The notes beneath the pieces are model-generated. The model was not told the origin of the DNA, made no database searches, and worked only from the letters and a program-made list of their open reading frames with translations. A DNA stretch of 40,283 nt from Myxococcales bacterium. GTDB lineage: Bacteria > Myxococcota_A > UBA9042. Each line of letters starts with the position of its first letter. Positions within the stretch are counted from its first letter, which is position 1. The stretch spans positions 1 through 40,283 of the forward strand of contig JAGSHB010000033.1 of assembly GCA_023954815.1 (NCBI GenBank). Direction: 5' to 3'. Positions 1 through 40,283 of the stretch are shown one piece after another. Position numbers and translations under genes: made by a program.

Positions 1-213
1 CAGCTCAGTCCCAAGCAGACGACAATCACGGTTCGCGGCAAGGCGCGCGCGGTGCTGAGTTTCATCGAGCGACCGCCGGATAATTTAGTGTATGCCGATG
101 TGGCCCCGGCAATCGCGCGCAAGCTCCGGCGAGTTCGGCTGAAGCTGCCGACGGTCAAAGGGCCTCTCGTTGAGCGTCCGACCTGCGGTTGCAAAGTTCA
201 AATTGCTGGGTGA
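1..213 (+). CDS. YbbR-domain-like protein, C-terminal fragment
   Basis: The first reading frame is open from the window edge to a TGA at 211-213, giving the last 70 residues of a protein whose start lies outside. The fragment has a short beta-rich repeat: an ITVRGKARAVLSFI segment, then VYADVAP, then RVRLKLP and a closing CKVQIAG. This spacing matches the end of a YbbR repeat (G followed by a hydrophobic helix, then a VDV strand, then a strand ending in LP). In many bacteria YbbR proteins sit in the cdaA-ybbR-glmM cluster and regulate the cyclic-di-AMP synthase, but those neighbours are not visible here. Aspartate kinase starts 60 bases downstream on the same strand. The family call is a pattern judgement on a short fragment; the reading frame itself is well supported. 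Confidence 0.5.
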   Translation, partial: QLSPKQTTITVRGKARAVLSFIERPPDNLVYADVAPAIARKLRRVRLKLPTVKGPLVERPTCGCKVQIAG

Positions 214-273
214 GATTCCCGCAGACTAGCAGTCGCTCTCGGGTCAACGCAGCCCTTCGAGCAAGGGGAGTCT

Positions 274-1509
<1,236 letters not shown>

Positions 1510-1804
1510 CCGAATCACACGCCGCGCGGTCGCGGGCCCGACCCCGGGTACACGCGCGAGTTCCTGCGCCGTCCGGCACGAACGACGCGAACAATGCCGC
1601 GCCAACTTTGTCGCGACACGCATCGACACGCCCGCCACCTGACGCCAGTCCCGGGCGTGAGCCGATCGCGGGCTTAGACAGCCATTTCTCAGGAGTTGTG
1701 CGCCCTTTTCGACGTTCCGCGGCACATCCGCAGGAGGCGGCGGTGACCAGCTCAATCGCAGGATCCACACCGCGCAAACCAGCAGCCAGCGGGTGGTGAC
1801 GGGG

Positions 1805-2533
1805 TCACGCATGACCCAGCGCCCCCTCGGCCCTCAGGCTGCGCCAGCCCTGCCTGGCGACGATGACGTGATCCACCAGCGCCACTCCGCATACCGCTGC
1901 GGCACGATGGACGAGTGAGGTAAATCTTAGATCCGCATCGCTGGGCTCTGGGTCACCAGACGGATGGTTGTGAATCAGCGCAATCCGTTCCGCGCCGAGC
2001 GCGAGAGCGGGCCGGAGCACATCAGCCGGGGTAGCGCGCACGCCAGAACGTGAACCACCCATCACATGTTCGCCGAGCTTTCGCAGGCCGCAATCCAGGG
2101 CGACGACCACCAGCACCTCAGTATCGCACAGCAGCCAGCGCTGGCCCAACGCCGCGAGCTGACTAGGACCGGCAAAGCGCGTCTGCGCGGGCGGAGTCGT
2201 CAGCCAATACCACCCAAGCGAAAGCCCCGCATGTAGGCGCACACGCTCGATCTCTGAAAGCCCAGGCGTCCTTCTTCCGACCTGACGCGACAGGCCGACC
2301 ACCCCACCGTGGTCAGCCAGCAGCTGACCAGCACGCGCATGTGCCCTCTCGCCATCCAACAATGCAGCAACGGCCTGGGCTGGCGCCGGCGCCGGAAGAT
2401 GCGGCGACTGAAACGCCCAACAGTGTGCTGTCTCCATGATACCTCTGTGCCAGTCGTCATATCTCGCTAGCGCCGGAGCCCTCTGCGGGGCAGCCCCGCA
2501 GTACAAAGCAAGAGTTGGGCCAACCAGACGCAC
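1805..2533 (-). CDS. radC: RadC family protein (JAB/MPN metalloprotease-like domain)
   Basis: The C-terminal half carries the RadC hallmark HNHPSGDPEPSDAD, which supplies the two His, the Ser and the Asp of a JAMM zinc site, followed by DHVIV. The N-terminal half has the usual HhH-like helical region (ARAGQLLADHGGVVGLSRQV). The length of 242 residues fits the family. The role of RadC remains unsettled: the early DNA-repair assignment was withdrawn, and the gene is competence-induced in some bacteria. The usual PRE triplet, whose Glu completes the JAMM site, reads PAD here, so the catalytic acid is Asp or absent. A GTG start at 2533 is chosen because AAGGAGGA lies just upstream; internal ATGs lack such a site. 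The stop overlaps the start of the HhH ORF by 8 bases. Confidence 0.85.
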   Translation of the reverse strand: MRLVGPTLALYCGAAPQRAPALARYDDWHRGIMETAHCWAFQSPHLPAPAPAQAVAALLDGERAHARAGQLLADHGGVVGLSRQVGRRTPGLSEIERVRLHAGLSLGWYWLTTPPAQTRFAGPSQLAALGQRWLLCDTEVLVVVALDCGLRKLGEHVMGGSRSGVRATPADVLRPALALGAERIALIHNHPSGDPEPSDADLRFTSLVHRAAAVCGVALVDHVIVARQGWRSLRAEGALGHA

Positions 2534-2856
2534 CGCTCCTCCTTGCCCACTAGGACGTTGGTATTAAACAGGTATGGGAAATGTCTGGTTGCGCTGACGA
2601 CCGCTTTCTACAAATTCGCAGTCCCATCTGAGACCCACCGCTAGGACCGGCGGGACTGGCTGGGACCGGTGAGCCCTGGGTCGCGTCGCCCCGCCCCATC
2701 ACGATGCCAGCAACCGAATCGCATGCCTTTCTACCTGTCGATTGCACCTGTGCAGTAGTGAATCGCCGGAATCTAGGCACGAAATCTGGCAACATGGGCG
2801 GACCGTAGGCTTGACCGCGCGCAATGCGGGCGCACAATGAGTCGCGGAGGATTTCT
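2534..2856. other. Divergent intergenic region between radC and the VCBS lipoprotein
   Basis: No convincing gene lies in this stretch; the small - strand frame across it has no ribosome binding site or recognisable motif. It should hold the promoters of both flanking divergent genes. I can see a 12-base dyad, TGCACCTGTGCA, at 2743-2754 and a direct repeat ACCTGT spaced by 7 bases (2735-2740 and 2748-2753 approximately). A GC-rich block near 2642-2667 repeats GGGAC and ACCGG. No promoter is assigned: the only TTGACC (2811) would place the transcription start on top of the ribosome binding site. Confidence 0.4.
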
Positions 2857-5800
2857 ATGCACCCAAAGATGCCCCCTCAAATTGTCCTGATACCGCTCGC
2901 CGTAGCGTTGTTGACCGCCTGCGGAAGCGGCGACGAGGGCAAAGTCGCCCCGCCGATTCCGTCGATTAAGGTGGCGGTCACTTCTCCCACGGACCTGGCC
3001 AATACGACGGGCAAGGTGCAGTTCAAGGGTACACTGACGCCTAGCGATGCGGCCGTCGCCGACCTCAAGGTCGAACTACGCGTCAAAGGCAAGATCGTCG
3101 GTACGGGCACTGGCGCCGCATTTAGCGTCGAAGTCGATACCACCCAGAAAGACGCCAAAGGCAAGCCCGTTTTCAAGGACGGGAAGGTCTGTGTGTCCTT
3201 CGCTGCGTCCGGCACGCTCGGCGCGACAGGCAGCGGCTCAAGCTGCGTCACTTCGGACAACAGCGACCCAGTCGTGACGGTGACCACGCCGGAATTGGAT
3301 TCCGTTCACATCGGATCGGTCAGTGTCACGGGTAGCATCGGAGAGAAGTATCTCGCGGACGCCAGCATCACCGTCGATGGCACCCAAGTGGTCGGGTTTT
3401 GCAACGAAAAACAGGTCGACTCGAAGGGAAAACCGGTCTGCAACTTCGCCGATTGCGTCAAGAAGTATGGCTCGTGCCTCAAAGGACAGGGGGGCTTTAA
3501 TCTGACGATCGACCGCTCCTCGGAGGCCACCAAGGACGTCAAGATTGTCGTGAAAGCGACCGACCTGACCAAGCACGAAACAGAATTGGAGGTGCCGGTA
3601 CGTGTCCTGCGGCCGCCGAGTTGGGACACCGCTCGTTCATTCAACGACAAGAAACTCGGTGTCATCTGGGACGTTGTTCTGTACGACTTCAACTCGGATG
3701 GCGTCTTGGACACGCTGCTAGCGACCGACAAGGGAATCTGGCTGCGGCCCGGTGTGAATATCGGCGATGGCGACAAGGGCAAAGGCAACGCGGCGCTCGG
3801 CCCGGCGGAGAAGATCGGTGACGCGCTGCTCAAGACGCTTGTGCTGACAGACATCGATGGCGACGGGCTCAAAGACGTGTTTGGCGCTGGGTTGGTGTCG
3901 ATCGGCGAGTACGATCCGGTGAGCGGCGTCGTGGCCATGCTGACCAAGGCGGGCGGTATTCGGGTGGTCGAGCAGCGAGAGCTGGACGGGTCGGCAACGG
4001 TCGCAGCCACGGGCGACATGGACCTCAATGGCGTCACGGATCTGGTGGTGGGCAGCAAGGAAGACGAGTTTGCGGTGCAAATCATTTCATCGCTGGCCCC
4101 CGATGATGTGGTCTGCCCAAGCGCGGACAAGCCGAAGCGCAAATGTTCGACCATCAAAGACGTCAAGGACCTCGGTACAGCCACAATCTTTGGCGAGGTC
4201 GCTGTTCACCCCGCAAAGGGTGACGTTACGTCATTGGTCATCGCGGATTTCCATGTCGGCGCGAAAGAGGTCTACCTAGATGTGGCCGTCGGTCGCGGAA
4301 CAAGCTCGAACTTGAGTATTTTTGAGAATAAGAGCGGGCAATTGTTGGCGCCAGTGGACGCGCCGAAGGCGGGATTTGTCGCCGATATGAACGATGTCGC
4401 GCTCATGGTGCCGACTGACTGGAACCAAGACGGCAAGATCGATCTCATCATCGCCTCGAAAGGCTCAGGCGTCGTCCGTTGGATAAGCGGGCTGGGCAAT
4501 GGCAAGTTTGGTTACAAGCCCAAGGTCAATCGGGAGATCTGGCTCAATGATGTTACCGCGATTGAGGTAGGGCCAGTGGGGCCTGCCGGCAAGGACTACG
4601 TCATGGTTTCCCACGGCGGCCGGACGTTGACCTTCGTCCCGCTGCTGCCCGGCGACAGGGCCCACATCGACAAGTGCTTTCGCTCTTGGGTGCTCGGCAC
4701 CTCCATCGCGAAAGTGCGCCACGGCGATATGGACAATGACGGGAACGTCGATCTGGTCGCTATCGACCGTGCGCCTCACGGCATCGTGATTACCCGCAGC
4801 ACGGGGGACGGTAACTACCACGCAGCGACTGCTCACCGCGTCTGCGGCCTGCAATCAGGCTCATTTTTCTTCTCTCACCTCAAAGTCGCGCACTTCAAGC
4901 TCGACGACGTCACAGCGGACGGCAAACCGGACCTTATGCTGATCTCGAACTCAGCGACGTCGCAAATCACGGCCAAAGCCAAGACCTGCATGACAAAGAC
5001 CAAGCCGCAAAAACCCATTCCACGGGCGACGCACTTCCTACACCTGTACATCAATGATGGCAGCACCCTTGAAGAGGGCGCGAGGGCCGGCGAATGGGGT
5101 CCGTACAACAGTGGCGGCACGCGGCAGGCGCACGGTATCAAGATCACGCCAGAGTCGACGTGCGGCACTGTCCTGCCAGATATCAACGCATTGGAATTTG
5201 GTGAGTTTAACGGCACGGGCGCGAAGGACATGGTCATCGCTCGCGACCAAAACTACACCGTGGGTCAGCCGCCAGACGGGGACACCAAGTGCGCGTTCAA
5301 AGAGCAAAACGAGGTCGCCAATCTCTACGGCGTGACCGAGGGCGGCACCGAGGAAAGTCCGGGGCCAGACTGCAAGAATTTCCGCGACAACGACGAAGAT
5401 CAGAAGACGCCACTGTTCTCAACTTCGGGCGGCGCGCCGCTGTTGCGTGCCTCGGTTGTCATGTTTCGGAACCCAGATCCATCCAAACCCTTTGGCATGG
5501 GCGCAGACAATCGCCCTGACAACCCGTCTCAAGTGAAGCCCATGTGGATGTTCTCGGGCGGTAAGCAGCCGATTTCGCTGGTCGTCGGCCAATTCGACAA
5601 CGACGCGATCGACGATGTCGCGACGGTCATGAACGCGGTCGGCGACAGATCAGCCCCAAACTATCTGGCGCCCCGTGTACGGGTGTTCAAGGGGCATCAG
5701 TCCGGCAAAATGTATCCGGTGCAGTACTTTACCCAAGGCACAAAGCAGGGCGACGAATACGCCAACGAAAACCCGGCGACAGAGAAGGTGCCGATCGGAG

Positions 5801-6438
5801 TGAAAGAGCAGGACACGTGGATGATGTTGTCCCCCCACACGGAAAATGAGGTGCCGGTACCGGTGAGCTACCTCGTGACAGAAAAGGAACCGAAGTTGAT
5901 GCGCGGCGGTCGATTCTGCAAGGACGGAGAGACCAGTCTCTACACGCTCAACGGCGGCGGCACATTTAGTGTCTTCCGTGCCCAGGGCAACCTCGTGATG
6001 GCTCAAGCAAAGCACCTGTCTGCCGGTACCGAGCTCCAGGGGTTTGGCGTCACGGATGCCGATGGCGACAAGTGCACTGATTTGCTCTACGCCAAGAAAG
6101 ATCAGCTCGGTATCGCGAAGGGCACATCGCAGGGGTTCCTCGCCAATGAGTACTTTCTACCGATCACGTTTGGTAACCTCACAGCGGTCGAGGTCTTTGA
6201 TGTCAACGATGATGGCGCGCTGGACATGGTGTTGGTCGATGGCGGCACCAGCTCAGTGTACTTCTATCTCAATGACGGCGACGGCTCATTCTTGGAGCAC
6301 AAAGAGGCCCTACCGATGCTGGCCGGCTCCACAGGTCTGCAGCGGGGCGATATCAACGGCGATGGTTGCAGTGATATTGCCGTACAGGGCACGTACGGCG
6401 TCGCAGTAGCGCTGAGTACTGCCTGCAAGAAGAAGTAG
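2857..6438 (+). CDS. FG-GAP/VCBS-repeat surface lipoprotein
   Basis: A very large secreted lipoprotein of 1193 residues. A signal peptide ends in the lipobox LLTAC with Cys22 as the lipidated residue. Two Ig-like beta domains follow (residues about 35-250). The rest is a series of calcium-binding propeller repeats of the form D-x-D-x-D-G-x-x-D followed by a hydrophobic strand. Examples are DFNSDGVLDTLLA, DIDGDGLKDVF, DMDLNGVTDLVVG, DWNQDGKIDLIIA, DMDNDGNVDLVAID, DVNDDGALDMVLVD and DINGDGCSDIAV, with about eleven recognisable copies. FG-GAP/VCBS propellers usually mediate adhesion or carbohydrate or protein binding at the cell surface. The start is ATG 2857, preceded by GGAGG at 2846-2850; an ATG 33 bases earlier has no ribosome binding site and would precede the signal peptide. 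It appears monocistronic and converges on the NFACT gene 37 bases away. The ligand is unknown. Confidence 0.88.
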   Translation: MHPKMPPQIVLIPLAVALLTACGSGDEGKVAPPIPSIKVAVTSPTDLANTTGKVQFKGTLTPSDAAVADLKVELRVKGKIVGTGTGAAFSVEVDTTQKDAKGKPVFKDGKVCVSFAASGTLGATGSGSSCVTSDNSDPVVTVTTPELDSVHIGSVSVTGSIGEKYLADASITVDGTQVVGFCNEKQVDSKGKPVCNFADCVKKYGSCLKGQGGFNLTIDRSSEATKDVKIVVKATDLTKHETELEVPVRVLRPPSWDTARSFNDKKLGVIWDVVLYDFNSDGVLDTLLATDKGIWLRPGVNIGDGDKGKGNAALGPAEKIGDALLKTLVLTDIDGDGLKDVFGAGLVSIGEYDPVSGVVAMLTKAGGIRVVEQRELDGSATVAATGDMDLNGVTDLVVGSKEDEFAVQIISSLAPDDVVCPSADKPKRKCSTIKDVKDLGTATIFGEVAVHPAKGDVTSLVIADFHVGAKEVYLDVAVGRGTSSNLSIFENKSGQLLAPVDAPKAGFVADMNDVALMVPTDWNQDGKIDLIIASKGSGVVRWISGLGNGKFGYKPKVNREIWLNDVTAIEVGPVGPAGKDYVMVSHGGRTLTFVPLLPGDRAHIDKCFRSWVLGTSIAKVRHGDMDNDGNVDLVAIDRAPHGIVITRSTGDGNYHAATAHRVCGLQSGSFFFSHLKVAHFKLDDVTADGKPDLMLISNSATSQITAKAKTCMTKTKPQKPIPRATHFLHLYINDGSTLEEGARAGEWGPYNSGGTRQAHGIKITPESTCGTVLPDINALEFGEFNGTGAKDMVIARDQNYTVGQPPDGDTKCAFKEQNEVANLYGVTEGGTEESPGPDCKNFRDNDEDQKTPLFSTSGGAPLLRASVVMFRNPDPSKPFGMGADNRPDNPSQVKPMWMFSGGKQPISLVVGQFDNDAIDDVATVMNAVGDRSAPNYLAPRVRVFKGHQSGKMYPVQYFTQGTKQGDEYANENPATEKVPIGVKEQDTWMMLSPHTENEVPVPVSYLVTEKEPKLMRGGRFCKDGETSLYTLNGGGTFSVFRAQGNLVMAQAKHLSAGTELQGFGVTDADGDKCTDLLYAKKDQLGIAKGTSQGFLANEYFLPITFGNLTAVEVFDVNDDGALDMVLVDGGTSSVYFYLNDGDGSFLEHKEALPMLAGSTGLQRGDINGDGCSDIAVQGTYGVAVALSTACKKK

Positions 6439-6475
6439 TCGGCCGTGGGTTTGCCATTGGGCTACCGCAGGCAGG

Positions 6476-7939
6476 TCATCTGCCGCGGGTCTGCCGAAAA
6501 TCTTCAATAACCGAGGGTTTGACCTCAACGTAGAGCGTATGTTCCTGGGCGACATAAACCAGCCCCGGCGCCGACCCTTTGGCCTTGCGCACGTGGCGGG
6601 CCTGGGTCCAAGTGACATCAGCACGATCTTCGCGCTTGATGCCGCTGCCCCACGCCACCAAGGCCGCGCACGCCAGGAGTTCCGCCATCGCCGGCGGCTC
6701 CTTGCGATTGTGACGCAGCAGCAAGTGCGCGCCCGGTCGGTCCCGCACATGCATCCAGATATCCTTTCCGCGAGCGAGCCGGGTGACCAGTTGGTCATTG
6801 GCCGCGGCACTTCGCCCGAGCAGCACTTCGGCACCAGCCGGAGACCGATAGCGCTGAACACCTGCGGGCAAGGTGGTAGATCGCTGAGACTGTCGCGCGG
6901 GTTGCCGCGGCTGTGCCGCCACCACGCCGAGCGTCACGGCGGCTTGCATCACATCCTCGCCGGCCTCGGTGGTACACTGCGGCAACAGGGCTGCGAGGAG
7001 CTCGAGCCGCTCTTGGGCCTGAAGCCAGCGCAGCTCGATCTCCTCGGTACGACGAGAAAAACCCCGTGCTCGGCGAAAGATCCTGGCGAGATTCGCAGCG
7101 GGCGACAATTGCCGTTTCAGCGCAATGGTGACCGTCTTTCCGGGCTCCCAGGGCACAGGCAGCGTGACGGAGTCGGCCCCAGACGGCACCTGAGCGAGCT
7201 GCGTCTTCAACACTTCGCCGTGCTCACGCAGCCGCTCTGCCTGCCTCGCTTGGTCGAGATCTTTGGCCAGCCGCCCCACCAACCGACGCTGTTTCTTCAC
7301 CGCCGCACTGACCTGTCGCCGCAGCTCTGAGCCCTGCCCTTGGGCTTGCTGCTGCTGGGCAACCCCAACCGCCCGCTTGCGGGCACGCGCCTCGATGTCA
7401 CGGGCAACGTCGGCCTCAGGTGCCTGACTATCAGACGCAGACAGCACCCGCTGGACCAGATCCGGATTGGACCGCCCCGGCCACGCAGGCCGACAGCGAC
7501 CCTGGATGTCGATATGCGCTAGCTGCCCGCCGCGATGGCCCCCCTTGGCAGGTTCACCCGAGGGAAGCGGCGGCGGTACACCCCGCCATGCAATGAGCCA
7601 CGTCTGCTCGGCGCCCGTCCGCTCCCAACCCAAGGCAATGCCGTCCGGCAGCGCCCGCACCCGCGCCAGCCGACGACCGGTGAGGTGCTTTCTCAGATAC
7701 ATGGTGAACCCGCTCTGCGGGTTGCGGTTGGGACGCCGCTCATCGGTCCGCCAAGCACCGACACGCCCGTTGCGAGCCCACACATCGAGCAAAATCCGCC
7801 GCTCGCCCTTGTCCGCCGTCGGCAAGTACAGGCCAAGCTGCACCACGCCGTCGAGCGCTGGACCACGGACCTGCTGCACGATTGCGCCCTGATGGGTCGC
7901 CAGCGCACCTGCCAAAGCGACCAGCGCGTCAGCGGACAT
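6476..7939 (-). CDS. NFACT family protein (RqcH/FbpA-like), altered DR motif
   Basis: NFACT proteins (bacterial RqcH, eukaryotic NEMF/Rqc2) bind stalled 50S subunits and tRNA-Ala and drive C-terminal alanine tailing in ribosome quality control. Domains in order are NFACT-N (residues 1 to about 170, with SGFTMYLRKHLTGRRL), a coiled-coil arm (about 190-380, Gln/Arg/Lys-rich) and NFACT-R at the C terminus (DIWMHVRDRPGAHLLLR, then HVRKAKGSAPGLVYV). The length of 487 residues is a little short for RqcH (about 570). The conserved Asp-Arg pair of RqcH NFACT-N (D97/R98 in Bacillus subtilis) appears here as Asp99-Gly100 in RALPDGIAL. ATG 7939 is used because GAGGGG lies upstream and the position is 35 bases after the moaC stop; the longer frame would start inside moaC. 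It is the last gene of the fbp-moaC run. Confidence 0.82.
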   Translation of the reverse strand: MSADALVALAGALATHQGAIVQQVRGPALDGVVQLGLYLPTADKGERRILLDVWARNGRVGAWRTDERRPNRNPQSGFTMYLRKHLTGRRLARVRALPDGIALGWERTGAEQTWLIAWRGVPPPLPSGEPAKGGHRGGQLAHIDIQGRCRPAWPGRSNPDLVQRVLSASDSQAPEADVARDIEARARKRAVGVAQQQQAQGQGSELRRQVSAAVKKQRRLVGRLAKDLDQARQAERLREHGEVLKTQLAQVPSGADSVTLPVPWEPGKTVTIALKRQLSPAANLARIFRRARGFSRRTEEIELRWLQAQERLELLAALLPQCTTEAGEDVMQAAVTLGVVAAQPRQPARQSQRSTTLPAGVQRYRSPAGAEVLLGRSAAANDQLVTRLARGKDIWMHVRDRPGAHLLLRHNRKEPPAMAELLACAALVAWGSGIKREDRADVTWTQARHVRKAKGSAPGLVYVAQEHTLYVEVKPSVIEDFRQTRGR

Positions 7940-7974
7940 CGGCGCCCCTCGTGCGTGCGTCCCCGAACACCGGT

Positions 7975-8451
7975 CTAGGCTCGGAAGTGACCGCTGCGGC
8001 CGCCCCATTTCTCCAGTACACGCAGCCCATCGATGACCGCAGCCCTGTCGACCGCCTTGATCATGTCCACGAGGGTCAACGCGGCGACGGAAGCCGAAGT
8101 CAGGGCCTCCATCTCAACGCCCGTCCGATCGACGGCCTCGACTCGTGCGACGAGGCGCACGCGACGGGTCTCTTCATCGGGCTCGGCCTGGAGTTCAACC
8201 TTCGAAATCCGCAGCGGATGGCACAGGGGAATCAAGTCGGATGTGCGCTTTGCGGCCGAGATTCCGGCGATTCTAGCGATTTGCAGCGCGTCGCCCTTCT
8301 TGCCGCCGCCCGTCATGACCAGCGCGAATGCCTTGTCTGACAGCTGCACCCAGGCCTCGGCGACCGCCCCGCGCGCCGTCTCCGGCTTGTCACCGACGCC
8401 GACCATGCGTGCGTGACCAGCGTCATCGAGATGTGTCAGGCGATCACCCAT
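7975..8451 (-). CDS. moaC: Cyclic pyranopterin monophosphate synthase (MoaC)
   Basis: Converts 3',8-cyclo-7,8-dihydro-GTP (the MoaA product) into cyclic pyranopterin monophosphate in molybdenum cofactor synthesis. The sequence shows the family blocks in order: LTHLDDAGHARMVGV at the N terminus, KKGDALQIARIAGISAAKRT, the LIPLCHPL motif, the TGVEMEALTSASVAALTLVDM block with active-site residues, and KWGGRSGHF at the end. The length of 158 residues is typical. The start overlaps the fbp stop by 8 bases (ATGGGTGA), indicating translational coupling. No other moa gene is in the window, and the link to a sugar phosphatase is not a functional one that I recognise. Confidence 0.95.
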   Translation of the reverse strand: MGDRLTHLDDAGHARMVGVGDKPETARGAVAEAWVQLSDKAFALVMTGGGKKGDALQIARIAGISAAKRTSDLIPLCHPLRISKVELQAEPDEETRRVRLVARVEAVDRTGVEMEALTSASVAALTLVDMIKAVDRAAVIDGLRVLEKWGGRSGHFRA

Positions 8452-9445
8452 GAGTCGCCACCATCTGCTCGTACAACGCCACGTCGGGGGTGTTGCCGAT
8501 AATCAGCGGTGCTCTGGCATGTAGCCCATCTGGGACGATGTCCAAGATGCGCTGCTGTCCGTCACTCGCTGCGCCGCCTGCCTGCTCGATGATCATGGCC
8601 AAAGGCTGCGCTTCGAAGAGCAATCGCAGCTTGCCGCCGGGCGTCTTGCTATCGGCCGGATAGAGAAACACGCCCCCATAGATCAGATTGCGATGAAAAT
8701 CCGCGACCAACGACCCAATGTAGCGACCCGTGGTTTTCGCATAACGCGGCTCATCACGCGCAATCACACGATCGACGTAGGCGGTCGTGCCAGGCATCCA
8801 GCGATGGCGATTGACGCTGTTGATGCTGAGACACGTGCAGGTATCCGGCAGCGTCATCTCTGGGTGACTCAGCACAAACTCGCCGACGCCCGGATCGAGC
8901 GTGAAGCCGTCGACCCCCTGTCCGGTGGTGTACACAAACATGGTCGACGAGCCATAGACCGCGTACCCGGCAGCGACCAGCTCACTACCAGGGCCAAGAA
9001 AATCAGCTTCGGTTGGGGTTTTACCGACCTCTGCACGCCGTCTAACGCTGAAGATCGTCCCAATTGACACGTTCGCTTCAATATTTGATGAGCCATCGAG
9101 CGGATCAAATGCGATGAGATAGCGACCACTTGTGGCGCCGGCGCTGGTCGGCACGAAGCTCTCGTCCTCTTCCGACGCCGTGGCGCTGACCATGGGCAGG
9201 TCGTCGAGCATGGCCTGCAACATCTCATTGGCGATGATGTCGAGCTTGGTGACCTGCTCGCCTTGGACGTTGGTGTCGCCCGTCTTTCCGAGCACGTTGA
9301 GCAAGCCCGCCTTGGCTACCATCCGCGAGACAACCTTCGTGGCTGTCGCGATGTGACTCATCAGCAGGTTGAAGTCACCCGTCGCCTCTTGGTGTTGGCG
9401 CGCGCGCTGCAAGATATGACGTGACAGGGTCAACATCTCAGCCAT
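8444..9445 (-). CDS. fbp: Fructose-1,6-bisphosphatase class I
   Basis: Hydrolyses fructose 1,6-bisphosphate to fructose 6-phosphate, the committed step of gluconeogenesis, in the cytoplasm. The metal-binding signature FDPLDGSSNIEANVSIGTIF is intact. The upstream acidic loop (ATASEEDESF), the GGVFLYP segment and LRLLFEAQPLAMIIEQAGG, with the family's late catalytic Glu, are also present. The length of 333 residues is standard for the class I enzyme. ATG 9445 is preceded by AGGAGG five bases upstream. It follows the YXWGXW-type lipoprotein gene by 71 bases and overlaps moaC, so the minus-strand run of four genes may be one transcript. Confidence 0.96.
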   Translation of the reverse strand: MAEMLTLSRHILQRARQHQEATGDFNLLMSHIATATKVVSRMVAKAGLLNVLGKTGDTNVQGEQVTKLDIIANEMLQAMLDDLPMVSATASEEDESFVPTSAGATSGRYLIAFDPLDGSSNIEANVSIGTIFSVRRRAEVGKTPTEADFLGPGSELVAAGYAVYGSSTMFVYTTGQGVDGFTLDPGVGEFVLSHPEMTLPDTCTCLSINSVNRHRWMPGTTAYVDRVIARDEPRYAKTTGRYIGSLVADFHRNLIYGGVFLYPADSKTPGGKLRLLFEAQPLAMIIEQAGGAASDGQQRILDIVPDGLHARAPLIIGNTPDVALYEQMVATHG

Positions 9446-9516
9446 GGAGTCCTCCTACGACAGCTACGAGAGGCAGGTTCGTAGCAGACGCGGAGGGGCT
9501 TTCCAAGCGCGGAGCG

Positions 9517-10803
9517 TCAGCGCCCCCGTGACCTGGAGCGAGAGCTGCTGCGCGATGAGGAGCGCGACGTAGGCCGCGCAGTCGGACGCCGGGACGAGGA
9601 GCGCGAAGACCGGGTCGAAGAGCGCGACGACGAACGCGACGACGAGCGCGACGACGAGCGCGCACGCGGCGCCGTGCGATAGGGGTTGCTCGATCCAACC
9701 CCTGGGGCAGCGCGCCCTGGACTCGCGCGGCGCGCGGCTGGTCGTGACGATCGCGGAGCGGGCCGCGTCGTACGAGGTGCGGGCCGATAACGCGTCGGCG
9801 CTGGGCGATAGGTCGTACGGCCAGGCGTGCGTGTGCGAGGCGCAGGCCGGTAGGCAGGTCGCGTCGTCGGCTGCGGGGCTGGCCGGTAGCCGGGACGCCT
9901 CGTCGGCTGAGCGGTGGGACGGTACGTCGCGCGGGAGCGCGGAGCAGGCCGTCGATAGGTGGGGGCAGCGCGATAGCGCGTATTTGGCCGTGCGCGGTAC
10001 GCCGGCGATCCAGCGCGCGCTGCAGGGCGAGCTGCAGGGCGAGCGCTGCGGGCAGCTGGGCGAGCGCCACGAGCGCGGGGGCTAGCGCTGCGAATGGTAT
10101 TGACCTGCCGCACACGGACCGGCGAACGGGTCCACGTCTGCACAGTCGAGCGTGTGGGTCCCGCGTTGTAGCTCACGACGCGGCCGGCACGCGTACGAAT
10201 GCGGCCACTGCGCCCAATGCGGACCGTCTGGCGATACACCCCTGAGACGTTGGTATGAGGAATGATCACGGTCTGGACAGACCGGCGATAGATGTTCTGG
10301 CGATAGACGAAGGTCCAATAGGTGTGGTGATTGTAGACCTGCCCACGCGGCCCGAGCGGTGCCCAACCGACACAGCCGCCACCGGACCGCCATGTGACCC
10401 AAGCCGGCCCCCAGACGTTGCCCGGCACCCACACCCAGCGATAGGCGTTGTGCCAAGCCCAACGACCGTAGTGATACGGGCCCCATCCCCAAGCCTCGTC
10501 GCTCGCCCAGGTCCAGCCGTAGTCGGAATAATCCCAGTGGCCATAAAAGTAGGGGCGCCAGCCAGCTTGCCGATTGGCGTTGGGCACCCAGACTCGACCC
10601 AACGTCCCTGTGCTGACCCAATTGCCGTAGCTACTCAGGTAGCTAAAGTCGACTTGGTTCGACGCCGATTGTGTAGCGTATCCACCACCATAGGCGCCGC
10701 TTTCCTGCACATACACAGGCCCACAGGCGCTGCCGATGATCAGCAGCGACACCAACGCTATTAGGCCGGAAATTCGGTGTTTTAGAGTGAGAGACAACGG
10801 CAT
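9517..10803 (-). CDS. YXWGXW-type (DUF6600-like) lipoprotein with Arg/Ser/Pro-rich tail
   Basis: A 428-residue predicted lipoprotein: a basic start, a hydrophobic segment and the lipobox GSAC with Cys27. Residues about 45-190 form a Trp/Tyr/Gly-rich domain with repeated units (YGNWVSTGTLGRVWVPNA, WRPYFYGHWDYSDYGWTW, WGWGPYHYGRWAW, VPGNVWGPAWVTWRSGG). This looks like the DUF6600 group of secreted proteins, whose function is unknown. From about residue 215 to the end the protein is extremely rich in Arg, Pro, Ala and Ser. It passes from PARSARPAARPAAR-like stretches through TRPAYRPAPRTRTPG-like units to a Ser-Ser-Ser-Arg tail. ATG 10803 has AGGAG six bases upstream; the longer open frame reads back through the divergent ferredoxin gene and is not used. 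The basic tail could bind nucleic acid, peptidoglycan or LPS; none is shown. Confidence 0.8.
   Translation of the reverse strand: MPLSLTLKHRISGLIALVSLLIIGSACGPVYVQESGAYGGGYATQSASNQVDFSYLSSYGNWVSTGTLGRVWVPNANRQAGWRPYFYGHWDYSDYGWTWASDEAWGWGPYHYGRWAWHNAYRWVWVPGNVWGPAWVTWRSGGGCVGWAPLGPRGQVYNHHTYWTFVYRQNIYRRSVQTVIIPHTNVSGVYRQTVRIGRSGRIRTRAGRVVSYNAGPTRSTVQTWTRSPVRVRQVNTIRSASPRARGARPAARSARPAARPAARAGSPAYRARPNTRYRAAPTYRRPAPRSRATYRPTAQPTRRPGYRPAPQPTTRPAYRPAPRTRTPGRTTYRPAPTRYRPAPRTTRPAPRSSRPAARRASPGRAAPGVGSSNPYRTAPRARSSSRSSSRSSSRSSTRSSRSSSRRPTARPTSRSSSRSSSRSRSRGR
9622..9661. repeat. 12-base tandem repeat in the Arg/Ser tail
   Basis: About 3.3 copies of GCGCGACGACGA (one copy begins with A) in perfect 12-base register. 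Read on the - strand it encodes the Ser-Ser-Ser-Arg units of the lipoprotein tail. Slippage at such a repeat would change tail length by four residues without shifting the frame. Confidence 0.75.
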
Positions 10804-10956
10804 TTTGAACTCCTGCTGAACTGCGCGAGTGGGCACCCCTAGCTCATGTAACGCAGCGCTCGCGATTCTATTCGTTCTCGGCCGGAAGTTCGACACCCGC
10901 ATGACATGCATGGGCGCACGGCGCATCAATTCTAGCGCGGTTGGGTTGGCTGGAGG

Positions 10957-11005
10957 CGAGCCAAACGGTAGGCTCGGCGCCAGGGCTGCGAAGTGTCGCG
11001 AGCCT
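10957..11005. promoter_or_regulatory. Overlapping inverted repeats upstream of the ferredoxin gene
   Basis: CGAGCC at 10957-10962 can pair with GGCTCG at 10971-10976 across 8 bases. The same GGCTCG, extended to AGGCTCG from 10970, can instead pair with CGAGCCT at 10999-11005. Only one of the two hairpins can form at a time. The segment ends 48 bases before the ferredoxin ATG. Short GC-rich repeats like this can arise by chance, so a regulatory role is only a suggestion. Confidence 0.2.
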
Positions 11006-11053
11006 CCGATCACCGCATAGAACCGCCCCATCGGGCGCGTTGGAGAGCGCGAC

Positions 11054-11431
11054 ATGGCGTACATCATCACCCAGCTGTGCACGGACTGCGTCGACATGGG
11101 ATGTGTCGAAGTGTGTCCGGTTGAGTGCATCTATCAGTTGGCTGACGAGCCGACACCCGAGCGCCCGAACATGCTCTACATTCACCCGACCGAATGCATC
11201 AACTGTGGTGCCTGCGAGCCGGAGTGCCCATGGGAGGCGATCTATGAGGACATGGAGATGCCGGCGGCGCTTAAGAGTGACATCGAACTCAACGCGCTGA
11301 CAGAGGAGCGCCCCTCGCTGTTCAAAGTCGCGGAAATGCAGCGTGACGAGCATGGCCGATTGATCCACAAGCCAGCACCCGGCAGTGATGCCATCGCGGC
11401 GAACAAGGCAAAGTGGGGGCTCTCCGGTTGA
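11054..11431 (+). CDS. fdxA: 7Fe ferredoxin ([3Fe-4S][4Fe-4S] type)
   Basis: A small soluble electron carrier of 125 residues. The first cysteine cluster is C9-x2-C12-x4-C17-x3-C21-P and the second is C48-x2-C51-x2-C54-x3-C58-P. The pattern [14 protein letters not shown] matches Azotobacter-type FdI, in which the second Cys of the first motif is not a ligand and a 3Fe cluster forms; an extra Cys25 also matches FdI. The C-terminal extension (residues 70-125) is typical of this group. ATG 11054 is preceded by GGAGAG at 11042-11047. The TPR lipoprotein frame begins inside its last codons. The redox partner cannot be told from the neighbours. Confidence 0.92.
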
Positions 11432-12777
11432 CCCCTTCCCGAGACCCATCGCCGCGCACGCAGGCTTGGCGCATCGCACCCACACTGGCGGGGCTTGACG
11501 GTCTTTCGTCCGACAATTCATGGCCTACTGCCAACTCACGCAACCGCCACAGCGCGAATTCACGACCTCTGCAAGTCTGGGGCGTGATCGCGCTGATGAG
11601 CCTGGTCATTGGCTGCAGCGCGCCACAACAGAAAAAGACCGATCCAAGCGTCGCGGCGGCTCGAGCGCTGTCACGTGGTGAGCTGGTGGCCGCCGAGCGC
11701 CACGGTCGCACAGCCGCCAAGTCGGGGCGGCTAGCTGACGAGCTGCTACTTTGCGAGATCTTGTTACGCCGCGGACAGCATCAAGAGGCGGCAGATCGAC
11801 TCAGACCATTGCAGACGACGGCCAGCGCAAAAGCCGCGATCTTGTATGCCAAGGCCCTGGACGCCCTCGGACGCCACGCGCTGGCGCTGCCGGCCTATGG
11901 TCGCGCGCTCAAACTCAACAACAACGACGGCCACGCAGCCCTGCGGTTCGGCAGCCTGCTGCTGGCCCGTGGCGACACATTGCGCGCCTCACAAGCGGCG
12001 GCGGCGGCGATCAAACTACATCCTAAGACGACCGCCCTGCACGTTCTGCTGGCGCGAGCCCTACTCCGGCGAGGGCGCCTGACCAAGGCTCAAACTGCCG
12101 CCCGTACAGCTTTGAAACTACAACCCAAACAAGTGGCCGCTTGGCTGGTGCTGGCGCGCATTCAAACCGCCAAAGGCGAGCGCAAGGCCGCGGAAGTCAG
12201 CATTGGCAAAGGCCTGGCGTTCGAGCCCCAGCGCGTCGGAGCGCTGCGGATGCTCGCCGCACTGCAAGCTGCACGTGGCGCGCCCAACGCGGCCATCGCG
12301 ACCCTGGAGCGCGCGCTGGTCGTGCAGCCTGACAGCCCCACGATTCTCAACGAACTGGCCACGCAGCACTTTCATGCCGGCAGGCTCAAACGTTCACTGG
12401 CCTTACTCAAGCGGGCAATGGATCTCGCTCCCCGTCGACTCGTACTCCGCCGTAACTTGGCGGAGTTGCTGCTCGTGGCGGGGAAATTTAGCGAGGCCGC
12501 CGGAATCGCTCGCGGTGCGGCACTCGTCGCCCGACAGCGGAAAAAAATGAGCCGGCAACTGCGGTTGGCCGTTGAACGAACATTTGCCCGAACATTGGTC
12601 GCTGAGGTTCTCTACGTCCGGGTGTGCGCGGGCGAACGGGACGCAAAGTCACTGGACCACGCGCTACGAACAGCGTTGGCTCACGACGGGGTCGCCGCGA
12701 CGTCACTGGAGTCGCTCGCTGCGGAGGTCGCTCCGATGGTCAAACGCGTGTCGTGCAAAAAGAAGGGAGGCAGATGA
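11413..12777 (+). CDS. TPR-repeat lipoprotein
   Basis: A protein of up to 454 residues with a hydrophobic segment ending in VIGC (lipobox, Cys at about residue 68 of the longest form), followed by a run of tetratricopeptide helices. Clear TPR units include [59 protein letters not shown] and [20 protein letters not shown], spaced about 34 residues apart. TPR lipoproteins usually act as scaffolds for envelope complexes. The start is uncertain: the signal segment ([17 protein letters not shown]) has no ATG before it, and the only standard upstream start is GTG 11413, inside the ferredoxin gene, which gives a long n-region. The TGA stop overlaps the MoxR ATG, so the two are probably coupled. Confidence 0.82.
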
Positions 12778-13724
12778 TGGCCCACGAGGTCTCAGCCAAG
12801 CGATGCCAGGAAGTGATTTCGGCGGTCGAGCAAGTATTTCAAGGCAAGCGAGCGGTCGTTGAGCTGGTGATGACGGCCATCTTAGCGCGCGGCCACGTGC
12901 TGCTCGAAGATGTGCCCGGAGTTGGCAAGACGACCCTGGCGCGTACCTTTGCCCACGTCCTCGGACTGAGTCATCAGCGGATTCAGTTTGCCAGCGATCT
13001 GATGCCGGCTGACATTACCGGTGTCGGTATTTTCGATGCGGCGAGCGGCAATTTTGAGTTCAAGCCAGGACCGGTTTTTTGCAACGTCCTGCTCGCCGAC
13101 GAGATCAACCGCACCACGCCGCGCACCCAGAGCGCGCTATTGGAAGCCATGGCTGAGGGCCACGTGACGGTGGACGGTACGACGCGTGCCCTACCGCAGC
13201 CCTTTGTCGTGCTCGCCACCCAGAATCCGCGGGAGTTTCACGGAACCTATCCGTTGCCCGAATCGCAGCTCGACAGATTCCTGATGAGACTGAGCGTCGG
13301 GTATCCCAGCGACGAGGTTGAGTTGCGGCTCATCCGGCGCCATGGCGCGCCGCTGGATCTGAGCGATTTGCCCGTCCGCCTCGACCAAAGTGGCCTCATG
13401 GCGCTTGTGAACGCGGCGTCAGACGTGCACGTCAGCGACGATGTGGTGGACTATATCCACCGGCTGGTGCGCGCCACACGGGACAGTCGGCAGCTGGAGT
13501 TGGGGCTCTCCACCAGAGCGGCGATCGGCTGGTATCGCTGCGTGCAGAGCTTCGCTTTGGTACAGGGCCGCGATTTTGCCACCCCAGACGATGTGCGCCA
13601 AACATTGGTATCCGTCGCGGCCCACCGCACGGTACCCGCAGGACACGGCGGCGGTGTGATCGACCGCAGTCAGGTAGAAGCCATTCTGCAGAGCTTGCTG
13701 GAGACCGTGGCGCCGCCAATGTAG
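12774..13724 (+). CDS. MoxR-family AAA+ ATPase
   Basis: A 316-residue AAA+ chaperone-like ATPase. It has Walker A DVPGVGKTTLA, the MoxR segment IQFASDLMPADITGV, Walker B VLLADEINRTTPRTQSALLE, sensor 1 FVVLATQNP, and the EFHGTYPLPESQLDRFLM block with the arginine finger, followed by the C-terminal lid. MoxR proteins are thought to help insert metals or assemble complexes, usually with a VWA-domain or DUF58 partner encoded next door. No such partner is present here; the gene ends 67 bases before a convergent kinase gene. Two ATGs (12774, 12777) sit behind GGGAGG at 12765-12770. The first overlaps the TPR stop (ATGA); the second has better spacing. Coupling to the TPR lipoprotein suggests a shared envelope task. 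Confidence 0.92.
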   Translation: MMAHEVSAKRCQEVISAVEQVFQGKRAVVELVMTAILARGHVLLEDVPGVGKTTLARTFAHVLGLSHQRIQFASDLMPADITGVGIFDAASGNFEFKPGPVFCNVLLADEINRTTPRTQSALLEAMAEGHVTVDGTTRALPQPFVVLATQNPREFHGTYPLPESQLDRFLMRLSVGYPSDEVELRLIRRHGAPLDLSDLPVRLDQSGLMALVNAASDVHVSDDVVDYIHRLVRATRDSRQLELGLSTRAAIGWYRCVQSFALVQGRDFATPDDVRQTLVSVAAHRTVPAGHGGGVIDRSQVEAILQSLLETVAPPM

Positions 13725-13791
13725 TCGCGGGTCAAGATAAGAAGCGGAGAGGGCAGTGGCAACGACCCGCAACGAAGGACGGCTCGCGGAG

Positions 13792-16700
13792 TTAGTTTCC
13801 GTTCATTGCGCGAACGCGACGGCGAACTGCCTCGGCCTCATGGGGTGAGCCCGCAGCCTCGTAGATCTCGGCCGTCTCGGTGAGCAAAGAAGCGACATCG
13901 CGATCTGAAGTCAGCACGTCGGCCTCCAACAGATCCGCCAAGGTGATCAGACTCTCAGCGCGCTCCAGGGTCGCTGCTGTCGGCGATACCAGCTCAAAAG
14001 CGTTGGCGAGGGCGGTGTGGGCGTGCCCGTAGTCACCCGAGGCGGCAGCGCCTCGCGCCGCGAGAAGCAGCGCCCGTACCTGGAGTCCAATGGCGCCAGC
14101 GAGCACCGCCTGCCGTGCGGATTCTTCCGCGAAGGCCAGAGCCCGCGCATAGGTCCCTTGCGCCATCTGGATCTCGCCGCGCTGGCGAAGGGCATCGGCG
14201 AGCCCGGTCAGATCTGTCAGCGCAGCGAAGCTCCGACAGGCCTTTGCGAGCGCTGCGTCGGCCTCGTCGATCGCGCCGCGCTGCATCAGCACCCGTGCAA
14301 GCAGGACGGACACCTCGGCTGCCAAACGCGGTCGGTCGACGCGGCCCAAGGCGTTGAGGGCCTCGCCCAACTGCGCCTCGGCATCGTCTAGCTCGCCCAC
14401 ATCTCGCAGGCCCACAGCCAATGTCCGTAGGGCCTCACTCTCCCGAACAAGGTCGCGAGCGAGCCGGGCGGACGTCAGCGCTTTGCGGGCATGAAGCACC
14501 GCACGGGCGCCGTCATCAATGTCCCGATACGCGTCAGAAATGCGGATCGAGAGGTCAGCCATCAGTGGAAAATCGGGCTCCAGGGGGAGATCGCGCAACG
14601 CGGCCAACCACTGTTCCAATGCCCGGTGAATCTCGCCGCCAGCACGCAACGCATCGCCCATGGCACGCCGAAGCTTGGGCAGGTGCGCGACCGCCACCTC
14701 CAAGCGAGAATGACCGATGGCGTCGATTTGCTGGCGAAGGGGCGCGATGGTGTCTGCGGCCCTGCCGAGATCGGTCTCTGCGCCTGCCCAGGCCGACAGC
14801 AGCGGGGCACCGAGTCGGTACCAGGCGGCTTCATCCAGGGTCGACAAGCTACGCAACGCCTCGATAGCCTCGTGGGCCCGCTCACTGAGCGTCTCCGAGC
14901 GACCTTGGGCGCGCAAGCAACCGACGGCCGAGCGCGCCGTCAGCGCCAAGCCTTGAACGCTGGCGTCGACCTCGCGATTTTCCCGGAGATCCAGGCAAAT
15001 TTCCCGTGCGAGCTCAAAAGCAGCGGACGCTTCCGAGAGCGCGCCGAGTGCGAACATGGTCGAGCCAGCCACCCGGGCATGGGCCACCGCATCTTTGAGG
15101 TAGCCGGCGCGCGTCTCAAGGCGTGCCAAGCGCTGGGCCCAGAGGCGCGAGCGCTCTTGCGTACGGTCGGTCAACCATGCGAGCGCAGCATCGACATCGA
15201 CGGGAAGGTGGGCGGCAGACACGAAGAAGTCCCGGCGGAAATCGCCGAACATGTACTCTTCTTGATGATTGAAGCGACTCTGCGACGAAGACCGCAGCGC
15301 ACCCGCCGACACGAGACGATTGATGTCCTCGTGGCAGGGGCGCCCCATGGCCGCGTCGAGCATGCCAGGCCAAATCGGCGTGCCAAGCTGTACCGCTGCC
15401 TGCAGCACCTCTTCCGCGCCGGGTGACATACTGACGTTGGATTCCGGGCGAGCCGGCACGGTCATCACTGAGCCCGTCGCGATGGTACCTTGCAGCCCGT
15501 CAGGGACGGCGTTGTCATCGCCCACCCAGCCAGCGACGACCAGTACCGGTGTGGCGCCCAACTGCCGGACAAGGCGGCGCAAGAAGCCCAACTCGGAAGA
15601 GGTCAGGAACTCGACGCGCTCCAGCACAAAGACCAACGCACCACGCCCAGCGAGCGCCCGAAGCACGTCAGCCAGAGCCGAGCCGCCAGCCATACGGGCC
15701 ACCTCAGGAACGGCTTTCGCGTGCGATAGGTGAGGTGAATCTGGAAAGTCCACGTCGAGAAACATGCCGGCGAGGTGCGCGATCTGGCTAGCCCGCCCTG
15801 GCCGCTCTGGCATGAGCCCCTGCGCCCATCCGAGAAGCTTCCGTCGCCCCAGCGCCGGGGGATCATCGTCGAACACACCGGCACGAGCGCGCACTTCGTC
15901 GAAGAGGCAGCTCAGGGGCACACGCCCCTCGGGCGGCGGCACGCGGACCCGCACAACCGCCGGCGCTTCCACGCGAGAGTTGGCGTGCCGAACGTAGGCG
16001 TCCAGTGTTTCGTACAGTCCTGCACGCCCCGGAGCAGCCAGCCCGACCAACTCAAGACGCACCCGATCTTTGGCCCGTTCGAGGCGCTCATCGAGCTGTT
16101 CGATGGTCGGAGCGACGATGTCTCTAGCGGCCTCTGGCGGTTTCGCTGGCGGCGCGATGATGCGGCTGTCGCGACGATTGGCAGGGGCCACGCTGGAACG
16201 CTGCGTGGTCAACTCGGTCTCGAGCTCCTGCAGCATTTCGATCAGCTCGTGAGCGCCAACAGGCCGTTCTTCCGGGCGTTTCGTCAGAATTCGGCTGCAA
16301 ATTGTCTCTGCGAGCGGCGGGAATTCCAAGTCAGGCCGACGAGTTGCCAAGGGCACTGGCGGCTGCAGCTGGTGGGCGCGCAGGAAGTCTTGCGGCGTCT
16401 CACCGTCGACGGGCAAGTATCCCGTCAGCATCTCGTAAAAGATCACGCCCAGCGAATAGAGATCGCTCTGCGGGCCCACATCCTGCCCCGCCGCCTGCTC
16501 GGGGCTCATGTACGCCGGGGTACCGAGGACGAGACGCGCCTGGGTGAGTCGGGGGTTGTTGCTACCGGCCGATGCGATGTGCTTTGCCAGACCGAGATCG
16601 ACCACTTTGACGTAGTCTTCCATCGAGCCAACACGCGTCAGCAGGATGTTGTCGGGCTTGAGATCGCGGTGGATAATACCGGCCTCGTGGGCCTCGATGA

Positions 16701-17103
16701 GCGCCTCGCAGACCCGCTGGGCGACACGGATCGCACGGCGCAGGGGCAACCAACGCTCACGGTCGAGCAGATCGCCTACCGAGCCGCCATCGATGTACTC
16801 CATGGCGATGTAGGTCTTGCCCGATTCAGTCGCCCCGATAGAGTAGACGGTGCACACGAAGGGTGAGCGGATGCGGGCGAGAATCCGCGCCTCTTGCATG
16901 AAGCGCTCATCGGCCTGCAGCTGCTTGGCCAAGTCAGAACGCAAAACCTTCAGGGCCACCGGGCGACCGAGCCGAATATCCTCCGCCTCGTACACAGCGC
17001 CCATACCGCCGCGGCCAATGAGCCGCACGATGCGGTACATATTGTCGACAAGTGAGGCTACTGGCAGCTCGTCTTCGTCTTGAGAGAAAGGATTCTGGGA
17101 CAT
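13792..17103 (-). CDS. Ser/Thr protein kinase with degenerate NTPase domain and TPR-like tail
   Basis: A 1103-residue signalling protein. Residues about 24-290 are a eukaryotic-type kinase: glycine loop IGRGGMGAVYEAED, catalytic Lys in VALKVL, catalytic loop HRDLKPDN, activation-loop start VDLGLAKH and GTPAYMSPEQ. The usual DFG reads DLG, keeping the metal-binding Asp. Residues about 330-570 align in layout with the AAA/STAND-type ATPase found after many such kinases. Its Walker A has decayed (LVGLAAPGRAGLYETL, no GKS/GKT) and its Walker B reads FVLERVEFL. Residues about 670-1100 are TPR-like helical repeats. There is no transmembrane segment, so it is probably cytoplasmic. It is the last gene on the strand after ruvC-ruvA-ruvB-yggU, 93 bases behind yggU; a GGAG lies just before the ATG. 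Substrates are unknown. Confidence 0.9.
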   Translation of the reverse strand: MSQNPFSQDEDELPVASLVDNMYRIVRLIGRGGMGAVYEAEDIRLGRPVALKVLRSDLAKQLQADERFMQEARILARIRSPFVCTVYSIGATESGKTYIAMEYIDGGSVGDLLDRERWLPLRRAIRVAQRVCEALIEAHEAGIIHRDLKPDNILLTRVGSMEDYVKVVDLGLAKHIASAGSNNPRLTQARLVLGTPAYMSPEQAAGQDVGPQSDLYSLGVIFYEMLTGYLPVDGETPQDFLRAHQLQPPVPLATRRPDLEFPPLAETICSRILTKRPEERPVGAHELIEMLQELETELTTQRSSVAPANRRDSRIIAPPAKPPEAARDIVAPTIEQLDERLERAKDRVRLELVGLAAPGRAGLYETLDAYVRHANSRVEAPAVVRVRVPPPEGRVPLSCLFDEVRARAGVFDDDPPALGRRKLLGWAQGLMPERPGRASQIAHLAGMFLDVDFPDSPHLSHAKAVPEVARMAGGSALADVLRALAGRGALVFVLERVEFLTSSELGFLRRLVRQLGATPVLVVAGWVGDDNAVPDGLQGTIATGSVMTVPARPESNVSMSPGAEEVLQAAVQLGTPIWPGMLDAAMGRPCHEDINRLVSAGALRSSSQSRFNHQEEYMFGDFRRDFFVSAAHLPVDVDAALAWLTDRTQERSRLWAQRLARLETRAGYLKDAVAHARVAGSTMFALGALSEASAAFELAREICLDLRENREVDASVQGLALTARSAVGCLRAQGRSETLSERAHEAIEALRSLSTLDEAAWYRLGAPLLSAWAGAETDLGRAADTIAPLRQQIDAIGHSRLEVAVAHLPKLRRAMGDALRAGGEIHRALEQWLAALRDLPLEPDFPLMADLSIRISDAYRDIDDGARAVLHARKALTSARLARDLVRESEALRTLAVGLRDVGELDDAEAQLGEALNALGRVDRPRLAAEVSVLLARVLMQRGAIDEADAALAKACRSFAALTDLTGLADALRQRGEIQMAQGTYARALAFAEESARQAVLAGAIGLQVRALLLAARGAAASGDYGHAHTALANAFELVSPTAATLERAESLITLADLLEADVLTSDRDVASLLTETAEIYEAAGSPHEAEAVRRRVRAMNGN

Positions 17104-17196
17104 TCACCGGGCTCCAGGTCGATAGCGCGAGTAGAGTAAGGCACGGGCTAGGAGGCGGGCAAGGGACCGCGCAGCGCTGTGATCCGAAGCGACAAT

Positions 17197-17508
17197 TCAG
17201 GGGTCGAGTGAGACGGAGATGGCGGCTACGATCTGCGAACGCGCAGCAGCGACGCGAACCCGCTTGTCTCGCCCGGTCTGCCCGCTGACCAGCTCAAGAT
17301 GAGCCGGACGCAGGCCCAACTCCTTGGCAAACCAGCGAATGAGCGCCTTGTTGGCTTTTCCGTCCACTGGCGGTGCCGCCACAGCCACGCGCAGACGATC
17401 GCCGTGCATCCCCATCAAACGACTGCGTTTCGCTCCCGGCTGAACGCGGAGCGCGATGATCACGGCCCCGTCCGATCCGGACAGGGCTGGATCGAACGCT
17501 GTGCTCAA
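17197..17508 (-). CDS. DUF167/YggU family protein
   Basis: A small basic protein of 103 residues with the YggU/DUF167 core: [15 protein letters not shown], then [19 protein letters not shown], a helix, then [16 protein letters not shown]. The function of this widespread family is not established. The open frame extends upstream into ruvB, but the domain begins only here. I place the start at TTG 17508, which overlaps the ruvB stop (TTGA) and would couple the two. A GTG at 17463, just before the first strand, is the alternative. It lies between ruvB and the kinase gene. Confidence 0.82.
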
Positions 17509-18536
17509 AGCAGGGAGCCTTGCGGCGCGTTGGCGGCCGGTAGACCCAGGTGCGAAAATGCGGCGTCCAGCGCGACCCGCCCCCGTGCTGTGCGCGCGAT
17601 GAAGCCCTGCTGAATGAGGTAGGGCTCGTAGACGTACTCGATCGTGTCCCGCTGCTCGCTGAGTGCCGCGGCCAAGGTCTCCACGCCAACCGGCCCCCCT
17701 TTGAAGGTCTCGCAAATCACGCGCAGATAGGCCCTGTCCATGGGACCGAAGCCCGCGCCATCGATCTCCAATTGATCCAGCGCTCTCCCGGCCAGGCCAG
17801 CGGTGATCGCTGGTGCGCCTTGATATTCGGCAAAGTCACGGACCCGACGCAGCAGGCGATTGGCGATCCGAGGCGTGCCACGGGACCTGCGCGCGATCTC
17901 GTTAGTCCCTTCATCGACGATCGGCACGCCCAGTTCACTCGCTGAGCGGCGGACCACATCTGCCAACTCTTCGATCGTGTAGTACCGAAGGCGGGCTTCC
18001 CAGCCGAAACGCGTACGCAGCGGACCGGTGAGCAAGCCGGTGCGGGTCGTCGCGCCGATGAGGGTAAATGGCGGCAGCGGCAGTTTGACGGTACGCGCGG
18101 CCGGGCCATCGCCGACCACGATGTCGAAGTGATAGTCCTCCATCGCGGGATAGAGGTTCTCTTCGACCACGGTGTTGAGGCGGTGAATCTCGTCGATAAA
18201 CAGGACGTCGCCCGGGCCGAGACCGGTCAAAATCCCCGCCAAATCACCCTTGCGTTCGATGGCCGGCCCGGAGGTGGTGATGAGGTTGACCCCCATGGCG
18301 TGGGCAGCCAAATAGGCGAGCGTCGTCTTGCCAAGACCAGGCGGCCCCGACAGCAGCATGTGGCACAAAGGCTCGTTCCGCGCACGCGCTGCACCCACGA
18401 AAACCTTGATATTATCGACTATTTTACGCTGCCCAACGTAAGACGCGAACGTGCGCGGCCGAAGCGCAACGTCCGGCCGGCGCTCACCGGGAGCGACCTC
18501 TGGGGTGATGGGATCGTCGCGATCACGGGTCTTCAC
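17505..18536 (-). CDS. ruvB: Holliday junction branch migration ATPase RuvB
   Basis: The motor of the RuvABC resolvasome: hexameric rings drive DNA through RuvA at Holliday junctions. Visible motifs are [11 protein letters not shown], Walker [12 protein letters not shown], Walker [10 protein letters not shown], sensor 1 [13 protein letters not shown] with the arginine finger in PLRTRFG, sensor 2 [17 protein letters not shown], and the winged-helix end with [20 protein letters not shown]. The length of 343 residues is typical. The GTG start lies directly after the ruvA TAA with no gap (TAAGTG), implying coupled translation. Confidence 0.97.
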
Positions 18537-19175
18537 TTAGCCTCCATGGCGGCCGCGGCCATCGGTGCGGAGGGCGGCGAGGCCGGAGGTTATCAGCGCA
18601 CCCAGGTCGCCGGAAGGCGCGTCGTCACCAGCCAGCACTGTATCGATGGTGGTCTCCGCCTGCTGCACCCGATACCCGAGGTTGACCAAGGCGCTGATGG
18701 CGTCCTGGGCGATAGGCGTACGCGAAGACGACTTCGGCTCTGCAACCATGGGCTCGGGCATGTCGATGAGCAGCTCGGCTGGCAGCCGATCCCGCAGCTT
18801 CACGATGAGCAGTTCTGCGGTGCGTTTGCCGATGCCCTTGGCCTTCGTCAGCGGGCCGGGCTTGCCGTCGTGGATCGTGCGGGCGATGGCGCTGGGGGAC
18901 AGGGTCGACAGCAGCGCCAGCGCGCCCTTGGGTCCGACACCGGAGACCGAGATCAGCAGCCGGAATAGATCGCGGGACGCCACCTCGACAAATCCGTAGA
19001 GCAACAGCGCGTCTTCGCGGACGACGGTGTGCACGCTCACGGCCAGCGGGATGCCTTGCACGATGGACGCCAGATCGCTCGCCGTCACAAAAACTTCATA
19101 GCCAACGCCCGACACATCGAGCACCACGTGATCGGAGCCGACCTGCCGGCAATGTCCACTGAGCCAGGCGATCAT
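18537..19175 (-). CDS. ruvA: Holliday junction DNA helicase subunit RuvA
   Basis: Tetrameric junction-binding subunit that loads RuvB. The N-terminal OB domain begins MIAWLSGHCRQVGSDHVVLD and continues through VSVHTVVREDALLLYGF. Two HhH motifs follow (LLISVSGVGPKGALALLS and AKGIGKRTAELLIVKLRDRL). A flexible linker and a C-terminal RuvB-contact domain (DAISALVNLGYRVQQAE) complete it. 212 residues. Its ATG overlaps the ruvC TGA by four bases (ATGA), and its stop abuts the ruvB start, giving the compact ruvC-ruvA-ruvB order. Confidence 0.95.
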   Translation of the reverse strand: MIAWLSGHCRQVGSDHVVLDVSGVGYEVFVTASDLASIVQGIPLAVSVHTVVREDALLLYGFVEVASRDLFRLLISVSGVGPKGALALLSTLSPSAIARTIHDGKPGPLTKAKGIGKRTAELLIVKLRDRLPAELLIDMPEPMVAEPKSSSRTPIAQDAISALVNLGYRVQQAETTIDTVLAGDDAPSGDLGALITSGLAALRTDGRGRHGG

Positions 19176-19756
19176 CTGCGCTTCCTCCCGCGTGCCCCGG
19201 CCACGACCGCAGCGTAATAAGCGCGTGCGTCCGACGCTGGAGCCGCAGTCACGGTCGACAGCGCTGCATCGCGGCTGTGCGTAATCGCCACGGCCAACGC
19301 GTCGCCTTCGTCTTCTTGGGGCGGCTCGGTCAGCCCGAGTTGTAGCTGCACCATATGGGTCACTTGTTCCTTCGTCGCACGACCCGAGCCCACCACCGCG
19401 CGTTTGATCACCGAGGGTTGATACTCGGACACCGGCACACCCCTGGCGGCAGCGACGGCGATCGGCAGGCCCCGCGCTTGACCGATCACAAGGGCGGTTC
19501 GCGGATTCTTGTGCACAAACGCCTGCTCGATGGCGAGCACATCGACCTGATGCGTGTCCAATAGCTTGGAAAACGCGGTCAGCAGCTCGCCGAGTCGCTC
19601 GTGCAGGGGCATCTTCGCCGGCATCTTGATCACGCCGCTAGCGATATGGCGCACATCGGAGCCCTGGGCCTCAATGATGCCCCAGCCGCAGAGCCGACTT
19701 CCGGGATCGACCCCGAAAATTCGCTGTATTTGCCGGGTTTCAGCTTGGGTTCTCAT
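19172..19756 (-). CDS. ruvC: Holliday junction resolvase RuvC
   Basis: Endonuclease that cuts Holliday junctions symmetrically. The RNase H-like fold and four acidic active-site residues are visible: Asp17 in FGVDPGSRLCGWG, Glu in VLAIEQAFVHKNPRTAL, and the C-terminal pair in EDEGDALAVAITH. The segment GSGRATKEQVTHMV is also characteristic. At 194 residues it is slightly longer than usual because of a tail ending in GARGRKRR. It is the first gene of the ruv run and is divergent from the cyclophilin-type lipoprotein, so the 102 bases at 19757-19858 should carry its promoter. No SOS box of the CTGT-N8-ACAG form is visible there. Confidence 0.96.
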   Translation of the reverse strand: MRTQAETRQIQRIFGVDPGSRLCGWGIIEAQGSDVRHIASGVIKMPAKMPLHERLGELLTAFSKLLDTHQVDVLAIEQAFVHKNPRTALVIGQARGLPIAVAAARGVPVSEYQPSVIKRAVVGSGRATKEQVTHMVQLQLGLTEPPQEDEGDALAVAITHSRDAALSTVTAAPASDARAYYAAVVAGARGRKRR

Positions 19757-19858
19757 GGTCCAATGCTCCTGCTGCGGCAGGGTAACCGGCTGTCGGCGGA
19801 AGGGCCATGCGCAACTGCGATTGAACAGTCGGCGCCGTCGCCCCTATGCTGCGCGTCC

Positions 19859-21106
19859 ATGAAGTTATCCGCCTCTCTGATACTGCCCCTCCTCGCCACT
19901 GCTGCCATCGGTTGCGCGCAGGCCGGTGAAACGTGGGAGCAGATCGAGTTGCCGCCCCTGGCCGAGCCCATCGCCCGGGGAGAGAAACCGCCGATGCTAG
20001 CGCCGGGTGTGCTCGCCTCATCAGGTGGTCAGACACAAACGAAAGTAGCCACGAAGACCACACCAGCCGGACAACAGCCCCAAGGCAAAAAAGACACAGC
20101 AGGGGCCAAGAACAAGCCGCCAAAGACGTCCAAGAAGCCGAAGAACGAGAAGAAGAAGAAGGCCAAGAAGAAAAAGAAGGCCAAGCACATGGTTCCGCTG
20201 AAGATGCTGGTGGTGACCGCGGACAAGATCAAAGGTCACGCGCCGCCAGCGCACTACCCGCTCCTGGCCGTGTACTCCCGCATTCGACAGCTCGCCTCCG
20301 TCGGTGAGGTTCGCTATCTGCGCCCGTGGCTGAGCCGTCACAGTCTCGACATCGTCGCCCGCCAACATGGCAACAGTCCTGTGATTCCCATCGCTCCCCG
20401 AACGCTTTGGCAGCGGATCTCCGGTGAGGTTGTCGCGATTGAGTACGCGGGCACGCGCGCCATCGTGACCGTCAAGCAGCAGCGACAACTTCAACGGCTG
20501 ACGTTCTTTGTCGAAGACCGCAACTGGCGACTAGACCTGATGGCGGACGATGCCCAACGAGGACCAGCACCCCAAAAACCGGAGCTGACGTTGCGCGAGG
20601 CTTGCAAAGGCATCGCGGGTCGTGGCCCGTTGGTCGCTGTTTTTGAGACGTCGAAAGGGCGGTTTCGCTGTCGGTTGAACGCCGCGCTGGCCCCGGAGAC
20701 GGTCGCCCATTTCGTCGGGCTGGCGCGCGGGTTATTGGGCCCTGTCAACGCGGGTGGCCGGGTGAATCCTTTCTACGATGGCCTGCGCTTTCACAGTGCC
20801 GTGCCAGGCAAGATGATTCAGGGGGGCGATCCAACAGCGACGGGCATGGGCGGCGCGGGCATCACGATTGCAGATGAGTTCGACCCCAAGCTGCGCCATG
20901 ACCGGCCGGGCATGCTGGCGCTGGCGAGCGCGGGGCCCCACACCGGGTCGTCTCAGTTTTACGTCACGCTCGTCGCTGCGCCGCGTCTCGATGATCGCCA
21001 TTCGATCTTCGGCCAATGCCGTGACCTCGATGTGGTCCGCAAGATCGCGGACGCGGGCCCCAACACCGTGGTGATCAACAAAGTCCAGATTCAGCGGGGA
21101 TTGTAG
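19859..21106 (+). CDS. Cyclophilin-fold lipoprotein (peptidyl-prolyl isomerase family) lacking the catalytic Arg
   Basis: A 415-residue predicted lipoprotein (lipobox AIGC, Cys19). After the signal comes a low-complexity linker that turns strongly Lys-rich (about residues 75-105, mainly Lys, Ala and Pro). A small alpha/beta region with WQRISGEVVAIEY and FFVEDRNWRLDLM follows and resembles an NTF2-like fold. The C terminus is a cyclophilin domain (about 250-415: AVFETSKGRFRCRLN, FHSAVPGKMIQGGDP, GMLALASAGPHTGSSQFYVT, RHSIFGQC). Cyclophilins isomerise X-Pro bonds. The FHR motif, whose Arg is catalytic (Arg55 in human CypA), reads FHS here (Ser313), while the Gln, Phe and His positions remain. 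The start is ATG 19859; the longer frame reads through the ruvC promoter region. It ends 6 bases from the convergent CcmF gene. Confidence 0.85.
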   Translation: MKLSASLILPLLATAAIGCAQAGETWEQIELPPLAEPIARGEKPPMLAPGVLASSGGQTQTKVATKTTPAGQQPQGKKDTAGAKNKPPKTSKKPKNEKKKKAKKKKKAKHMVPLKMLVVTADKIKGHAPPAHYPLLAVYSRIRQLASVGEVRYLRPWLSRHSLDIVARQHGNSPVIPIAPRTLWQRISGEVVAIEYAGTRAIVTVKQQRQLQRLTFFVEDRNWRLDLMADDAQRGPAPQKPELTLREACKGIAGRGPLVAVFETSKGRFRCRLNAALAPETVAHFVGLARGLLGPVNAGGRVNPFYDGLRFHSAVPGKMIQGGDPTATGMGGAGITIADEFDPKLRHDRPGMLALASAGPHTGSSQFYVTLVAAPRLDDRHSIFGQCRDLDVVRKIADAGPNTVVINKVQIQRGL

Positions 21107-21112
21107 CGGCGG

Positions 21113-23815
21113 TCAGCTGTTCTGGGTCCGGGCCGCGACGACTTTGGGCTCGCTCTGCGACACACCGATCTCGCCGGCCGTCGTCGACGTCGGCGCTGAC
21201 TGGCGAACAGGGCGCGCGCGACGGGTGGGCCAGATGCAAATCGCCCCGCCAAGCACCATGACGATGGCGCCCAACCACAGAAAGCTCACGAACGGAAAGA
21301 CGATGGCGAGCAGTGTGATGAAACTCTTGCCCTGCTGCGGGCGCATGGCCAAGTAGAGATCGTGCTCAAAGGTCGAGTGAATCGCCACCTCGGTCGTCGG
21401 TGAGCTGTGCTTGGCGTAAAAGCGCACCTCGGGCAGCAGCAGCATGCCGACGTTGCTGGGGACCACATCAACACGCCCGGCGCCGCCTTTGAGTTGCACC
21501 TTGTCGGCGAAGCGGGCCCAGCGAATCCCAGCGAGCGGTTTTGCAGCCATCAGCGCGGTAAATCGGTCTTTTTGCGCCGGATTAGCAAAGCGAACAGAGA
21601 AGTCCATCTGCCCCGGCACGGTATGAACCGTCGCCTTGAACGCTGACCGTTTGGTAAAATGTGCGCGCGTCCCCTTAAACAGGGGCATGGCCATGCGGGG
21701 CGCGACCTTGGCGACCTTGCGCAGGGTCTCACCGAGGGTCAGTCGCAGCTCCAGTGGGTCGTTTGACGGCAATACGGCGGCCTGGCCAGCGAGGCGCTGG
21801 GCGAAATAGCGATCGCTGAAAGACTTCGCATCGGCCGCCTGCTTGAAGGTGAGCGCGATGCGGGGCGATCCAGGCTGGGTATCGACCGTGACCGTGCTCT
21901 TGGCGCCTGCGGAGGCCTGCTTCACGACGGCGGCAATCTCACCCGCAGGCAGCGTGGCCTTGCGATCCATGACCACCATGGTCGCACGCGTGCGCACGTA
22001 GGCGCCGTCCGGCTCCCAGTCGACGATACTGTCGGTGTACATCAGGCCGTATTCACCGATCTCGGTCCGATCGCCCGGATCGAGCGCGACTTCGGGCTGA
22101 TAGATGCGGAAGGCGTTGCCAGCGAAGGCCAAGAACGAAAAGACGATGCCCAGGTGCACGATGTAGCCGCCGTAACGCCGCTTGTTTCTCATGGTCAGCA
22201 TGGTCAGGGCCATCAGGTAGCTCTCGCCCCGGCTCTTGCGCCTCGCTCTAGCACCAACGTGGAATTCTAGGCTGATGGCGATCGTGACGAACACGCCAAA
22301 AAGCACTGAAATCACGCCGTAGATCTCGGCCCGACCGATCGCGTCGGCCCACTGGCTATAGGCCTCTCCAAAGGCGATGCCGCGGCGGTCGGCGAGGCGT
22401 AAGATCGTCCGGACGCTCCAACTGGAGACCAGGATGGAGGTGATCACGGCGGACAGCCCCATCGGCCGGCGGAAGTTCTTCTCGAAGTTCTTGCGGGTGG
22501 CCCGGCGCCAGGAGATCAACGGCCCAACGCCCGTCAACAACAGCAGCGCCATGCCCAGCGGCGCCATAACGCGGTTGAACCAAGCCTCGCCAAGCTCAAC
22601 GGGCTGGGTCATGGGATCGGCGGGGATACCGACCGTACTCAGCACGTCTGCGATTTGATTGTAGAGCGCGCGGAAAGCCTCGGCTTCACTGATCTTGGAA
22701 AAGAGCGTGCCCCACATCACAACGAACGCGCAGCCGACGAGCAGCACATTGTTGAGTACGAAAAACGCCTCCCGGCTCATCATGCTGTCGAGTTCAGCCT
22801 CGGCGCGCAGATCGTTCCAGCGGTAGGCAACCAGGCAGACCGACAGCACAAAGATGCCGCCCATGTACCAGAGAAACCACGGTGCCAGGGTTGAGTCGGC
22901 GAACGCGTGGACCGAGTCGATGAGCTGCGAACGGGTGAGGAACGTGCCGAAGATCGTGAGCAGGAACGTCAGACAGACCAGCACCGCGTTCCACCGACGC
23001 AGCATGTTGCGCCGCTCTTGGATCATGACCGAGTGCAGAAATGCCGTCGCGGTGAACCAGGGGATGAGACCGGCGTTCTCCACCGGATCCCACATCCAGA
23101 ATCCGCCCCAACCGAGCTCTTGATAGGCCCAAGCGCCGCCCAAAATCAGGCCAATGGTCAGGAACATCCAACTCACCAGCGTCCACTGGCGGGTGTCTCT
23201 AAGCCATTGGCTATCGAGCTTGCCGGTGATGAGCGCGGCGGCGCCAAACGCAAAGGGCACCGTGAAGGTCATGTAGCCCGTGAGCATCGCCGGCGGATGA
23301 ATCGACATGAAGGGGTTTTGCAGCAGGGGATTCATCCCGCGACCGTCTGCGGGCCCGCCGTACGCCTGGAAGATCTCGAAGGGGTTGGACTCCCAGACCA
23401 TCAGGGCGGCGAAGAAGGCGACGGCGGTGTGCAAGACGCCGCTGGTCCAGCCGAGGAAGATCGGCGTCTGGGTGCGGTTGCGACCGATGGAGACGACAGC
23501 AAAGGTGGACAGAACGGCGGTCCAAAATAGCAGCGCGCCCTTCTCTCCGCCCCAAAAACCGGCCAATAAGTAGGCAAACGGCATGTCGCGGTCGGTGTAC
23601 GCGGCGATGTATTTGTTGCTGAAATCGTGGGTGACGAGGCCGTAGATGAGGGCCGCGCTCATGGCCAGGTAGATGAGCCAGGAGGCCATCATCATGTGGC
23701 GGCCTGCGTCGAGCAGCCCCGGTGAGCGCAGCTTCGCGCCAACAAAACCTACCAGCGCGGTGGCGACGGTGCTGAGGAACGCGAGATAGAGGAGGGCGGT
23801 GCCTACGTCATGCAT
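21113..23815 (-). CDS. ccmF: CcmF/CcsA-type cytochrome c heme lyase subunit
   Basis: Polytopic inner-membrane protein that attaches heme to apocytochrome c in System I maturation. It has about 15 hydrophobic segments and the WWD heme-handling motif WGGFWMWDPVENAGLIPW. The four CcmF heme-ligand His contexts are present: IHPPAMLTGYM, FLHSVMIQERR, SVHAFADS and YIVHLGIVFSFLAF. At 900 residues it is far longer than the usual roughly 650. The excess is a soluble region between the last two membrane segments (residues about 600-830), rich in beta strands with two similar units (around TFKQAADAKSFSDRYF and FANPAQKDRFTALM). No ccmE, ccmG, ccmH or cytochrome gene is nearby. The C terminus is polar. A clear ribosome binding site before ATG 23815 is lacking. 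Confidence 0.92.
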   Translation of the reverse strand: MHDVGTALLYLAFLSTVATALVGFVGAKLRSPGLLDAGRHMMMASWLIYLAMSAALIYGLVTHDFSNKYIAAYTDRDMPFAYLLAGFWGGEKGALLFWTAVLSTFAVVSIGRNRTQTPIFLGWTSGVLHTAVAFFAALMVWESNPFEIFQAYGGPADGRGMNPLLQNPFMSIHPPAMLTGYMTFTVPFAFGAAALITGKLDSQWLRDTRQWTLVSWMFLTIGLILGGAWAYQELGWGGFWMWDPVENAGLIPWFTATAFLHSVMIQERRNMLRRWNAVLVCLTFLLTIFGTFLTRSQLIDSVHAFADSTLAPWFLWYMGGIFVLSVCLVAYRWNDLRAEAELDSMMSREAFFVLNNVLLVGCAFVVMWGTLFSKISEAEAFRALYNQIADVLSTVGIPADPMTQPVELGEAWFNRVMAPLGMALLLLTGVGPLISWRRATRKNFEKNFRRPMGLSAVITSILVSSWSVRTILRLADRRGIAFGEAYSQWADAIGRAEIYGVISVLFGVFVTIAISLEFHVGARARRKSRGESYLMALTMLTMRNKRRYGGYIVHLGIVFSFLAFAGNAFRIYQPEVALDPGDRTEIGEYGLMYTDSIVDWEPDGAYVRTRATMVVMDRKATLPAGEIAAVVKQASAGAKSTVTVDTQPGSPRIALTFKQAADAKSFSDRYFAQRLAGQAAVLPSNDPLELRLTLGETLRKVAKVAPRMAMPLFKGTRAHFTKRSAFKATVHTVPGQMDFSVRFANPAQKDRFTALMAAKPLAGIRWARFADKVQLKGGAGRVDVVPSNVGMLLLPEVRFYAKHSSPTTEVAIHSTFEHDLYLAMRPQQGKSFITLLAIVFPFVSFLWLGAIVMVLGGAICIWPTRRARPVRQSAPTSTTAGEIGVSQSEPKVVAARTQNS

Positions 23816-24038
23816 GATTTGTCCGAGTATTCGCGCTGCTTGCCACAGGACGCGGGGGCGAGACCATACCTGACTGGCGCGCTAGTAAAAGGGCGGATTA
23901 CTCAAGTTGCCGATCGCGCTCGGAGACCCCTTACTGGTGGCCCAATGGCGTGCTGGGAAGTGCAGATAGCGGCGTTCGTGCTATCTTGCCGCGCACTCGC
24001 CGCTGCCCTGTCGGGGCAAACACTCTCAGGAGCGCCAC

Positions 24039-26201
24039 ATGGCCGGGCCGAAGCCAACCGCCGCGATGATTCGCACCCAACTTTGTCAGCGCTGGCTGGC
24101 CAATGCCTGCGCCCATATGCGCCGACAGCTACAGATGGCGACCCAGGTCCGCCAAGCCGTGGCCGCCGGGCTGACACCAGAAGAGGCGCAGCTGTCGGTT
24201 GAGGCGACCGCCGCCGATGTGGGGCGTCTTTCGGACACCCTGCGCAGCATTGACGCTGAGGCGGAAGCTGCGGGCCTGGAGTTGCCCATTCACACGTTGG
24301 TCAAGCAGGGCCATCTCGACGGGCTCGACAACGCGATGCTCATCTTGGCGGTCGCGCCCCACGTCGACGTGGAGATCCGCGACGCGATTGCGCGCTTTAA
24401 CGACAACCTGCTCGCCAACTATGTCGACGTGCGGCTGTGTCTGGAATTTCTGACCCACGACCCGGTGGCGCGGCTGGCGATGCGCAGCCGTTTTTCGTCG
24501 AGCGGCAACCTGCTGCGGAGCCGGATGGTGAGTCTCGAGCGTCCGCGTGACGGTGGCGGCGACAACCTGCTTGGCTACGAGGTGGCGCCCGCGCCGCGCG
24601 TGATGCAGCTGCTGCTGGGCGAGGTCGGGCTGCTCGACTCCGCGATGGAAGACATGGCGACCTTCGAGACGCCGACGGTGACGCTCGATGAGGTGGTCAT
24701 TCAAGACGGGTTGCTGGATCCGATGCTGAGCCTGCTGGAGCAGTACGTCGGTCACGCCAACCGCACCGGTAAGTCTGCGTTCGCGCTGCCGAGCGGTCTG
24801 GTCGTCGAGATCAGCGGTCCGCCCGGCGTGGGCAAAAGCTCCCTCGTGCGGGCGCTCGCCCATCGTCTGGAGCGGCCGATCTTGGAGCTCGATGCGGGCC
24901 GTCTGAGCGATATGCCCGACGAGACCTTCCGGCGGACGCTGCTCTCAGGCCTCGATCAAGCCCGGCTCGGCGATGCGATCGTGGTGCTCGATCACGTCGA
25001 CGGACTGCTGGGCAAGCAGTCGCAGCGGGTCGGCGAAGTGCAGGTGATGCTGCAAAAACACACCGGTCTGGTGATATTGACCTCCCGCGATACCAACGAG
25101 CTCGACAGCAACCTCGATCGCTTCGTTGTGCAGCGGCTTTTGCTCCCAACCCCCGGTCCTGCCGAACGCGAGCGCCTTTTTGAGCTGCACTTGCCCGCCG
25201 GTGTGAAGTTCGCCAAAGACTGCTCGGTGCGCGAGCTGTCGGGTATTTACGCCTTCCCCGGTGCGCTGGTGCGTAACGCCATGCAGGTCGCCGTCAATCG
25301 CGCGTTCGCGGACAATCCGGATGCGCCGGAGATCACCCACAAGATCTTGCGCAAGGCCTGCCACGAGCAGATCCGCGCCAGTCTCGACGAGTACGCCGTG
25401 CGCAAGCAGGTGCACCTGTCGCTGAAAGACGTGATCTTGCCCGAAGAGACCATGGCCGACATCAATGAGCTGTTCACCGCGGCCAAGTACCGGGGCCATG
25501 TGCTGCACAACTGGGGCTTCAACCAGAAGATGAGCACCGGTAAGGGCTTGGTGGCGCTGTTTTCAGGCGAGCCCGGCACCGGCAAGACGCTGTGCTGCAC
25601 GATTTTGGCCAACGAGCTCGACCTGGAGCTCTTTCAGATCAGCATCCCACGTGTGGTCAGCAAGTGGATCGGCGAGACCGAGAAGAACATCGAGAAGATC
25701 TTCGAAACCGCCCGCGCCAACCACGGCATGCTGCTGTTCGATGAGGCCGACTCGCTGTTCGCGAAACGTACCAAAGTGGAGTCCAGCGTCGACCGGTACA
25801 GCAATATGGCCACCAACATGCTGCTGCAGGAGATCGAGAACTTCGAAGGCATCGTGGTGCTGACGACCAATATCGAAAAGAACATGGACGACGCGTTCAA
25901 GCGCCGGATCCAGTTCAAGGTGCACTTCCCCTTCCCCGAACCGGATATGCGTGCCCAGATTTGGCAGACGCTGGTGCCCAAGACCTGTCCGCTCGATGAG
26001 GATGTCGATTGGGACATGCTCGGCAAGCGCTTTGAGCTGTCCGGTGGTCACATCAAAAATGCGGTGCTGCGCGCGGCCTACCAGGCAGCTGCTGAAGAGG
26101 TGCCGATGAATGATCACCACATGGAGTATGCCGCTCGGCAGGAGTGCAAAAACGCCGGTCGCGTGTTCCGCGCCTACGGTGACTACGATCTTCTAGGCTG
26201 A
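24039..26201 (+). CDS. Double-AAA ATPase
   Basis: A 720-residue soluble protein. An all-helical N-terminal region (residues 1 to about 230) precedes two AAA modules. Module 1 has Walker [15 protein letters not shown] (about residue 260), but its Walker B reads [12 protein letters not shown], with His where the catalytic Glu should be. Module 2 is complete: [14 protein letters not shown] (about 508), the pore-side [14 protein letters not shown], Walker [32 protein letters not shown], and [16 protein letters not shown] with the arginine finger. Module 2 resembles the ATPases associated with extracellular contractile injection systems, but such ATPases also occur alone and no sheath, tube or baseplate gene is here. 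AGGAG at 24028-24032 supports ATG 24039. The predicted outer-membrane protein follows 102 bases later on the same strand. Confidence 0.88.
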
Positions 26202-26303
26202 TTTTTCGGGCATGTATGGGCGGTTGATGCTGCACTTTTTGCGGCGGCTCGGCCAGGGCTGTACGTTGCTTGCAGGATGGCCCTGCTGACTGAGGAACTC
26301 GTC

Positions 26304-27455
26304 ATGAACAAGATGCTTCTCGCCTTCGTAGCGACCGTGACCGCGCTGGCCTGTGCGATGCCGTCGCCCGCCGTTGCCAAGCCGTTCAACAATGGCGACC
26401 TCTTTGTGGGCCGGGCCATACGGCCAGATACGACGGACCAGTTCTTCGATTTTGGGATGAAGTTCTCCATCGCGCCGGTCAAAGCGATCATCAAGTCCGT
26501 CGTGAAAAAACAAATGAATGAGTACGCCGCTCAGAATCCTGAGGCGGCGGCGATGCAGGAGTACGTGCAGTACGCGGACACTCAGCAGATGCGCGACCTG
26601 GCCAACAGCGGTCAGCTCGATGCGTTCAAGCAGGCGCTGAAAGACGAGATGACGAAAAATGGCGCACAACTGAGCGCCGAACAAACCGCGATGATCGACG
26701 GTATGGATGAGGCCAAGCTCAAGACCATGGCCGATATGATCGACATCGTGAATGAAGAAGACGACACGCTGACCTTCGCGCTGGAGCCCTGGGTGGCCGT
26801 CAACTTCAAATACCTGCGCATCAAGGCCAATGTGGCAATCGCAGGCTTTTCCAACGACAAGATCGACATGCCGTCGATGCAGCTCGGTAACCTCGGGTTG
26901 GAGCTGTCGACCGGCGCCTCCCACGGCGAGATGGGCATGGCCTTCGGCTGGACGGTGGGTGTGCGCGGCTATGCCCCGACTGGCACGGAGGACGCCAATT
27001 TGCTGGCCCTGTCCAACATCACCGCAGCGCCGCGCTTTTTTCACGAGTACGCGACAGTGTCGCCCTTTGCGGTCATCGGCATGGACTTTTCGTTCTTGCA
27101 GTGGAGCGTGCACGGCGAGTTCGTCAACATGATGGCAGTGCGCCAGGGTGATACGAAGGTCAACGATATGGCTTATGTGCAGGCAGGCACGGGGGTGCTG
27201 GTCTACATGAAGTGGGCAGGCCTGTCCCTGGAGCTCGATGGCCTGTTCAACGTCAAAGATGCCGATGCCATGGGCGGCACTTGGCTGCTGACCAGTGGCG
27301 TGCGTACGTACCTCGGACCGGCCAACATCGGCGTTGGCGTGCAAATCCCGCTGGCCCAGCCCGGTTCGGATGACGCCTACTTCGCCATGGGCGGCGTCGC
27401 GACGGGCTCTCCGGCCGCCTTCAATTTCATGCTCGACGCAAAAATGCGCTTTTGA
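26304..27455 (+). CDS. Predicted outer-membrane beta-barrel protein with helical N-terminal domain
   Basis: I do not recognise the family. A 383-residue protein with an Sec signal peptide (MNKMLLAFVATVTALACAM, likely cleaved after AVA before KPFNN). Residues about 50-150 are strongly helical and charged (IIKSVVKKQMNEYAAQNPEA, LDAFKQALKDEMTKN, EAKLKTMADMIDIV). From about 160 onward alternating strands rich in Gly, Phe and Val end in FNFMLDAKMRF, with the terminal Phe typical of BAM-assembled barrels. Together this suggests a small barrel carrying a periplasmic helical plug or partner-binding region. GAGGA at 26292-26296 supports ATG 26304 over the earlier ATG. It lies between the double-AAA ATPase and the radical SAM gene. 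Confidence 0.72.
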   Translation: MNKMLLAFVATVTALACAMPSPAVAKPFNNGDLFVGRAIRPDTTDQFFDFGMKFSIAPVKAIIKSVVKKQMNEYAAQNPEAAAMQEYVQYADTQQMRDLANSGQLDAFKQALKDEMTKNGAQLSAEQTAMIDGMDEAKLKTMADMIDIVNEEDDTLTFALEPWVAVNFKYLRIKANVAIAGFSNDKIDMPSMQLGNLGLELSTGASHGEMGMAFGWTVGVRGYAPTGTEDANLLALSNITAAPRFFHEYATVSPFAVIGMDFSFLQWSVHGEFVNMMAVRQGDTKVNDMAYVQAGTGVLVYMKWAGLSLELDGLFNVKDADAMGGTWLLTSGVRTYLGPANIGVGVQIPLAQPGSDDAYFAMGGVATGSPAAFNFMLDAKMRF

Positions 27456-27569
27456 GTTGAATTCTTGTCGGAAAAGCGCTCTTTCGGGGGTGGATTTTCC
27501 TGCTCGCGCTACCGCTCGACCTCTGCCACACTGCGCCGCGCTCGCCCCCAAGGGCGGTAGGAGCAGGCG

Positions 27570-28898
27570 ATGGCAGAGAGCTACCCACGTGTGATGGTTG
27601 CGGACGCAGAAGGCCGGATCTTCGATCACCCCGATCTGGAGATGCTGGTGTGGGATGGCGAGTCCCTGCGCCGACCGGAACGGGAAGAACTCATCGCCTT
27701 GCCGCTCGGCAGCGACGTTTTTGCCTTGCCGGGGCGCTCGCCGCTCGCCGCGGATCCAGACACAGACGAGGTCGTCGAGCTCAACGAGGGTCCGGATGGC
27801 GGCCAACTCAATGCGGTCAGCGCCTTTGTGGCCCCGGCGTACGTGCGCCTGTATCACCCCGCCTACGAGACCCGCGACGGCGCGCCCGATCTGCCGCTCT
27901 ATGCCTATGGCGCCGTGGGCTGGATGAATGGTCGCCTGTACGCGCCAGCCATTCGGGTCGACAGCGACAAACGCCAAGACCCGTACCGGTTCGACGTACC
28001 TGAGATCGAAGCCAAAGTCCTCGAGTTCAAGCTGCGCTACCCGCGAAACAAGACGGTACGCCACCTGGAGCACTGCGCCCTGGTCTACCACTGCCGCGCG
28101 GCGCAGAACTACTTCCTCGGCAGGTGGGAAGCCCCCATGCCCGCGGCGTCGACCTGCAACGCGGCCTGTATTGGCTGCATCTCCGACCAGCCCGATGTCA
28201 ATGTGGAGGCTGCTCACACGCGCCTGGACATTCCAGCGGACGCGGACGACCTCATCGAAGTCGCGGTCGGTCACTTGGAGCGCGTGCCAAACGGCGTGGT
28301 GAGCTTCGGCCAGGGCTGCGAAGGCGAACCCCTGGTGCAGGGCCCGGTCCTCGAAGCCACCCTGCGCGGCATTCGAGCGCGGACGGACAAGGGCGTGCTG
28401 AATCTCAACAGCAACGCCTCGCTGCCCAAGGTGGTCGCCAAGCTCGCCGATGCGGGCCTCGACGCGATTCGGATCAGCCTGAATTCGACACGGGCCCCCT
28501 ATTATGAGCGGTATTATCGCCCAACCGGCTACGATTTGGCCGATGTACTGCAGTCGGCGAAAGAGATGACCTCGCGCGGTCTGTACGTCTCGCTGAACTA
28601 CTTTGTCTTTCCAGGCGTAAGTGATAGCCCAGCCGAGATCGAGAGCCTCTGCGCCTTCATCGAAGAAGGCGGCGTGCAGATGATCCAGCTGCGCAACCTC
28701 AATATCGATCCGCAGCTGTACCTCCGCGAGTTGGGGGAAGGCGCGGTCAGTGATCCCATCGGAGTGATCCCCTTCATCCACACCCTGCGCGCGCGCTTCC
28801 CCAAACTGCGCTTCGGCTACTACAACCCGCCCCGCACCAAACAGGGACGCAAAGGTCCACTGCCTGGGGCGAAGTTGGCGCCGTTGTACGCGACCTAG
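27570..28898 (+). CDS. Radical SAM protein with long N-terminal domain
   Basis: A 442-residue iron-sulfur enzyme. The radical SAM cluster motif C-x3-C-x2-C is CNAACIGC at residues 196-203. It is followed by the beta-barrel landmarks VSFGQGCEGEPLV (SAM-binding GxGE-like element), LNLNSNASLPKV, LDAIRISLNSTR and VSLNYFVFPGVSDS. About 190 residues precede the cluster, with conserved-looking stretches (VSAFVAPAYVRLYHPAY, PLYAYGAVGW, HLEHCALVYHCRAAQNYFL). I recall a similar layout in uncharacterised deltaproteobacterial radical SAM proteins, but no substrate is known to me. AGGAG at 27559-27563 sets the ATG. It ends 6 bases from the convergent ssb stop. Confidence 0.9.
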   Translation: MAESYPRVMVADAEGRIFDHPDLEMLVWDGESLRRPEREELIALPLGSDVFALPGRSPLAADPDTDEVVELNEGPDGGQLNAVSAFVAPAYVRLYHPAYETRDGAPDLPLYAYGAVGWMNGRLYAPAIRVDSDKRQDPYRFDVPEIEAKVLEFKLRYPRNKTVRHLEHCALVYHCRAAQNYFLGRWEAPMPAASTCNAACIGCISDQPDVNVEAAHTRLDIPADADDLIEVAVGHLERVPNGVVSFGQGCEGEPLVQGPVLEATLRGIRARTDKGVLNLNSNASLPKVVAKLADAGLDAIRISLNSTRAPYYERYYRPTGYDLADVLQSAKEMTSRGLYVSLNYFVFPGVSDSPAEIESLCAFIEEGGVQMIQLRNLNIDPQLYLRELGEGAVSDPIGVIPFIHTLRARFPKLRFGYYNPPRTKQGRKGPLPGAKLAPLYAT

Positions 28899-28904
28899 TC
28901 TGCG

Positions 28905-29258
28905 CTAGGCGACGGCCGCCTGGGCGTCTGGGCGCTTGTCGAGGAAATCGACGCGCTGGGCGATCACCTCGCGCGTGAGCCGACGCTTGCCCTCTTTGTC
29001 GGTCCACACGTCCGCCGACATGCGCCCCTCGATGAAGACCTCACGCCCCTTGCGCAGGTACTCACAGCAGGTGTCGGCCAGGTCGCCGAAGGTCACCACG
29101 TCGTGCCAATCGGTCTCCTTCACGACTTCATTGTCAGTCTTGCGGTACCGGCCCGTGGCCAGTCGCAGACGCGCGACCGAGGTGCCCGTCCCGGTCTTTT
29201 TCGGCTCAGGATCCGCACCCAAACGCCCGATCAACAACACCTTATTCAAGTCAGCCAT
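28905..29258 (-). CDS. ssb: Single-stranded DNA-binding protein without acidic tail
   Basis: A 117-residue OB-fold protein: NKVLLIGRLGADPEPKKTGT at the start, then VARLRLATGRYRK, DWHDVVTFGDLADTCCEYL and GREVFIEGRMSADVWTDKEG. Cellular SSB coats single-stranded DNA and recruits partners through an acidic tip ending in a motif like DDDIPF. Here the protein stops right after the OB fold with PDAQAAVA, so the partner-binding tail is missing. This makes it similar in length to accessory SSBs such as those used in competence. ATG 29258 is chosen with GGAG six bases upstream; a GTG one codon earlier is also possible. It follows comM and recA on the same strand. Confidence 0.93.
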   Translation of the reverse strand: MADLNKVLLIGRLGADPEPKKTGTGTSVARLRLATGRYRKTDNEVVKETDWHDVVTFGDLADTCCEYLRKGREVFIEGRMSADVWTDKEGKRRLTREVIAQRVDFLDKRPDAQAAVA

Positions 29259-29343
29259 CACACTCTCCTCTCAGACGCATGGTCGCGCCATTGCCCGCCG
29301 GTGGGCCCGCTCGGTTCTTCTCCACAACGCTGAGCAAACGCCG

Positions 29344-29368
29344 CGCAGATGACCTCGTGTCATCTGCG
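29344..29368 (-). terminator. 10-bp hairpin between recA and ssb
   Basis: CGCAGATGAC (29344-29353) and GTCATCTGCG (29359-29368) form a perfect ten-pair stem with a five-base loop. It lies about 39 bases after the recA stop and 86 bases before the ssb start on the transcribed strand. Only a weak T run (GCGTTTGC) follows it, so it may be a partial terminator, an RNA-processing site or a DNA operator that lets ssb be expressed separately from recA. Confidence 0.4.
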
Positions 29369-29406
29369 TAGTTGGAGAGGTTTGAAAGGGACAATCAGCC
29401 AGGTAG

Positions 29407-30423
29407 CTAGGCGTCCGCCGAAGCCAGCTCGCAAGCCTCGATGGCGAGCTCCACCCGCTCGAGCAGCGCTGCGTCGGCCTCCATCTTCTTGACCGCCGCT
29501 GCCTTACCCTGGCCGAGCAGCTCTTCGCCAAGGCGGTAGTAGGCTCCGCTGCGCGTCACCGCTCCCAGCTCGTGGGCCACATCGAGCAACTCTCCCGCCC
29601 GACAGAACCCACGTCCGAAGTGCAGCTCCGTCTCCACCTTGCGAAAGGGCGGCGCCATCTTGTTCTTGACGACCTTGATGCGGATGCGGTTGCCGTAGAT
29701 CTCGTCGCCCTTCTTCAGCGAACCGATGCGGCGCACATCCAGCCTGCAGCTGGCGTAGAACTTCAGCGCGTTGCCGCCCGTGGTGGTCTCCGGGCTACCA
29801 AACATCACACCGATCTTGTGGCGAATCTGGTTGATGAACAGCAGCGTGGTCCCGTTCTTGTGGGCCAGCCCCGCCAACTTGCGCATGGCCCGGCTCATGA
29901 GGCGCGCATGGAGACCGACGTTGTGGTCACCCATCTCGCCCTCGATTTCGGCTTTCGGTGTCAGCGCTGCGACCGAATCAACCACGATGAGATCAACCGA
30001 TTCGCTGCGAACCAGCTGCTCCACCACCTCCAGCGCCTGCTCACCGCAATCGGGCTGAGACACCAACAGCTGCGAAGGATCGATACCGATATCGCGAACG
30101 TAGGTCATGTTCAGTGCGTGCTCTGCGTCGATGAACGCGCAGACGCTGCCCTCCTTCTGCGCCTCCGCGATGCAGCTCAGCGCCAGCGTGGTCTTGCCGC
30201 TGGCCTCAGGACCGTAGACCTCCACGATACGCCCCCGCGGAATCCCGCCGATCCCCAGCCCCCGATCCAGCGCGAACGAGCCGGTGGGAATCACCCCTTC
30301 GTCCCAGGTCGATTCGCCATCCAACGGCATCAAAATGCCGCGCCCGAACGCCTTCTCCAGCTTCTTCACCAGGCCGCTCAATGCGCCCTGATCAATGCTC
30401 TTTCCCATCTGTGTGATGCCCAT
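29407..30423 (-). CDS. recA: Recombinase RecA
   Basis: ATP-dependent strand-exchange protein and SOS coprotease. Visible are the N-terminal helix, [20 protein letters not shown], Walker [13 protein letters not shown], the DAEHALN block, Walker [12 protein letters not shown], loop L1 [19 protein letters not shown], sensor [20 protein letters not shown] and [19 protein letters not shown]. The length is 338 residues; the C terminus lacks the strongly acidic tail of E. coli RecA. AAGGAG just upstream sets ATG 30423. No CTGT-N8-ACAG SOS box is seen in the 106 bases before it, so regulation may use a different LexA site or the upstream comM promoter. Confidence 0.97.
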
Positions 30424-30529
30424 GAGTCTCCTTACTTACTGCGGTCTTGCCGCTCCAATGACGCTTGTCGTGAGCGCCGCACCGACGCGCGACCCTTTGC
30501 CGCTCGTATGAAAAAATGCCGTGAGATGC

Positions 30530-32059
30530 CTAGGCGACGTACGCGGCGGCCTTTCGATCAAACCGCCGGTATTGCAAGGCTTCTGCGATGTGCTGAATGG
30601 CCACCGTGTCGCTGCCATCGAGGTCCGCAACCGTCGCAGCGACGCGCCAAATCCTGTCGTGCGCACGCGGCGACAACCCGAAGCGGCCGATGGCTTGCAG
30701 CAGGGTGTCGTGAACCTCTGGCTTCATCGGACATCGCTTGCGGACGACGGCCATGGGCGCGGCGGCGTTGGTGGATGCGTTCAGGTCTCCGTAGCGCGCT
30801 TGCTGGCGCGCGCGAGCCTGAACGACGCGCTGACGCACCACCTGTGATCGCTCGCCCTGGGCTCGACCTCGCAACAACGCGGGCGGCAGCGGCTCGAGCT
30901 CTACTTGAATATCAATGCGGTCGAGCAAGGGGCCGCTCAGGCGGTTTTCGTAGCGCTGGCGCTGGACGTCGGTACATCGGCAGGGGTGGACAGAGGAGCC
31001 CGCCCAGCCGCACGGACAAGGATTCAGCGCAGCGACCAACATGAACCGGCTGGGAAAGCGCACCACCTGCCGCGATCTCGCGATGGTGACAAAGCCATCT
31101 TCGATCGGCTGCCTTAGGGTCTCGATGACACTGCGCGGAAACTCAGGCACCTCGTCGAGAAACAAGACACCACCGTGCGCCAGGGACACTTCACCGGGTC
31201 TCGGAATACCGCCGCCCCCTACCAAAGACGTAGCGCTACCGGTGTGATGCGGCGCGCGAAATGGGCGAGATCGCAGCAAACCAGCGTCTCGTGGCAGCAG
31301 GCCAGCGATCGAGTGGACCTTCGTGACGGTCAGCGCCTCGGCCTGCGTCAGTTCCGGCAAAATTCCGGGCAACCGGCGAGCCAGCATGGTTTTTCCTGTG
31401 CCGGGCGTCCCTCCCATGACGATGTTGTGGCCCCCGGCTGCCGCGACCTCCATGGCCCGCTTGGCCACCTCCTGCCCGCGCACATCCGACCAGCAGGGAT
31501 GGATGCTCTTCTTTGGTGAAGCCCCCCCTACCGGAGGCGTCGGCCAATCGCCTGAGCGCAGCGCGGCCACCAAATCGGCGAGCGTCGCTGCCTCACGCAC
31601 GTCAATGCCAGGCACCGCACGCGCCTCGGTCGCATTGGCCGGGCAACAGATCACGCCCTTCAATCCCAGGCCTTGAGCGAGCTCCGCGATGGCCAGCACG
31701 CCGCGCACCGGCCGCACTTGCCCCGACAGGGCGAGCTCTCCAACCGCCAACCAGCCGCGTAGGTCGTCTGCCCGCACATCTTCGGTACAGACCAACACAC
31801 CCAGGGCGATTGGCAGGTCGAGGTATGTGCCCTCCTTGCGCAGATCAGCCGGCGCCAGGTTGACGATGACCCTCGCTTTGGGAAATCGCAGCCCGGCGTG
31901 CCGAATCGCGCTTCGCACACGCACACGGGACTCACGCACCGACATCTCGGGGAGCCCAACGATGTCCATCTGCGGCAGGCCCTGTGAGGTTTGCACCTCC
32001 ACGTCGACCCGCTGCCCCTCCACTCCCACAACTGCAGCACTCTCAATCTTGGCCAGCAT
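30530..32059 (-). CDS. comM: YifB/ComM family Mg-chelatase-like AAA+ ATPase
   Basis: A 509-residue AAA+ protein. ComM of Vibrio is a hexameric branch-migration helicase that helps integrate transforming DNA. The N-terminal Lon-protease-like domain begins with MLAKIESAAVVGVEGQRVDV and includes GLPQMDIVGLPEMSVRESR and NLAPADLRKEGTYLDLPIAL. The ATPase has Walker A GGTPGTGKTMLARRLPGIL and Walker B GVLFLDEVPEFPRSVIETL, plus the sensor region FMLVAALNPCPCG with clustered Cys. The C-terminal Mg-chelatase domain ends in the HIAEALQYR segment. GGAGG precedes ATG 32059. recA follows after 106 bases on the same strand. The family is sometimes named YifB. Confidence 0.94.
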   Translation of the reverse strand: MLAKIESAAVVGVEGQRVDVEVQTSQGLPQMDIVGLPEMSVRESRVRVRSAIRHAGLRFPKARVIVNLAPADLRKEGTYLDLPIALGVLVCTEDVRADDLRGWLAVGELALSGQVRPVRGVLAIAELAQGLGLKGVICCPANATEARAVPGIDVREAATLADLVAALRSGDWPTPPVGGASPKKSIHPCWSDVRGQEVAKRAMEVAAAGGHNIVMGGTPGTGKTMLARRLPGILPELTQAEALTVTKVHSIAGLLPRDAGLLRSRPFRAPHHTGSATSLVGGGGIPRPGEVSLAHGGVLFLDEVPEFPRSVIETLRQPIEDGFVTIARSRQVVRFPSRFMLVAALNPCPCGWAGSSVHPCRCTDVQRQRYENRLSGPLLDRIDIQVELEPLPPALLRGRAQGERSQVVRQRVVQARARQQARYGDLNASTNAAAPMAVVRKRCPMKPEVHDTLLQAIGRFGLSPRAHDRIWRVAATVADLDGSDTVAIQHIAEALQYRRFDRKAAAYVA

Positions 32060-32339
32060 GACGTCCTCCTCGACGCCCCAACCAAGAGCAAGCCGCGTGC
32101 CAACTTGAGTCCCGCTGCGATTTCAAAGACTTGACGACACTCCAACACCGACTACAACTGTCCCATGAGACTGCAGTGGGACCGAAACGAGACCGATGCA
32201 AACCGCAGCGGGCGCAACGGCGCCAAACGAGTGCGTGCGATTGCTGGCCAAATAGGCATCTGCTAGCGTTCACGGAAGCTTTTCAGCCCAACGCTGGGCG
32301 TCGAAGGTCGGGCCACAAAACTGCTCGAGGAGAGGTCGG

Positions 32340-35300
32340 ATGTCGGCAGTGAATCACCACCCAGGCTCGCGCGGGTCGGCTCCTCAGAAACGAGCATCTA
32401 AAGCGGGCGGAATCATCGCGCGCATCGTCGTTTTCCTGTCCCTGTCGATGGTGATCATCCTGCCCGGCTGCGATGGCTGCAATACGCGAGGACTACGGCG
32501 TTTTGGCTCCACCTGCGGCTCCGACAGTGAATGCTCTGGCGGCGTCTGTTTTCGGGGCAAATGCACCAAGTCCTGCAAGGCCGACTCAGAGTGCGCGGGC
32601 GGTATCTGTATCGCCGAGATCTGCCAAACCCCGGACGATGACTACGACGGGGACGGCCTCACCAACGGCATTGAGCTCAGCATTGGCACCAATCCGCAGA
32701 AAAAGGACAGCGACGGCGACGGCATCGACGACAAAGCTGAGGTGGGCAACGCGGCGAACGCCAAGGACAGCAACGGCGACGGGACGATCGATGCTGTGCA
32801 GTCCAACAAGGAAGACACAGACGGCGATTGTATGGTCGACGCCAAAGACGCGGACGCCAAGGACGCTACGAAGACGGGACTACCAACTGCACAACAGCTA
32901 TGCGATGCCGGAGTTTGTGCCTCGCAACTTAGTAACGTGAAAGTGGTCTGCGACAAGTCAGCGCCGACCCATCAGGGCGTTGTGCTGGGTTGTGTGGGCT
33001 GCCAATGCCAACTGACAGGAAACCCCGACTGGCAAGCTAAAGAGGCGCTGTGCGATGAAAAAGACAATGACTGCGACGGCTTGACGGATGAGGACCTGAC
33101 CTTCGACGGGAAGAAGCTCGGCCAGACCTGCTCGGGCGTATTTGGGATCTGCGCGCTGCCGAACGCCCAGGGGCAAGTCCCGGTCGGCACGGTCGAGTGC
33201 GGCTCTGACAAGCAGATCACCTGCTCGGTGCATGGCAACGGCTCTCATCAGCCCCCCTTGGCCAAACCTGAGCAGTGCAACTACGTCGACGACAATTGCG
33301 ACGGTAAGACAGACGAGCCTTTCAAGTGGTCCTCTCCGAAGGATTCTTCGTCGCTATCCGTGGGCGCGCAGTGCGATGTGTGCGGCGCACAGACTCACAA
33401 GTGTGACGATGGCTCTCCTGCGAACCCGCCCTTGGTAACGTGCAGTGGGGACACAACCTCGGCGACTTGCTCGGCCATTCCCTATGCAGATGGTTTTGTT
33501 GAGTTGCACAGTGGTCGCCCGCCGAACCGGTTGCATTGGACAGCCGCGCTGAACGCCTCCGAGCGGCGTCTCGTGGTGTACGGTGGCAAGGTCCCAACAG
33601 CGACAGGAAGTACAGCGACCGCGGAGCTTTGGACCCTAGAAATCAAGCCTTCAGCGCCAGCAAAGTGGTCCCACCTGCGCAAGCAGCTGCCCGGCGCGCT
33701 CGATGGCGCGGCCCTGGTCGACGACCCCGATGGCAAACGTATGCTGTTGATTGGCGGCAAACTGGCTGGCAAGTCGTCGGACAAGATCTGGTCATTGGCG
33801 CCGAACAATTCGTGGAGTGTCGCATCGGGTATTCCTGCGCTCCCTGCCGCTGCTCAGGGCTCGGGGCTGCGCGGCGTTATCGTCGGAACCGGAGCGACGC
33901 GTGTGCTGGTGCTGTTCAGAACTGGCGGCGATGCCTACTCTCTGCCGCTCGGAGGTAGCGGTTCCTGGGCGAAACTAGCGTTGCCAGCGGCTCCTGCGGG
34001 CCATTCCGCACTCAGCGGCACGCCCGCCTGCATTGTCCCCATCTTGAGCGACTCATCGGGCGCCGCGTTGCTGCTTTCGCATGGTCAACCTGGTGCAGCG
34101 AGCGCCTTGTATCGTCTCTCCGCACAATCGAGCAGCGCGCAACTCACGCTCATCACGGCCCAGCAAGACGCGCCGAACCGGACTGGGGTCGCCTGTGCGC
34201 TTCACGCCGACGGTACGTTGGAGGTCTTTGGCGGGCACGCCGCCGACAGCGCGAGCACGGGCGCGAGCCGCCTCGGCACGTTCGGCAGCTCCCCGAAGAC
34301 AGCTACAAGCATCACGTGGGCTACCCATCCGTCGAGCCCACTGGCGAGTCTGTCACGCAGCGGTGCGTCGACGTTTTCGCTCGCCCAGCCCAGCGTGACC
34401 GCGATCATTGGCGGCTACGTTCGCCAAACCAATGGCTCAACCGGCTGGCACAGGAAAACGTCCGAAGGTCCCATCGCGCTGCTCGGCGCCAAGCCACATC
34501 TCACGCAACTGGACGCGCCATCGCCGCGAGGTCGAGTCGGTGGGGCGAGCGGCTTTATCAAGGGCGTCGGGCTATGCATCGCTGGCGGCCTTGGCTTCGA
34601 ACTCCCCGACGAGGGAGCGAACAGCGCCAGGGTCATCCCACTTGCGGATGCGTGGTGCGCAGGAAGCGATGGCGCCTGGACCAAGATCGCAACTGATGTG
34701 CCGCCGTTCGCGTTTGGCATTCACGGCGCCGACTCACCATCCAAGCAGTTGATCTTCGCAGGCGGACTGGATCTGAAGAAGGACGAGTCGGTGGAAAAAG
34801 CGGCCCTGATTTGGACGAGCAGCCTCGTGTTCAACAAGAACAATACGACGGCCAAGCGATTCAAGGTGACGGACAAGGTCTACAGGTTGGCCGTAGATAC
34901 CGGGACCGTGAGCGCTCATCCGGTCGCCGGACCAGAACTTGCGGGCTCTTCCGTGGTCGTCGACAAAGTGCGCCGGCGTCTCATCAGCTACGGCGGGTTC
35001 AACGACAACGCTCCTACAGACGAACTCTGGGTGCTCGATATGGCGCTGATGGCATGGAAGAACCTAGCCAAGAGCTACCCCTCCATCGGCGCCCGTCCGC
35101 TGCCGGGCTACGGTCAACTGATTACCTACCTGCCGGCAAGCGACTCCCTGCTCCTAGCCGGTGGCGTGAGTTACAACCCGAGTGAACCGGGCGTTTGGGG
35201 CAAGACCTACCAGACGATCGATGGCAGCAAGCCCGTATTTCCGAACGATGCGTGCTATGGCCCCGACTCCACAGTCCTCTGGGCGGTGCCAACCCTGACC

Positions 35301-35744
35301 ACCCCTGAGTTCGTCGCGACGGCCGTCCCCTCGTTCGCCAATGTGGACGGCCAGAACCCGCCGACGAAGCCCCTACTGCGCCTCAGTTTCGGGCAACCAG
35401 CTATGACGCCGGTGCTCTTCGATGCAGCGGGCGCGAGGGGACTGATGGCCCTGCAAGCTCCTCAGCGCTATGCCGTGAAACAGCACGACGGTAGTGACTG
35501 CCCCGGTCCGACATCCCCCGCCTATACGGATGCCAGCGTTCAGATCAGGCTGACACTCGGAATGTGCAACGGCCAGCCTCAGATCTTCCTGGACGAAGGC
35601 GCACTTTCCACAGTTCCTGATGCAATGGTGTTGGCGGTCGGCCATTATGATGACGGTGCTCGAACATCGTGGACCTACAGTGGGCTTAATGCGGCTGGTC
35701 AGTTGGCCGGTGGGCTATGGGCGCTGACGCAGAGTTGCAAGTAG
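32340..35744 (+). CDS. Kelch/MopE/thrombospondin-type-3 repeat lipoprotein
   Basis: A 1134-residue surface lipoprotein with a long basic n-region and lipobox LPGC (Cys44). Next come two Cys-rich units (CGSDSECSGGVC, CKADSECAGGIC). Calcium-binding TSP3-like repeats follow (DDDYDGDGLTNGIE, KDSDGDGIDDKAE, KDSNGDGTIDA, EDTDGDCMVDAKD). Two MopE-type motifs (EALCDEKDNDCDGLTDE, PEQCNYVDDNCDGKTDE) precede a Kelch-like propeller with about eight blades marked by hydrophobic-GG pairs: LVVYGGK, MLLIGGK, LEVFGGH, TAIIGGY, LCIAGGL, LIFAGGL, LISYGGF and LLLAGGV. GAGGAGAGG just upstream sets the ATG. MopE-like motifs are known from copper binding and from deltaproteobacterial surface proteins; the Kelch domain suggests ligand binding. 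The histidine-kinase-like gene begins 11 bases after its stop. Confidence 0.88.
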   Translation: MSAVNHHPGSRGSAPQKRASKAGGIIARIVVFLSLSMVIILPGCDGCNTRGLRRFGSTCGSDSECSGGVCFRGKCTKSCKADSECAGGICIAEICQTPDDDYDGDGLTNGIELSIGTNPQKKDSDGDGIDDKAEVGNAANAKDSNGDGTIDAVQSNKEDTDGDCMVDAKDADAKDATKTGLPTAQQLCDAGVCASQLSNVKVVCDKSAPTHQGVVLGCVGCQCQLTGNPDWQAKEALCDEKDNDCDGLTDEDLTFDGKKLGQTCSGVFGICALPNAQGQVPVGTVECGSDKQITCSVHGNGSHQPPLAKPEQCNYVDDNCDGKTDEPFKWSSPKDSSSLSVGAQCDVCGAQTHKCDDGSPANPPLVTCSGDTTSATCSAIPYADGFVELHSGRPPNRLHWTAALNASERRLVVYGGKVPTATGSTATAELWTLEIKPSAPAKWSHLRKQLPGALDGAALVDDPDGKRMLLIGGKLAGKSSDKIWSLAPNNSWSVASGIPALPAAAQGSGLRGVIVGTGATRVLVLFRTGGDAYSLPLGGSGSWAKLALPAAPAGHSALSGTPACIVPILSDSSGAALLLSHGQPGAASALYRLSAQSSSAQLTLITAQQDAPNRTGVACALHADGTLEVFGGHAADSASTGASRLGTFGSSPKTATSITWATHPSSPLASLSRSGASTFSLAQPSVTAIIGGYVRQTNGSTGWHRKTSEGPIALLGAKPHLTQLDAPSPRGRVGGASGFIKGVGLCIAGGLGFELPDEGANSARVIPLADAWCAGSDGAWTKIATDVPPFAFGIHGADSPSKQLIFAGGLDLKKDESVEKAALIWTSSLVFNKNNTTAKRFKVTDKVYRLAVDTGTVSAHPVAGPELAGSSVVVDKVRRRLISYGGFNDNAPTDELWVLDMALMAWKNLAKSYPSIGARPLPGYGQLITYLPASDSLLLAGGVSYNPSEPGVWGKTYQTIDGSKPVFPNDACYGPDSTVLWAVPTLTTPEFVATAVPSFANVDGQNPPTKPLLRLSFGQPAMTPVLFDAAGARGLMALQAPQRYAVKQHDGSDCPGPTSPAYTDASVQIRLTLGMCNGQPQIFLDEGALSTVPDAMVLAVGHYDDGARTSWTYSGLNAAGQLAGGLWALTQSCK

Positions 35745-35755
35745 TGGGGGAAACC

Positions 35756-36469
35756 ATGAGTCAATCGCTCTGGGAACAAGCCGTGCCCGTACCACCGATG
35801 CCATGGGACGAGCTGGTCCGTTGGTCAGAGCGGATTCGAAAGATGGCCCACGATCTCAACAACGCGCTTGTGCCAGCGTTTGCCCAAGTGGACCTGCTAC
35901 GCCTAAAACTCGGGCCGACAGCGGATAACAAGCTACTGCGCATGATGCCGAGCCAGCTGGAGTTGGCCCGAAAGACCGCCCATGAGGCCGCATCTTGGGT
36001 GGTTCGAGCTCCGCTTCCCAATGGGCCCACGTGGCGAAGTGTTCGCAGCGACCTGACCCTCCTCGCCGCCCAAGCAAAGGCGACGTTGGTGTGGTCCCCA
36101 GAGGATGACACCGAGACAGCACGAGCTGCTTGGACCACCAGCGACGCTCGCTACGTTCTCCGAGCCTTCGTCCGCAATGCGTGCGATGCGATCGCAGATC
36201 AAACCGACCGCCAAATCTTCGTGACCGTCACTTTCGATGACTCGCATGGCCTATTTAGTGTGAGAGATCGTGGTCCAGGCTGTGAAGATCTCGCTGCTGC
36301 CGTATCGGGTGGCTCCCCGCGTCACGGTAAGGGCCACCTCGGCCTCGGACTGACCGCCGCAGCAACAGTGGCAGCACGCTCCAATGCACAAGTACGCATC
36401 GCCTCTCCATCGCCCGACGGCTTCGTCGCCATGGTGCGTGTTCCGACTCGCATTGATAGTGAGGCTTGA
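35756..36469 (+). CDS. Soluble histidine-kinase-like protein without sensor domain
   Basis: A 237-residue cytoplasmic protein consisting of little more than a kinase core. The H-box region is RIRKMAHDLNNALVPAFAQ with His32 as the candidate phosphoacceptor. The N-box is AFVRNACDAIAD with Asn141. The G1 box is FSVRDRGPGCEDL and the G2 box is GKGHLGLGLTAAATVA. There is no membrane segment, PAS, GAF, HAMP or receiver domain, and no response regulator is nearby. The start is ATG 35756, 11 bases after the Kelch lipoprotein stop, so the two are almost certainly cotranscribed. Such sensor-less kinases are usually controlled by a partner protein. The next lipoprotein gene starts 65 bases downstream. 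Confidence 0.85.
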   Translation: MSQSLWEQAVPVPPMPWDELVRWSERIRKMAHDLNNALVPAFAQVDLLRLKLGPTADNKLLRMMPSQLELARKTAHEAASWVVRAPLPNGPTWRSVRSDLTLLAAQAKATLVWSPEDDTETARAAWTTSDARYVLRAFVRNACDAIADQTDRQIFVTVTFDDSHGLFSVRDRGPGCEDLAAAVSGGSPRHGKGHLGLGLTAAATVAARSNAQVRIASPSPDGFVAMVRVPTRIDSEA

Positions 36470-36534
36470 CCTCGATCGCAGGCCCAATCGATACTCCCCC
36501 GGTGTAGACGCTAGGTCACCCGAAGGAACTCACC

Positions 36535-38502
36535 ATGCACATGCAACGCCTCCTGACTGCCGGCCTCATCTTGGCGACCACCGCCTGTATGACCGACCCG
36601 CACACCACCCTGCCTGACGACACAAATTCGGTGCGCTATCGCTCGGTGATCATCAATGCCGACAAGTGCCTACGGAAAGACATGTCCGTAGGGGACTGCA
36701 GCTCAGTGAAAGTCGAGGATCGGCAGCGCGTGGACGAAATGCGTGGCGTCATTGGTGCGCCGTTCCGGGCGGTCAGCCAAGATCCTGATTCGGTCATGCA
36801 AAAGCAGTCCTACGACAAGCTGAGTGCATTCTGGTCGCGTATCCCAGTCGGCTACGGCTGCGAATTCACCATGCAGGGCGTGTTCCCAGACGGCACCAAA
36901 GATCCGAACGACATCAAGAACTACAACTTCGACAATCTCGACAAGCTTATCGGCGCCGTTCGCACAGCCTACCGCGTCCCGCTGTGGACAGCTGCCTATG
37001 GCCTAGGCGACGGCAAGGGCGCGTCTGGCAAGAGCAGCTGCAAGTACGGAAACGCAGGGATGAGCGACGAAGGCAAGGCGGTGGCCGAACAGCTCGGTAC
37101 GCCAATTCCAAAGTCCGACAAAGAGATTGCCCGCTGGGCGCAAGCCGTCCGTCGTGTCACCAAGTACTACAACCGTGAACTACCGAAAAAGTTCAAGGAA
37201 AACGGTCTCTGCAACCCGCAAGGTGGCGCCGCCAAAGATTGGAAGTGCAGCCCCAGTCTCTTCAACATCGAGTTTGGCCGTGATCCCAACGGCGCGGGTG
37301 GCTTCACGAAGGCGACCCAGGAGACGTGGCTCAAGAGCTACAAAGCCTTCGCAAAGGAATTGCGCGAGGAGTTTCCCTACCCGGGTAATGACGTGCTCCT
37401 CTTTGGCCCTTCCGTCGTCATCCGCAGCTCTGCGGAAGCGAGTAACACCAAAGTCGGCGCCCCCAACCGCTCGTGGCTGTACGCCTTCATCGACTACGTG
37501 GTGAAGGAGAAGCTGCCACTGAGTGTGCTCTCGTTCGAGGTCGAAGCAGCCAGCCCTGTTGAAGCACGGGACATCGCCAAGTCGGTGCGCAACTACGCCG
37601 ATGCGAAGGGACTAAAGGACGAAAACGGCAAGCCAATTCGTCTCTTTGTCACGGACCTGCGCCTGAACGAAGCCAATGTCCCTGCGACGCTACGCCAAGA
37701 TCATGCTCGCTTTTCGACGTTCCAGGGGGCCTTCTACGCCGCTACGAAGATTCTCTGGCAGGGCTACATCTATGGCGCAACCGTGGGCCGCGTGGTCCGC
37801 TTCCCCACGCAGGATGCCAACGTCGTCCCTCCAGTAGAGCTTGCTCAGACCGCACTCAACAGCGATTTGCTGTGGTTCGATCAACCCAAGGAGTTTGCCG
37901 ATGCCGGCACGCTCAAGCCGGGCGCCTGGCACTCTTTCTGGTTCAACAGAGACTTCCTCGGTGGCGGTGGCGGCGAACTCGACGGCTGCACCAAGGCCGG
38001 TGGATGCACGGATGTCGCAGCTAGCAAGCGCGCGAAGGGCATGGTCCAGGTCATTCAAGGTCCCGACGCAGCCGGGCTCTCCGGCAAGGTCCAAAAGGGC
38101 GATGAAGTCAGCGGCCTCATCGCGCTGGCGACGCGCGAAAACTGTGTCTCTGGCGACGTCGACCAGCTCGGCCAGCCGATTGATTGCGTCTCTGGCGACA
38201 CGCCGTTCCCTGACGTGACCGACAACCGTCAGCGCGTTATTCGGGCAATGGTCGCAAATCTGAACGTCGATGCCCCCGCCGCGAAAGAAATCTTGATTCA
38301 CAAGCTGCGCATCGAGGTCAACGGCCTACCGTCTGACGTGAAAACCGTTGGCTATCGTTGGGCGCGCATGGACGGCACCGCGCCGAGTTGGTTGTCGTTC
38401 ATCTTCCCAGAGCAAGGCGTCGCTGACGTGCACGACGGCAGCTTCCACCTCCAGCGTGATGTGGCCGTTCCGTCGATGCACTACTACGAATTCTTGTACT
38501 AG
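36535..38502 (+). CDS. Large lipoprotein resembling a GH39-type glycosidase barrel
   Basis: A 655-residue lipoprotein with lipobox TTAC (Cys18). The middle (residues about 100-450) follows the order of a clan GH-A, GH39-like barrel. It has a strand FNIEFGRDPNG where the acid/base NEP motif would sit, a helix TWLKSYKAFAKELREEFPY, LLFGPSVVIRSS, then RSWLYAFIDYVVKEKLPLSV and LSFEVEAASP. The strand RLFVTDLRLNEA falls where the nucleophile TEW would be, and a helix FSTFQGAFYAATKILWQG follows. Both Glu positions appear to be Asp. The C-terminal 200 residues look beta-rich. This is an inferred fold, not a recognised family. AAGGA seven bases upstream supports ATG 36535. It is the third gene of the Kelch lipoprotein and kinase run. 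Confidence 0.65.
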   Translation: MHMQRLLTAGLILATTACMTDPHTTLPDDTNSVRYRSVIINADKCLRKDMSVGDCSSVKVEDRQRVDEMRGVIGAPFRAVSQDPDSVMQKQSYDKLSAFWSRIPVGYGCEFTMQGVFPDGTKDPNDIKNYNFDNLDKLIGAVRTAYRVPLWTAAYGLGDGKGASGKSSCKYGNAGMSDEGKAVAEQLGTPIPKSDKEIARWAQAVRRVTKYYNRELPKKFKENGLCNPQGGAAKDWKCSPSLFNIEFGRDPNGAGGFTKATQETWLKSYKAFAKELREEFPYPGNDVLLFGPSVVIRSSAEASNTKVGAPNRSWLYAFIDYVVKEKLPLSVLSFEVEAASPVEARDIAKSVRNYADAKGLKDENGKPIRLFVTDLRLNEANVPATLRQDHARFSTFQGAFYAATKILWQGYIYGATVGRVVRFPTQDANVVPPVELAQTALNSDLLWFDQPKEFADAGTLKPGAWHSFWFNRDFLGGGGGELDGCTKAGGCTDVAASKRAKGMVQVIQGPDAAGLSGKVQKGDEVSGLIALATRENCVSGDVDQLGQPIDCVSGDTPFPDVTDNRQRVIRAMVANLNVDAPAAKEILIHKLRIEVNGLPSDVKTVGYRWARMDGTAPSWLSFIFPEQGVADVHDGSFHLQRDVAVPSMHYYEFLY

Positions 38503-38729
38503 CACCGTGCGGTAGACGCTCACAGCGATCCAAGCGCGCTCCTGGCGTTCCTTCTTCTTTTGGGGGCCACAAGCTTCCCACTGGAGCGGAAGCTGCTCAT
38601 CGCAGAGACATCCCCCATGAGCACGAGGGCTACGACGCGCCGCTAGCCACAGCCAAACCACTGCCTCGCCGCGAGCCTAGTTTTTCGAAAGCGATGCGAC
38701 GCGGTCCTCTTCATTAAGCGGAGTTCAGC

Positions 38730-39536
38730 ATGCAGCGTGTAAAAGTTGCCGTCGTCCAGCTGCGGTCGACGGAAGATGTGACCGACAATCTTCGCCAGGC
38801 GGACATCCAAATTCGCGGTGCCGCTGCCGACGGTGCTCGACTTATCGCGGTCCCCGAAAACACCGGTTTTCTCAAGACCGGCAATGGCGTCGACGCCGGA
38901 GAGCCACTCGAAACAAGCGCCGTTGTCACCCACATGCGCGCGCTGGCATCGGAGCTTGATGTTGCGCTGCTGCTTGGTTCGTTTCACAAGGCGAGCGCGG
39001 AGCCAACCCGAGCGTACAACACCTCCGTAGTCATCGATCGCACCGGTCAGATCGTGACCACGTACGACAAGATCCATCTGTTTGACATCGATGTGCCAGG
39101 GCAGGTCACGTTCAAAGAATCCGATGACATCATCCCCGGCACGCAGCCAGTGATCGCGGATATTGAAGGCATGCGGCTTGGCCTGAGCATCTGCTACGAT
39201 CTCAGGTTTCCAGAGCTCTACAGAAAACTCGCCGAAGCAGGCGCCGAAGTGATCACCGTTCCCGCCGCCTTCACAGCTCAAACCGGAAAAGCCCACTGGG
39301 AAGTCCTCTTGCGGGCCCGCGCGATCGAAAACCAATGCTATGTACTCGCGCCGGACCAGTGGGGAATCCACGGCGGCAAACGTCACTCCCACGGCGACTC
39401 CATGATTATTGATCCCTGGGGACAGGTCATCGCAAGAGTCTCTGATGGTGTTGGCTTTGCCTGTGCATGGCTCGATCCGGACCGTCTAGACAGCGTCCGA
39501 CGCAACCTTCCTTGCGCCGACCACCGTCGGCTGTAG
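38730..39536 (+). CDS. Carbon-nitrogen hydrolase (Nit1-like amidase)
   Basis: Cytoplasmic nitrilase-superfamily amidase of 268 residues with the catalytic triad Glu43 (AVPENTGF), Lys114 (TYDKIHLFDID) and Cys155 (LSICYDLRFPELYR). The YDKIHLFD and CYDLRFPELYR motifs and the late RARAIENQCYVLAPDQWG block match the Nit1 branch, which includes deaminated glutathione amidase, a metabolite-repair enzyme. Omega-amidase (Nit2) is the alternative. GGAG at 38720-38723 sets the ATG. It stands alone, 227 bases after the large lipoprotein, in a gap where I see no terminator or other gene. Confidence 0.92.
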   Translation: MQRVKVAVVQLRSTEDVTDNLRQADIQIRGAAADGARLIAVPENTGFLKTGNGVDAGEPLETSAVVTHMRALASELDVALLLGSFHKASAEPTRAYNTSVVIDRTGQIVTTYDKIHLFDIDVPGQVTFKESDDIIPGTQPVIADIEGMRLGLSICYDLRFPELYRKLAEAGAEVITVPAAFTAQTGKAHWEVLLRARAIENQCYVLAPDQWGIHGGKRHSHGDSMIIDPWGQVIARVSDGVGFACAWLDPDRLDSVRRNLPCADHRRL

Positions 39537-39672
39537 GCCCCGAAACTACAACAGACACTGTGGTCATGCCCGCTCATGGCCCGCTCGGGTTTCGACCTCA
39601 AGGACCCCCATCAGGTGCGCCTTGCAGCGCCTCCGCTTGATCGCTTGGCGCAATCTCCGTACCGTAGAGGAT

Positions 39673-39705
39673 AGAGGTCGCCCTCAATGTGACCTCTGGG
39701 AGGTC
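39673..39705 (+). promoter_or_regulatory. Mutually exclusive hairpins covering a ribosome binding site
   Basis: AGAGGTC (39673-39679) can pair with GACCTCT (39691-39697) across 11 bases. The same GACCTC (39691-39696) can instead pair with GAGGTC (39700-39705) across three bases. The second stem buries the GGGAGG ribosome binding site (39698-39703) of the small Cys gene at 39708, and the first stem would free it. This is the geometry of a translational on/off switch, but the stems are short and chance is possible. Confidence 0.35.
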
Positions 39706-39707
39706 TC

Positions 39708-39935
39708 ATGCACGCCAGAAAGCCCCGTCCTGACGGACGCCCCGATGAGACGAGCAAGCGCCCTCGCCGGTTGCTTTTTGAGAGCTTCCGCTGTGACAAG
39801 CGCAGCATTGACCTGAAAATGCACGAGTGTATGACCGACTTCGTCAACGCCAATGCACTTCGTAATAAGACGTCACCCTGCCACAACTGTACCGTTGGAC
39901 AGGAAAACCGAACGCGATTTGCCAAGCTAGGCTAG
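39708..39935 (+). CDS. Small four-cysteine protein, possible zinc binder
   Basis: A 75-residue basic protein with cysteines at 29, 41, 58 and 61. The second half reads HECMTDFVNANALRNKTS, then PCHNCTVGQENRTRFA. The CxxC pair followed by G-x-x-N-R and FA is reminiscent of small zinc-binding proteins with a C-x-C-x-x-G-x-x-NR-x-x-FA ending, which I recall only loosely. A strong GGGAGG ribosome binding site lies four bases before the ATG, which argues that it is real despite its size. It stands alone between the nitrilase gene and the rRNA operon end. DNA or RNA binding is possible but unproven. Confidence 0.6.
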   Translation: MHARKPRPDGRPDETSKRPRRLLFESFRCDKRSIDLKMHECMTDFVNANALRNKTSPCHNCTVGQENRTRFAKLG

Positions 39936-40146
39936 CAGTACGTCGCTCTGCCCCTGCCGCATGTGCCACCGATGCCGCGCGGACAGCTTATCCACGTCGC
40001 TCTCCGAGTGGATGGGCGCACGAATCAGACGCCATCGCTCAAAACAGCCAGCTCCGTCGCCAAAGATCATATCAACGCTCAAAGACTGCGCTGTGCTCCA
40101 CGCCTGATTGCCCTCAAAACCACGAACCATCAGCGACCAAGAACAG

Positions 40147-40191
40147 CAAAAACGAAACGACCCGCGCAAGGTTTGCACCTTGCGCGGGTCA
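40147..40191 (-). terminator. Intrinsic terminator of the rRNA operon
   Basis: A perfect 14-bp stem, left arm 40160-40173 and right arm 40178-40191, with loop TTGC. On the transcribed (-) strand the stem is followed by GTTTCGTTTTTGC. It sits about a dozen bases after the 5S rRNA 3' end, as expected for the end of an rrn operon. Confidence 0.85.
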
Positions 40192-40203
40192 TCTCGTTAA
40201 AAG

Positions 40204-40283
40204 TTCCGGCAGCGACCTACTCTCCCAAGCGGTTACCCACTAAGTACCATCGGCGCAGGAGGGCTTAACTTCCGAGTTCGGGA
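40204..40283 (-). rRNA. rrf: 5S ribosomal RNA, 3' part
   Basis: The reverse complement of the right edge reads as the 3' two-thirds of a bacterial 5S rRNA. It contains CCGAACTCGGAAGTTAAGC (loop B and helix III), GCCGATGGTAC (loop E and helix IV) and GGGAGAGTAGGTCGCTGCCG (helix V and helix I). The 5' part lies beyond the window. The 23S and 16S genes should follow further right, because the operon is transcribed right to left and ends here. The exact 3' end is estimated to within a few bases. Confidence 0.93.

Follow-up and report, generated by a model that had tools for sequence, protein, structure and literature searches.

Two competing predicted hairpins in the leader of a small four-cysteine protein gene from an uncultured myxobacterium-like bacterium

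The stretch of DNA analysed here ("the window") is a contig of 40,283 nucleotides, JAGSHB010000033.1 of assembly GCA_023954815.1 (Myxococcales bacterium), from an uncultured, myxobacterium-like organism. At its end, a small gene sits between a nitrilase-family gene and a converging 5S rRNA. The open reading frame of 75 codons that a preliminary description reported there, for a 75-residue protein with four cysteines, is real; its leader is designated L001. The features of the region are these:

38730..39536, plus strand: upstream gene for a carbon-nitrogen hydrolase of the nitrilase family (PF00795, E 3.7e-58)
39637..39642, plus strand: predicted -35 element TTGATC, from a promoter pattern conserved in orthologues
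39660..39665, plus strand: predicted -10 element TACCGT, from the same conserved promoter pattern
39672..39698, plus strand: left (5'-end) stem-loop, 10 bp in the predicted fold, by shuffle test and both-sided changes
39687..39709, plus strand: predicted right hairpin over ribosome binding site and start codon, from folding and from pairs in orthologues L003 and L002
39698..39703, plus strand: ribosome binding site GGGAGG, from sequence, 4 nt before the ATG
39708..39935, plus strand: gene for the 75-residue four-cysteine protein (C29, C41, C58, C61), by open reading frame and homologues
40151..40198, minus strand: terminator-like hairpin of the converging rRNA operon, predicted from sequence
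40204..40283, minus strand: 5S rRNA, cut by the contig end and converging on the small gene (RF00001, 60.7 bits)

Farther upstream, at 36535-38502, the window encodes a 655-residue protein without a Pfam match, the like of which was also seen by eye upstream of the small gene in orthologue L002.

A lack of homologues would have told against the preliminary description, and the small protein has many. Matches (E up to 0.01) occur in 48 of the 52 genomes of its class, its own included, with two copies per genome the commonest number. When 235 genomes were drawn from the phylum, at least 45 of them listed as belonging to the window's class, 42 gave a match at 1e-6, all in that class and none outside it. 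Alignment of 57 members, selected from 108 hits, shows seven invariant residues (F27, C29, C41, C58, C61, G64 and R68), all of them present in the window protein, whose cysteines are spaced C-x11-C-x16-C-x2-C. Searches of Pfam, NCBIfam and PHROGs yield nothing better than E 0.05 for the family (the best stray Pfam match is Zn_ribbon_Elf1, at E 0.05 in one of 18 members), and a sequence search of the PDB nothing better than 0.95, to antibodies. Two structure models, with mean pLDDT of 70 and 77, consist of a beta hairpin and two helices and place C41 and C58/C61 near helix starts, an arrangement that may reflect a metal site; comparison of both folds with the Protein Data Bank gives no convincing match. 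WhiB-like and other small four-cysteine proteins are likewise small and basic with four cysteines, but the window protein differs from them in its cysteine spacing, in having no Pfam or NCBIfam match and in having no confident fold match. Neighboring genes were considered as a clue to function; some are conserved within paralogue groups but pointed to nothing usable.

The closest orthologues are L002, L003 and L004, from the same genus as the window gene, and L005, from another genus of the family. A nitrilase-like frame precedes the gene in four of the five (L001, L003, L004 and L005, not L002), as called by Pfam for the window gene and by eye from translations for the other three. L002 to L005 lie near contig ends, consistent with an adjoining rRNA operon, the rRNA itself being seen only in L001. 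All five carry the promoter pattern CTTGNNN-N17-TACNNT before the gene, a pattern found in 2 of 295 background leaders and in 6 of 102 other family members. By sigma-70 consensus the window promoter is weak, and the promoter scanner does not report it. Transcription beginning downstream of 39680 would have undone the arrangement first described; the conserved promoter predicts a start upstream of that point, near 39672 (about 39671-39673), and hence places all of the arms within a leader of about 36 nt. Measured from the -10 box, the leaders of L001 to L005 are 42, 41, 40, 24 and 54 nt long, respectively.

In the leader, GAGGTC, GACCTC and GAGGTC occur in series just as had been noticed, so that the middle arm can pair with the left one over 7 bp or with the right one over 6 bp, the latter burying GGGAGG. 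The left arm, AGAGGTC, lies at 39673-39679 (core GAGGTC, 39674-39679); the middle arm, GACCTCT, at 39691-39697 (core GACCTC, 39691-39696); and the right arm, GAGGTC, at 39700-39705, ahead of the start codon ATG at 39708-39710. All 7 bp of the left pairing are Watson-Crick, and the predicted fold extends them to 10 bp (39672-39681 with 39689-39698, with U-G at the base). The right pairing, GACCTC with GAGGTC around a TGG loop, is longer than earlier described: folding adds an AUG/CAU clamp (39687-39689 with 39707-39709), set off from the 6-bp helix by a U-U mismatch, that extends the hairpin over the start codon as well. Sequence and predicted folding together describe two mutually exclusive helices, one of which hides the ribosome site.

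The predicted balance between the two states depends on the length of RNA folded. Folding was started 7 nt after the -10 box, and the length after the AUG was set at 3, 12 or 21 nt. With 12 nt, the left and right states come to -17.1 and -15.8 kcal/mol in L001 and to -18.0 and -17.6 in L003, staying within 0.6-1.3 kcal/mol (L001) and 0.4-0.6 kcal/mol (L003) of each other across assumed starts. With 3 nt, the corresponding values are -15.3 and -15.7 in L001, and -16.2 and -13.6 in L003, the left state being ahead by about 3 in the latter. With 21 nt, they are -20.4 and -16.6 in L001, where the left state leads by 3-4 kcal/mol, and -18.1 and -17.7 in L003, where a start one base earlier favors the right state. 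In L002 neither state is preferred with 3 or 12 nt, and its own left stem is favored with 21 nt (P 0.80-0.92). The "switch geometry" of the preliminary description is thermodynamically plausible, by these models, in the window and in L003; a switch is possible, and one relative lends it some support.

Such a series is rare. When an exact three-arm series is required whose right arm falls on the ribosome site, arms of at least 6 nt arise in 25 of 20,000 dinucleotide shuffles that leave the final 14 nt of the leader untouched, and in 3 of 10,000 if only the final 12 nt are kept. Among 296 background gene starts (taken from the window and 100 fetched loci by a crude rule for reading frame and ribosome site, and including at least one family member, L045), none has a series of 6 or more and two have a series of 5. 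Three of 107 family leaders reach 6 or more, and two of these, L104 and L139, are GC-rich and unrelated to the window, which counts against uniqueness. The left hairpin alone folds at -14.5 kcal/mol versus a shuffle mean of -4.7, with 0 of 2000 shuffles as low. The longer stretch 39655-39730, whose fold is the left state, is not more stable than its shuffles (z -0.07).

Of the single elements, the front stem-loop has the best support. Compared with 2000 shuffles each, it folds better in three of the five orthologues, the window counted (L001, 0/2000; L003, P 0.0135; L005, P 0.0185); in L003 and L005 it is built from other sequence, and the L005 hairpin is a different one. The left stem of L002 has only 5 bp and is no better than shuffles (P 0.13), and L004, with a leader about 18 nt shorter, has no hairpin (P 0.36). 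When L001 to L003 are aligned beginning at the arm, pairing is possible in 17 of 18 cells, and two of the six left pairs have changed on both sides; with three sequences and no statistical power, the covariation score of the left helix is reached by 39 of 500 shuffles and the count of both-sided changes by 142 of 500.

The conservation anticipated for the arms is found by half, since the full three-arm form occurs only in two of the five orthologues, the window and L003. L004 has a series of 4 nt only, upstream of its predicted start, and L005 has none of 4 nt or more. The pairs of the right hairpin are kept at 9 of 9 positions in L003 and 4 of 9 in L002, for 22 of 27 cells in all, although 287 of 500 alignment shuffles do as well for this helix (again three sequences, without power). 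Although L003 and the window differ in 20 of the 40 leader columns that align, all three arms of L003 sit almost where those of the window do. In simulations that substitute bases at random at this rate and hold the ribosome site constant, all six right pairs survive in 1.2%; the figure applies to the right hairpin alone, because the MAFFT alignment behind it misregisters the left arms by one column. Shuffling the L003 leader apart from its final 12 nt recreates its 5-nt series in almost the same position in 0.35% of cases. At one position, the T, A and T of the window's left, middle and right arms are C, G and C in both L002 and L003.

Starting from the observed arms, their rarity and their partial conservation, we propose, with a probability of roughly 0.4, that the leader is a translational rheostat without an aptamer, that is, a 5'-end stem-loop that in two species could rearrange into an OFF hairpin; the position of the transcript start, the fold adopted in the cell, the switching and its trigger enter the model as suppositions. 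Transcription from the gene's own conserved promoter would begin near 39672 and yield a leader of about 36 nt, in which the stem-loop 39672-39698 would fold first, leaving the ribosome site free and probably shielding the 5' end of the RNA. The gene would thus be ON by default, by virtue of the front stem forming first. Two species, the window's and one relative, have a 3' stem arm that doubles as a complement of the ribosome site, and an AUG in the stem's loop that could pair with the CAU at the start codon. Opening of the front stem, its shortening from the 5' end, or a factor that binds and keeps it open would release the 3' arm to close the start site.

The strongest competitor, in our estimate nearly as likely, is a plain 5'-end stem-loop that stabilises the message, as 5'-end stem-loops do for other bacterial mRNAs (the ompA type). 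The complementarity of the 3' arm to the ribosome site would then be incidental, because a 3' arm that pairs with a left arm containing GAGG is necessarily, in part, complementary to a ribosome site. The wider retention of the left hairpin (beating shuffles in 3/5, versus 2/5 for the right) and the dominance of the left state in longer L001 folds fit this explanation. Like such stabilisers, the window's stem-loop is predicted to start at about +1 and leaves the ribosome site free; it is unlike them in that its 3' arm can, in two species, pair with the ribosome site. Incidental complementarity is also at odds with the two bases beyond GAGG, which are equal in the left and right arms of both L001 (TC/TC) and L003 (CT/CT), and with the AUG clamp, which both leaders keep.

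The palindrome just after the -10 box could instead act as DNA, an operator bound by a repressor, presumably as RisR-type sites are in sister genes. Myxococcus xanthus RisR is reported to be an Rrf2-family [4Fe-4S] repressor of isc and suf whose footprint site is T(t/g)GAC-N7-GTCC(t/a) (PMC9973013). A perfect GGAC-N7-GTCC lies within 130 nt upstream of 25 of 106 family genes versus 2 of 293 background genes, often just after the -10 box and about where the window's hairpin sits. None of these 25 leaders is in the window's own genome, where the two family genes found (the window gene and L040) both lack the site. The window gene's best approach to it in 39560-39707 has 2 mismatches of 8; moreover, the half-sites of the orthologues vary (GAGGTC, GAGGCT, GTGGCA), as does their spacing by 1 nt, whereas the sister leaders have an almost invariant GGACC/GGTCC, and a G-U pair in L003 suits RNA. 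We consider an operator at the window gene unlikely.

A scan of 14 genomes for TTGA-N28-38-GGACC-N5-GGTCC finds 26 places, versus 8 for the reversed pattern: 10 family leaders, one such palindrome on the other strand, two sites before sufB, and 13 others, most of which look by eye like chance. The sufB sites, one in the window's own genome (L151/L171, G000:C285) and one in G003 (L153/L173, G003:C37), have GGACC-N5-GGTCC behind a TTGACA promoter and directly before the gene. L151 is identified as SufB by SUFBD_core (E 7.9e-81); the 150-residue piece taken from L153 has no Pfam match, the same gene being SUFBD_core in the genome search (G003:C37). The gene sufB is found in nine of the 14 genomes, with no SufB match in the other five, and the perfect site stands at sufB in two of the nine (G000, G003). 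In G026 a one-mismatch site lies near the frame start, and in G023 a site with a mismatch lies about 700 nt upstream; the sufB genes of G002, G025, G037, G048 and G050 have no site in the upstream stretch examined. The one Rrf2 gene found in the window genome, L183 (G000:C74:21784-22167), has cysteines in its C-terminal half and is a candidate RisR counterpart; the stretch examined around it shows no operator belonging to it beyond a one-mismatch site within the frame. The same promoter-operator pattern also precedes a NifH/frxC-like ATPase (L159, G015:C80; Fer4_NifH E 1.8e-46) and a cysteine-rich repeat protein (L154, G048:C270).

The resemblance to the M. xanthus RisR system lies in GGAC-N7-GTCC sites behind promoters, at sister paralogues and at sufB in the window's own genome; the differences are that the window gene has no site and that a RisR protein binding such sites in this class is putative. 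It would appear that sister paralogues of other genomes do have a redox linkage, transcriptional in kind and acting through the RisR-type operator. Family leaders with a consensus promoter have a median fold z of -1.25 (n = 49), versus -0.03 for background leaders (n = 21, including the family member L045). A 5'-hairpin habit of the whole family was considered and rejected: the RisR-type palindrome is present in 10 of the 14 family leaders whose z is below -1.5, and the better folding is therefore no evidence for RNA hairpins. In another branch of the family, of MPQK type (L052, L053, L055, L085 and L089), a TTGACA promoter is followed near +1 by hairpins of differing sequence, of which only that of L053 is clearly better than shuffles (z -1.95).

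A fuller version of the rheostat proposal, to which we would give long odds, makes the leader a minimal aptamer-free bistable RNA in which the 5'-end stem-loop serves to prevent sequestration. It would be operated either by the cysteine protein or by an RNA-binding partner, sensing the iron-sulfur or zinc state of the cell, and the family, specific to this class, would have its other members under a repressor of the RisR kind.

A metal- or metabolite-binding riboswitch, an idea prompted by two alternative pairings around the ribosome site in front of a gene for a cysteine protein, is scarcely credible: with E up to 1, nothing but 5S rRNA in 38000-40283 matches Rfam, and what lies between the arms is not conserved. 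A switch with a ligand domain was set aside on these two grounds, and the metal- or redox-linked translational control first proposed for the window gene has no support. Very small aptamers of described kinds exist, and size alone would not exclude one, but with about 36 nt in the leader the arms probably leave an aptamer little space. PMC10907184 describes translational riboswitch leaders whose hairpins exclude one another; like them, the window leader has one arm with two partners and one state that hides the ribosome site, and unlike those described there it is about 36 nt in all, with no ligand domain found.

If the leader switches, it shows how little RNA suffices for a translational switch. 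The protein family is a firmer gain than the leader: four cysteines, presence in 48 of the 52 genomes of its class, and one branch with a RisR-type operator. This suggests that the family is an unrecognised part of iron-sulfur or metal homeostasis.
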